DNA of 40,399 bases from NCBI GenBank assembly GCA_030054295.1, contig JASGCE010000004.1:1-40399 (forward strand), written 5' to 3'. Shown piece after piece: positions 1 to 40,399 of this stretch. Every line of letters begins with the position of its first letter. The first letter of the stretch is position 1. The notes beneath the pieces were generated by a model. That model was given only the letters and a program-made list of their open reading frames with translations. It did no database searches and was not told the DNA's origin. The stretch comes from Minisyncoccota bacterium (GTDB taxonomy: Bacteria; Pseudomonadota; Alphaproteobacteria; Elsterales; Elsteraceae). A program made the translations under genes and the position numbers.

Positions 1-111
1 CCCATGCGGCGTCCCATGCGGCGTCCCATGCGGCGGCCCATGCGGCGTCCCGTGCGCCGTCCCATGCGGCGTCCTGTGCGGCGGCCTGTGCGGCGTCCCG
101 TGCGGCGGCCC
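1..111. repeat. 12-bp tandem repeat array inside the alanine-rich gene
   Basis: About nine imperfect copies of a 12-bp unit (plus strand CATGCGGCGTCC and variants) encode the DAAW/AAAR/DAAQ repeats of the leftward gene. Bases 49-71 are identical to the last 23 bases of the window (40377-40399), so the contig was opened inside this array. Copy number at the junction is uncertain. Confidence 0.9.
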
Positions 112-433
112 TCTCACTTTCGGAAGCATCGTCGCGCCGGAGCATGGCGATCTGATCTCGGACCCGTGTATCGCCGGGCCGCTCAGCCTCAAAGAACGGC
201 AGCATCTGTTCGGCACACCACGCTTGAAAATGCCGAGAAAGCCGGTCTAGTGACGGAACCCTCAGGCACCACAGCGCGTCATCAAGTCCATTGCTGTCCA
301 ACACGGTCAACAGCGCAAGTGGCTCATTGTCTGCGCCGGTCTTACCAAGATGGCCGAGAAGTTTGCGCCAGCCATCCTCACACGGCCCCGCCGCGCGGAT
401 TTCAGCAAGAGTTGTGGTTGATGCGTATTCCAT
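1..433 (-). CDS. Alanine-rich tetrapeptide-repeat early protein, 5' part (continues across the window ends)
   Basis: Read leftward from an ATG at 433, preceded by GGGAG nine bases upstream, this frame stays open to base 1 (144 codons). It begins MEYASTTTLAEIRAAG, has a non-repetitive domain of about 110 residues rich in Trp, Leu and Asp, and then passes into four-residue repeats of the type [DA]-A-A-[RQW]. The stop lies at the other end of the window (40318-40320). Proteins with such AAW/AAR repeats are common in phages and their function is unknown. It is the first gene of the leftward early operon behind the promoter at 464-491. Seeing a real start, RBS and promoter makes the gene call firm; the function is unknown. 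Confidence 0.8.
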   Translation of the reverse strand, partial: MEYASTTTLAEIRAAGPCEDGWRKLLGHLGKTGADNEPLALLTVLDSNGLDDALWCLRVPSLDRLSRHFQAWCAEQMLPFFEAERPGDTRVRDQIAMLRRDDASESERAAARDAAQAAAQDAAWDGARDAAWAAAWDAAWDAAW

Positions 434-463
434 TGTTGCTGGCTCCCGTGTTCGTATGGCCAG

Positions 464-491
464 AGAATACATGACCGGGCGGCGCTGTCAA
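464..491 (-). promoter_or_regulatory. Early leftward promoter
   Basis: On the minus strand TTGACA (491-486) is followed by a 16-bp spacer and TATTCT (469-464), a near-consensus sigma70 promoter. The predicted transcript starts near 457, some 24 bases before the ATG at 433. It would drive the leftward early operon through the window ends to about 36385. Confidence 0.65.
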
Positions 492-506
492 TAACTATTT
501 TTATGC

Positions 507-543
507 TTGACGCACGTTTCTTTCCGATATACGGTTGTTGTAT
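507..543 (+). promoter_or_regulatory. Possible rightward promoter and dyad before the Cro-like gene
   Basis: TTGACG (507-512) and TATACG (528-533) are separated by only 15 bp, so the promoter is suboptimal and may need activation. A small dyad, ATAC-N7-GTAT (529-543), overlaps the start codon at 542 and could be an operator. With a -10 box here, the transcript would be nearly leaderless. This is weak evidence, supported mainly by the divergent gene arrangement. Confidence 0.3.
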
Positions 544-745
544 GGAAAACAAAGCACCGCACCTTATCAAGCAATGGCTGGCGAACGATGGCCGGAAGGC
601 GTCTTGGCTGGCTGAGAAAGTCGGCGCCTCCCGGCCAACCATGTCGGGGTGGCTCAACCAAGGCGTCTTACCTATTGCGATCTATCGCGCCAAGTTGGCA
701 GAAGTTACGGGTCTGGCCGTGGCGGAACGGGGGGCATGGAAGTGA
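542..745 (+). CDS. Cro/CI-type helix-turn-helix regulator
   Basis: This 67-residue protein has a lambda-repressor-type HTH over about residues 14-40 (KASWLAEKVGASRPTMSGWLN), where WLAEKVGAS and RPTMSGWLN read as the two helices. It has no peptidase or dimerisation domain, so it is Cro-like in size. The ATG at 542 is preferred because the HTH begins soon after it; an in-frame ATG at 503 would add 13 residues upstream. It sits at the divergent early control region, opposite the leftward promoter, which is where Cro-like switch proteins usually lie. It probably represses or tunes the two early promoters. It overlaps the next gene by ten bases. Confidence 0.7.
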   Translation: MENKAPHLIKQWLANDGRKASWLAEKVGASRPTMSGWLNQGVLPIAIYRAKLAEVTGLAVAERGAWK

Positions 746-1050
746 CCAAGATAAAATGGGAAGTCTCGCCTGCGCCGACCGGGCAATATCGCAGCTTTCA
801 CTGGCGCGGATGGCCCGTTGGCATGACGCCGTGCAACATGAAGTTTCTCATTCGGTGCGCGGATGACTACGTCCCGCGCAATGTGAAAAATGGAAGCCAC
901 AAGCCGCTGAAACTGTCTTTTCGGGATGATGCCGTGAGCGGATCGACGGCGAAGACATTCAAGCGTGAGTTTGCCACGCTGGCCGAACTTAAAGCCTTTG
1001 CCGCGCAAATCGACGTTGAGAATTTGCGCAAACTGGAGACACCCCAATGA
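736..1050 (+). CDS. Conserved-looking phage protein, unknown function
   Basis: The gene encodes 104 residues, starting MEVTKIKWEVSPAPTG. The ATG at 736 overlaps the end of the HTH gene and is followed by a typical globular composition with a WRGWPVG segment and a C-terminal helix (TLAELKAFAAQIDVENLRKL). I do not recognise a named domain. The coupled starts along 736-2929 (ATGA overlaps at each boundary) mark it as part of the rightward early operon. GC-rich third positions match its neighbours, so it is probably translated. Confidence 0.6.
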   Translation: MEVTKIKWEVSPAPTGQYRSFHWRGWPVGMTPCNMKFLIRCADDYVPRNVKNGSHKPLKLSFRDDAVSGSTAKTFKREFATLAELKAFAAQIDVENLRKLETPQ

Positions 1051-1196
1051 CCTTCCTCACCATCATCCTCGCCACCTTCGGCATTCACGTGCTGTTCGTC
1101 GTCCTGGTCATCTGTGGCAACCGCAAGTGCTTCGACCGCTACCCCGTGCAACGCCGCGCGCAATCCGACTGGCTGCACGAGGGGTTCCGAGAATGA
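1047..1196 (+). CDS. Small single-TM membrane protein
   Basis: This 49-residue product starts at an ATGA overlap with the upstream stop. The first 23 residues (MTFLTIILATFGIHVLFVVLVI) form one continuous hydrophobic helix, followed by a short basic tail with Cys and Arg (CGNRKCFDRYPVQRR). It is too short for most gene callers, but it is bracketed by stop/start overlaps on both sides, which supports translation. A small early membrane protein of this kind could act in superinfection exclusion or host takeover; that is a guess. Confidence 0.6.
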   Translation: MTFLTIILATFGIHVLFVVLVICGNRKCFDRYPVQRRAQSDWLHEGFRE

Positions 1197-1447
1197 GCGC
1201 GTGGGGACCGTGGACGCTGCACGATGACAGCGGGCTTCCCTTGGCGCTCAAGCCGGGGATGATCGTCGAGGCCGAAATGAAACTGGACGGCGAAATCCTG
1301 ACGCCGATGCGAGTCGAGGAATTGGACTGGCATTGCCCCGGCGATCCTGTCGCAGCGTATCGGGTTCAGAAGCCCAAGGGCATGGTCATCCTGGAGCAGC
1401 TGCTTGCCGACATCCCCGCGCCCGTCGCGCCGGAGGTGGTGGAATGA
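1193..1447 (+). CDS. Hypothetical early phage protein (84 aa)
   Basis: Starts MSAWGPWTLHDDSG at an ATGA overlap with the upstream membrane-protein gene and ends at an ATGA overlap with the next gene. The sequence looks like a small beta-rich domain (WTLHDDSGLPLALKPGMIVEAEMKLDG). It belongs to a family-like group of small phage proteins with 'W..H....P.....G..V......DG', but I cannot give it a function. Its position in a tightly coupled operon supports the call. Confidence 0.6.
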   Translation: MSAWGPWTLHDDSGLPLALKPGMIVEAEMKLDGEILTPMRVEELDWHCPGDPVAAYRVQKPKGMVILEQLLADIPAPVAPEVVE

Positions 1448-1728
1448 GTGAGGTGCCGTTCCCAGATAATGCTTGGCTTACCTATCGGGAAGCGACCCAA
1501 AGATGGGGCCTACAGACCCGCAAGGACCAAGCCGAATACATCCGCAAGGACGCATCAGACGCCGCCATCGCCGCCGCGCGGGCGGAGGGGGTGCGCGAGG
1601 GGATGCTGAAGGCGGCGGAGATTGCGGAGCCGCCGCTGATGCACCGCAAAGGCAATATTGGCATCTGGCGTCGCCGTCGGGCTGACATCGCAGCCGACAT
1701 CCGCACTACCGCCGAGGCCCAGCCATGA
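1444..1728 (+). CDS. Hypothetical early phage protein (94 aa)
   Basis: The start ATG at 1444 overlaps the previous stop. The protein is helical and charged, with an Ala/Glu/Arg-rich centre (DAAIAAARAEGVREGMLKAAEIAE) resembling the 'AIAAAREEGRREGIEAAA' segments frequent in small phage proteins. It has no catalytic motif. It is flanked by coupled genes on both sides. Confidence 0.55.
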   Translation: MSEVPFPDNAWLTYREATQRWGLQTRKDQAEYIRKDASDAAIAAARAEGVREGMLKAAEIAEPPLMHRKGNIGIWRRRRADIAADIRTTAEAQP

Positions 1729-1943
1729 CCCCCCCTATTCCAGCGCTTTTCGGCATGGATTCTGTCCTTTTCGAAGGGCTTGAGCATCGCGCCCGAGTCC
1801 CAGCCATGCTGCGAGACTTGGTTGAAAGAGGCGCTGTAGAAGTCACTCTAACCATGAGTGCAAAGACTGCACTTCGGCTGGCGAACGATGTTGAGTTTGC
1901 CGTCAACGAGCGGCCACTCGGCGTCAAGGGGGCCCAGCCATGA
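1725..1943 (+). CDS. Hypothetical early phage protein (72 aa)
   Basis: Begins at an ATGA overlap and ends at the ATGA overlap with the methyltransferase gene. The 72 residues look globular (RVPAMLRDLVERGAVEVTLTMSAKTALRLAN) with no recognisable motif. Translation is likely coupled to both neighbours. Function unknown. Confidence 0.5.
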   Translation: MTPPIPALFGMDSVLFEGLEHRARVPAMLRDLVERGAVEVTLTMSAKTALRLANDVEFAVNERPLGVKGAQP

Positions 1944-2929
1944 CCCCCGCGCATCCGTGCCCGTCTGCCCCGCTGCGCTTCCTCCCTGGCGCGGCCAACT
2001 CCCCTGGCGTTTCGGCGCCAGGGGCTTTCCCCAAGCTGCGGGTGCTGGACCTGTTCAGCGGCATCGGCGGCTTCAGCCTTGGCCTTGAACGCACGGGCGG
2101 TTTTGAAACCGTCGCCTTCTGCGAAATCGAACCATTCCCCCGCCGCGTGTTGGCGAAGCATTGGCCCGGAGTTCCATGTTATGACGATGTTAGAACCCTC
2201 ACAGCCGACGTTCTTCGACGGGATGGAATTGCCGTTGATGTCATCACGGGCGGCTTCCCATGCCAGGACCTTAGCGTTGCTGGAAAGCAGCGCGGCATGG
2301 GTGAAGGAACCCGCAGCGGCCTCTGGTCCGAAATCGTCCGACTTGTTGGCGAGTTACGACCGCAATACGTCATCGTGGAGAACGTCGCAGCGCTGCTTGC
2401 TGGCCCAAGCGAACGGCGAGGCGGATGGTTTGGCCGAGTTCTCGGAGACTTGGCCGAGTGCGGGTATGATGCGGAATGGGAAAACATACCGGCGTCAGCC
2501 TTGGGCGCTCCCCATCGCAGAGAACGCGTCTGGCTCTGTGCCTACCCCTCGGAAGACCGAGATCAAGAACAGCATATCGCACTTGGCAGAGCGCGCCCAA
2601 CCGCACAGGAAGGGGCCTGGCAGCCTGACCAGTTACATTCAATGGCTGGAAGCCGGCAAGCCGATGTTCCCCACACCCACAGCAACGATGCACAAAGGCA
2701 GCAGCCCAGCAGCTTTGACGCGGAAGGATGGTCAGGACAGATCACGGGATCGCCTGGATCACTTCCTGCAATCCTTGGAAGGTTCTGGCGCCTTGAACCC
2801 GACGTGGGTCGAGTGGCTCATGGGGTTCCCGACCGGTCACACCGACTCGCAGCCTTAGGCAACAGCGTAGTCCCTCAAATCCCCGAACTCATAGGCCGCG
2901 CCATCCTGCAAGCGAGGCAAGCCCAATGA
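1940..2929 (+). CDS. dcm: DNA (cytosine-5) methyltransferase
   Basis: A 329-residue C5-cytosine methyltransferase, which transfers a methyl group from S-adenosylmethionine to C5 of cytosine. Visible motifs in order are motif I VLDLFSGIGG (35-44), motif IV GGFPCQ with catalytic Cys108, motif VI ENV (147-149), motif VIII RRERVW (193-198) and motifs IX/X near LAALGNSVVP (about 307-316). The region between is the target-recognition part, so specificity cannot be read. The first 30 residues are Pro/Ala-rich and unusual; the start at 1940 is chosen for its ATGA overlap. It probably protects the phage DNA from host restriction. A second protein is overprinted in the +1 frame at 2181-2858. Confidence 0.93.
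   Translation: MTPAHPCPSAPLRFLPGAANSPGVSAPGAFPKLRVLDLFSGIGGFSLGLERTGGFETVAFCEIEPFPRRVLAKHWPGVPCYDDVRTLTADVLRRDGIAVDVITGGFPCQDLSVAGKQRGMGEGTRSGLWSEIVRLVGELRPQYVIVENVAALLAGPSERRGGWFGRVLGDLAECGYDAEWENIPASALGAPHRRERVWLCAYPSEDRDQEQHIALGRARPTAQEGAWQPDQLHSMAGSRQADVPHTHSNDAQRQQPSSFDAEGWSGQITGSPGSLPAILGRFWRLEPDVGRVAHGVPDRSHRLAALGNSVVPQIPELIGRAILQARQAQ
2001..2024 (+). promoter_or_regulatory. Perfect 9-bp inverted repeat at the 5' end of the methyltransferase gene
   Basis: CCCCTGGCG (2001-2009), loop TTTCGG, CGCCAGGGG (2016-2024). It lies 60 bases inside the coding frame, in the unusual Pro/Ala-rich N-terminal extension. It could be an mRNA hairpin, an attenuator or an operator through which the methyltransferase controls itself, as some C5 methyltransferases do. 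It carries no U-run. Confidence 0.4.
2181..2858 (+). CDS. Overprinted methyltransferase-linked phage protein (FSETWP / VEWLMGFP family), +1 frame inside dcm
   Basis: This 225-residue frame lies wholly inside the methyltransferase gene. It has an ATG at 2181, GGAG about ten bases upstream, and a stop at 2858. Its sequence is not random: SSWRTSQ (64-70), EFSETWPSAGMMRNG (86-100), MFPTPTATMHKGSS (162-175) and LNPTWVEWLMGFPTGHT (205-221) are, from memory, hallmark motifs of a widespread phage protein group often annotated as methyltransferase-associated. Each motif sits over a conserved methyltransferase motif: SSWRTSQ over motif VI, FSETWP just before motif VIII, and VEWLMGFP over the block before LAALGN. 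The function is unknown, perhaps a partner of the methyltransferase. An open frame of this length with recognisable motifs makes translation plausible but unproven. Confidence 0.6.
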   Translation: MTMLEPSQPTFFDGMELPLMSSRAASHARTLALLESSAAWVKEPAAASGPKSSDLLASYDRNTSSWRTSQRCLLAQANGEADGLAEFSETWPSAGMMRNGKTYRRQPWALPIAENASGSVPTPRKTEIKNSISHLAERAQPHRKGPGSLTSYIQWLEAGKPMFPTPTATMHKGSSPAALTRKDGQDRSRDRLDHFLQSLEGSGALNPTWVEWLMGFPTGHTDSQP

Positions 2930-3015
2930 CCCCCGCCGAAGCCATCCGCCGCTGCGCCAAGGTGGCTACAGGTAGTCGGTATCCAGCCCATACTTGGCTT
3001 CCCAAACCCGCTTAG
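2926..3015 (+). pseudogene. Truncated 29-codon frame at the junction with the leftward recombination operon
   Basis: An ATG overlapping the methyltransferase stop opens MTPAEAIRRCAKVATGSRYP and runs into a stop at 3013-3015, inside the end of the convergent minus-strand nuclease gene. The beginning reads like the N-terminus of a normal small operon gene and the rest like antisense of its neighbour. It may be a gene cut when the recombination module was placed here, or simply a chance short frame. Confidence 0.35.
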
Positions 3016-3250
3016 ACGTGTGGATGCCATCCGCGCCTTGGTGGTGAAAATGGCATAGCGGGATCGTGTCGAAGTCCGACGCTTTCCGCTGTCCGAATCT
3101 GCCGCTTATGCAGTGGTGAACAGTCACAGGCCATGCGCCACATATCACACACGGGCGCTGGGCTATCTTTGCCATATGTGCCCGGCCTGCGGGGGTTGCC
3201 GTAGGGTTTCCAGTCTTCTGGCCCAGTGGGCCACGTCCGGCTAAATCCAC
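2966..3250 (-). CDS. Ref-like / RecA-dependent HNH nuclease
   Basis: A 94-residue protein with CVICG (34-38), VHHC (44-47), GRFGQRKASDFDTIPLCHFHH (50-70) and a C-terminal RVWEAKYG motif. This pattern matches the Ref family (P1 recombination enhancement function, RecA-dependent nuclease), here as a short phage version with Cys/His metal ligands. The GTG at 3250 is used because relatives keep a GRAHM stretch before the first Cys; an ATG at 3175 is the alternative. It is the last gene of the leftward recombination operon and overlaps the upstream HNH gene by ten bases. Expected role: DNA cleavage during homologous recombination or processing of phage DNA. Confidence 0.75.
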   Translation of the reverse strand: MDLAGRGPLGQKTGNPTATPAGRAHMAKIAQRPCVICGAWPVTVHHCISGRFGQRKASDFDTIPLCHFHHQGADGIHTSKRVWEAKYGLDTDYL

Positions 3251-3825
3251 GGTTGATTCCGAGCATGGCGCGCGCGAATTTTTCTGACGGTCCTCTCTGA
3301 GATTCCAAATTGTCCCGCAAGTTCAACAGATCGGACTGATGATGCACGAATGGCTCTGATGTCATCATCGGAAAGCTTACATTGAGCGTTTCTCATGCCC
3401 ACGCAGGCGGTTCCGTCCAGAAACATATCAGCGTTGTTTTCGGATGGGGTTCCCCACCGAAGGTGACGGGGGTTGATGCAATTTTGGTTGTGGCACTCAA
3501 TAGGGGAGTGCAGCGCAAAATGCTTGTCTGTTGGTGGCGGGCCAAGGGTCATATTCAAGACGACCCTGGCAGCCTGCTCCATCCGACCGTTGTGCCATAT
3601 GACGGGCCTGCCGGTTCCCGAAACAGAATATGGCCAATCAATGCACCCGCTTTGATCAGCGGCAATGGCTCGCAACAGAAACTGCATCGGAACGCCCTCT
3701 GCCGTCCGGCCTGAAAGTGGGTCGCCGTGCTTCCTATTGCGTGAGTAATGCCCCCAGCACATGCCAGAATTCTTTGCCGCCTTGTGGCATCCATCTATTT
3801 TGCACGGCTGTATGACTTTTCCCAT
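3241..3825 (-). CDS. HNH homing-type endonuclease with N-terminal zinc finger and C-terminal HTH
   Basis: From the ATG at 3825 the protein has 194 residues. An N-terminal Cys cluster (C8, C13, C23, H26) is followed by the HNH core HSPIECHNQNCINPRHLRWGTPSENNAD (about 106-133), the signature of HNH_3-type free-standing homing endonucleases. A helix-turn-helix (LSDDDIRAIR...LAGQFGISERTVRKI, 151-183) closes the protein and probably gives DNA specificity. In-frame ATG at 3837 and GTG at 3882 are alternative starts; the GTG would overlap NinB. It is likely a selfish nuclease lodged in the recombination operon, not a core replication factor. Confidence 0.8.
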   Translation of the reverse strand: MGKVIQPCKIDGCHKAAKNSGMCWGHYSRNRKHGDPLSGRTAEGVPMQFLLRAIAADQSGCIDWPYSVSGTGRPVIWHNGRMEQAARVVLNMTLGPPPTDKHFALHSPIECHNQNCINPRHLRWGTPSENNADMFLDGTACVGMRNAQCKLSDDDIRAIRASSVRSVELAGQFGISERTVRKIRARHARNQPWI

Positions 3826-3863
3826 GACCAAGAGCATACCACCGAGCGGCCCCAATGGCAAGG

Positions 3864-4247
3864 TCAGGCATTGTTCTGCCACGCGACCCCATGCCTGTCG
3901 CCGTATTCCTGGATCACCGTTATAAGGTCAGCCATCTGCGCCTTGTTCAGCTTTGACGACCTGAAGCCTAGCGGAAACGGGCCGGACCCGTCTAGCCCTT
4001 CGGCGAATTGCACCTGATGGCCGAGGCTGTGGAGGAAGGCGCATTTCCACACTTCCGGCGTCCACCTCCGGCCCTCCGGCTTGGCGCGGGATATGTCCGA
4101 CAACATCGCCCACATTTTGGCATTCTGGTCCAACGTCCTGTCGCCCGGGTTGATCGTTACCACGGCATAGTCCGGCGCGGCCAAGATGAGGCGGCGGGCG
4201 TATTCCCGCTGCGCCGCCCCTGTGAGCCTGACGGTGTGTCCTGTCAT
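3864..4247 (-). CDS. ninB: NinB-like recombination protein
   Basis: A 127-residue protein with the NinB signature: QNAKMWAMLSDISRAKP (41-57), WKCAFLHSLGHQVQF and the C-terminal GFRSSKLNKAQMADLITVIQEYGD. NinB (Orf) of lambda binds single-stranded DNA and SSB and replaces host RecFOR functions in phage recombination. Here it lies in one leftward operon with ERF and SSB genes, which fits. Length is slightly below lambda NinB (146). One base separates it from the HNH gene upstream. Confidence 0.88.
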   Translation of the reverse strand: MTGHTVRLTGAAQREYARRLILAAPDYAVVTINPGDRTLDQNAKMWAMLSDISRAKPEGRRWTPEVWKCAFLHSLGHQVQFAEGLDGSGPFPLGFRSSKLNKAQMADLITVIQEYGDRHGVAWQNNA

Positions 4248-4248
4248 C

Positions 4249-4521
4249 CTACTCCCCGTGGTATTGCCAGAGGACTGCGTTGCAGTGGTTGTGCACCGCG
4301 CCGATGGTTAGTCCGGTGCCGTGGCTGTGATGAAGGTGAACCGGATGCTGGAAAAACGACGGCGGGAATAGCCGCTTCTTGACTGGTCGCTTGTCGGCAG
4401 ATGGCCCATCAAGGCCTGCGCCGCAATGATGGCAATTGCCGCCCTGCCGCGCGACATACTCAAGACGCACGGCTTTGCGTTCCCACCATTCCAAAGAATT
4501 GTAGTCAACTGGCAAGTCCAT
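4249..4521 (-). CDS. Small HNH-like zinc protein
   Basis: 90 residues with CHHC (30-33), HLHHSHGTGLTIGAVHNHCN (62-81) and a terminal LWQYHGE. The CxxC...HH...HxxCN pattern is that of the small HNH/endonuclease VII-like proteins common in phages with NinB-type operons. It may nick or resolve recombination intermediates. It starts where the next upstream gene stops (4521) and ends one base from the NinB start. Confidence 0.75.
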   Translation of the reverse strand: MDLPVDYNSLEWWERKAVRLEYVARQGGNCHHCGAGLDGPSADKRPVKKRLFPPSFFQHPVHLHHSHGTGLTIGAVHNHCNAVLWQYHGE

Positions 4522-4703
4522 CAGAACGGCTCCGTTGGTTTGAAATGCCGGGCAAACACGCGCCTGATCAGCGGCAGGTTATTCTTGCCCATCAGCCGCT
4601 CGGCTTCGGCGATAATTTCGTCATCGTCAGTGATGCCGCTATCGCGCACCCTGCGGAGAATGTTGTGGGCGGCTTGCTCTTTCTGTGTAAGGTTGCGGGT
4701 CAT
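4521..4703 (-). CDS. Hypothetical helical protein (60 aa)
   Basis: The ATG at 4703 is chosen because it overlaps the upstream stop and has GGAG eight to nine bases before it; an upstream in-frame codon at 4730 lacks this. The product, starting MTRNLTQKEQAAHNILRRV, is helical, charged and has no metal ligands. It contains ITDDDEIIAEAERLMGKNN, resembling small regulatory or adaptor proteins. Function unknown; it is coupled to its neighbours in the recombination operon. Confidence 0.6.
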   Translation of the reverse strand: MTRNLTQKEQAAHNILRRVRDSGITDDDEIIAEAERLMGKNNLPLIRRVFARHFKPTEPF

Positions 4704-5002
4704 GCTGGCGGCTCCGGTAGTGGCATCCACTCATAACGAACGGTCGTGTTGTATTCGTCCGATGCGTAAGAAAAGGGAACATCTGGCCGATGCGGGCTTT
4801 CATGCCCGTCAGGATCGGGCGCATTATCAAGAATGTGAATCCACGCCCCCATGTCTCGGCACTCCCATTCTTCGGCATCAACCGGAAACACCCACCTTAC
4901 ATGTCGCATCATCGGCCAGCTACCCCACGATGGGTGATCCACGTTTCGCGCGATGAATACTTTACCATCCCTCGGAGCCGTCTCAATCGGTTGCCAAGTC
5001 AT
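4700..5002 (-). CDS. DUF551-like phage protein
   Basis: 100 residues beginning MTWQPIETAPRDGKVFIAR. The W.PIETAP.DG opening is the hallmark of DUF551-like phage and bacterial proteins, usually 70-120 residues long. A Trp-rich C-terminus (YEWMPLPEPP) is also typical. The molecular role is unknown. It overlaps the upstream gene by four bases and the downstream gene by four, so it is translated from the recombination operon. Confidence 0.75.
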   Translation of the reverse strand: MTWQPIETAPRDGKVFIARNVDHPSWGSWPMMRHVRWVFPVDAEEWECRDMGAWIHILDNAPDPDGHESPHRPDVPFSYASDEYNTTVRYEWMPLPEPPA

Positions 5003-5439
5003 TTATGTTCCCTCCAATGGCATGTCTGGCAAAGCCACCTCACATCGAGTGGCTTGGTGTAGTCGTGGTGATGCCCGTGTATCCTGCCGCCCGCCCCGCA
5101 AGACTCGCAGTGCTTAGGCTTACTCTTCCGCCCATCGCGGACGGCGTTGTTCAGGATGGTGTGCGCGGCCCTCTTCTCGGGATTCTGTGCATCCCACTTC
5201 CTTTGGGCGGCGCGCACCGAAGCAAGCCCGGCATCGGTGGCCCTATATCTTTCATGGCGGGCCTTCACCCGTGGGTCTTCCTGAAACCGCTTGGCATCAT
5301 ATTCGCGATAATAGTCCACTTTCGCCGCGCGATTTTCGCGAACCTTTGCCTTGTGGCACTCCTTGCACCGGCTCCAGACGCTGGCATAAAACTCGCCCGT
5401 GCCGCCGATCTTGCCGCATATTTCACATGTGTGCTCCAT
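4999..5439 (-). CDS. Two-cluster zinc protein, HNH-like
   Basis: 146 residues with an N-terminal zinc cluster (CEICG...CKECH, residues 5-30), a long Arg/Lys-rich helical linker, and a C-terminal CESCG...HGHHHDYTKPLDVRWLCQTCH cluster. The terminal part matches a phage HNH-like family in which HGHH.DY.KPL..RWLC..CH is invariant. It probably binds DNA, and nuclease activity is possible but not demonstrated by the sequence. It lies between SSB and the DUF551-like gene, separated from SSB by 43 bases. Confidence 0.7.
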   Translation of the reverse strand: MEHTCEICGKIGGTGEFYASVWSRCKECHKAKVRENRAAKVDYYREYDAKRFQEDPRVKARHERYRATDAGLASVRAAQRKWDAQNPEKRAAHTILNNAVRDGRKSKPKHCESCGAGGRIHGHHHDYTKPLDVRWLCQTCHWREHK

Positions 5440-5482
5440 GACTCATGATAGCACAGTAAAGGGATAACGGCAAGATATTCCG

Positions 5483-5863
5483 TTAAAATGGAATTTCGTC
5501 CATGTCATCCCCCGGCCTGCCGCCCGCGCCGTAGCCGCTGCCCTTCGGCTCTTCCCGCCGTTCCCCGCGCTGGCCGCCGCCCATCAGCGTTACCTGATCC
5601 GCCCGCACGGTGAGGTAGGTCTTGCCGTCATGCTCACGGGTGGACAGATCGCCAGACACGGCAACCTTGGTGCCCTTGGTCAGGTATTCGGCCCGCTTCT
5701 CACCCCTCGCGCCCCAAAGCGAACATTCGAAATACAGCGTCCGTTTTTTGTCGCCGAAGCCCTCATCAACGGCCACGGAAAAGCCGGTGATCTTGTCCCC
5801 GCCTTGCGTTGTTCTGGTGACCGCATCGCGGGTCAGCCCGCCTGCAATGGTGATGGACTTCAT
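5483..5863 (-). CDS. ssb: Single-stranded DNA-binding protein
   Basis: 126 residues. The OB-fold appears as a beta-rich domain (residues 1-95: TIAGGLTRDAVTRTT..., FECSLWGARGEKRAEYLTKGTKVAVSGDLSTREHDGKTYLTVRADQV), followed by a Gly/Arg-rich linker and the acidic tip DDMDEIPF. The tip is the partner-binding tail of bacterial SSB. It protects single-stranded DNA and recruits recombination proteins. It overlaps the ERF gene by four bases, the classic ERF-SSB pairing of phage annealing systems. Confidence 0.93.
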   Translation of the reverse strand: MKSITIAGGLTRDAVTRTTQGGDKITGFSVAVDEGFGDKKRTLYFECSLWGARGEKRAEYLTKGTKVAVSGDLSTREHDGKTYLTVRADQVTLMGGGQRGERREEPKGSGYGAGGRPGDDMDEIPF

Positions 5864-6474
5864 GCTGATTTCTCCTGCAGTTCAGCCTTGCGGCGGTCTT
5901 TGGTTTCGGTGATCGACTTGCCCAGATCGGCGCGGGCTTCGATGATTTCCTTGATGGTGCCAGCGTCGGCCGCCCATGCGTCGGCAAGATCGGCAAGCGT
6001 GGTCACGCCTTCCAGCTTCTTGGCGATGCGGTCATGCGCAGCCACGGGGTCAAATGGCGGTGGCGGTTCAGGTTCATACGGTTGCTTTGCCCCGTCAGGA
6101 TCGGCAGACCCGTCATCAAGCGCCATCAGCCCACCAAGGGCATACTTGCGCGCATAGCTGGACGCAGAGCCGGTGATCTGCGATGGGTCCATGCCTTTTT
6201 TCGTGAGCGGGTGCAGCGCATGTCCGGTGGCCGAATGCGTCACCCCGTCCGAAAAGGCAACGGTCGCCGTTGAAGAAACAAAAATCTGCCCCGCCAGTTC
6301 CCGCAGATCATCCGTGATGACGATAGTGGCGCCGTCAGGAAGCGCGGCCTTGACTGCGGCAAGAATGCCTTCGGCGGTTCGGTAGTTGTAGCCGCCGAAG
6401 TCGTTGACTTTGTTCTTGGCTACATGGACGCGCGTTTGCAGGTCGTGCAGGCCCGTGGGTTTCTTGTCTGTCAT
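5860..6474 (-). CDS. erf: ERF-family single-strand annealing recombinase
   Basis: 204 residues from the ATG at 6474 (an ATG three bases upstream is equivalent). It shows ERF superfamily features: VHVAKNKVNDFGGYNYRTAEGILAAVKAAL, then a beta-rich core and GSASSYARKYALGGLMALDD, the motif also shared with RecT/Rad52-like annealers. The C-terminal part is Pro/Ala-rich then helical. It would anneal complementary single strands for phage recombination or genome circularisation, working with the adjacent SSB. The gene overlaps both neighbours. Confidence 0.9.
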   Translation of the reverse strand: MTDKKPTGLHDLQTRVHVAKNKVNDFGGYNYRTAEGILAAVKAALPDGATIVITDDLRELAGQIFVSSTATVAFSDGVTHSATGHALHPLTKKGMDPSQITGSASSYARKYALGGLMALDDGSADPDGAKQPYEPEPPPPFDPVAAHDRIAKKLEGVTTLADLADAWAADAGTIKEIIEARADLGKSITETKDRRKAELQEKSA

Positions 6475-7163
6475 CAAAATGCTGCCTTTTCGGTCCAGAC
6501 CCTCAGGCCATCAGCGTTGGCGCAGGCCTTGTGTTCCTTGCGCGCCCATTCTTCAATGAAAGCGTAAACTGCGTCCTTGTCGTTCTTCGCAATCCAGTGA
6601 AGCAAGGCTCTGTGGTCGGTGATTTCGTATTTAGTGACCGTCCGCAGGCCCTTGACCGTATCCTTAGCTGCATCCTTGGCTGCGCGCTGGGCAGCTTCTG
6701 CGGTGTCCATGGCTGCGGCAGCGACGCGTTGGGCTTCAATGTCGGTAGCATCCGCAAGCCTCGCCGCTTCTCGCGCCTTGCGGGTTTCTTCCCACGCCAG
6801 ACGCTCGGCTTCCTTGCGGGCCGCTTCCTTTTCAGCCGCCAGCTTGCGCTTGAACGCATCGACCGTGGCGACAAGGCCCTTCACGATCCTGTCAAGGTCA
6901 GTCAGGGTCGGCGCGAACTTGGCTTTCTCCGCCTTCCACTGGTCATAGACCGGCTTTGCGGCGCTTTCCTCTGCGCCCTCTACGGCTTTCTTTGCCGCCT
7001 TCACTTCCTTGATGAGAACATCAACAGCCTTCATCTGGCCTTCGTTCTCGACGGGGTTTCCATCAAGCCATCCTTCGGCTTCGGTGATGGCGTCGCCGAA
7101 CGGGGCCAGCGCCTCGTCAATGGGATTCGGCGGCAGGTTGTGCCCCATGGCTACAGCGGTCAT
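6474..7163 (-). CDS. Coiled-coil phage protein upstream of erf
   Basis: 229 residues from the ATG at 7163, which has GGAGGGA just upstream. The protein starts MTAVAMGHNLPPNPIDEA and is dominated by long Ala/Lys/Glu coiled-coil segments (about 45-185), ending in a small folded tail (YEITDHRALLHWIAKNDKDAVYAFIEEWARK). Proteins of this shape often precede ERF or RecT genes in siphophages and podophages; some are thought to be exonuclease or recombinase partners. No catalytic motif is visible. It stops with a four-base overlap onto the ERF gene. Confidence 0.75.
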   Translation of the reverse strand: MTAVAMGHNLPPNPIDEALAPFGDAITEAEGWLDGNPVENEGQMKAVDVLIKEVKAAKKAVEGAEESAAKPVYDQWKAEKAKFAPTLTDLDRIVKGLVATVDAFKRKLAAEKEAARKEAERLAWEETRKAREAARLADATDIEAQRVAAAAMDTAEAAQRAAKDAAKDTVKGLRTVTKYEITDHRALLHWIAKNDKDAVYAFIEEWARKEHKACANADGLRVWTEKAAF

Positions 7164-7174
7164 TTGTCCCTCCA

Positions 7175-8158
7175 TCAGAACATACGATCAATGATTTCGG
7201 TGAGGTAAGCGGCATCAACCCGCTCGGGGTCCTTGTCTTTAATTTTGGCGATGACTTCGGCGAAATATGCGACATCAACCCCAGTCAACTGCTCTTCCAT
7301 TGTGGCATGGTCTGTCATGTCAAGTTTGGAGATTTGCATCGCCATTTTCAGGTATTGGCCCGCATTGATCCGCCATCCGCGCTCAATGAACTTGCGCGAA
7401 CGGATGACGGAACACAGGGGGTATTGTGAGCCGCGATAGACAAGGGTGCGGCTCAACAGTGCCTCTAGGGCTTCTGGGCGCAAGGTTAGCGATGACTGCC
7501 CGCTTTCATAGTAGTTCATGCAGTGAACGAAATCATAACTTTCGTGGATCGTGTCCGGGTCGCCGTAGAAGCGCAAGACAAGCTGGACCTTGCCGCTAAG
7601 GCTGACTGCATTCGAGGACAGGAACGCGGCAGAATATGGCGCGATTTCGCGGGACATTTCCGCCTTGGCCTCGTCGGCGATGTCTTTCACATCGGACAAC
7701 GGGTCAAATGCTTCGCTGACGTATTCCCCGGCCTCATGATCGGGCCGCCCTTCAAAATAGGCATAATCATCGCCCTGGGCTTGACTTGCAACACCGGCGC
7801 TCTTGATGACAATCCGAACCCTGTCCCGCCCGGCACTATCCTTCAGTTCCTCGACATAGCAGGCGACTGAAACGCCTCCCTGCTTTTCTTTGCGGGCCAG
7901 AAAGTCTTTGACATAGTAGTCGGCGACAGCCCGCACCGTTTCCTTAGTGCGGAAATACACGTCAAAGTCATTTACCGGCTCGCCAAGCAGCATGGACGCA
8001 ATGCACCCGCCTGTGACAACCGCTTCATTTCGGCATTTTGCCCGCAATCCTTCGTCTGTGATGGTGTCAAGCCATGCGTCAAGCTTGCGCCGGATGATTG
8101 ACTTGATCGTCTTTGCCTTCAGCCCGTGAGTGCGCCCATCGCTATCGTGGTTGTTCAT
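7175..8158 (-). CDS. Putative nucleotidyltransferase-fold phage protein
   Basis: 327 residues. VVTGGCIASMLLGEPVNDFDVYF (47-69) fits the GG...DxD core of pol-beta-type nucleotidyltransferases: Gly50-Gly51, Asp64 and Asp66 at the usual spacing, as in CCA-adding enzymes. A third carboxylate is not obvious by eye. The C-terminal half (HESYDFVHCMNYYE, LTLRPEALEAL) is conserved-looking and has no tRNA-binding domain that I recognise. Relatives occur in diverse phages, usually unassigned. It is in the recombination operon, upstream of the coiled-coil, ERF and SSB genes. The substrate (nucleic acid end, protein or small molecule) is unknown. Confidence 0.65.
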   Translation of the reverse strand: MNNHDSDGRTHGLKAKTIKSIIRRKLDAWLDTITDEGLRAKCRNEAVVTGGCIASMLLGEPVNDFDVYFRTKETVRAVADYYVKDFLARKEKQGGVSVACYVEELKDSAGRDRVRIVIKSAGVASQAQGDDYAYFEGRPDHEAGEYVSEAFDPLSDVKDIADEAKAEMSREIAPYSAAFLSSNAVSLSGKVQLVLRFYGDPDTIHESYDFVHCMNYYESGQSSLTLRPEALEALLSRTLVYRGSQYPLCSVIRSRKFIERGWRINAGQYLKMAMQISKLDMTDHATMEEQLTGVDVAYFAEVIAKIKDKDPERVDAAYLTEIIDRMF

Positions 8159-8304
8159 TCATCCCTCCATTGATCAGTTGCGATGCCCTTTATCAACCAC
8201 ACCAGCTTCCTTGCAGCCCGTGAGCGATATTCCCAGTCAGGCGACCCAGGTTTCCACTGACGGCGCTCAGCCATGATGGCGTGGAATTCGGTGCGGGCGG
8301 TCAT
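8155..8304 (-). CDS. Small basic phage protein (49 aa)
   Basis: The frame runs from the ATG at 8304 to a TGA overlapping the nucleotidyltransferase start. The product begins MTARTEFHAIMAERRQW and is basic with several Trp residues (WKPGSPDWEYRSRAARKLVWLIKG). It is bracketed by four-base stop/start overlaps on both sides, so it is likely translated. No known domain is visible. Confidence 0.6.
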   Translation of the reverse strand: MTARTEFHAIMAERRQWKPGSPDWEYRSRAARKLVWLIKGIATDQWRDE

Positions 8305-8573
8305 GCTTCGCCTCGGGCTTTACGAAGGGCGGCTTCACAGACTTCGATGACCCAAGGGGCGGCCGTCATATCGCGGGCAACCGTTTCCAGCGCCGCATAC
8401 AGATCAGGAGCGGCGGCGATCAGGTCGCCATTCGCTTCGGTTTCGGCGCCGTCACCGATTATCTCTGCAATCGCGTGGTGCCCCCGCGCATCGGCGAAGA
8501 TGCGGTTGATGCTGTAGCCATCGTTATTGTCGCGGACCCATGGCCCCGGCGTCCATTGCGGTTGATCAGTCAT
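8301..8573 (-). CDS. TPGPW / AAAPDLYAALE phage protein
   Basis: 90 residues from the ATG at 8573. It begins MTDQPQWTPGPWVRDNN and contains GDLIAAAPDLYAALE, the two marker motifs of a very common small phage protein family of unknown function. It is the first gene of the leftward recombination operon, directly behind the divergent promoter at 8593-8625. A paralogue with the same two motifs but an internal stop lies at 39600-39959. Confidence 0.8.
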   Translation of the reverse strand: MTDQPQWTPGPWVRDNNDGYSINRIFADARGHHAIAEIIGDGAETEANGDLIAAAPDLYAALETVARDMTAAPWVIEVCEAALRKARGEA

Positions 8574-8592
8574 ATCGTTCTCCCGTTTGTCC

Positions 8593-8625
8593 TTGCAATA
8601 TGCGGAACGTTGCGGCATTATGCAA
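8593..8625. promoter_or_regulatory. Symmetrical divergent promoter/operator
   Basis: Left arm TTGCAATATGC (8593-8603), 11-bp spacer, right arm GCATTATGCAA (8615-8625); nine of eleven positions pair. Read rightward, TTGCAA-17 bp-CATTAT gives a promoter for the gene at 8653; read leftward, TTGCAT-17 bp-CATATT gives one for the gene at 8573. The two promoters therefore overlap completely in opposite directions, and the dyad itself is a likely repressor site. Confidence 0.65.
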
Positions 8626-8652
8626 GCACAAAGTTACACCGAAGGGCGAAAC

Positions 8653-8880
8653 ATGAAATATTCACTGACACAGAAGCAGGCTTCCTTGCTGGCCTTCATC
8701 CGCACATACATTGAGATGCACGGTGGGGTTGCTCCGTCTTACGATGAGATGGTGGAGGCGACGAACGGCAAGAACAAGTCGAACATTCATCGCCTTATCG
8801 CAGGCCTCATTGACCGAGGCCACGTTGCAAAGAGGAAAGGGCAGGCGCGGTCCATCGTGTTGCTTGGGGGTGGGGAATGA
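8653..8880 (+). CDS. LexA-type winged-helix DNA-binding protein
   Basis: 75 residues from the ATG at 8653. The sequence LTQKQASLLAFIRTYIEMHGGVAPSYDEMVEATNGKNKSNIHRLIAGLIDRGHVAKRKGQARSI follows the LexA N-terminal winged-helix domain, with the recognition helix near NKSNIHRLI. The S24 peptidase domain is absent, so it is not cleaved as LexA is. It is the first rightward gene behind the symmetrical promoter and is a good candidate to bind that dyad and control both operons. Confidence 0.8.
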   Translation: MKYSLTQKQASLLAFIRTYIEMHGGVAPSYDEMVEATNGKNKSNIHRLIAGLIDRGHVAKRKGQARSIVLLGGGE

Positions 8881-9113
8881 CCGAAGCACAAGCCGCATGG
8901 CTGCGCAAGCTGCGAGACGAGGGGCCGCGCCGACCTTGGCACCATGAATGGGAGCACATGCGCAGGACGTGGGAAGCCGGGTTCTGCGAGTTTGGCCCGC
9001 ATGGCAAAGAGCGGACGGAACCGCTCAGCTGTATGCCTGATATTCCGTGGCTTGCCGCCATCACCCCCGCAGGCCTCGCCGCCCTGTCTGCATATGATGA
9101 GAAGGGCAAATGA
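8877..9113 (+). CDS. Hypothetical phage protein (78 aa)
   Basis: It starts at an ATGA overlap with the winged-helix gene and ends at an ATGA overlap with the next. The sequence is Trp- and His-rich at the start (MTEAQAAWLRKLRDEGPRRP, then HHEWEHMRRTW) and ends in an ITPAGLAALSAYDEKGK motif seen in small phage proteins with 'IT..G..AL'. It may be an adaptor or DNA-binding protein; no domain is certain. Confidence 0.55.
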   Translation: MTEAQAAWLRKLRDEGPRRPWHHEWEHMRRTWEAGFCEFGPHGKERTEPLSCMPDIPWLAAITPAGLAALSAYDEKGK

Positions 9114-9286
9114 GCGGGTTGTGTAAGGACTGTGCTTTTGACATGGGGCCTGCCTGGGACGGCTGCACATGGCCGGACCCGCAGGACGGAAGCGAGCCGC
9201 CGTTTTTTGCCCCAGCCTCGATGCCTGATCGTCGGCAGGGTGGTAAAAACTGTCACCACTACAGGAAAGCACAGGAGAAAAGCTAA
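9110..9286 (+). CDS. Small Cys-rich zinc-binding-like protein (58 aa)
   Basis: The frame starts at an ATGA overlap and ends at a TAATG junction. It begins MSGLCKDCAFDMGPAWDGCT and ends near GGKNCHHYRKAQEKS. Four Cys and two His spaced as CxxC...C...CHH suggest one zinc site. It is too short for usual gene calling, but its boundary overlaps and good Shine-Dalgarno context support it. Function unknown. Confidence 0.6.
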   Translation: MSGLCKDCAFDMGPAWDGCTWPDPQDGSEPPFFAPASMPDRRQGGKNCHHYRKAQEKS

Positions 9287-9612
9287 TGAGAGCATCATGG
9301 ATCACTCCTGCGCCATCTGTGGAGCCACGCCAGCCCCGTGGGGCTATCGGCGTCCCGGCTTACTTCGTGAGCAAAAGACGCGCGGGTATCTCTGGGTGTG
9401 CGATGCCCACCGACCCGACGCTGAATTGCGATGGGCTGATGCAAGCGCAAACCCGGCAAGCCTTCCACGAAGCGCTACTTCTAGCCCGGCGGGAAGTGCT
9501 GGCATCAACAGCCAAACACCTGCGGAATCAGAGCCGATGCAGGGAAGCCTCTTTGGCGATGGCTGACTTGCGCGCCGTCACGCATGAGTTGCTAGCGATG
9601 GGGGATAGGTGA
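9286..9612 (+). CDS. Alternative frame overlapping the CxxC zinc protein (108 aa, or 57 aa from 9439)
   Basis: This frame has the better start (TAATG junction, GGAG ten bases upstream of 9286) and ends at the overlap with the 9612 gene. Its N-terminal half looks non-protein-like (SVEPRQPRGAIGVPAYFV), whereas its C-terminal half looks like a genuine helical domain (TRQAFHEALLLARREVL, ADLRAVTHELLAMG). The overlapped frame at 9297-9566 shows the opposite pattern. Both may be translated, with the real start here at 9439, or one frame may be a broken fusion partner. Confidence 0.4.
   Translation: MRASWITPAPSVEPRQPRGAIGVPAYFVSKRRAGISGCAMPTDPTLNCDGLMQAQTRQAFHEALLLARREVLASTAKHLRNQSRCREASLAMADLRAVTHELLAMGDR
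9297..9566 (+). CDS. Small zinc-binding phage protein (CxxC...C..H)
   Basis: 89 residues starting MDHSCAICGATPAPWGY. CAICG (5-9), WGYRRPGLLREQ and YLWVCDAHRPDAELRW form the pattern of a common phage zinc protein family in which C..C, PG...E and LW.C..H are kept. The C-terminal part is Ser/Pro-rich and ends in MQGSLFGDG. It overlaps the 9286-9612 frame throughout, so the true gene layout here is uncertain, though this N-terminal half is convincingly protein-like. Confidence 0.55.
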   Translation: MDHSCAICGATPAPWGYRRPGLLREQKTRGYLWVCDAHRPDAELRWADASANPASLPRSATSSPAGSAGINSQTPAESEPMQGSLFGDG

Positions 9613-10085
9613 TGAGCACGAGCGACTTGTATATTTTGAACAAGAAATCCACGACGCATTTTCGTGGGTTCAGAAACGGATGGGGGTCAGGGCCGGTCTG
9701 CTGGGATTACCTCGCCAAAAAATACGGCGTCCCATCCAGCATGTTTGACATGAATCCAGTTTGGGCTTTGGCTTCTGGCGGACGTTTGGCCCACCATGAA
9801 AGGGTGGCGATGATGATGACGTTTGATGCCGCCTATGTTCCGATGGGCAAGCTTCAGGATGCTGCTGAGTCGTGCGAACGCTTTGGCGCAGAGAGCGAAG
9901 ACGGCGCTAGAGCGAACCACTGGACGGCATTTGGCGCGGCACTGCGGGATGCCGCTAAGCAACGCCACAACCGGTTTGCGCGGGGTATTTGTCTATCCTG
10001 CACATCGGTTAGCGATAATTGGGGATATGGCAGCGACTGGCCGGATAAGGCATGGTCTATTTATGATGAGGATACACAGGAATGA
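9612..10085 (+). CDS. Conserved phage protein of unknown function (157 aa)
   Basis: From the ATG at 9612 (a GTG three bases upstream is in frame). It starts MSTSDLYILNKKSTTHFRGF and contains FRNGWGSGPVCWDYLAKKY and ERVAMMMTFDAAYVP, motifs of a recurrent phage protein family found near replication genes. It has no catalytic motif that I recognise. It overlaps the preceding frame by one base and the nuclease gene by four, so it belongs to the rightward early operon. Confidence 0.7.
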   Translation: MSTSDLYILNKKSTTHFRGFRNGWGSGPVCWDYLAKKYGVPSSMFDMNPVWALASGGRLAHHERVAMMMTFDAAYVPMGKLQDAAESCERFGAESEDGARANHWTAFGAALRDAAKQRHNRFARGICLSCTSVSDNWGYGSDWPDKAWSIYDEDTQE

Positions 10086-10387
10086 GACGCGCCGCCGCAG
10101 TTGATGCCAACCAGAAGGAAATCGTCGCCGCCCTTCGGCAGATCGGCGCAATGGTCATCCCGTGCCACGCGGTCGGCCAGGGCTTCCCCGATCTTGTCGT
10201 GGGATATGCCGGGGACACCTTTATGCTCGAAGTGAAGGACCCATCCCAGCCCAAGCATCGCCACGAGTTGACCCCAGCGCAGAAGCTGTTCCACCTCGCA
10301 TGGCCGGGCAAGCCTATCGCCAAGGTGTTCACCGTTCGCGAGGCTTTAGAAGCCGTGGGGATTGAGTTTCGCGGGGTGATTTCGTGA
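10082..10387 (+). CDS. VRR-NUC-type nuclease (PD-(D/E)xK fold)
   Basis: 101 residues with the compact VRR-NUC arrangement. GFPDLVVG supplies Asp37, MLEVKD supplies Glu50 and Lys52, and LTPAQKLFHLAWPG follows with the usual conserved Q and W. Such stand-alone VRR-NUC proteins are found in many phages and are thought to cut branched or flap DNA, like Holliday-junction resolvases. It sits between two replication-region genes with four-base overlaps on each side. Confidence 0.85.
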   Translation: MRRAAAVDANQKEIVAALRQIGAMVIPCHAVGQGFPDLVVGYAGDTFMLEVKDPSQPKHRHELTPAQKLFHLAWPGKPIAKVFTVREALEAVGIEFRGVIS

Positions 10388-10839
10388 TCCGGCTCAGCAT
10401 GGCAGAACGCCTTGGCATGGCAGAGGCCAGGGGCGCGCGGCTGGAGTCGCGGGTTCTGAAGCAGGACGCCGTAATCGAGGCACTAAATGCCAAGGTTGCC
10501 CTCTTGGAAGCCGCAATGAAGGGCATATCCCACCCACCGGCAAAGCCAAAGGACGTGGATATCGAGGAAAACCCGGCCATGCTGGCGTCGGTTCTGTCAG
10601 CTGCGAAGATGTCCGAAATCGCCGCGCGGGTGGCGTTGACCCGCGATATGACAGTGGTGGAGCTTCGGGGCCCATCACAGCTTGCGCACATATCCCGCCC
10701 ACGCCAAGAGGCCATGCTGATCATGCACGAGGCGGGCTATTCAATGCCCAGGATCGGACGGTTCTTTCATCGGGACCACACGACGGTCCTGCATGGCATC
10801 CGAGCCGCGAAGGCCAGAAGCGGCAACGCCCCCGAATGA
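10384..10839 (+). CDS. DnaA domain IV-like DNA-binding protein
   Basis: 151 residues. The N-terminal 45 residues form a likely coiled coil, then a Pro-rich linker. The C-terminal stretch (105-145: HISRPRQEAMLIMHEAGYSMPRIGRFFHRDHTTVLHGIRAA) closely follows domain IV of DnaA, whose RDHTTVL signature contacts DnaA boxes. No AAA+ ATPase domain is present. It may direct the phage origin or mimic or redirect host DnaA. Its stop codon lies in the loop of the terminator hairpin at 10822-10853. Confidence 0.8.
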   Translation: MIRLSMAERLGMAEARGARLESRVLKQDAVIEALNAKVALLEAAMKGISHPPAKPKDVDIEENPAMLASVLSAAKMSEIAARVALTRDMTVVELRGPSQLAHISRPRQEAMLIMHEAGYSMPRIGRFFHRDHTTVLHGIRAAKARSGNAPE

Positions 10840-10856
10840 TCGAGGGCGTTGCCTTT
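10822..10856 (+). terminator. Rho-independent terminator overlapping the end of the DnaA-like gene
   Basis: GGCAACGCCCCCGA (10822-10835), loop ATGA, TCGAGGGCGTTGCC (10840-10853) forms a 14-bp stem with one mismatch, then TTT. The TGA stop of the DnaA-like gene sits in the loop. It should end or attenuate the rightward early transcript ahead of the replication gene. Confidence 0.75.
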
Positions 10857-10876
10857 GTGCTGGTTAGGCGCTATGG

Positions 10877-10954
10877 TGCAATGGAGGATTGCAAGGCCAT
10901 GTATAGCGGGTGTGGTGCCCAAATGCAAGCCTTGCCGAGTAGAGCAAGGTAGTC
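10877..10954 (+). promoter_or_regulatory. Structured leader with a Shine-Dalgarno-sequestering hairpin before the replication gene
   Basis: Three pairings are possible. TGCAAT-GGAGG-ATTGCA (10877-10893) is a small hairpin. CCTTGC (10930-10935) pairs with GCAAGG (10944-10949), and that GCAAGG holds the only AAGG Shine-Dalgarno for the GTG at 10955. GCCTTGC (10929-10935) can instead pair with GCAAGGC (10891-10897), which would free the Shine-Dalgarno. The last two are mutually exclusive, as in a translational switch. The helices are short (6-7 bp), so this is a candidate only. Confidence 0.45.
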
Positions 10955-11728
10955 GTGGCAAAAGAACGAATCCCATATTTCAGATTTTACCCCGGCGACT
11001 TCATGCGCGGGGTTCGCGGCCTGTCAGCGCAAGAAATAGGGCTTTACGTCATGCTGCTGTGCCGCATGTATGAGGAAAGCGGCCCAATCGAGAACCACGC
11101 GTTGAAGCTTTCAACCTACTGTGGGATGCGGCAGGCGACGTTCCAGAAGACGCTAGATCGGCTGATCGCGCTGGACAAGATTGCGGCATCGGACGGTGTG
11201 CTTTTCAACGAACGGGCGGCGGTAGAAATTTCAAACCGTGCGGACGACTTGAAAATTGCATCCAAGGCAGGAAAAGCAAGCGCAGAAAAAAGACAACAAA
11301 ATCAACGCGGACAGTCAACGCCCGTTCAACGCCCGTTCAACCATACAGATACAGATACAGAAAGAGAAGATTCAGTAGCTAAAGCTACTGACGCAAGCGT
11401 CGATTTTGCCAAGCAGCTTTTCGACCGTGGCGTGGCCTTTCTCGGCAGACACGGAACCCAGGACAAGCAGGCAAGGTCGGTCATCGGAAGGTGGCGCAAG
11501 GCGCATCAGGACACCGACATATTCGAAGCCTTCGCAGCATGTTCGAAGGAGGGGATCGTTGACCCGGTTCCTTGGATCACGGCGAAGCTGAGCGGAAAGG
11601 GGAAGGCCAATGGAACTGACAAGCAACAGCGGAAACTCGACGCCTTCATTGCGGGATCAACCGGATCACCGCCAGTGGATCGCGGGCCGGATTTATACCC
11701 TGCTGTCCCACTATTGGCGCGAGGATGA
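10955..11728 (+). CDS. DUF1376-like (YdaU-type) phage replication protein
   Basis: 257 residues from a GTG, the only in-frame start matching the family opening (MAKERIPYFRFYPGDFMRGVRGLS). The first 90 residues are a DUF1376/YdaU-type winged-helix domain (LSAQEIGLYVMLLCRMYE, QATFQKTLDRLIALDKI). A low-complexity linker (about 105-145, including HTDTDTERED) and a helical C-terminal domain follow. Such proteins occupy the replication-initiator position of lambdoid genomes. The linker DNA contains repeat clusters resembling an origin, as in lambda gene O. The gene overlaps the next by 119 bases in another frame. Confidence 0.8.
   Translation: MAKERIPYFRFYPGDFMRGVRGLSAQEIGLYVMLLCRMYEESGPIENHALKLSTYCGMRQATFQKTLDRLIALDKIAASDGVLFNERAAVEISNRADDLKIASKAGKASAEKRQQNQRGQSTPVQRPFNHTDTDTEREDSVAKATDASVDFAKQLFDRGVAFLGRHGTQDKQARSVIGRWRKAHQDTDIFEAFAACSKEGIVDPVPWITAKLSGKGKANGTDKQQRKLDAFIAGSTGSPPVDRGPDLYPAVPLLARG
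11302..11391. other. Candidate replication origin inside the replication gene
   Basis: Within the linker-coding part lie two exact 11-bp repeats TCAACGCCCGT (11315-11325, 11326-11336) with degenerate copies at 11302 and 11337. Three TACAGA hexamers (from about 11344), a purine-rich tract and a perfect palindrome TCAGTAGC-TAAA-GCTACTGA (11372-11391) follow. Lambdoid origins have iterons plus an AT-rich segment at the same place in gene O. The match is architectural, not by sequence. Confidence 0.4.
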
Positions 11729-12023
11729 CCCGGACGCCCTGACCACGGCTATCGCAAGCGATTGGGTCGAGGTCTTGGCCGGGATGCCGCAGCGGGCCAT
11801 TCAGACGGCTTGCCTGCAGTATCTTCGGGATGAACCGCGCCGCAAGCCGACACCGGGGGCAATCCTGGCGCTGGCAAGGAACGCCGCGCCGCAACCGCCA
11901 CGTCTTGTGGTCGCATACACGGCACCACCGCCGCCCGAGAGGATCAGTGCGGAACGTGCAAACGAGATCATGAACGAACTCGGGTTCCGCCCGAAAGCCT
12001 TTGGAGGGAATATCGATGATTGA
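11610..12023 (+). CDS. Replication-associated phage protein, possible helicase-loader analogue
   Basis: 137 residues. The ATG at 11610 overlaps the preceding gene by 119 bases in a different frame; a GTG or later start would remove conserved-looking residues (QWIAGRIYTLLSHYWREDDPDALTTAIASDW). The middle, DWVEVLAGMPQRAIQTACLQYLRDEPRRKPTPGAIL, is helical and resembles proteins encoded right after DUF1376 genes in phages, where a helicase loader normally lies. There is no Walker A motif, so it would not be DnaC-like. The C-terminus is Pro-rich and then helical. Confidence 0.6.
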   Translation: MELTSNSGNSTPSLRDQPDHRQWIAGRIYTLLSHYWREDDPDALTTAIASDWVEVLAGMPQRAIQTACLQYLRDEPRRKPTPGAILALARNAAPQPPRLVVAYTAPPPPERISAERANEIMNELGFRPKAFGGNIDD

Positions 12024-12216
12024 GATCAAGCGCGGCGACAGGTCGTCATTGACGACACTGGAACTGACCACACTAGACGGAAAGGTCATTCCGACCGCGC
12101 GGCGATGGCTGCGGGAATATCCGCCCTTCGCGGGCCATGCGGTATCGACGCTGGTTCACTGGAATGATCCGATTGTCGATGACCGTGGCCGCCCATATGA
12201 TGGTGGCGCCCTATGA
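12016..12216 (+). CDS. Hypothetical phage protein (66 aa)
   Basis: The ATG at 12016 has GGAGGGA seven bases upstream and overlaps the end of the preceding gene by eight bases; a TTG fifteen bases earlier is a weaker alternative. The product MIEIKRGDRSSLTTLELTTL... contains PTARRWLREYPPFAGHAVSTLVHWNDPIVDDRGRPY. No known domain is seen. It shares a four-base overlap with the following HTH gene. Confidence 0.55.
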   Translation: MIEIKRGDRSSLTTLELTTLDGKVIPTARRWLREYPPFAGHAVSTLVHWNDPIVDDRGRPYDGGAL

Positions 12217-12665
12217 GCATCGATCCCTACGCCGTCCGCACCGTCAAGACCCCCAACGTTATGCCCCCCAAGCCCCTGTCCGATACATACCGCGACAAGA
12301 CAATCGAACGCCTCGGGCGCGCCCCTACCATGGCAGATCTTGCAACGCTTGAAAACGCCGCCCTGAGACGTGTCATGGGGACAGAGCCACAGCGTTGCGT
12401 CGGGAAAGAGCCACAGCGCCGCGTCATAGGAGATGCAACCCGCGCCGCTATGTCAGCCGCCAAGAAGGCCGAAGGCGAAGCCACGGTCAAGCGCATCCTC
12501 TCACTGATGCGCGGACCCATGACCCTCGCCGAGGTCGCCGCAGGGACAGGGATCACTCAATCTGGAGTGCGCGCCGCGCTTGACCGCGCATGGACATGCG
12601 GGATGGTCACCAAGCGGATGCACAAGGGCAAAATTTTGTGGGAGGTGGCCAATGCCAATCCGTGA
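12213..12665 (+). CDS. Phage protein with C-terminal winged helix-turn-helix
   Basis: 150 residues. The first 60 look disordered and contain an eight-residue tandem duplication, GTEPQRCV/GKEPQRRV (DNA copies at 12383-12401 and 12407-12425). A winged helix follows at about 90-145 (ILSLMRGPMTLAEVAAGTGITQSGVRAALDRAWTCGMVTKRM, MHKGKILWEV). It probably binds DNA as a late regulator or replication accessory protein; no closer family is evident. It overlaps its neighbours by four and fourteen bases. Confidence 0.65.
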   Translation: MSIDPYAVRTVKTPNVMPPKPLSDTYRDKTIERLGRAPTMADLATLENAALRRVMGTEPQRCVGKEPQRRVIGDATRAAMSAAKKAEGEATVKRILSLMRGPMTLAEVAAGTGITQSGVRAALDRAWTCGMVTKRMHKGKILWEVANANP

Positions 12666-13095
12666 GGAAAACAAGGCGCGGTATCCAGATGACTGGAAGC
12701 ATATCAGCCGGTCGATCCGTGAGGCGGCTGGCAATGCGTGCCAAGCCTGCGGCGTTGAAAATGGCAAGCTGATCTATCGGGGATCGCATGAATTGCGGCC
12801 AGCGTGGCGATATGCTGATGACCCTGTGTTTGTGAATAGTCGGTGCGCTTTTGATGGGTCCGACATACCAGGCACTACATGGGATGACTTTGACAAGGCC
12901 AAAGGCGAGCCAGTGCGCGTTGTTCTGACCGTCGCGCACCTCGACCACCAGCCAGAGAACTGCGCCCCCGATAACCTGCGCGCATGGTGCCAGAGGTGCC
13001 ACAACGCCTATGACGCGCCCATGCGCCGCGCTGGCACCCGGTCCCGCGCGAAGGCGAAAATGGCGGCGGGCGATATGTTCGGTGCCGCCAAATGA
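12652..13095 (+). CDS. HNH endonuclease
   Basis: 147 residues from the ATG at 12652, inside the end of the upstream gene. Zinc ligands CQAC (30-33), then VLTVAHLDHQPENCAPDNLRAWCQRCHNAYD (91-121), give the HNH pattern: first His97, Asn of PDNL, and the final His117 within WCQRCHN. Such phage HNH proteins occur at the end of early operons. Its role could be genome processing or homing. It is followed by the non-coding island. Confidence 0.85.
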   Translation: MPIREENKARYPDDWKHISRSIREAAGNACQACGVENGKLIYRGSHELRPAWRYADDPVFVNSRCAFDGSDIPGTTWDDFDKAKGEPVRVVLTVAHLDHQPENCAPDNLRAWCQRCHNAYDAPMRRAGTRSRAKAKMAAGDMFGAAK

Positions 13096-13239
13096 CCATC
13101 TCAACGTTTACGGGCCTTTTCTGGTCTGTCTGCCAATAACCCCTCACAACAGGAACCATGAGGCATGACCGCCCGCGCCGTTGCAGGTAAAGCGGCGGCG
13201 TTGACGTGGCGGGCGGGATGGGGCATAAGGCGGAAGTGA

Positions 13240-13318
13240 GCGGGCCGACAAGGTGAAGGGGCCACCAGCAGCCTTCCAAGCTGAAGATCGCGGAGTTCGA
13301 CTCTCCCGGCCCGCTCCA
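13240..13318 (+). tRNA. tRNA-Gly (anticodon TCC), CCA encoded
   Basis: Acceptor arms GCGGGCC (13240-13246) and GGCCCGC are perfectly complementary and followed by discriminator T and CCA. The anticodon arm GCAGC-CTTCCAA-GCTGA gives TCC in the loop. The T arm is CGGAG-TTCGACT-CTCCC. U73 and the CTTCCAA loop are typical of bacterial tRNA-Gly(TCC). The D arm is unusual: the best stem GGTG/CACC lies five bases from the acceptor stem, not two, and the base of the anticodon stem is a G-A mismatch. It may be a degenerating or modified phage tRNA. Confidence 0.8.
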
Positions 13319-13328
13319 TCACCCAACC

Positions 13329-13358
13329 TTGACCCCTAGCCCCCCCTTGCGGTATAAG
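13329..13358 (+). promoter_or_regulatory. Promoter downstream of the tRNA, with extended box
   Basis: TTGACC (13329-13334), 18-bp spacer, TATAAG (13353-13358). The -35 lies in the longer box CCCAACCTTGACCCC (13322-13336), which recurs at 13558 and in a shorter form at 14281. The predicted transcript starts near 13365, at the beginning of the structured segment. Confidence 0.5.
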
Positions 13359-13364
13359 GGGGTC

Positions 13365-13440
13365 GTGAGCGGCGGCGTTATCAGAGGTTTGCTTCTCCGA
13401 CGCGCGGAAGGTGCACAGGAAGCGCGTTAGAACCGCCGGA
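13365..13440 (+). ncRNA. Candidate structured non-coding RNA
   Basis: Directly behind the promoter, outer arms CGGCGG (13370-13375) and CCGCCG (13433-13438) enclose a perfect inner stem ACGCGC/GCGCGT (13400-13405 and 13422-13427) and an imperfect hairpin around 13383-13397, consistent with a three-way junction. No convincing coding frame crosses the segment and no clear terminator was found. Covariation among relatives would be needed to trust it. Confidence 0.3.
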
Positions 13441-13684
13441 AAGAGCGCAAGGCTGAATCTGTGATAAGACCGTGCGAAGCTGGCGCGGGGATAAGACAGA
13501 GGGTCTGAAGTACTTGCGAAATCGAGAAGATGGCTTGTCCATTCGCCGCTCACATTCCCCAACCTTGACCCCTTGCCCCCCTGCGGCAGAGAGCTGGCCG
13601 CAAATGATGGGTCAGCGTCAGCAAGAACACCTTGACTGCCGGGTAAAGGGCAGCGGTCATGCGGATGGAGCCGGGCTGGTAGGC
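13441..13684 (+). other. Non-coding stretch with repeat box and hairpin
   Basis: No gene is supported here. It holds a second CCCAACCTTGACCCC box (13558-13572) followed by a C-run and TGCGG, as at the first copy but without a matching -10. It also holds a perfect TGCGGC-N9-GCCGCA hairpin (13582-13602). Short frames on either strand lack start signals and protein-like composition. Confidence 0.5.
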
Positions 13685-13713
13685 TTGATGATGTTGCTGA
13701 ACTGTGCCATAAA
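13685..13713 (+). promoter_or_regulatory. Possible promoter for the HNH-AP2 gene
   Basis: TTGATG (13685-13690), 17-bp spacer, CATAAA (13708-13713). Only moderately consensus-like, but correctly placed upstream of the hairpin and gene that follow. Confidence 0.35.
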
Positions 13714-13717
13714 AGAC

Positions 13718-13746
13718 GGGCGGGGAGACGCCAATCTCACCCGCCC
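13718..13746 (+). promoter_or_regulatory. Strong hairpin in the leader of the HNH-AP2 gene
   Basis: GGGCGGG-GAG (13718-13727) pairs with CTC-A-CCCGCCC (13736-13746), with the loop ACGCCAAT and one bulged base. It lies about 24 bases before the ATG at 13771 and has no U-run, so it may be an attenuator or a 5' stabiliser; a weak terminator is possible. Confidence 0.45.
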
Positions 13747-13770
13747 ACACCAGCAGATAGGGCCTGCCAG

Positions 13771-14280
13771 ATGACCAAACCTATACGACAAATTCGCATT
13801 GAGGGCAATATTGCCTATGTCCCTTTGACCAAGGGATATGAGGCTGTGATCGATGCTGTGGACGTTCCGCTTGTGGAAGGCTGGAACTGGCATACGGCAA
13901 ACAGCCGAAATATGGTCTATGCCGTAAGGCGTGAATACAGCGGCATGACAAGCGTTTTTGTGAAGATGCACGTGCTGATCGGATCGCCGCCAGATGGATT
14001 CTTGGTGGATCACATCAACGGGAATGGCATAGACAATCGACGCGCCAACCTTCGCCACGCCACAAGGGCACAGAACAGTAGGAACCAAGGGATAGCCAGT
14101 CACAACACGAGCGGCTTTAAAGGCGTAAGCATCAAGAAGGGTGCGAAAAAGTATCGCGCCGCCATTTGCATCGAAGGCAAGATGAAGCATCTAGGGCTTT
14201 TCCCCACTGCAGAAAAAGCCCATGCGGCATATGTTGCGGCAAGCCTAAGCCTTCACGGCGAGTTCGGAAGGCGCGAGTGA
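13771..14280 (+). CDS. HNH homing endonuclease with AP2 DNA-binding domain
   Basis: 169 residues. The HNH_3 core is LVDHINGNGIDNRRANLRHATRAQN (78-102), with His81 and the two Asn as HNH residues. An AP2-type domain follows (about 110-162: TSGFKGVSIKKGAKKYRAAICIEGKMKHLGLFPTAEKAHAAYVAA). HNH-AP2 proteins are selfish free-standing homing nucleases; in several phages an HNH protein beside the terminase also assists packaging. Its place immediately upstream of the terminase genes allows either reading. Confidence 0.88.
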   Translation: MTKPIRQIRIEGNIAYVPLTKGYEAVIDAVDVPLVEGWNWHTANSRNMVYAVRREYSGMTSVFVKMHVLIGSPPDGFLVDHINGNGIDNRRANLRHATRAQNSRNQGIASHNTSGFKGVSIKKGAKKYRAAICIEGKMKHLGLFPTAEKAHAAYVAASLSLHGEFGRRE

Positions 14281-14286
14281 CCCAAC

Positions 14287-14315
14287 TTGACCAACCCACC
14301 ACGAAAGGCTAGATT
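14287..14315 (+). promoter_or_regulatory. Late promoter candidate before the terminase genes
   Basis: TTGACC (14287-14292), 17-bp spacer, TAGATT (14310-14315), just before the small terminase ATG at 14322. The -35 is embedded in CCCAACTTGACC (14281-14292), the short form of the box seen at 13322 and 13558. The transcript would have almost no leader. Confidence 0.5.
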
Positions 14316-14321
14316 TGCGGC

Positions 14322-14762
14322 ATGGCGGGCAGACCGACAGACTACCGTGAGGCGTATGCCGAAGGCGCGCGAAAGCTCGCCAATCTTGGCGCAACTGATG
14401 CCGAGATTGCCGACTTCTTCGAAGTGGACGTTCGCACCATCTACCGATGGAAGAATACCCACGACGATTTTTGTCAGGCCCTAAAGGCTGGCAAGGAGCA
14501 AGCGGACGAGCGCGTTGAACGGTCTTTGTATCACAAGGCCGTTGGTTACGAGCAGAAAGCCGTCAAGATTTTCATGCCCGCAGGTGCAGATAAGCCAGTC
14601 TATGCTGAATACGTCGAGAAACTTGCGCCGGACACGACAGCAGCAATCTTCTGGCTGAAGAACCGTCGAAGCCAAGAGTGGCGCGACAAGATCACCCACG
14701 AGGGCACAGGCCCCGAGGGCGAAATCATCTTCAAGACCGTCTATCACACCAAGGATGGTTGA
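14322..14762 (+). CDS. terS: Terminase small subunit
   Basis: 146 residues beginning MAGRPTDYREAYAEGARKLA. An N-terminal HTH (ATDAEIADFFEVDVRTIYRWKNTH, 24-47) is the DNA-recognition domain. A helical oligomerisation segment and the conserved YEQKAVKIF...TAAIFWLKNRRSQEWRDK block, common to phage small terminases of this class, follow. It recognises the phage packaging site and loads the large subunit. It overlaps the large-subunit gene by eight bases. Confidence 0.88.
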   Translation: MAGRPTDYREAYAEGARKLANLGATDAEIADFFEVDVRTIYRWKNTHDDFCQALKAGKEQADERVERSLYHKAVGYEQKAVKIFMPAGADKPVYAEYVEKLAPDTTAAIFWLKNRRSQEWRDKITHEGTGPEGEIIFKTVYHTKDG

Positions 14763-16104
14763 ATACGTCTACAACGTCCGCTGGTATCAGGAAGCGTTCC
14801 ACCGCGCCTTGGTCGAACGCACCCACGACCGCCTGATTGCGATCTGGCACCGACGCGCGGGCAAGGATGACGTGCTGCTTGACGCCATGCGGACGCTGGC
14901 GCTCAAGGACCCTGGCACATACTGGCACTGCTTTCCGGAGCAGAAACAGGCGCGCAAGGCCATCTGGAATGGTGTGAACGGCAACACCGGCAAGCGCCGC
15001 ATTTTCGAAGCATTCCCGCAGGCCATCATCAAGCGGATGCAGGACGATGACATGTTCATCGAACTGAAGAACGGGGCCACGTTCCAACTGATCGGGTCAG
15101 ACCGCTATGACAGCACCGTGGGTTCAGGCCCCAAGGGCATCGGCTATTCGGAATGGGCGCTGTCCAACCCTGCTGCCTGGGCATACCACCAGCCCATGAT
15201 CCGCGAAACCAAGGGCTTTGCCGCGTTCATCACCACGCCACGAGGTCGCAACCACGCAAAGACCATGTTCGACAACGCGACCGGGCCAAACTGGTTCCGG
15301 GAGATTCTGAGCGTTGAGGACACGGGCGCACTATCGGCAGATGACAGGTCCGAGGCGCTTGCGGAATATGTGGCCCTGTATGGCGAGGACATGGGCTATT
15401 CGCTCTACAACCAGGAATATTTATGTGACTTCAACGCTGCGATCCTCGGTGCGTTCTACCCCCGCGAAATGCTGGCGACCCGCAATGAGGGGCGCATAGA
15501 CCCGACGCTTGAGGCGCTGCCGGATCGGCCCGTGCATCGCGCTTGGGACATTGGGGTCAGGGACGACACGTCAATCTGGTGGTTTCAGGTGGTCGGCGGG
15601 CAAGTGTTCATTCTCGACTGCTACAGCACCAACGGCGTCGGAATCGACCATTATGCCGAGGTCTGCGAGCAACGTGCGGCGGAGCATGGCTGGATAAGCG
15701 GGACGGACTTTGTGCCGCATGACGCGAAGGTCAAGGAATGGGGCACGGGCCGAACGCGGGTTGAGACGATGCAGGGCTTTGGCCTGAAGCCCCAGCTGGC
15801 GCCCATGGCGGGCGTGCTGGACGGGATCAACGCGGTGCGGCGGACGTTGCCCCTGTGCGTGTTTCACCCCCGCGCTGAGGTGGGCTTGGCGGCACTGGAA
15901 CAATACCGGCGCGAGTGGGATGACGGCAAGAAGGCGTTCAAGGCCAACGCGCTGCATGACTGGACGTCACACTACGCGGACGCTTTCCGCTATCTCGCCT
16001 TGGCGTGGCGGCTGATCCGGCCCGAACCGATGGGACAATTGCCAAAGGCACAAGGAACGCCTATGATGTTCAAGCCAAGGCCCCCAGGCAGGATAAGAGT
16101 GTGA
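14755..16104 (+). CDS. terL: Terminase large subunit
   Basis: 449 residues. The ATPase has a Walker A-like HRRAGKDD (32-39), a Walker B ending in GIGYSEWAL (Glu133 catalytic) and coupling motif TTPRGRNH (160-167). The RNase H-like nuclease shows AWDIGVRDD (Asp265, Asp270) and a final DWTSHYADAFRYLA carboxylate. It pumps DNA into proheads and cuts concatemers. The length is typical of this compact class. It overlaps the small subunit and is four bases from the portal gene. Confidence 0.95.
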   Translation: MVEYVYNVRWYQEAFHRALVERTHDRLIAIWHRRAGKDDVLLDAMRTLALKDPGTYWHCFPEQKQARKAIWNGVNGNTGKRRIFEAFPQAIIKRMQDDDMFIELKNGATFQLIGSDRYDSTVGSGPKGIGYSEWALSNPAAWAYHQPMIRETKGFAAFITTPRGRNHAKTMFDNATGPNWFREILSVEDTGALSADDRSEALAEYVALYGEDMGYSLYNQEYLCDFNAAILGAFYPREMLATRNEGRIDPTLEALPDRPVHRAWDIGVRDDTSIWWFQVVGGQVFILDCYSTNGVGIDHYAEVCEQRAAEHGWISGTDFVPHDAKVKEWGTGRTRVETMQGFGLKPQLAPMAGVLDGINAVRRTLPLCVFHPRAEVGLAALEQYRREWDDGKKAFKANALHDWTSHYADAFRYLALAWRLIRPEPMGQLPKAQGTPMMFKPRPPGRIRV

Positions 16105-16107
16105 CGC

Positions 16108-18546
16108 ATGGAAGCTGATCTTGACGAGCCTGAGCCGAACGATTCCGCCTATTGGCTAGACATGATCAGCGATGCGGAAGCCAAGTTCCAGGACTGGCAG
16201 GACGCGGCGGACAGCATTGACAGGATTTACGGCAACCTCTCGGAATTGCGCAATCTGAGCCGGGATCGAGACTTCCAGCTATTCTGGTCCAATGTGCAGG
16301 TTATGGGGCCTTCGATCTATGCGCGCGCGCCCGTGCCTGTCGTCACGCCGAAGTTCAAAGACCGCCGCCCACTCTATCGCACATCTGCCGAGCTTCTGGA
16401 GCGGTGCTGCATCATCAGCTTCGACATGGCCGATATTGACCAGCACATGGTTGCCCTGCGGGATGATCTGTCAATCGTGGGCCGTGGCGCCGCTTGGGTT
16501 CGGTACGAAAGCGACAATGGCGATGAGATTTTTTACGAGCACTTGGACCGCAAGGACTTCCTGCATGAGCCTGCGCGCAAATGGGCAGAGGTGGATTGGG
16601 TTGCCCGCCGCGCATGGATGACCAAAGAGGAGATGAAGAAACGCTTCGGGGAAGTCGCTGATGAAGTGTCATACGAAATGCGCCGGGATGAAAAGGACAG
16701 CCTGTCGGCCACCAGCAAGTGTGGCGTGTGGGAGCTTTGGTGCAAGTCCAAGAACAAGGTTGTCTGGGTCACCTCTGGCTGTGACCGCACGCTTGAAGAG
16801 GATGAGCCGTATCTGAAGCTGGCAGGGTTTTTCCCCTGCCCCAGGCCAGCCTTCGCCACGCTGCAGCGCCGCACGCTGATCCCTGTGCCGGATATGCTGT
16901 TCTACAAGGATCAGCTTGAGGAGGTGAACAGCCTTACGCGCCGCATTCACGCGCTGGCTGATGCCTTGAAGGTTCGGGGCTTCTACTCTGGATCGGGGGA
17001 TATTGGCGGGGCCATCGAACGCGCCATTGCCCTGACAGATGACACACAAATTCTGGTCCCGGTGCCCGCAATGGCCGCGCTGATGCAAGGCGCCGGGGAA
17101 CCTATCGTCTGGTTGCCATTGGAGATGGTCGCGAACACGATCACCGGTCTGATTGAGCTTCGGCGGCAGGTTATTGACGATGTTTACCAGATCATCGGGC
17201 TTTCCGACATCATGCGCGGATCGACTGTGGCGAGCGAAACTCTTGGTGCGCAGCAGTTGAAGCAGCAGAATGGGTCCTATCGTGTTCGGGACAAGCAAAA
17301 CGAGCTTGTTAGAGTGGCGCGTGATCTGGTCCGTATCGGCGCGGAAATCATGGCTAACGAATTCAGCAGAAAATCGCTTGAGGAAATGAGCCAGATTCAA
17401 CTGCCCACGGCGGCAGAGAACAAAAAGAAGCTGAAGGACTATGAGGCCAAGGCCCGCGCGGAACTGGAAGGGTTGATGGCTAAGGCCGAGGAAATGGCCA
17501 TGCAGGCGCAACAGTCCGGCGAGCAAGTGGACCCGGCCCAAGCCGAAGCGCAATTTCAGCAACAGCAACAGGCGGTATTGGCCAAGTGGTCCAAGATTAT
17601 CGATGATTGCCGCGAAGAGGTCACCATTGATGCGGTGATGGAGTTCATCAAGAACGAAAAGATGCGGCCTTTTGCGCTGGATATCGAAACGGATTCCACC
17701 ATTTACCCGGACGAAATGGCGGAGAAAAACAGCCGTCAGGAATTCATGGTGGCATTCTCCAGCACAATGCAGTCACTAATGCCGCTGTTCCAATTGGGGC
17801 CGCAGGCTGTTGCACTTTCTGGCGGGCTCGCCAAGTTTGCGCTTTCTCCCTACCGCGTTGGGCGGGAGTTGGAGGGCTTGATTGACGACTTTGCCGATCA
17901 GGGGCCGCAAATGGCCGAGAGAATGCAGGCGGCAAATGGTCAGGATGACGGGCTGTCCGAAGCGCAGGGCAAGCTGGCCGAGGCGGAAATGCAGAAGGCC
18001 CAGGCGCAAATGGCCAAGGTTCAGGCCGATACCGTGCTGAAGCAGGCTGAAGGCGAACGCAAGACGGCGGAGGCTGCGGCCAAGGCGCAGGGCGATCAGG
18101 GCAAACTGCAACTGGAAATGATCAAGCTGCAACAGGCCGCGACTGACGGCGCGATCAAGGGCAAAGAGGCACAATCCCGCGTGGACATGATGAAGGCGCA
18201 AACCATGAAGTTGCTGACCGAGGCGGGCGTCATGCTTTCGGAGCAACAGTTGAACGAGTTCAACAGCCTTGCGGACGTTGAACTGCGGAAGAACGGGCAG
18301 GCGATGGACGCGGCCAAGCCTGCGATGGGACTCGGGGAGCCGGGCGAGGCACCGGAAGGCCCAGGCGAAGCCCCCAAGGGCGCTGGCGTGACCACAAACG
18401 CGGTGATGGAGGGCTTGCAGATGCTGGGGCAGATGATGGCGCAACAGAGCGCTATCTTGGCGCAGGTGGCGTCTGCGGTATCGGCCCCAAAGGAGATCGT
18501 GCGCGGCCCTGATGGCCGAGCGATGGGTGTGAGGACGATGCAATGA
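16108..18546 (+). CDS. Portal protein
   Basis: 812 residues, the size class of P22-like portals. The N-terminal part (NLSRDRDFQLFWSNVQVMGPSIYARAP...) and the middle (DIMRGSTVASETLGAQQLKQQNGSYRV, about 370-400) carry the portal signatures. From about residue 440 onward the protein is rich in Gln/Ala/Glu with long coiled coils, likely the barrel or crown. It forms the dodecameric ring at the unique vertex through which DNA is packed and ejected. It overlaps the next small gene by four bases. Confidence 0.92.
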   Translation: MEADLDEPEPNDSAYWLDMISDAEAKFQDWQDAADSIDRIYGNLSELRNLSRDRDFQLFWSNVQVMGPSIYARAPVPVVTPKFKDRRPLYRTSAELLERCCIISFDMADIDQHMVALRDDLSIVGRGAAWVRYESDNGDEIFYEHLDRKDFLHEPARKWAEVDWVARRAWMTKEEMKKRFGEVADEVSYEMRRDEKDSLSATSKCGVWELWCKSKNKVVWVTSGCDRTLEEDEPYLKLAGFFPCPRPAFATLQRRTLIPVPDMLFYKDQLEEVNSLTRRIHALADALKVRGFYSGSGDIGGAIERAIALTDDTQILVPVPAMAALMQGAGEPIVWLPLEMVANTITGLIELRRQVIDDVYQIIGLSDIMRGSTVASETLGAQQLKQQNGSYRVRDKQNELVRVARDLVRIGAEIMANEFSRKSLEEMSQIQLPTAAENKKKLKDYEAKARAELEGLMAKAEEMAMQAQQSGEQVDPAQAEAQFQQQQQAVLAKWSKIIDDCREEVTIDAVMEFIKNEKMRPFALDIETDSTIYPDEMAEKNSRQEFMVAFSSTMQSLMPLFQLGPQAVALSGGLAKFALSPYRVGRELEGLIDDFADQGPQMAERMQAANGQDDGLSEAQGKLAEAEMQKAQAQMAKVQADTVLKQAEGERKTAEAAAKAQGDQGKLQLEMIKLQQAATDGAIKGKEAQSRVDMMKAQTMKLLTEAGVMLSEQQLNEFNSLADVELRKNGQAMDAAKPAMGLGEPGEAPEGPGEAPKGAGVTTNAVMEGLQMLGQMMAQQSAILAQVASAVSAPKEIVRGPDGRAMGVRTMQ

Positions 18547-18731
18547 TTGAAAAGGGCACAGTAATCGAAGGTCCGAACGGGCAATACTACCGCGTGGCGA
18601 GGGATTGTCATGGTGCCACGCCGGTCTTGCTGACGGACTTTGAGCCGTTTGGCGGTGCGCCTGAACCGAAGGCTAACGAAGGGATGGTTTCTTGGCTCAA
18701 TAAGTGGCTGCAAGACAGGCAGACCCAATGA
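18543..18731 (+). CDS. Small late protein (62 aa)
   Basis: It starts at an ATGA overlap with the portal and ends at an overlap with the fibre-like gene. The product [20 protein letters not shown]... is a small beta-rich domain ([32 protein letters not shown]) with a helical tail. It is probably a virion accessory or assembly protein; no family is certain. Confidence 0.6.
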
Positions 18732-20638
18732 GCACAATCGTCACCCGAGCCGGGAAAGGCAGCCCGCTAACCCACAACGAAGTTGATGCCAACTTCACCA
18801 ACCTGAACACGGACAAGCTGGAAAACGGGGCTTCCTTCAACTCGATCACCCGTGCGCAGATCGAGGCAGCCCTGATTGCCGGGGCGAACGTCACCATCAC
18901 GCCTGCCGGATCAGGGGCAGCCCGAACGCTTACCATCGCGGCTTCGGGCGGCGGGGGCGTCACTGACGGCGATAAGGGCGATATCACGGTTTCGGGCGGC
19001 GGTGCGACGTGGACTATCGACGCGGGTGCAGTGACGGTTTCCAAGATGGCGAACCTCGCGGCCAGCACGATCCTGGGGAACGACACCGGGGCTGGCGCGG
19101 CCCCTATTGCCCTGACTGTGGCGCAGGTCAAGACGCTCTTGGCCTATACCCCGGCGGACATCGGCGCGGCCACGGCGGCGCAAGCGAACGCCACGCATAC
19201 CGGGGATGCGACGGGGGCCACCGCCCTTACCTTGGCGACGGTCAACAGTAACGTTGGTTCGTTTGGGTCGGCTACTCAGGTCATGACGCAGACCGTCAAC
19301 GCCAAGGGCCTGACCACGGCTGCGGCAAGTGTGGCCATTGCCATTCCGGCTTCGCAGATCACCGACTTCGCCACTGCGGTTGCAGCTACAGCGGCAGTGG
19401 CGGCGAACACTGCTAAGGTCACCAATGCGACCCACACTGGCGATGTTACCGGCTCAGGCGCGCTGACCATTGCTAACGATGTCGTCACGAATGCCAAACT
19501 TGCGAACGTCGCCACGGCCACCATCAAGGGCCGCACAACGGCTGGCACGGGCGACCCGGAGGACCTGACCGGAACGCAGGCCACAGCTCTGCTGGACGCC
19601 TTCACCAGCGGGGCTAAGGGTCTTGCCCCTGCATCTGGCGGCGGGACGGCCAACTTCCTGCGAGCGGACGGGACTTGGGCTGCCCCGCCCGGGGGTGGTG
19701 GGGGATCCCCGGGCGGGGCGAGCGGCGAGGTCCAATACAACAATGCCGGGTCCTTTGCGGGTGCGCCAGACGTAGAAATTGAGGGCGGGCAGCTTAGGCT
19801 CCCATCAATATCGACCCCCTCGGCCCCGGCTGCGGGAGGTGTAAAGGTATTCGGAGCATCGACGGGTGGCCGAGGTATGGTGACGGCTCTGGCACCGACT
19901 GGCCCTGCCACAACCATGCAGCCTCATATCGGGCGATCCAACGTTTCCTGGGTCAAGCCGTTGAGCAACGGAACCACAGTCCATAACTTCGGTATGACGG
20001 TCAGCGCCACCGGGGTCCCCACGGCGGCAACGGTAGCGACGACCAACATTCACACTGCGGCGAAACGGATAGAATATGCGGTTACAACTGCCGCGACGAA
20101 CGCAGTGGCCGGGTGGAGGTCTGGCATTGGCGCGCAGAACTACATCGGCGCGGCGGGACAAAAGCACGGCGGTTTCCATGCGGTATTCCGCTTTGGTCGG
20201 TCCAGAGGGGTCGCCGCGAACGCCACACTTCGGGGGTTCACCGGGCTGACCTCATCCGGCGCACCAGTGGACGCCGAACCATCCACGCAGATGGTCAATG
20301 CTATTGGCGTCGGGTGCGACGCAGCGGATACGAACTACCATATCATCCACAGGACCGCATCCGGGGTCGCGACTAAGGTCAACACTGGCATTGCAAAAGC
20401 AGTGGCCGACACGAGCGAACTCTATGAGCTGATCCTGTTTGCCGCGCCCGGCGTCGGTGGCGCGGTCGGGTATCAGTTCACGAGAATGAGCGACGATGTG
20501 ATCTTCTCCGGGACGATTACGACCAACCTGCCAGCGGATACCACCTTGGTGCAACCCTGCGGTTGGTATTCTGTGGGCGGCACGTCATCCGTGATTGGCT
20601 ACGCGCTATCGAACTATTACAGTGAAACCTCGATCTAA
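18728..20638 (+). CDS. Tail fibre or head-fibre-like structural protein
   Basis: 636 residues from the ATG at 18728. The opening [20 protein letters not shown] is a common start of phage fibre proteins. The body has Gly/Ala/Thr-rich repeats ([61 protein letters not shown]) typical of trimeric beta-helix or collagen-like shafts. The C-terminal 230 residues form a globular beta domain ending [20 protein letters not shown]. It is probably a receptor-binding or decorating fibre. Its position right after the portal gene is unusual for a tail fibre, so a head fibre is possible. Confidence 0.8.
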
Positions 20639-20667
20639 CGCCAGATTGGCCCCTGAAAGGATATGAA

Positions 20668-20949
20668 ATGACCCATACCGTGACCAACGCAGCGATTGTT
20701 CTGTGCACCAATCCCCAGTTTCACAACGACTTGGCGGAGGAAGACCCGGACCAGATCAGGATTGAAGTTGAAATGCGGTGCAACGGCGCCACGGGAATCG
20801 TCGGGGGGTATGTGATTTTTCCGAGCGTCTCGACCAATGCCGTCAAGACTACGGCTGTCCGAGCGGCGGTAAACGCTGTTCTCGCGGAACATGAGCCGGG
20901 AGTGACTCTTGGCAACGCGGCTATTCAGATTGTTGGCCTTCCGGTCTAA
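20668..20949 (+). CDS. Hypothetical late protein (93 aa)
   Basis: It starts MTHTVTNAAIVLCTNPQFHN after GGAAGGA-type spacing (GAAAGGATATGAA). The sequence alternates beta-type hydrophobic segments and looks like a small virion-surface or fibre-associated domain; no family is recognised. It is followed by a strong hairpin at 20963-20983, so it ends a transcription segment with the fibre gene. Confidence 0.55.
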   Translation: MTHTVTNAAIVLCTNPQFHNDLAEEDPDQIRIEVEMRCNGATGIVGGYVIFPSVSTNAVKTTAVRAAVNAVLAEHEPGVTLGNAAIQIVGLPV

Positions 20950-20962
20950 CCACATAAAGGTA

Positions 20963-20983
20963 GCCGCCCCTTAGCGGGGCGGC
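20963..20983 (+). terminator. GC-rich hairpin after the fibre genes
   Basis: GCCGCCCC-TTAGC-GGGGCGGC (20963-20983), a perfect 8-bp stem. It has no U-run, so it may attenuate or stabilise RNA ends, not terminate fully. The arms resemble those of the hairpins around 24282 and 24655, but in the opposite order. Confidence 0.5.
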
Positions 20984-21000
20984 GCCACGAGGTTCCCGCA

Positions 21001-21420
21001 GTGGATTGCTACGTCGCAGATGGCTATTGGGACATCGGATACACCGAATCCGACATCTGCGGTATCATGCCACCGGCGCCGCTTGATCCGATCTATAGCG
21101 CAGCATGGATGCCAATCATCCGGCTGGACCGCAAGGGTCAGCCGGTCAGCCTCGAGAAGCTCAGGAAACGCGTTGTCAAAGCCGTTCCTGAAGAAAAGCG
21201 CGAAGAAGTCAGGGCGGCATTTGAACGCATTGAAACGCCACCGCCTAATTTGCCTGATCCCGCTGTTTGGGATGGTATTGCGCTTGAGCTTCAAAGCATC
21301 GCTGACTCGCTTCCGACGCTACAGCGCGGACTTATTGCGGAAATACAGGCTTTGGCCTATGATATGGCCTTGATCGCCGAAGATGAGAGGGAGATTGAAA
21401 TGCTGCTGCTGAGCATGTGA
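21001..21420 (+). CDS. Hypothetical late protein (139 aa)
   Basis: The gene begins with GTG at 21001, 18 bases after the hairpin. The product MDCYVADGYWDIGYTESDIC... carries CYVADGYWDIGYTESDI near the N-terminus and a helical C-terminal half (LEKLRKRVVKAVPEEKREEVRAAFERI; RGLIAEIQALAYDM). The pattern suggests a virion-associated helical protein; no family is recognised. It lies directly before a run of small genes leading to the scaffold. Confidence 0.55.
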   Translation: MDCYVADGYWDIGYTESDICGIMPPAPLDPIYSAAWMPIIRLDRKGQPVSLEKLRKRVVKAVPEEKREEVRAAFERIETPPPNLPDPAVWDGIALELQSIADSLPTLQRGLIAEIQALAYDMALIAEDEREIEMLLLSM

Positions 21421-21427
21421 GGGCGAA

Positions 21428-21583
21428 ATGAAGGAAATTTACAGAACTCGTGACGGCCGTTTTTCATCGCGGCGATTGCTTTGGCAGGGGCCGAACCAGC
21501 CGTTTGCGATGAGGGTGAGCGCAGTGCTTATGGCCCCCAACAAGCTTTTGCAGTTATTGCGTGAGGCCCGGAGGGTCGCCTGA
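21428..21583 (+). CDS. Small basic late protein (51 aa)
   Basis: From the ATG at 21428 to a TGA overlapping the next start (TGATG). It begins MKEIYRTRDGRFSSRRLLWQ, is strongly basic, and ends in an amphipathic helix (LLQLLREARRVA). It is missed by usual length cut-offs but is tightly packed between genes. Function unknown. Confidence 0.5.
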   Translation: MKEIYRTRDGRFSSRRLLWQGPNQPFAMRVSAVLMAPNKLLQLLREARRVA

Positions 21584-21771
21584 TGACCGACGCGGCGTTT
21601 CTCAATCAGGTTTTCCCCCCAAAGTTAGCGTGGGGTCAGACCTATTCGCGGGTCATCGTCTATCGTGGGCGCTTCATGGCGCTCACCAATGACGACTTTA
21701 TAGCGGGAGAAGGCAGAGTGCAGGGCGCAAGCGAACGTCTTTTGCAAGCCGTGATGGTGCTGATCCAATGA
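21583..21771 (+). CDS. Small late protein (62 aa)
   Basis: It starts in the TGATG junction with the preceding gene and ends at an ATGA overlap. The sequence MTDAAFLNQVFPPKLAWGQT... looks like a small domain (SRVIVYRGRFMALTNDDFIAGEGRV) with a C-terminal helix. Unknown family; included because of tight coupling on both sides. Confidence 0.5.
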   Translation: MTDAAFLNQVFPPKLAWGQTYSRVIVYRGRFMALTNDDFIAGEGRVQGASERLLQAVMVLIQ

Positions 21772-22076
21772 TCAACTACGACGGCTGGGAAAAGACCGAA
21801 AGAGGGTGGCGCAAAGTGTATTCCGCGCTACCAACGCCAGTTGCGGGTAGCGACTTTCCGTGCCCCCGCGTCATCACTGATCACATGGACCCGGTGCAGC
21901 ACGTTGACGGCAAGTTCTATGAGTCCAAGTCAGCATTCCGCGCTGTGACCAAGCGCGAAGGCTATATTGAGGTGGGCAACGATCCCGCCCGCCTTCGCAA
22001 GCCAGAACGGCCTAAACCTGATCCCAAGAAGCGCCGTGAAGCAGTGGAAAAGGCTGCTGCTCAGGTTCTCGGATGA
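21768..22076 (+). CDS. Conserved podophage protein before the scaffold gene
   Basis: 102 residues. It contains VITDHMDPVQHVDGKFYESKSAFRAVTKREGYIEVGND (about 37-74), a motif block that I recognise from many podophage genomes, usually one or two genes before the scaffold. The C-terminus is Pro/Lys-rich then helical. The function is unestablished; head assembly is likely from context. Confidence 0.75.
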   Translation: MINYDGWEKTERGWRKVYSALPTPVAGSDFPCPRVITDHMDPVQHVDGKFYESKSAFRAVTKREGYIEVGNDPARLRKPERPKPDPKKRREAVEKAAAQVLG

Positions 22077-22106
22077 TAACCGCAATCCCTTCAGAAGGAA
22101 TATCCC

Positions 22107-23234
22107 ATGCCTGATGCACTCACCGCCACCCCGGAAGGCCCGCAGACCGACGTGCTGCAAGAGCAAACCGATCTGCCGAATCCGGTGACAAACACCATCC
22201 CCGAGGAAGAAGCGCCAGACCCCGGCGACCGTTCGGCGGCCATCAAGAAGGCCTTGGATGATACCCTGGGGGAAGATAACGAGGACGCACCGAAACCCAA
22301 GGTGGAGGCCAAGAAGCCAGAGTCGAAGCCAGAAAAGGCTGCGCCAGAGGCCAAGGTTGAGCCGGAAGCCCCCGCAGCCCCGGAAAAGCCATCGCCGCGC
22401 CCCACGGCCTACAAGGAGCCGCCAGCGGGCTTTGACCCCGCCGCCAAGGGCGAATGGGAAGCTGTGCCTGAAAGCGTTCGTGGGGCCATGCATCGCCGCG
22501 CGCAGGAAATGGAGCAAGGCATTGCCAAGTACCGGGCTGACGCACAGGAATATGAGCCGGTAAAGAAGTACGCCGACATGGCGCGACAATCCGGCACAAC
22601 GCTTGATCAGGCGCTAAGCCGGTATACCCAGATTGAAGAAATCCTACGGCGCGATCCAATCGCCGGGCTTGAGGCTGTGGTTGCCAATCTGGGGCTGAAT
22701 GGCCCGAACGGCCATCCGGCCACATTGAGGGACGTTGCGGCGCATATTCTAGGCCAAAAGCCCGATCAGATGGCTTCGCGGCAAGAGGCGACGATTTCGC
22801 AGCTAAATCGCCAACTGCAGGAAGTCACACAGAAGCTCAGCGGCTTTCAACGGCATATCGAGGCGCAGCAACAGGAGGCCAAGTTTAGCCACGCAGAAAC
22901 CGAATGGGGCTCGTTTCAGCGCGAATATCCACGCGCGGCGGAATTGGGGTCCCCTATTGCGGACTTCTTGACGAAATATCCCGCCCCCGCTAATATGTCT
23001 ATCAAGGATCGCCTTGCGGACGCTTATGCGTGGGCAGTGGCGAAGCACCCGGATGGCGCTCATACCGCCGAACAGCCTCTGGTTCAGACCCAGACAGCGC
23101 CCATGCCGAACCCGGCGGGGCAGAAGTCGATCAGCGGGTCTCCGGGCGGCAATCCTCAAATTGCGACTGGCTCCCGCAAACCTGTAGACCGCTCAGCCGC
23201 CGTTGAAAGAGCTATGCGCGCGGCGGGCCTGTAA
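22107..23234 (+). CDS. Head scaffolding protein
   Basis: 375 residues. The first 120 are acidic and Pro/Glu/Lys/Ala-rich and probably disordered. The middle (about 160-290) is helical (ISQLNRQLQEVTQKLSGFQRHIEAQQQEAKF), and the C-terminus is basic (KPVDRSAAVERAMRAAGL). This acidic-helical-basic layout directly before the capsid gene is the classic scaffold pattern. It would guide coat assembly and leave the prohead. The RBS AGAAGGAA precedes the ATG. Confidence 0.82.
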   Translation: MPDALTATPEGPQTDVLQEQTDLPNPVTNTIPEEEAPDPGDRSAAIKKALDDTLGEDNEDAPKPKVEAKKPESKPEKAAPEAKVEPEAPAAPEKPSPRPTAYKEPPAGFDPAAKGEWEAVPESVRGAMHRRAQEMEQGIAKYRADAQEYEPVKKYADMARQSGTTLDQALSRYTQIEEILRRDPIAGLEAVVANLGLNGPNGHPATLRDVAAHILGQKPDQMASRQEATISQLNRQLQEVTQKLSGFQRHIEAQQQEAKFSHAETEWGSFQREYPRAAELGSPIADFLTKYPAPANMSIKDRLADAYAWAVAKHPDGAHTAEQPLVQTQTAPMPNPAGQKSISGSPGGNPQIATGSRKPVDRSAAVERAMRAAGL

Positions 23235-23249
23235 TAAGGAAGCGATACC

Positions 23250-24272
23250 ATGCCAGCAATCGTCACAGACCGGCAATACCGCCAAATCCTTTCTACTGCC
23301 GTGGCCGAACGGTCATCCGGTATCGAGGACTTGGTTTCAAAGAGCAACCCCCTTTACAACGTGCTGAAGCGCAAGGGCAAGATGCGGGCCTTTTCGGGGC
23401 CTGAAATCCGGCAAACCCTGCAAGTCGGCAAGCAGGAAACTCAGTGGGCGCGCGGGTACGACATCCTAGCCAACCCGCCGATTGAACTGTTCAACGATGC
23501 CGTGTTCTCGCCAGCGGCCATCTATGTCCCGATCTCGCTGACCGGGCAGGAAATGCGTGCCAACCAAGGCCGCAACCAGGTGCATGACGTGATCGACAGC
23601 ACGCTTGAGGCTGCCGAAATGGCGCTTGTGGATGCGTTTGACACCGCCCTGCACGGGGACGGCACGGCGGACGGCGGCAAGGCCATCATCGGCATGGCTG
23701 GCGCGCTGCCAATCGTGACGACCACGGGTGTTTACGGTGGCATCGACCGCGCCACGGTTCCTCTGTGGCGTACCACGACTTACGACGCGCACGCTGCCTT
23801 CCCGACTATCGGAACGCAGGTAACCTCAACCACGATCCGGCCCATGCTGAGCCGGATCCTGTCGCAGCGTTCGAGGGGCAACCGTGCCGCTGACCTTCTG
23901 GTGATGAGCGAGGATCACTATTGGGCCTATGACGCGGCGACCATCGCGATTCAGCGCATTCAACGCGAAGGTTCGCTTGGCGCGCTTGGCTTCGCGTCGA
24001 TCGAGTATGTCGGTGGCGGTACCCGAGCGGAGATCGTTCTGGCCTCCGGCCTGAACAACGCTATGCCTGCCAACACGACCTACGGCATCGACTGCCAGTC
24101 GATGAACATCCGCTACCGTGAGGGCTTCAACTTCGCGAAGCTCTTTGACGGTGACGGGGCGATGCCGATCAACCAGGATGCGATGGCGCAGTTTATCGGT
24201 TGGGAGGGCGCGCTTACCATGTCCTCGCCGCTGTTCAACTGGCGCTTCTACGATAGCAACCCTGCCGCCTAA
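23250..24272 (+). CDS. Major capsid protein
   Basis: 340 residues. Phage coat proteins of the HK97 fold commonly have this length, and this one shows the expected mixture: a helical start (ATDRQYRQILST...ERSSGIEDLVSKSNPLYNVL), a beta core (FSPAAIYVPISLTGQEM) and a compact C-terminus (QFIGWEGALTMSSPLFNWRF). Position between scaffold and decoration-like genes supports the call. Strong codon bias and a good RBS fit high expression. A terminator follows at 24282-24302. Confidence 0.92.
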   Translation: MPAIVTDRQYRQILSTAVAERSSGIEDLVSKSNPLYNVLKRKGKMRAFSGPEIRQTLQVGKQETQWARGYDILANPPIELFNDAVFSPAAIYVPISLTGQEMRANQGRNQVHDVIDSTLEAAEMALVDAFDTALHGDGTADGGKAIIGMAGALPIVTTTGVYGGIDRATVPLWRTTTYDAHAAFPTIGTQVTSTTIRPMLSRILSQRSRGNRAADLLVMSEDHYWAYDAATIAIQRIQREGSLGALGFASIEYVGGGTRAEIVLASGLNNAMPANTTYGIDCQSMNIRYREGFNFAKLFDGDGAMPINQDAMAQFIGWEGALTMSSPLFNWRFYDSNPAA

Positions 24273-24281
24273 GCCTTGATG

Positions 24282-24305
24282 GGGGCGGTTTTGCGCCGCC
24301 CCTTC
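24282..24305 (+). terminator. Terminator after the major capsid gene
   Basis: GGGGCGG (24282-24288), loop TTTTGCG, CCGCCCC (24296-24302), then TTCCCCTT. It is nearly duplicated after the next gene at 24655-24674, and the bases before both stems (TGAT then GGGG) also match. A partial terminator here would boost capsid mRNA relative to downstream genes. Confidence 0.65.
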
Positions 24306-24334
24306 CCCTTCAACGCCATGGAAAGGAAAACATC

Positions 24335-24646
24335 ATGGTAGCCGTTCCTTACAACATCACGCCCACTCTCGGGGCAGACTTCCGCGACCCGGAGACTGCC
24401 AACTATTGGGACTTGATCGACCCCTCGCGGGCGAGCAACCCGTCCCCGCAGCTTGGAACCATGCTCCAAGGCAACAACGGTTTCGACTATGTTTACGGGA
24501 AGGCCACCCCGGCCTTTGCGGCGCTTGCTCGCGCTGACCTGAACACCACGACATGGGCCTTCACCGCCAACGCCTCTGGCGCATGGGAATTCCCGGTTGC
24601 CGTGGCTGCCGGTGAAAACGCCTGGGCTAAACGCTTCGTCATCTAA
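24335..24646 (+). CDS. Putative head decoration or structural protein (103 aa)
   Basis: 103 residues, starting MVAVPYNITPTLGADFRDPE after an AAGGAAA ribosome site. The product looks beta-rich (TTWAFTANASGAWEFPVAVAAGENAWAKRFVI) and lacks any enzyme motif. Small beta proteins next to the coat gene are often decoration or head-stabilising proteins. It is enclosed by two nearly identical terminators, so it is a separately tuned high-expression gene. Confidence 0.6.
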   Translation: MVAVPYNITPTLGADFRDPETANYWDLIDPSRASNPSPQLGTMLQGNNGFDYVYGKATPAFAALARADLNTTTWAFTANASGAWEFPVAVAAGENAWAKRFVI

Positions 24647-24654
24647 CCCTGATC

Positions 24655-24677
24655 GGGGCGGTGCGAGCCGCCCCTTT
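24655..24677 (+). terminator. Terminator after the putative decoration gene
   Basis: GGGGCGG (24655-24661), loop TGCGAG, CCGCCCC (24668-24674), then TTT. The stem is identical to that at 24282, so the pair flanks the 103-residue gene. Confidence 0.7.
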
Positions 24678-24709
24678 CAACCCCCGCACCCTTTCAGACA
24701 GGAACCCCC

Positions 24710-25357
24710 ATGCAAAACAATGAAGCCCTTGTGGTGCCCTTCTTCAAGACGATGGCTAATGAAGACCCCAACGCCAGCAAGGAACAGGGACGCCCGATCT
24801 TCAATGATCTTGAGATTGTGGAAATCCGCATTGCCGGGGACCGTAACTATGCGCCGGTTTTCCCCGCCCATTCCATGTGGCAGCGCGTTGATGGCAATCC
24901 GGTGACCTATGCCGAACGCTGGCCGGAAGCCTATGCCCGCTTCAAAGCCGGGCAAGAACAAGTCGCCGCTGGAACGCCTCTTTCCGAGCTTCCGTTCCTG
25001 TCAGAGGCCAAGCGTGCCGAACTGCGGGCGCTGAAGGTCTACACGGCTGAAGCCTTGGCGTCGATGGACGGCAAGAACCTCAAGGCGCTTGGCGACACGG
25101 GTCGCGAGATGAAGAACCAAGCCACGGCATACCTTGCCAAGGCGGTTTCGTCGGCTGGCACGGTTGCCCTTGCTGCCGAAGTCGAGGCGCTGAAGGCTGA
25201 ACTTGCCGCCATGCGCGGAACGACAGAACCCGAACATGACGACGAAAAGGAGGCGCTCAAGGTGCAGATTGCCACGCTCACGGGGCAGCGGCCACGCGGC
25301 AATCCATCCACTGAGACCCTGCGCGAGATGCTGTCTGATTTGCAGGTGACCGCGTAA
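24710..25357 (+). CDS. Virion structural protein of podophage type (215 aa)
   Basis: 215 residues. The N-terminal half contains YAERWPEAYARFKAGQEQVAAGTPLSELPFLSEAKRAELRALKVYTAEALA, a block that I have seen repeatedly in podophage proteins encoded after the coat gene. The C-terminal half has a coiled coil (AAEVEALKAELAAM) and a helical tail. It may be a minor head protein or a connector accessory. It overlaps the next gene by one base. Confidence 0.7.
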   Translation: MQNNEALVVPFFKTMANEDPNASKEQGRPIFNDLEIVEIRIAGDRNYAPVFPAHSMWQRVDGNPVTYAERWPEAYARFKAGQEQVAAGTPLSELPFLSEAKRAELRALKVYTAEALASMDGKNLKALGDTGREMKNQATAYLAKAVSSAGTVALAAEVEALKAELAAMRGTTEPEHDDEKEALKVQIATLTGQRPRGNPSTETLREMLSDLQVTA

Positions 25358-26043
25358 TGACTGTTTTTGCCGCAATCAAGGCCGCTGTGCTTCGCACTAT
25401 CGGGGCGCAGATTTCGCAAGCCTTCGCGTCTTCTGAGCAGATTGCGGTTGAAATGACCGACCTTGCGAATGAGGTGGCAACCGACATCCTCGAGTCGCAC
25501 GACTGGCGCGCCCTAGCCAAGGTGGCTGAGATCACCGGTACGGGCGCGCTGGAATACCCCCTTCCCGCAGATTATGACAGGATGATTCTAAGTGCTGAGA
25601 TTGACGACAGGGCAACATGGTTCTGGGGATATGAGCCGTTTGAGTCCGTCAATGACTGGATGCGGTTCAAGTCCGGGGCTTATGGGGTTCTGTCGCCGGG
25701 GGGGTGGATTATTCTGGATGGGCAAATCCAGTTTTTCCCTGCGCCAAGTGGGGTAGCTCAATACCCATACATTAGCTCACACTATGCCAGGTCCGAGGCC
25801 GGGGTGACTAAAGCCAGTTTCACGGCTGACAACGATACGTTCAGGCTTCCCGAGCGGCTGTTGACGCTTGGGCTTATCTGGCGGTGGATGGATCAAAAGG
25901 GCCTGCAGTATTCCGAAGCGCTGGCGACCTATGAAAAGGCGTTGGAACAACAACAGTCCCGCGACAAGGGGGCAAGGGTAATTCGGACGCCGCGTCGGCA
26001 CTTCAATGTGAACAGAGCCTATGCCGGCGGGCGCTTGGGATGA
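25357..26043 (+). CDS. Head-to-tail adaptor, P22 gp4-like
   Basis: 228 residues. The helical N-terminus (TDLANEVATDILESHDWRALAKVAEITG) and DFDRMI-like beta core (LEYPLPADYDRMILSAEI) match P22 gp4-type adaptors that fit below the portal and close the DNA channel. The C-terminal helix carries many charged residues. It precedes the nozzle-like gene, the normal order (adaptor, nozzle). The start ATG overlaps the preceding stop. Confidence 0.75.
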   Translation: MTVFAAIKAAVLRTIGAQISQAFASSEQIAVEMTDLANEVATDILESHDWRALAKVAEITGTGALEYPLPADYDRMILSAEIDDRATWFWGYEPFESVNDWMRFKSGAYGVLSPGGWIILDGQIQFFPAPSGVAQYPYISSHYARSEAGVTKASFTADNDTFRLPERLLTLGLIWRWMDQKGLQYSEALATYEKALEQQQSRDKGARVIRTPRRHFNVNRAYAGGRLG

Positions 26044-27638
26044 GAATGCCGACTGCCAAACAGCGGCCCCGGAAGTCGCAGCTAGCGAGCTTTCCGGCCC
26101 CGACCGGCGGCAAGGTGTCAAACCGGAACCTTGCGCTTGCGCGTGATCCGAACCAGCCGCCCGGCGCTGAGGTCTTGGACGACTACTTCCCGACCGCGAC
26201 CGGCGTGGTCTTGCGCCGGGGCATGGTCCGCCGTGCGTCAATCGTGGTTGATGACCCGGTGCTATCGATATTCACCTACATCAGCGGCGCGGCGCAGAAG
26301 ATGTTCGCCGCAGTCTCGACCGGCATTCGGGACATCACGACCGTTGCCGCCCCGAACACCTTCGCCGGGCCTGACGTGCTGACCGGCCAGACCAGCGGCA
26401 ATTGGAACGTGGTGCAGTTTGCTACGGCGGGCGGGACGTTTCTGATCGGCGTGAACGGGACAGACCCTGCTTTCCTGTATAACGGAACCACATTCTCAGC
26501 CACCACGATAACCGTGCCATTCGGCGGCGGGCTGGATACGTCCGATCTGTCCTATGTGTGGGTCTACAAGCAACGCATCTACTTCCTGCAAAAAGACAGC
26601 ATGAACGTCTGGTATCTGCCTGTGGACAGCATCGGCGGGGCGCTGACCTTGCTTCCCTTGGGCGGGGTATTCGTGCGCGGCGGAACGCTGACCTGGGGGC
26701 AGGCGTGGTCGCTGGACAGCGGCGGCGCTGGCGGCCTGTCAGAGCAATGCGTGTTCGTCACGACCGAGGGCGAGGTTGCGGCCTATCAGGGGCTGTTCCC
26801 CGGCGATACAAGCTGGGCCAAGGTGTCTTCGTACCGGATCGGGCGCCCCATGGGTGACAAGGCTTTCATGCGCGCCGGGGGTGATATTGTCATCGCAACC
26901 ACGGTGGGCTTCGTGAGCCTCGCGGCGGCGTCCCGGCTGGATTACGCGGCCTTGGGCCAAAATGCCGTCAGCTATCCGATTGAGGACGATTGGGCGGACG
27001 CGGTGCGGACGCGCGGGCAGACGGATTGGCGCGTTGAGGTCTGGCCCGATCAGCAAATGGCAATGATCAGCCCGCCGCCGATTGTGGGGCAAGTTCCGAT
27101 CCTGTTTGTGGTGAACGTCAACACCGGGAAATGGTGCGTGTTCCATAACTGGGATGTGCGGTCATTGGGCCTTTTCATGGGTGCCATGTATTTCGGGAGT
27201 GCGAATGGCGCGGTCCGGCAGGCAATGGTTAGCGGCACAGATGAAGGCACGCCCTTCACGGGGCAAATCGTGCCGCTGTTCGAAGACCTTGGCCATCCTG
27301 GCAGTCTCAAGATTGCGAAGATGGCGCGGGCGATCATGCGGTCAGCGTTCGAGGCAAACCCGCGCCTGTCGGGGCAGTCAAATTACGCTGTAGCCCTGCC
27401 ACCCCCACCCAGCCTAGGCCCCCCGCCATCCGGCGGGGAATGGGGCGTTGGGCTTTGGGGGGAGGCGCTGTGGGGCGCAGACCGGGCGGCCATCGTCACG
27501 GGGGACTGGGTTCCGGTGGGGGCCTATGGCCACGACATCAGCATCGGGGTCCAGGTGACTTCGGGGGCTGTGACGCCGGTTGATGCGGAGTTGGTCAGGG
27601 TGGACGTTATGTTCGACGTCGGAGAACAAGGGACTTGA
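26040..27638 (+). CDS. Tail nozzle-like protein, P22 gp10-like
   Basis: 532 residues. A short basic N-terminus is followed by a beta-rich body with repeating hydrophobic patterns (VLSIFTYISGAAQKMFAAVS; TFLIGVNGTDPAFLYNG; YFLQKDSMNVWYLPVD; RVEVWPDQQMAMISPP), like the beta-propeller nozzle proteins gp10 of P22 relatives. The C-terminus has a repeat-rich Gly/Trp segment and a beta domain. It would form the lower tail tube. It overlaps the adaptor by four bases. Confidence 0.75.
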   Translation: MRMPTAKQRPRKSQLASFPAPTGGKVSNRNLALARDPNQPPGAEVLDDYFPTATGVVLRRGMVRRASIVVDDPVLSIFTYISGAAQKMFAAVSTGIRDITTVAAPNTFAGPDVLTGQTSGNWNVVQFATAGGTFLIGVNGTDPAFLYNGTTFSATTITVPFGGGLDTSDLSYVWVYKQRIYFLQKDSMNVWYLPVDSIGGALTLLPLGGVFVRGGTLTWGQAWSLDSGGAGGLSEQCVFVTTEGEVAAYQGLFPGDTSWAKVSSYRIGRPMGDKAFMRAGGDIVIATTVGFVSLAAASRLDYAALGQNAVSYPIEDDWADAVRTRGQTDWRVEVWPDQQMAMISPPPIVGQVPILFVVNVNTGKWCVFHNWDVRSLGLFMGAMYFGSANGAVRQAMVSGTDEGTPFTGQIVPLFEDLGHPGSLKIAKMARAIMRSAFEANPRLSGQSNYAVALPPPPSLGPPPSGGEWGVGLWGEALWGADRAAIVTGDWVPVGAYGHDISIGVQVTSGAVTPVDAELVRVDVMFDVGEQGT

Positions 27639-27772
27639 GTGCGGGCAGGGAGCCAATCCCCTGCTGACCGGACAGCCCTCGCTACAGCTCTAATGCGCGG
27701 CCCGGAACCTAAGAGCCACCGGCCTGCGTGTCTCGCTTTCCACGCCGCCGCACTCAGGCTACAATATACCCC
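27639..27772 (+). promoter_or_regulatory. Intergenic gap with possible late promoter
   Basis: 134 bases without a supported gene. TTTCCA-17 bp-TACAAT, ending just before the ATG at 27773, could be a promoter for the ejection-protein genes. No hairpin terminator was found for the nozzle-like gene. Confidence 0.3.
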
Positions 27773-28192
27773 ATGACCCCAGCCTACGCAAGCCAGATCG
27801 TCACCGACGCCCGCGTGGCCCGCTTTGTGGGTGAACGTATCGGGGCAATCATCTATCCACCCTTCACATGCATGGGCATCGAGCGGGATGGAGAGATTGT
27901 TGCGGGGGCGGTGTTCAACTGTTTCACCGGGCACGATGTAGAGATTACGGTTGCGGGAAGGGGCTGGACAAGGGCATTTTTCAGGGCTGTCGGGCAATAC
28001 GCGTTTGAACAGTTGAAATGCGGACGGGTTCAGGTTACAACCGAAGATGAGAAGATCGCGCGCCTTGCAGAAAGGCTGGGAGGCCAAAGGGAGGGCCTTC
28101 TGAGGGATAAATTCGGACCCGGAAAAGATGGCATTGTCCTCGGAGTCCTAAAGCGCGAGTACAAATTCAATGAAAACGCCCAAAGCCCCTGA
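27773..28192 (+). CDS. GNAT-like acetyltransferase domain protein
   Basis: 139 residues starting at the ATG at 27773. It has the order of GNAT proteins: a beta strand with the acceptor region (FTCMGIERDGEIVAGAVFNCFTGHDVEITVAG), then a helical RAFFRAVGQYAFEQLKCGRVQVTT and a final ERLGGQREGLLRDKFGPGKDGIVLGVLKREY. The glycine-rich acetyl-CoA loop is only partly recognisable. Similar genes sit in the tail modules of many podophages. It overlaps the next gene by 23 bases. Confidence 0.75.
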   Translation: MTPAYASQIVTDARVARFVGERIGAIIYPPFTCMGIERDGEIVAGAVFNCFTGHDVEITVAGRGWTRAFFRAVGQYAFEQLKCGRVQVTTEDEKIARLAERLGGQREGLLRDKFGPGKDGIVLGVLKREYKFNENAQSP

Positions 28193-29156
28193 TCCCTATC
28201 AGACAGCTGCCGCGCAAGGCGGCATGAACCGCGACACTGCAATCACGCAGATGCAGTTGAATTCCGGAACGCAGATAAATCCGTGGGGCACCGTTTCCAC
28301 TACGCAAACCGGCCAGAACAGCTTTGTCGATAGTCAGGGAAAGACGGTCTACACGCCCGCTTTTACCCAGACGACCACGCTTTCCCCTGAACAACAGGCG
28401 ATTTTCAACCAAAGCCAAGCGGCAGAGGGCAACCTTGCCGGGATTGCCAATGAGCAGTCGGCGTTTCTGAAGGACTACCTGAACAAGCCGTTCGAGTTCA
28501 ACAATCAGGACGCCGAGAAATGGGCGTTCGATCTGGCGTCACCGCGCATTCGTCAAAGCCAGATGCAGGCCGAAGACACCTTGCGGTCCACGCTGGCGAA
28601 CAAGGGCATCCGCGAGGATTCTCCAGCATGGAATGCGGAAATGTCCCGCATGACCAACGCCCACACCGACCAGATGAACCAGCTGGCCCTGACCGGGCGC
28701 GGGCAGGCATTTAGCGAGGCCATGGCCACGCGGAATCAGCCTATCAATGAAATCACCGCGTTGCTTGCCGGTTCGCAGGTTTCGAACCCCGCGCAGATGT
28801 CCGGGGCCATGCCGCAGGCAAGCGTTGCGGGCGTGGACTATACCGGGCTGGTGAACCAGAAGTATCAGGCGGACGTTTCCAACTATCAGAACAAATTGGG
28901 CGGTATGGGCGGGCTGTTCGGGTCTGTTCTTGGTGCAGCCGGTCAGGCTGGCGGGTTCGGGGCGCTATTCTCTGACCGCCGCCTGAAGACCGACATTCGC
29001 CGCGTGGGCACAACGGATGCGGGCGTGCCGATCTACACCTATCGCTATGTATGGGGCGGGCCGGTGCAGATGGGCGTGATGTCGTCGGATGTGCCAGAAG
29101 CGGTTATTCCGCACGAATCTGGCTATGACACCGTTGACTACGGGGGGGTTCGCTGA
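28170..29156 (+). CDS. Virion protein ending in an intramolecular-chaperone (S74-like) motif
   Basis: 328 residues. The body is Gln/Ala/Asn-rich and helical, like internal ejection proteins. The C-terminal 60 residues contain SDRRLKTDIRRVGTTDAG and VPIYTYRYVWGGPVQMGVMSSDVPEAVI, which match the opening of the peptidase S74 endosialidase-chaperone motif (SDxRLKxxI). The complete S74 domain is longer, so this may be a non-cleaving remnant that serves as an assembly motif. It probably forms part of the tail or the ejected protein set. Confidence 0.8.
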   Translation: MKTPKAPDPYQTAAAQGGMNRDTAITQMQLNSGTQINPWGTVSTTQTGQNSFVDSQGKTVYTPAFTQTTTLSPEQQAIFNQSQAAEGNLAGIANEQSAFLKDYLNKPFEFNNQDAEKWAFDLASPRIRQSQMQAEDTLRSTLANKGIREDSPAWNAEMSRMTNAHTDQMNQLALTGRGQAFSEAMATRNQPINEITALLAGSQVSNPAQMSGAMPQASVAGVDYTGLVNQKYQADVSNYQNKLGGMGGLFGSVLGAAGQAGGFGALFSDRRLKTDIRRVGTTDAGVPIYTYRYVWGGPVQMGVMSSDVPEAVIPHESGYDTVDYGGVR

Positions 29157-31015
29157 TGGCAACCTTTGTCTGGGGCAAGAACGGCGAAAAACTGACGCCA
29201 GAGGACGTTGAGCGCCAGCGGCTCGCATCGGCGATGATGTATAAGCAGGGCGCGGACTTTTCACCAGCCGGTCATTGGTCGGAGGCTTTGGGCCGTGCGT
29301 TCAATGGGTGGGCATCAGGCCGCATCAACAAAATCGCGGACCAAGGGGAAAAAGAGGGCCTTGCGCGCGCAGATGAGCGCATTGCGGCTGCCTTGGCTGG
29401 GCAAGGCGGGGGCTTTGGCGGAGGTGGGGGCAGGTCGGCTGGTAATGCGCCGCAATTTACGCCTGACCCCGGCGCGGCGCTTTCTGCGGACGTTATGTCC
29501 GCACTTGGGAAGCCCACTCCTGCCACCCCAGAGGCGATCCGCGCCGGGCTGGTGCGGCGCGGCCTGCCTGAGCATGTTGCAGACGGCTTCGTGATGAACA
29601 TGCGGGACGAAAGCGGGCTGAATCCTGGCATCAATGAGGCAAGCCCGGTTGTGCCGGGTTCGCGCGGCGGTTTTGGGCTTTATCAGCTAACCGGGCCGCG
29701 CCGCGAGGCTTACGAAGCTTACGCCTCGCAGAACGGGTTGCCGCTGGATAGCGTGGACGGGCAGCTTGATTTCCTGATGTCCGAGTTGCAGGGGCCTGAA
29801 AGTCGTGCGGCTGAAGCCATTCTCGGCGCCAGGGACGCAGGATCGGCGGGCGCGGCTATCGTCAACGAGTTTCTGCGGCCATCGCCGGAGCATGCGGCCA
29901 AGCGGGCGTCTGAATATCTTGGTGGACCTCCCACCTACGACACCGCAGGCGGTGCGCCCGCCATTCCCGGCGGATCGGGGGGCATGGACATTGCTTCCCT
30001 CTTGGCGCTGCAATCTGACCCATGGGTGGCGAAGAAATACGGCGGTGTGGTTGACGCCCTGATGGGGCAGCAGTTCTCGCGGCAAAATGCGCTTTGGGAA
30101 CAGCAGCAGAAAATGGCTGATCCGATGTATCAGGCGCAGCTGGCCGAGTTGACCGCGCCGAAGCCGGTTGACCCGTTCGCTGGCACCAAGGAAATCGGCG
30201 GGGTTCTGTATGGGCCGGATGGTCAGGGCGGATTTGTGCCGCTGATCACGCCGCCGGTTGATCCGGGTTATGCCGTCATGGGACCAGAAGACGTGGCCGC
30301 TCTTGGCCTGCCGCCCGGCTCATATCAGCGCGGGCCAAAGGGTGAGATTAAGCAGATTGGTGGCGGCGGGACGAATGTCACGGTGAACAACGGCGGTGTC
30401 GGTGTAGAACCGCTGGGGACCGAGGGGCAGATTCTTGTTCCTGACCCGGCGCAGCCTAGCGGTTACCGCGTGGAAGTTGCGCCGGGCAGCAAGCTAGCAA
30501 TTGAAGCCGACGCGGCTGCGAAAAAAGCAGAACTTACTGACAGCAGCGCGATGACGGCAACCGAGGTTGTCACCTCCGCAGCGGCGCGGGCGCGCGAAGC
30601 CAACAATGAACGCGCTGTCGGCGGTCTCCTAGGTGGCATTGTGGCTTACAACCCGTCAAGCTCTAACGCCGAAGTTTACCGTCAGGTCGATGTTCTGAAG
30701 TCCAACGCCAAGATTGAAAACTTGACGGCAATGCGCGCCGCGTCGCCGACCGGCGGGGCGCTGGGCAGTGTGACGGACAAGGAAAGCGAGATGCTGGCAG
30801 CCAAATCCGGTGCGCTTGACCCTGCCAGCCCCAACTTTGAACGCGACTTGGATGATTATGAGCGAACCTTGCTGCGGGTCGTTCATGGCAAAGAAGCCGG
30901 GGACGCCATCTTTGAAGCATCGCGCGAAGAGTCTGGGGGGGCGGGTGGAATCTCTACAGATGCGGACGGCTGGACTGTCCTTCCCAATGGCGTCAAGGTC
31001 AGGGTGAAACCGTAA
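29156..31015 (+). CDS. Large virion protein with phage tail lysozyme domain
   Basis: 619 residues. A lysozyme-like domain lies at about 125-255 (GLVRRGLPEHVADGFVMNMRDESGLNPGINE, Glu152 as catalytic acid; GGFGLYQLTGPRREAYEAYA), the 'phage tail lysozyme' fold. Long Ala/Gln-rich helical and Gly-rich segments follow. It probably digests peptidoglycan locally while DNA is injected. The start overlaps the previous stop and the end overlaps the next start. Confidence 0.85.
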   Translation: MATFVWGKNGEKLTPEDVERQRLASAMMYKQGADFSPAGHWSEALGRAFNGWASGRINKIADQGEKEGLARADERIAAALAGQGGGFGGGGGRSAGNAPQFTPDPGAALSADVMSALGKPTPATPEAIRAGLVRRGLPEHVADGFVMNMRDESGLNPGINEASPVVPGSRGGFGLYQLTGPRREAYEAYASQNGLPLDSVDGQLDFLMSELQGPESRAAEAILGARDAGSAGAAIVNEFLRPSPEHAAKRASEYLGGPPTYDTAGGAPAIPGGSGGMDIASLLALQSDPWVAKKYGGVVDALMGQQFSRQNALWEQQQKMADPMYQAQLAELTAPKPVDPFAGTKEIGGVLYGPDGQGGFVPLITPPVDPGYAVMGPEDVAALGLPPGSYQRGPKGEIKQIGGGGTNVTVNNGGVGVEPLGTEGQILVPDPAQPSGYRVEVAPGSKLAIEADAAAKKAELTDSSAMTATEVVTSAAARAREANNERAVGGLLGGIVAYNPSSSNAEVYRQVDVLKSNAKIENLTAMRAASPTGGALGSVTDKESEMLAAKSGALDPASPNFERDLDDYERTLLRVVHGKEAGDAIFEASREESGGAGGISTDADGWTVLPNGVKVRVKP

Positions 31016-32997
31016 TGGCGATCTTTGAAGTCCAAGGCCCTGACGGCAAGACCTACGAGGTTGAAGCGCCCAGCATGGAGGCGGCGGCAGAGGCCATCAA
31101 CTCGTTTGGGCCAATGTCAGCCGGTGGTGTGAGCACCGACTCGGAAGGAGTGTCCGAATTTACCCGCAAGGGTGGCGCAATGCTGAATGGCATCCACAAT
31201 GGCATTTCATTCGGCTTTGGCGACAACCTTCAAGGCGTGAAAAGCGCCTTGCTTGGCCAATCCCTTGTCGATGGCGCCTGGGGGACAGATTGGTCTGGCT
31301 CTATGGGGGAGCGCTATCAGCGTGGAGTTGACCAGGCGCGGGCGATATATGCAAAGTCACAAGAAGTCGAACCGGGTGCGTATTCTGGTGGCAACTTTCT
31401 TGGCGCGTCCATCCCTGCCGTTGCGAGTGCGCCATTTACGGGCGGCGGATCGCTTCTAGGCACCATGGCGCGCAGTGGCGCCATGGGCATGGCCGAAGGA
31501 TCTCTGCAAGGCGCTGGCAATGCGGACGGTCGCGGGATTGTTGGGGAGACCATCAAGGGTGGCCTGATTGGCCTTGGCGCGGGCGTTGCCGCACCCGCAG
31601 CAATCGGCGGGGCCACCATGGGCAAGCGGCTGTTGTTCGAGGGTGCCCCGCAGATATTCGGCAAGGCCAGTCAGACCAAAGCAAATCGCGCCATCGCAGA
31701 CGCTCTGATGCGCAGCGGCAAGACCGCTGCGGACATTGACGCGGCAATGGCAGCGGCGGTCCGTGCGGGGCAACCGGAGTTCCGCCTGATGGACGCCCTT
31801 GGGTTGCCGGGGCAGCGCGCGGCCAACGGACTGACGCGGGCCGGTGGTGACCCAGGTCAGGAGATTTCCGAGTTCCTCGCAACCCGTCAATCAGGGCAGG
31901 GCGAACGGGTCGGGGCCTTCGTGGAAGATGCCTTTGACGTTAAAGGCACCACGGCAGCCAAGACGCAGCAGGGTTTGCTTGACGCCCGCAGCACGGCTGC
32001 CGACGCCGCCTATGATGCAGCTAGGGGCAACGCGGCCCCTGTGGACGTTCGCGGTGCCTTGGGCGTGATTGACGCCCGCACGGGGGGTATGGCGGGCAGC
32101 GGCGTGACTGGCGACGGGATCGACGCGAAGCTTCTGGGCTATCGTGATCGACTGGCGGCGCAACCCGGACCTGACGGCGTCATGCGCGAACTGTCCGATT
32201 TTGACCGAGTGCTTGGCGTCAAGCAGGCAATTCAGGACGACATCGGCGCGGCGGTTCGGGCGGGGCGAAACAACGAGGCCCGCGAACTTGGCAAGCTGGT
32301 GAAGGAACTGGACGCGGCGCTTGAAGGCTCGTCGGATATGTATCGCACCGCCAACGATGGTTTCAGGTCGGCGTCCAAGGTGATCGACGCAGTAGACGAA
32401 GGCGCGATGATGGCAACTCGGGGCCGGGCGGCTGACAACGTGCCCCGGTTCGGCGCAATGTCAGCGGCAGAGCAAGGCGCGGCCCGCACGGGCTACGGAG
32501 ACCGCCTGCTTGCGCAACTGGAAACCATGGCATCACCTACCTCGAACCGGGCCAAGCCGCTTCTAAGCCCGAAACGCGCGATGGAAGCCGACGCCATGGC
32601 GACAGACCCGCGCCTGTATTCCGACCGGATGGGCCGCGAGAATACCATGTGGGAGACGCAGAACCGCGCGCTTGGCGGGTCTCGGACTGCGGACAACCTT
32701 GCAGACCAAGGCGCAATGGACGGCATTTCCGGCGAAGTCATGCAGGCTGGCAAGGCAGCGGCCAATCTGCAATTCGGCGACATGGTGTCCAAGGTCGCCA
32801 GGGCGCTTGGGCCGATCCTGAAAGGCCAGAACGAACCCACGCGAATGTTGATCGCGCAGGCGCTTATGTCCAGCGATGCGGGAAAGGTTCTGGTCCCGGC
32901 TGCTGCGCAAACCGCTAAAAGCGCAAACGTTCGGCGTATTCTGGAGGCACTTCTTCGGCAGCCGATGCGTGAAGGCGGGGAGGGGCTAGTTCAGTGA
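31015..32997 (+). CDS. Large internal virion / DNA ejection protein
   Basis: 660 residues. It begins MAIFEVQGPDGKTYEVEAPS, an N-terminal module common in podophage ejection proteins. A Gly/Ala-rich, moderately hydrophobic region (about 120-205, with GLIGLGAGVAAPAAIGG) may insert into the host membrane. The remainder is a long Ala-rich helical region. It is the last gene of the three-gene ejection set, likely a component of the channel through the periplasm. Confidence 0.8.
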   Translation: MAIFEVQGPDGKTYEVEAPSMEAAAEAINSFGPMSAGGVSTDSEGVSEFTRKGGAMLNGIHNGISFGFGDNLQGVKSALLGQSLVDGAWGTDWSGSMGERYQRGVDQARAIYAKSQEVEPGAYSGGNFLGASIPAVASAPFTGGGSLLGTMARSGAMGMAEGSLQGAGNADGRGIVGETIKGGLIGLGAGVAAPAAIGGATMGKRLLFEGAPQIFGKASQTKANRAIADALMRSGKTAADIDAAMAAAVRAGQPEFRLMDALGLPGQRAANGLTRAGGDPGQEISEFLATRQSGQGERVGAFVEDAFDVKGTTAAKTQQGLLDARSTAADAAYDAARGNAAPVDVRGALGVIDARTGGMAGSGVTGDGIDAKLLGYRDRLAAQPGPDGVMRELSDFDRVLGVKQAIQDDIGAAVRAGRNNEARELGKLVKELDAALEGSSDMYRTANDGFRSASKVIDAVDEGAMMATRGRAADNVPRFGAMSAAEQGAARTGYGDRLLAQLETMASPTSNRAKPLLSPKRAMEADAMATDPRLYSDRMGRENTMWETQNRALGGSRTADNLADQGAMDGISGEVMQAGKAAANLQFGDMVSKVARALGPILKGQNEPTRMLIAQALMSSDAGKVLVPAAAQTAKSANVRRILEALLRQPMREGGEGLVQ

Positions 32998-33186
32998 TGC
33001 AACACCACCAGCCATCAGCACGGGTGCAGCGATCAGGCCAAGGTAAACCCACCATGGCAATTCGGCGTCTTTCGCCCCGGCCTTCTGAAGCCGACTGCAA
33101 TGGAGGGCTGCCATGAAGAACGCAAAGCAGACGGCGTTGCCGATAATGATTGCCGAGACGAGCGGCCAGATTTCCCAAATGGTCAT
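32986..33186 (-). CDS. Two-TM membrane protein encoded antisense in the late region
   Basis: 66 residues from the ATG at 33186 (GTG at 33201 and TTG at 33219 are longer alternatives). It has two clear hydrophobic helices: IIIGNAVCFAFFMAALHC (about 13-30) and WWVYLGLIAAPVLMAGGVASL (about 45-65), with a charged loop (SRLQKAGAKDAELP). No clear Shine-Dalgarno precedes the ATG. It fills the 225-base gap between two rightward late genes and looks like a moron that could act in the host membrane. Confidence 0.55.
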   Translation of the reverse strand: MTIWEIWPLVSAIIIGNAVCFAFFMAALHCSRLQKAGAKDAELPWWVYLGLIAAPVLMAGGVASLN

Positions 33187-33222
33187 GCCGCATGATGCCA
33201 CAATTTCAAGGGAGTGCAACTG

Positions 33223-34140
33223 ATGCCTCGCAGCGGTGGGATTTTTTCTCTAGTTCCCGGCTACTTCGCCGTGGACGGCACGACAATCGAGGTCAGCCAA
33301 CATAATCCTCCGCTGGAGGATATTGCCCAAGCCCTGACGGACAGCCTGCCGCGCGATGGGTCTGCGCCGATGACGGGCAACCTCGCCATGGGGTCTAACA
33401 AGATCACCAGTCTTTCTGCGGGAACAAACCCAGGCGATGCTGTCAGGCTTGATCAGGTTCCCAACCTGACCGGCCTGTCCAACGGCATTATTGCCAAAAC
33501 AGGCCCCGGGGCGACGGCTGCGCGGACACTCACGGGCGGAACGTTGATCGCCGTGACGAACGGCGACGGCGTGGCTGGCAACCCAAATATCGCTATTGCA
33601 GCCACCGGGTCGGCTGGTCAGGTCATCGCCATGAATGACGGGGCTTCTGCCCCGGCATATCGGCACGCCATAATGCAGATCGCATCGCAAGCGTCCACAT
33701 CCGGCACGTCTAGGGACTTCACCGGCATCCCGGCTTGGGCGCGACGGGTGACGATTATTTATGTCGGCGTCTCCTTAAGCGGCACAGCAGAGGCGCTGAT
33801 CCAGCTCGGCACCTCCGGTGGGTTTGAGACCACGAACTACATTGGCGCATCCATCACCGGCTCTGGATCGGTAGCCATTCAGGCACTTTCGTCTGGGTTC
33901 CGCGTCTATGATAATGCCCCATCCGCCGCAAACCTGATCCACGGTAAGTTGACTCTGGAAAAGCTGGAGGGCGCCAACACATGGGTAGCCGACGGCCATT
34001 TCACTTACGGAGACACTCCCGAATGGCGGACGGTCGTCGGGTCAAAGTCGCTATCCGGGACCATGGATCGCATCAGAAGCACCACGACGAACGGCACCGA
34101 CACGCATGACGCCGGGACCATCGGTGTGATCTATGAATAA
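33223..34140 (+). CDS. Tail fibre protein
   Basis: 305 residues from the ATG at 33223, which has AAGGGAG eight bases upstream (a GTG nine bases earlier is in frame). The N-terminus (MPRSGGIFSLVPGYFAVDG, then PMTGNLAMGSNKITSLSAGTNPGDAVRLDQ) is the classic fibre repeat PMTG-N-M..NKITNL..GT..DAV. The C-terminal 150 residues are beta-rich and Gly/Thr/Ser-rich. It probably binds the host receptor. It overlaps the following zinc protein gene by eight bases. Confidence 0.85.
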   Translation: MPRSGGIFSLVPGYFAVDGTTIEVSQHNPPLEDIAQALTDSLPRDGSAPMTGNLAMGSNKITSLSAGTNPGDAVRLDQVPNLTGLSNGIIAKTGPGATAARTLTGGTLIAVTNGDGVAGNPNIAIAATGSAGQVIAMNDGASAPAYRHAIMQIASQASTSGTSRDFTGIPAWARRVTIIYVGVSLSGTAEALIQLGTSGGFETTNYIGASITGSGSVAIQALSSGFRVYDNAPSAANLIHGKLTLEKLEGANTWVADGHFTYGDTPEWRTVVGSKSLSGTMDRIRSTTTNGTDTHDAGTIGVIYE

Positions 34141-34453
34141 GTGCCCAGCCTGCGGCGCGCCCGTGACAGGCGCGGCCCGGATTGACGACATGTGCCGCAT
34201 GTTGCCGCCATCTCTGGCGCTGATTGTGCGCGCGCTGGCCTGTGAGCCTGGCATTCCGCGCACGGCAGAGGATCTTGCGGGAGAGGTCTATTCCGGGGTG
34301 CCGGATGGGCGTCAGCCGCGCAAGGGGCCAGAGGCGATCCGCAGCGCCATCGCAAAGGCGCGGCACAGGATGGCGCCATTTGGATGGGAGATTGCCAGTC
34401 AGCGTGGCGGGCGGGGCGGCTATGCGCTGCGAAAAGCCGGGGTGGGTCTATGA
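34133..34453 (+). CDS. Zinc-ribbon / winged-helix protein
   Basis: 106 residues. MNKCPACGAP (zinc ribbon start) is followed by a helical region and a C-terminal winged-helix-like segment (RSAIAKARHRMAPFGWEIASQRGGRGGYALR, 70-100) resembling the OmpR-type effector domain. Proteins of this layout are common in alphaproteobacterial phages near the late genes. It is probably a DNA-binding regulator. It overlaps both neighbours. Confidence 0.7.
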   Translation: MNKCPACGAPVTGAARIDDMCRMLPPSLALIVRALACEPGIPRTAEDLAGEVYSGVPDGRQPRKGPEAIRSAIAKARHRMAPFGWEIASQRGGRGGYALRKAGVGL

Positions 34454-34863
34454 CAATCATCGAGTGGTTTCGCAAGCATTTCCAGAACGACGATCAGCGG
34501 GACGACTGGTATGCGTGGCTGACGAACCAGACAAGCCATGTTGCCTTGGGGATATTGGTCGCTCTTGTCGTTTCGGTTGCCTTTTTTCTGGTGGCAGGCG
34601 AGTTCCCCGAGAAGGAAATCATCTGGCTGATCATCGTTCTTGGCTTCTTGGCTCTTGAAGCGGTGCGTGGGTGGGTGTGCTGGGACTCCGCAGAGGATGT
34701 GATTTTCTCCGGGTTTTACGGCACCGGCGGCGCGCTTTTGGTGTTTAGCGAGGTCACTCCGGGAAGCCCGTATCTTCTGGTAAGTGTCTCGGACGTTTTG
34801 CCGGTCTTGGGGGTTTCCTCATTCCATCTTTTCTGCGGGGTGTATTTGCGATGGCCGAGATGA
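34450..34863 (+). CDS. Multi-TM phage membrane protein
   Basis: 137 residues. An amphipathic N-terminus (MTIIEWFRKHFQNDDQRDDW) is followed by about four hydrophobic segments: VALGILVALVVSVAFFLVAG, IIWLIIVLGFLALEAVRGW, a middle segment with GTGGALLVF, and YLLVSVSDVLPVLGVSSFHLFCGVYL. It lies just before the lysis genes and could be an accessory holin or an exclusion protein. The family is unidentified. Four-base overlaps tie it to its neighbours. Confidence 0.65.
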   Translation: MTIIEWFRKHFQNDDQRDDWYAWLTNQTSHVALGILVALVVSVAFFLVAGEFPEKEIIWLIIVLGFLALEAVRGWVCWDSAEDVIFSGFYGTGGALLVFSEVTPGSPYLLVSVSDVLPVLGVSSFHLFCGVYLRWPR

Positions 34864-35117
34864 GTGGGGGGGGTGGGGTGGATTTGATCCGCGAGTGGTG
34901 GTCTGCTATCATGTTCGTCATTGGCGGGGTATCTGCATTCATCGTGCAGCGGGAGAGAACGCGATGGCAACTTTCGACCTTGGGGGATGAGTTGGCGGGC
35001 ATCAAGGAAACCCTGAAAGAGCTTCGCGTCGGGCAGGCTGAACAGGCTTTGCTTGGGGCTGAGCTTCGAACGGAAATCTCCAACCTGAAGCATCGGCTTG
35101 ATAGAGGTGGAAAATGA
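34860..35117 (+). CDS. Small membrane-anchored coiled-coil protein
   Basis: 85 residues from the ATG at 34860, overlapping the previous stop (an ATG at 34851 adds three residues). A TM helix (AIMFVIGGVSAFIV) near residues 17-30 is followed by an extended coiled coil (LGDELAGIKETLKELRVGQAEQALLGAELRTEISNLKHRL). It looks like a holin-associated or antiholin-like protein; other phages place such proteins before the endolysin. The stop overlaps the endolysin start. Confidence 0.65.
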   Translation: MSGGGGVDLIREWWSAIMFVIGGVSAFIVQRERTRWQLSTLGDELAGIKETLKELRVGQAEQALLGAELRTEISNLKHRLDRGGK

Positions 35118-35641
35118 TGACATGGCCAAAACAGTCCGAGGTCCTATCGGGGCGATCAGTCTACGGCAACCCCAAGAGCCGTACACCCGGCGTCAGCTCG
35201 GCGAAGTGGGAGGCTGAAAACCTCGTCTACGTCAAGGCGCCGTTCGTAATGACCTTCGCCGGCCAGAAGCTGACGAGCGGCATGAAGGTCCATCGGCACT
35301 GTGCCGCCTCCCTTGCCCGCATCATGGATGCCATTTGGGCCGCATCGGGCAAAGACCAGAAGGTAATCGACCACTGGGGCTTGTCCATCTACAGCGGCGG
35401 TCATGTCTTCCGGCTGATGCGCGACGGTGTGGCGCTGTCCATGCACAGCTACGGCTGCGCAGTCGATTTCGACCGCGCCCGCAATGACCTCTTCGACCGC
35501 ACCCCGCGCTTCGCTGAATTTCCCGAAGTGCTGAAGGCTTTTGCCGATGAAGGCTGGCGCTGGGGCGGGGATTGGAACGGAAACGGATCGAGCGCTGACG
35601 AGCGTCGAGCCGATGGCATGCATTGGCAGGCGACGGCCTGA
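35114..35641 (+). CDS. Endolysin, peptidase M15 family
   Basis: 175 residues. It has the M15A pattern: HRHCAASL..., a central SMHSYGCAVDFD with His111 and Asp118 as zinc ligands, and DGMHWQAT near the end with His170 as the third. The length and single domain match short phage endolysins that cut peptide bonds in peptidoglycan. It has no signal peptide, so it needs the holin for release. It overlaps the preceding gene by four bases. Confidence 0.88.
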   Translation: MMTWPKQSEVLSGRSVYGNPKSRTPGVSSAKWEAENLVYVKAPFVMTFAGQKLTSGMKVHRHCAASLARIMDAIWAASGKDQKVIDHWGLSIYSGGHVFRLMRDGVALSMHSYGCAVDFDRARNDLFDRTPRFAEFPEVLKAFADEGWRWGGDWNGNGSSADERRADGMHWQATA

Positions 35642-35657
35642 GCAAAGGATAACTGAA

Positions 35658-35837
35658 ATGAAAGGTTTTCGAACCCTGCTTGTGAACGCGGCTTTTGTCG
35701 CCGTCGGCGCGGTCCTGCCGTGGGCCGCTGGCCTCGACTGGACGCAGTATGTCAGCCCGACGGCGGCAGTCGTCATCATGGCCCTGATCAATGGCGCCAT
35801 GCGTCTGGTCACCACGACGCCGGTGGGCAAGCCGTGA
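35658..35837 (+). CDS. Holin-like protein
   Basis: 59 residues from the ATG at 35658, following a short gap after the endolysin. It has one or two hydrophobic segments: TLLVNAAFVAVGAVLPWAAGL and YVSPTAAVVIMALINGAMRLV, and a short basic C-terminus. Size, TM pattern and position between endolysin and spanin genes fit a class II holin. The stop overlaps the next GTG start. Confidence 0.7.
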   Translation: MKGFRTLLVNAAFVAVGAVLPWAAGLDWTQYVSPTAAVVIMALINGAMRLVTTTPVGKP

Positions 35838-36118
35838 ACTGGGCGGTCGCCCTCAAGGCCGTCATCGGCGCGCTTCTGGGGCCGCTTGCTGCCCTCGTCC
35901 GTGAAATGCGGGCGAGGGCGGCAGGAAAGCGAGAAGCCCGTCAGGAAGACCAGATTTTGACCCGGGATGCCGTCATCAAGGCGAAGGACGCGCGCGATGA
36001 GATCGAGAATGAAATTGCGGCCGATCCTGACCTTGTGGCTCACGCCACTCGCGCTGGCCTCGTGCGTGGGGTCAAGCCCGACCCCGTCACCAAGCCCTAC
36101 CCCCGACCCAAGCACTGA
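35834..36118 (+). CDS. Rz: Rz-like inner-membrane spanin
   Basis: 94 residues from the GTG at 35834 that overlaps the holin stop. An N-terminal TM segment (AVALKAVIGALLGPLAALVREM) is followed by a charged coiled coil (ARAAGKREARQEDQILTRDAVIKAKDARDEIENEI) and a Pro/Lys tail. This is the i-spanin layout. Another frame starting at 36009 encodes the matching lipoprotein, so both membranes are linked at lysis. Confidence 0.75.
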   Translation: MNWAVALKAVIGALLGPLAALVREMRARAAGKREARQEDQILTRDAVIKAKDARDEIENEIAADPDLVAHATRAGLVRGVKPDPVTKPYPRPKH

Positions 36119-36269
36119 CGCCATGGCGCTGCTGCACTGCGCCGGATGGAAGCGCCTGCAGATCGCGGGCGCGACCGTCGAATACATGGCCGCGACTGAT
36201 CCCGAGGGGTTGGAGGGCCTGATCGCACACAATGAATTCGGGGCGCGGTCGAACTGCTGGAATTACTGA
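36009..36269 (+). CDS. Rz1: Rz1-like outer-membrane spanin lipoprotein with C-terminal extension
   Basis: 86 residues in another frame that begins inside the Rz gene. The signal (MKLRPILTLWLTPLALASC) ends in a lipobox LALASC, whose Cys would be lipidated. A Pro/Ser-rich segment (SSPTPSPSPTPDPSTDA) follows, as in Rz1. Unlike lambda Rz1, it runs 150 bases beyond the Rz stop and adds a CAGWKRLQIAG...TDPEGLEGLIAHNEFGARSNCW domain found in alphaproteobacterial phages. Confidence 0.8.
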   Translation: MKLRPILTLWLTPLALASCVGSSPTPSPSPTPDPSTDAMALLHCAGWKRLQIAGATVEYMAATDPEGLEGLIAHNEFGARSNCWNY

Positions 36270-36367
36270 CAGGCCGACCGGAGGGCTTCCTTGCAAAAAG
36301 CGCAAAGAAGTCCTTCGCGGCCACCCCAATCTGACATGAAAGGGACCCGAGCATAATCATCCACCAT
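36263..36367 (-). CDS. Possible 34-residue protein at the end of the leftward operon
   Basis: MVDDYARVPFMSDWGGREGL... starts at the ATG at 36367, with AAAGGAG seven bases upstream, and ends in a CxxC motif (LCAFCKEAL). The stop overlaps the end of the convergent Rz1 gene. The good ribosome site is the only support; it may be chance. Confidence 0.35.
   Translation of the reverse strand: MVDDYARVPFMSDWGGREGLLCAFCKEALRSACQ
36286..36310. terminator. Possible bidirectional terminator between convergent operons
   Basis: CTTCCTTGC (36286-36294) pairs with GCAAAGAAG (36302-36310) with one mismatch, and the loop contains an A-run. It lies between the end of the rightward lysis genes and the end of the leftward early operon. 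Weak U-run and a low-GC stem reduce confidence. Confidence 0.35.
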
Positions 36368-36384
36368 AGCCAAGCTCCTTTCTG

Positions 36385-36708
36385 CTACTCCAGCCCCAGG
36401 CGTTTTGCCTCAGCATTAACTTCGCTGATCAGAGACAACTCCAGCCCCTTCACCCGCGCCTCAAGTTCTGCGATGTAATGGCGGTACCCATCTAAGGCCA
36501 TGTCGTGCCCGCGCCTTCGCGCCGAAAGAAATTGTTCTTCCAACTCCGCAACACGATCCGTCATCGCGGCGCGCGGAACATATTCTGTCAACAGCAAGCC
36601 GCACTCTTCGCATTCCCCGGGTTTACCAGCGCAGCCTATTCCGAGAGGGCAACTGTCAAATACAACGTCATCATCATCGACCAATATGTGTTCCGGCATG
36701 TCACTCAT
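36385..36708 (-). CDS. Coiled-coil early protein (107 aa)
   Basis: 107 residues from the ATG at 36708 (GAGGA upstream). The N-terminal part has acidic residues and several Cys (CPLGIGCAGKPGECEECG), possibly zinc-binding; the C-terminal part is a long coiled coil (DRVAELEEQFLSARRRGHD and IAELEARVKGLELSLISEV). It is the last well-supported gene of the leftward early operon. Function unknown. It overlaps the upstream membrane-protein gene by four bases. Confidence 0.65.
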   Translation of the reverse strand: MSDMPEHILVDDDDVVFDSCPLGIGCAGKPGECEECGLLLTEYVPRAAMTDRVAELEEQFLSARRRGHDMALDGYRHYIAELEARVKGLELSLISEVNAEAKRLGLE

Positions 36709-36896
36709 GGTGCATCCTCAATTCGAATTGTAAACCAGATCATGGCAGGGGCAATGCTGAGGTAAAAAATCAGGACGACCCACTCGGTGCTGATCGCGCC
36801 TCCATGCCCAGCCGCCCATAAAAACAAACGGATGGTGAGCAGCATGACGAAAGGGCATGCCAAGATACCGGCAATGGTGATCAGGTGGTATTTCAT
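36705..36896 (-). CDS. Small two-TM early membrane protein
   Basis: 63 residues from the ATG at 36896, with GGAGGGAGAG just upstream. Two hydrophobic helices: LITIAGILACPFVMLLTIRLFL and WVVLIFYLSIAPAMIWFTI. The middle loop carries a short GHGGAISTE. The position within an early operon suggests a host-membrane role such as exclusion. Four-base overlaps on both sides. Confidence 0.65.
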   Translation of the reverse strand: MKYHLITIAGILACPFVMLLTIRLFLWAAGHGGAISTEWVVLIFYLSIAPAMIWFTIRIEDAP

Positions 36897-37297
36897 TTCT
36901 CTCCCTCCGGTCCGTATCCCGGGCGCCATACAAGGCTGTCTTTCCAATCCACGGTGCCACGGCGATAGGAGGCGTAGCTGTCGGCACTTGCGCATTGGTC
37001 AGCCAGCCAAATATATCGATCCAATCTCGGTTTGTCTTTGAACAGCCAAGCCGAACCGGTTTCATAACGCGCCATGCAGATGAAGTCTTTGTGGACGGCC
37101 CCCCAGTCGATGCTGTCGGGGGTGAGGGCGGGGGGCTTCTGGCGGTAGGTCATATACCATACCCAGCGCGGTTCGCGTGTATCCGCCCACCCGGCGGTGG
37201 TATAAATCTCCCACGGCCCGCCGCAGTTTTGCATAGCATCTTGGGTTTCTTTTCCCATCAGCCCGAACGCAGTTGTGTTTTTCATGAGGTCGGTCAT
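36893..37297 (-). CDS. Conserved phage protein of unknown function (134 aa)
   Basis: 134 residues with FGLMGKETQDAMQNCGGPWEIYTTAGWADT and a Trp-rich middle (PRWVWYMTYRQKPPAL), which resemble a widespread phage protein that keeps GGP.E...GW and W....YR.KP. It has no catalytic motif that I recognise. It overlaps both neighbours by four bases, starting with ATGACC at 37297. Confidence 0.7.
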   Translation of the reverse strand: MTDLMKNTTAFGLMGKETQDAMQNCGGPWEIYTTAGWADTREPRWVWYMTYRQKPPALTPDSIDWGAVHKDFICMARYETGSAWLFKDKPRLDRYIWLADQCASADSYASYRRGTVDWKDSLVWRPGYGPEGEK

Positions 37298-37506
37298 TGG
37301 GGTTTTCCTTGAGCTTCATCACGCAGAGAGGTTCTCCCGTGAAGTTGACAGGAGAGGCTCATGACAAACATAACGTTCCCGTCCTTGTCCTTGGCGCCTC
37401 CGAGGTATCCCGTGCCGTGCGCATTATCCAAAACGGGGCAGGTGCATCCGGCGGCAATCGCTTCGTTGGAACCGGGGTTGTATTCGCTATGGTCGTTCGC
37501 TGACAT
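37294..37506 (-). CDS. Small Cys-containing early phage protein (CTCPVLDNAHG)
   Basis: 70 residues. NPGSNEAIAAGCTCPVLDNAHGTGYLGG (10-37) and a SLSCQLHGR motif are, from memory, typical of a small phage protein found across many genomes. Three Cys and one His could hold a zinc ion. It starts at 37506 after GAGGGG and overlaps the next gene by four bases. Function unknown. Confidence 0.7.
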   Translation of the reverse strand: MSANDHSEYNPGSNEAIAAGCTCPVLDNAHGTGYLGGAKDKDGNVMFVMSLSCQLHGRTSLRDEAQGKPQ

Positions 37507-37508
37507 GA

Positions 37509-37793
37509 TTAGCCCCTCTTTTCGGTAAGGTTGTGCCCCCGCATAACTTCAAACGAACCTTCGTCGTCGGAAACACGCCAAAAGCGGTCGGGGTAGTCGT
37601 TGCGGTCGTGGAACACAGCTTCCGCAAGGGCGCGGTCGGCGCTGTTTCCATAGACTTCGTACACGCGAAGTTCACTGTAGTAATGCGACGCAAGCACAAC
37701 CGTATAAGGCTTTTCTTTCATATCTACCCCTGTTTTCGATTTCAGCTTTGACGAACCTGGACGTAAATTGCGCCCATCATCGTTAATTGTCAT
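37509..37793 (-). CDS. Early phage protein (94 aa)
   Basis: 94 residues from the ATG at 37793, which belongs to the recurring junction GAGGAGTTGATGAAATGA. The N-terminal 24 residues look unstructured, so an internal ATG at 37721, with GGGGTAGAT before it, is a credible alternative start. The body (KPYTVVLASHYYSELRVYEVYG...) is a compact alpha/beta domain. No family is recognised. Confidence 0.6.
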   Translation of the reverse strand: MTINDDGRNLRPGSSKLKSKTGVDMKEKPYTVVLASHYYSELRVYEVYGNSADRALAEAVFHDRNDYPDRFWRVSDDEGSFEVMRGHNLTEKRG

Positions 37794-38125
37794 TTCATCA
37801 ACTCCTCTACTGCGCGACGGATGGCAGCGACGTTGTGGTCAAAGCCACCCGGAAAGATGCCAGCCGCAATGTTGATGATCCGCGCCTCAGCCTCGGCCAC
37901 CAGCTTGGCGACCTCGGGTGAGGTGGCGCGACGTGATGCTTCATCAAATCCGGTCATGATTGCGTTTGCAAACCAGCCAACCATGATACGCTCGAAATCC
38001 GCACCGTCCGACACCCCTTCTTTGCCTGGAATTTGGCAAAGAGCGGATGGCCAACGCTTGCAGAACTCAGCGGCCCATATTTTTGCGTCCATATTTCCGT
38101 TCAGATCAACTGTAGCTTCCGTCAT
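37790..38125 (-). CDS. Early phage protein (111 aa)
   Basis: 111 residues starting MTEATVDLNGNMDAKIWAAE at the recurring junction GAGGAGACGATGAAATGA. The middle contains ISERIMVGWFANAIMTGF-like helical segments (DFERIMVGWFANAIMTGFDEASR) and the C-terminus RRAVEELMK. The phrase 'MVGWFANAI..G' is familiar from small phage proteins, but the function is unknown. Confidence 0.65.
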   Translation of the reverse strand: MTEATVDLNGNMDAKIWAAEFCKRWPSALCQIPGKEGVSDGADFERIMVGWFANAIMTGFDEASRRATSPEVAKLVAEAEARIINIAAGIFPGGFDHNVAAIRRAVEELMK

Positions 38126-38126
38126 T

Positions 38127-38375
38127 TCATCGTCTCCTCAATGGCATGGGACAGGCTGCGGGGGTGGGGACGACATCGAAGTCGGCGACGACCTTCCCAA
38201 ACAGAATACCGTCGCTCGGGACCTTACACTTGCGAACAGATGCGCAGCCCTCCATCGTTCTGCCGGGCATTCTGATCGGATGCATGTTCTCCACAGACGC
38301 GGCGATGCTGCGTCCGGTTTCATCAAAGCCAATCCAGACCAAGCCCTGCGGCAAGAAGGTTCTGTCAGCCCCCAT
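38127..38375 (-). CDS. Early phage protein (82 aa)
   Basis: From the ATG at 38375 in the TGATG junction (GTG at 38378 is equivalent). The product MGADRTFLPQGLVWIGFDET... ends ADFDVVPTPAACPMPLRRR. It looks like a small beta domain with a Pro/Arg tail; no family is recognised. Included for its place in the tightly packed operon. Confidence 0.5.
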   Translation of the reverse strand: MGADRTFLPQGLVWIGFDETGRSIAASVENMHPIRMPGRTMEGCASVRKCKVPSDGILFGKVVADFDVVPTPAACPMPLRRR

Positions 38376-38506
38376 CACGACATCCTCCAGATTGCCGCGC
38401 CCGAGATCAGCGCCAGAGCGGCAAGCACAAATCCAGGCAGGAGCCAGCAGCCGGAGGGAAGCCGGTCCTCGGCGTCCTCGTAATCCGGCGGGTCGATGAA
38501 ACTCAT
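38375..38506 (-). CDS. Small single-TM early protein (43 aa)
   Basis: ATG at 38506, preceded by GAGAGGACACGGAA. The acidic start MSFIDPPDYEDAEDRL is followed by one TM helix (CWLLPGFVLAALALISGAAIW). It stops in the TGATG junction with the next gene. Too short for most callers, but well bracketed. Function unknown. Confidence 0.55.
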   Translation of the reverse strand: MSFIDPPDYEDAEDRLPSGCWLLPGFVLAALALISGAAIWRMS

Positions 38507-38518
38507 TTCCGTGTCCTC

Positions 38519-38719
38519 TCAGCGGTAGATTTTAAGGTTTGGGTTGGCGGCCTTGATAGCTGCAACCCCGGCATCCGTGACGCGGGTGCGCGTGAGGTAG
38601 AGATAGGTCAGGCTCTGTGGCAGGTGCGGCCCGATGGCATCCGTGACGCCGGTGAGCGTGAGGTCGAGCGCGGTGCCGTCGTCGCTCAGGTGTTTTTCAA
38701 TCAACGCTTTCATGCTCAT
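38519..38719 (-). CDS. Miniature leucine-rich-repeat protein (66 aa)
   Basis: 66 residues: MSMKALIEKHLSDDGTALDL then two LRR-like segments (LDLTLTGVTDAIGPHLPQSLTYLYLTRTRVTDAGVAAIKAANPNLKIYR). The phrase LTYLYLTRTRVTDAGVAAI fits the RNI/cysteine-containing LRR consensus (L..L.L..T.VTD.G...L). Two repeats cannot form a normal LRR solenoid, so it may be a fragment or a binding decoy. It starts at the junction GAGGCGATGAAATGA. Confidence 0.65.
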   Translation of the reverse strand: MSMKALIEKHLSDDGTALDLTLTGVTDAIGPHLPQSLTYLYLTRTRVTDAGVAAIKAANPNLKIYR

Positions 38720-38952
38720 TTCATCGCCTCAATCAAGATTATTGCTCCCCAAAGCACGATGCTGAGGACGATGGCGGGCAGGATCCACCAACCTGATGTC
38801 GTGGGGGATTTGATGGATACGACCGACCACCCCGAGCGATGGAGGTTATCCCATCTGTTCATCGTCACTTCGCAGGCCTGCGCAATTGCCTGAGCCTCAG
38901 TCTCGCCGGAAGCAGCACAGTTGCCGTAGGGGTCAAGAACATAGAAGGTCAT
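38716..38952 (-). CDS. Early membrane protein with C-terminal TM helix (78 aa)
   Basis: 78 residues from the ATG at 38952 in the junction GAGGACGTGAAATGA. A soluble N-terminal part (MTFYVLDPYGNCAASGETEA, then QAIAQACEVTMNRWDNLHRSGWSVVSI) is followed by one TM helix (WWILPAIVLSIVLWGAIILIEA). It is probably tail-anchored. Function unknown; same operon. Confidence 0.6.
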   Translation of the reverse strand: MTFYVLDPYGNCAASGETEAQAIAQACEVTMNRWDNLHRSGWSVVSIKSPTTSGWWILPAIVLSIVLWGAIILIEAMK

Positions 38953-39266
38953 TTCACGTCCTCTTCGCTGTAGGTTTCGCCAGCGACCGTGCAGCGCAAC
39001 GGGTTGTACTTCCACGTCACCGGCACGTTGCCGTGGGCGGAAATGATCGCCTCCGCCCACACCAAATCCGCCTTAGCCATGATCTTGGCCCCCTTGACCT
39101 GGAGTACGCGCCCCTTGGCACATATCCTCCACCCCCCGGCCCGGAGCCCGTCCCACTCGGTGCGGAACGTGTTACTCTCGGCCACGAGCTTGTCGCCCTC
39201 GGTGCGGAACTTGTCACTCCTGGCACGCGCCGTCAAAAATTCCTGCCATTCGGCTTCCAGTTTCAT
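38949..39266 (-). CDS. Heptad-like DKLRTE repeat protein (105 aa)
   Basis: 105 residues. The middle repeats ARSDKFRTEGDKLVAESNTFRTEWDGLRAGG, of the form (A/E).xDKLR(T/A)E, common in a phage family of variable repeat number. A conserved-looking tail (AEAIISAHGNVPVTWKYNPLRCTVAG) follows. The repeats suggest a coiled coil or solenoid that changes length quickly. It starts at the junction GAGGATGTGAAATGA. Function unknown. Confidence 0.65.
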   Translation of the reverse strand: MKLEAEWQEFLTARARSDKFRTEGDKLVAESNTFRTEWDGLRAGGWRICAKGRVLQVKGAKIMAKADLVWAEAIISAHGNVPVTWKYNPLRCTVAGETYSEEDVK

Positions 39267-39433
39267 TTCACATCCTCTGTTCCATGGGCGCTGAACGCGC
39301 GGGCTATTGCATCTTTAACCAGGGGGCAGACATTGAATGGAATGCGCTCGCCGCCGACCTCAACGCGCCGGGCGTTCTCGGCGTTGATCGCGTCAAGGAC
39401 GCTGGCCTGAACCTTCATTTCAAGCGGACTCAC
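39263..39433 (-). CDS. Small early protein (56 aa)
   Basis: Starts with GTG at 39433, overlapping the preceding stop (GTGA); an ATG at 39418 is possible. The product MSPLEMKVQASVLDAINAEN... contains ARRVEVGGERIPFNVCPLVKDAIARAF, a helix-rich pattern. The C-terminal EDVK comes from the recurring junction. No family is recognised. Confidence 0.5.
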   Translation of the reverse strand: MSPLEMKVQASVLDAINAENARRVEVGGERIPFNVCPLVKDAIARAFSAHGTEDVK

Positions 39434-39603
39434 AGTGTAGCCTCCCAAAAAGCGGCCAGCCCGAGAACGACGCCCATGGCGGCGCAGCCGATGATAAGAA
39501 CGATGGCCTCACCGAAGCTTGGCCATGCTTTGCGCTTGGGACGACGTGCCCAGATGCTGTTGCGAATGCGGGCGTCGATGCGGGCAATGTCATGCGGGGT
39601 CAT
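39430..39603 (-). CDS. Small single-TM early protein (57 aa)
   Basis: ATG at 39603 overlapping the upstream stop. A basic N-terminal half (MTPHDIARIDARIRNSIWAR) is followed by one TM helix (AIVLIIGCAAMGVVLGLAAFW). The product is short and basic. It lies in the leftward operon directly downstream of the broken TPGPW gene. Confidence 0.6.
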   Translation of the reverse strand: MTPHDIARIDARIRNSIWARRPKRKAWPSFGEAIVLIIGCAAMGVVLGLAAFWEATL

Positions 39604-39959
39604 TTGACTTCTCCACGGGATTTAGCGAGCGCAGCTCGGCTGGCATGAATAGACGCCCCAACCTTGGCGTTGTTCTTTGCCGCCGGAATGCTGCCCAAAA
39701 GTCTATTGGCCTCTTCAAGCGCCGCATATAAGTCAGGCGCGGCGGCGATAAGGTGGGCATTGGCCGTGCATTCGGCTTCATCCGGCCAAGCCCACTCTCC
39801 ATCACGAACGAGACTTTCCGGCCTGATGTAAACCCACGTTTGCCCCAAGCCATCCTCGGTCGGCTGCCGCTCGACACCATGAATGGTTCAGACCTCAAAC
39901 CCTTGGGTTGGGGTAACGATAAACCAAGGCCCCGGCGTCCATTTCGGTTGTTTGCCCAT
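39600..39959 (-). pseudogene. TPGPW / AAAPDLYAALE gene with in-frame stop
   Basis: From the ATG at 39959 the frame reads MGKQPKWTPGPWFIVTPTQG, and then a TGA at 39888-39890 stops translation after 23 residues. The frame resumes at once and continues for 96 codons with TANAHLIAAAPDLYAALEEA, the second hallmark of the family, to a normal stop at 39600. The intact paralogue lies at 8301-8573. A single change from TGG (Trp) to TGA would explain it. It may be a real nonsense mutation, a sequencing error, or a case of read-through. Confidence 0.7.
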
Positions 39960-40312
39960 CACCACTCTCCATCATCCATTACTGACTGACTTATTTCGTC
40001 TTCCCATTGCGCCACCTGATCGTCACCAACCAGCGCCTCAAGCTCGGCCTTGTTGCCCGCGAAGACAACCTCGCCGCTGTCATTCTCATACCATGCCCCG
40101 ACGATATCGCAGAGAGCAAAGCTGTCGTATCCGTAACCGCTGGAATGCGTGTCGCTGTAACGCTTTTCGCTACTCCATTCGGTCGTGTAGTGGACTGTAA
40201 ATTCGCGCTCCTGACCGTCAATCCTGGCGTACCTGGTTGTCTCATGGTCAGCCTTGGCGGTCATCTGAGCAATGATGGCAGAGGCGGCGCGAGGGGTTGG
40301 GGGAAGGTTCAT
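39959..40312 (-). CDS. Early phage protein (117 aa)
   Basis: 117 residues from the ATG at 40312, five bases after the stop of the repeat gene. It starts MNLPPTPRAASAIIAQMTAK and contains an acidic C-terminal half with ...ALCDIVGAWYENDSGEVVFAGNKAELEALVGDDQVAQWEDEI. It looks like a small regulatory or anti-host protein, but no family is recognised. The next gene starts in a TGATG junction at 39959. Confidence 0.6.
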   Translation of the reverse strand: MNLPPTPRAASAIIAQMTAKADHETTRYARIDGQEREFTVHYTTEWSSEKRYSDTHSSGYGYDSFALCDIVGAWYENDSGEVVFAGNKAELEALVGDDQVAQWEDEISQSVMDDGEW

Positions 40313-40317
40313 AATGA

Positions 40318-40399
40318 TCACGCCCGACCGGCCAGCATCAGGCGAAGTTGCTTTTCTTGGGCGGGCTGTGCGGCGGCCCGTGCGCCGTCCCATGCGGCG
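40318..40399 (-). CDS. Alanine-rich repeat protein, 3' end (continues from base 1)
   Basis: The last codons of the gene that begins at 433. The frame reads ...AAWDGARAAAQPAQEKQLRL... and stops at 40318-40320. In-frame continuity with 1-433 holds if the ends are merged at the shared 23 bases (49-71 equals 40377-40399), or if one missing base is inserted at the join; simple abutment breaks the frame. The next gene starts six bases further along. Confidence 0.8.
   Translation of the reverse strand, partial: AAWDGARAAAQPAQEKQLRLMLAGRA
40364..40399. repeat. End copy of the 12-bp tandem repeat
   Basis: The array continues here as CTGTGCGGCGGCCCGTGCGCC... The last 23 bases repeat 49-71 exactly, marking the join of a circular or circularly permuted genome. 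Confidence 0.9.

Follow-up and report, generated by a model that had tools for sequence, protein, structure and literature searches.

A putative control module with two competing RNA folds upstream of a phage DUF1376 replication gene

The short block of DNA in front of a phage replication gene in the 40,399-nucleotide stretch analysed here (the window) is probably a real and previously uncatalogued control element, as judged from matching changes of paired bases in seven related loci (L210, L215, L217, L219, L264, L271 and L275). Positions 10822–10954 may constitute a portable control module, in which a terminator, a promoter and a 5′ untranslated region (5′UTR) gate the translation of the gene, a reading that we judge to be evenly balanced. 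The features of the block are listed in Table 1, where members are the window and the related loci that carry the module.

Table 1. Positions of the genes, promoter elements and pairings in and around the leader.
Feature	Positions	Strand	Remarks
Upstream gene, protein with DnaA C-terminal (HTH) domain	10384–10839	+	Pfam PF08299, E 1.7e-14
Hairpin T, terminator-like, 10 bp + 3 bp, then TTTGTG	10822–10853	+	−23.5 kcal/mol; hairpin at the same place in all members
TTGCCT, a −35-like element; overlaps the 3′ arm of T	10849–10854	+	TTG kept in all 8 distinct members
P1, a small dyad (GTGC-TGGTTAG-GCGC) in the spacer of the promoter	10857–10871	+	20/20 cells paired, five members
−10-like element TATGGT	10872–10877	+	All 8 distinct members have TA[TAG]G[GA]T
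Dyad P2, the hairpin TGCAAT-GGAGG-ATTGCA with loop GGAGG	10877–10893	+	Watson-Crick 4-bp dyad, five members
Pairing B, 5′ arm GCAAGG	10891–10896	+	Pairs with 10930–10935; 6/6 pairs in 8/8 members
Stem-loop P3, enclosed by B (TGTAT/ATGCA, GGG/CCC)	10900–10927	+	25/25 cells, five members
CCTTGC, arm common to B (3′) and A (5′)	10930–10935	+	Exact
GCAAGG, 3′ arm of A (P4), holding the Shine-Dalgarno	10944–10949	+	Shine-Dalgarno-containing arm paired in 8/8
DUF1376 / primosomal replication gene, start GTG	10955–11728	+	Pfam PF07120, phrog_9327

The leader and its promoter in the window

The gene that begins at 10955 had been taken for a phage replication gene, and two matches agree on this: PF07120 (DUF1376), with an E value of 8.8e-14 and 52.1 bits against a cut-off of 30.1, and phrog_9327, which is annotated as primosomal protein (E 3.9e-41). 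The preliminary description allowed that an upstream in-frame start would make the GTG irrelevant. The relevance of this GTG is upheld, since it is the sole in-frame start after the stop codon at 10940 and the homologous proteins start no more than 2–3 residues from it. No other copy of the replication protein was found by protein search in the genomes of the nearest family, order and class. The two copies of GCAAGG, the single CCTTGC and the GTG are all present exactly as first described, and AAGG (10946–10949), lying within the second GCAAGG, is indeed the sole Shine-Dalgarno for this start.

Hairpin T, which carries the stop codon of the DnaA-like gene in its loop, ranks with the strongest local hairpins of the window (−23.5 kcal/mol on the + strand, −30.0 kcal/mol on the other). 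Other very strong hairpins of the window are found at 19683–19718 (−33.5 kcal/mol) and 35887–35922 (−30.6 kcal/mol). Of the strong terminator described before the leader, the stem is present in all members, where it surrounds or closely follows the stop codon of the upstream gene, but the run of T after it is short in the window; the run is fair in L215 and L217 and absent in L210 and L219.

A putative promoter inside the module had been overlooked in the preliminary description. The pattern TTG-N16/17-TANNNT is kept in 8/8 distinct members with a spacer of 16–17 nt, which agrees with an alphaproteobacterial sigma70 promoter in its TTG-type −35 element, its TANNNT −10 element, its spacing (16–18 nt) and its conservation. 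The sigma70 consensus of S. meliloti is CTTGAC-N17-CTATAT (PMC2573895), and the CTTGC-N17-TATGGT of the window fits it. The distance from the end of the −10 element to the start codon is 76–81 nt in the members; the predicted transcript start at about 10884 in the window gives a 5′UTR of 71 nt, and the predicted 5′UTR is 70–75 nt in all eight. It is most likely that this conserved promoter starts the leader RNA near 10884.

Because the module carries a conserved promoter, the RNA would begin near 10884 and the 5′ arm of the GGAGG hairpin would lie outside it. This hairpin, named as the third of the leader, exists exactly at 10877–10893, but its 5′ arm (10877–10882) is upstream of the predicted start; being mostly upstream, the hairpin is probably not part of the leader RNA. 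The joint chance of the dyad is 5e-5 for P2 in five members and about 1e-3 for P1 in the first five members. Both dyads are present in those five and less clear in the other three, P2 not being uniform in L264, L271 and L275. They may be operators, or may act as RNA within read-through transcripts.

The pairing motif of the window is weak evidence on its own. The same end-anchored arrangement of 6-mers turns up in 13 of 5000 shuffles and, per strand, in 29 of 5757 real windows (0.5%); in stability, the long leader does not exceed its shuffles (fold z 0.11). The z-scores of the 5′UTRs of the members are likewise modest, from 0.2 to −2.8. What raises the leader above chance, as far as alignment and pairing can tell, is the evidence from its relatives.

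The module in related loci

An alignment-based scan yielded 80 DUF1376 loci, of which four relatives (L210, L215, L217 and L219) carry a leader of 110–140 nt. Three more clear members, in front of more distant DUF1376 genes, were recovered by a search that combined the promoter, B and the distance to the start (L264, L271 and L275); the descriptor of this search required B. When the promoter alone was searched in front of the 80 DUF1376 genes, with B not required, exactly the members and the window were returned at 76–81 nt, and the single extra match (L246, 58 nt from the start) is unrelated. The module thus stands as a unit of 110–120 nt upstream of DUF1376 genes in seven further distinct loci. 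An eighth, L276, is a near-copy of L275, and the distinct members are the window and these seven. The leaders of L276 (about 2341–2385) and L275 (1016–1060) are near-identical; in hairpin T they differ by a single base, which disrupts a pair of the stem in L276 and weakens it from −22.6 to −15.7 kcal/mol.

In each of the first five (the window, L210, L215, L217 and L219), the conserved (C/G)TTGC lies 110 or 111 nt from the end of the start codon, and the nearly invariant parts are TTGC and then TA[TAG]G[GA]T, 16–17 nt past the hexamer. The gene upstream of the module varies: by resemblance, it is DnaA-like in the window and L217, nuclease-like in L210 and L264, and RusA-like in L215. The module would therefore travel with the DUF1376 gene. 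On a protein tree, the leader is patchy among the first five and about four changes are needed, which points to repeated loss or exchange.

Most other DUF1376 relatives have no leader and a 4-nt overlap with the upstream gene. The nearest annotated relatives also lack it; in the Rhodobacter kunshanensis prophage (L002/L006), EBPR podovirus 2, Sulfitobacter phage pCB2047-C and L206, the gene upstream reaches into the replication gene or stops just short of it. A leader private to the phage of the window was suggested by these leaderless relatives and was overturned by the seven loci with the module. Two further searches brought no additional members: the pattern GCAAGCCTTGC..GCAAGG gave 113 stretches in viral contigs, and the examined ones had neither a DUF1376 gene nor a leader-wide match; a covariance model (R1) run against 397 genomes gave chance-level matches and nothing clearly new, one of its top twelve loci passing a loose promoter/B filter in a chance-like manner. 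A DUF1376 relative, L227, has an upstream gap of 113 nt (2388–2500) in which the module is absent and a different short ORF lies.

The pairings are kept in these loci with compensatory changes, so that the covariation whose absence was to count against the leader is found for both A and B. In the hand alignment, 48/48 cells of B are paired in the eight sequences, with two to three types of pair at 4/6 positions. In the version derived from MAFFT, in which L217 is off by one column, 93.8% of the cells of B are paired against 83.4% after shuffling, the covariation score of B exceeds that of every shuffle (0/500 reach it), and slid registers give 31–67% pairing. The pairing of P3 in five members (Table 1) is matched by only 1/120 permutations, and swapping arms between sequences lowers the pairing in P1, P2, B, P3 and P4. 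The hairpin A that hides the Shine-Dalgarno occurs in 8/8 members with differing sequences. For the first five leaders, the joint chance is 8e-8 for B and 1.7e-12 for B, P3 and P4 together, both figures being optimistic, as the permitted ranges were chosen with the data already in view.

The module, the promoter pattern, B, P3 and P4 rest on comparison of eight distinct sequences, with predicted structures and hand alignment. The leaders could not be structure-aligned by MAFFT, and N-padded hand alignments were used. B depends on the manual register, since RNAalifold on the MAFFT alignment returned only a 4-bp helix resembling P4.

The same arrangement in seven other loci with different sequences also bears on whether two GCAAGG and one CCTTGC merely arose in a GC-rich leader and have no function. 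The z of 0.11, the motif in about 0.3–0.5% of shuffles or windows and the leaderless nearest annotated relatives would suit such an accident, but it is contradicted by the compensatory changes and is hardly credible.

Competing folds and alternative readings

The two pairings had been described as an off and an on state. A does hide the sole Shine-Dalgarno, but B frees the start only in the promoter-derived RNA and not in a read-through transcript. Folding was computed at 37 °C. In the read-through transcript, A is strongly favoured (0.94–0.98), and the start codon is still mostly paired when B is forced. For a promoter-derived RNA of the window that stops at the start codon, B is favoured (0.97) and the Shine-Dalgarno is free; with 33 nt of coding sequence added, A is favoured (0.81). 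A refutation drawn from the read-through RNA, in which B does not open the start, was dropped once the promoter was recognised. The shift from B to A with the length of the RNA would suit the order of events during transcription in the window, though this behaviour is not shared by all members.

Mutual exclusion of A and B stands in part. The two share the whole arm (6 nt) in the window, L271 and L210, where they are fully exclusive, and 4 nt in L264, where they are nearly so; in L215, L217, L219 and L275 the overlap is 2–3 nt and the two can nearly coexist. In the promoter-derived RNA, the energy difference between B and A computed for the eight members, and for these only, falls between −2.8 and +3.0 kcal/mol in all of them. 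In the window, the folds are 0.9 to 2.8 kcal/mol apart, varying with the length of the RNA. The predicted winner also varies: L210 is strongly in A, and L264 and L275 are mostly in B. On paper A and B do compete, and the competition is partly conserved.

In the model that we propose, the activity of the promoter and the terminator, the switching between A and B in the cell and control by any factor are inferred. Hairpin T probably terminates the upstream message, and the sigma70-type promoter (TTGCCT at 10849 and TATGGT at 10872), with its −35 element overlapping T, would begin a new mRNA near 10884. The resulting 71-nt 5′UTR may adopt either of two folds that compete and differ little in energy. 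In one of them (B), GCAAGG at 10891 and CCTTGC at 10930 would pair around P3 and leave the Shine-Dalgarno free; in the other (A, or P4), CCTTGC would pair with GCAAGG at 10944 and hide it. Since one of the two folds hides the Shine-Dalgarno, the translation of DUF1376 would be throttled by RNA structure. A shift in the balance, brought about by transcription speed, binding of a ribosome or protein, or temperature, could set the amount of the initiator. It is further conceivable, though rather unlikely, that the loci represent a new family of phage 5′UTR switches, where a trans factor such as the DUF1376 initiator or a host protein binds B/P3 or P4 and times DNA replication. The sensing of a ligand, RNA or protein by the leader, as suggested earlier, is not supported.

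The main rival to a regulated switch is a static attenuator, a lesser but still sizeable possibility. Here the promoter and the hairpins of the 5′UTR would fix a low rate of translation or protect the mRNA, with B/P3 as a 5′ stability stem beside the Shine-Dalgarno hairpin, and nothing would switch. That B and P4 can largely form together in L217, L219 and L275, that the favoured state differs between members, and that the predicted UTR holds no conserved ligand-like core except GCAAG before B3 all speak for such an attenuator. The arm shared in whole by three members and over four nucleotides in L264, and the near-equal energies of A and B in all eight, argue for the switch instead.

Alternatively, the dyads may act as DNA, as operators of a phage repressor and/or as part of a replication origin, rather than as RNA structure. 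P1 and P2 flank the −10 element at or before the transcript start, and replication origins often adjoin initiator genes. P4, on the other hand, always holds the Shine-Dalgarno and ends 2–7 nt before the start codon in 8/8 members, the spacing of the half-sites varies, and most DUF1376 relatives have no such region; we hold this reading to be improbable.

Translational coupling was considered through a small ORF (10836–10952), whose ATG at 10836 overlaps the stop codon of the DnaA-like gene and whose 38 codons end in TAG at 10950, two nucleotides before GTG 10955; ribosomes that end this ORF would melt hairpin A and restart at the GTG. The perfect ATGA overlap and the placement of the stop are as coupling would have them, the start site is as closed as in coupled genes, and the codon score is borderline (5th percentile among coding windows; higher than in 90% of non-coding frames). 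The 38-codon peptide has no homologues, however, no matching ORF occurs in the relatives, and the ORF starts upstream of the transcript start predicted from the conserved promoter. The ORF was rejected for this role as not conserved, and coupling through it is very improbable.

Comparison with known systems and neighbouring observations

The RNA-level gate can be set beside known leaders. In plasmids, tap-repA of R1 (CopA) and repY-repZ of ColIb-P9 repress the translation of their initiators by RNA structure over the ribosome-binding site, and these leaders depend on the translation of a leader peptide and on an antisense RNA. The predicted fold over the ribosome-binding site of an initiator and its similar purpose are shared with the module, whereas the 38-codon ORF is unconserved and found in the window only. 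No antisense promoter-like site was found near the leader.

Translational riboswitches, for instance SAM-II of alphaproteobacteria, also expose or hide the Shine-Dalgarno by alternative pairings of the 5′UTR, as the module is predicted to do. The module differs in that it has neither an Rfam match nor a ligand-related gene. No Rfam family matches the leader; riboswitch matches were absent at the gathering and at a relaxed threshold in the window, and absent in L210, L215, L217 and L219, and no conserved ligand-binding core was identified within the predicted UTR.

The closest likeness is to phage lambda cIII, whose 5′UTR, according to the passage of PMC4166951 that refers to Altuvia et al. (1989), is in equilibrium between two conformations that exclude each other, the ribosome-binding site being covered in one of them. 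The leader of the window likewise has, by prediction, two exclusive folds, one occluding the ribosome-binding site. The lambda element (RF01804, Lambda_thermo) controls a regulator of lysis and lysogeny and not a replication gene, and the host group and structure differ too. The RF01804 score is only 14.3 bits, on the opposite strand, against a gathering threshold of 50, which is at chance level, and the leader is not a member of that family. The best reading is by analogy a conserved translation-gating 5′UTR that would work most like the cIII leader.

The module offers precise base pairs that can be tested. Compact and patchy across DUF1376 phages, it puts a promoter of its own and a 5′UTR with two competing folds in the place of a tight overlap between genes, so that the phage could time its replication without dependence on the genes upstream. 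To our knowledge, an mRNA fold that controls the start of replication, well known in plasmids, has rarely been described for phage initiators. Reaching the right relatives was decisive here, the nearest annotated phages being without the module.

Overlapping genes were also observed in the window. The gene at 11610–12023 shares 119 nt with the 3′ end of the DUF1376 gene, and its counterparts in EBPR podovirus 2 (gp9) and Sulfitobacter phage pCB2047-C are 50–60% identical to it. The C-terminal tail that lies in the overlap (DAFIAG..GSP.VDRGP) is retained in gp8 of EBPR podovirus 2, the remainder of which has no similarity; it is as if the overlap had fixed the tail while the N-terminal domain was swapped. 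Elsewhere, a cytosine-methyltransferase-like ORF (1940–2929) and a 259-codon ORF (2079–2858) overlap almost totally on the same strand in different frames, and both look protein-like by eye.
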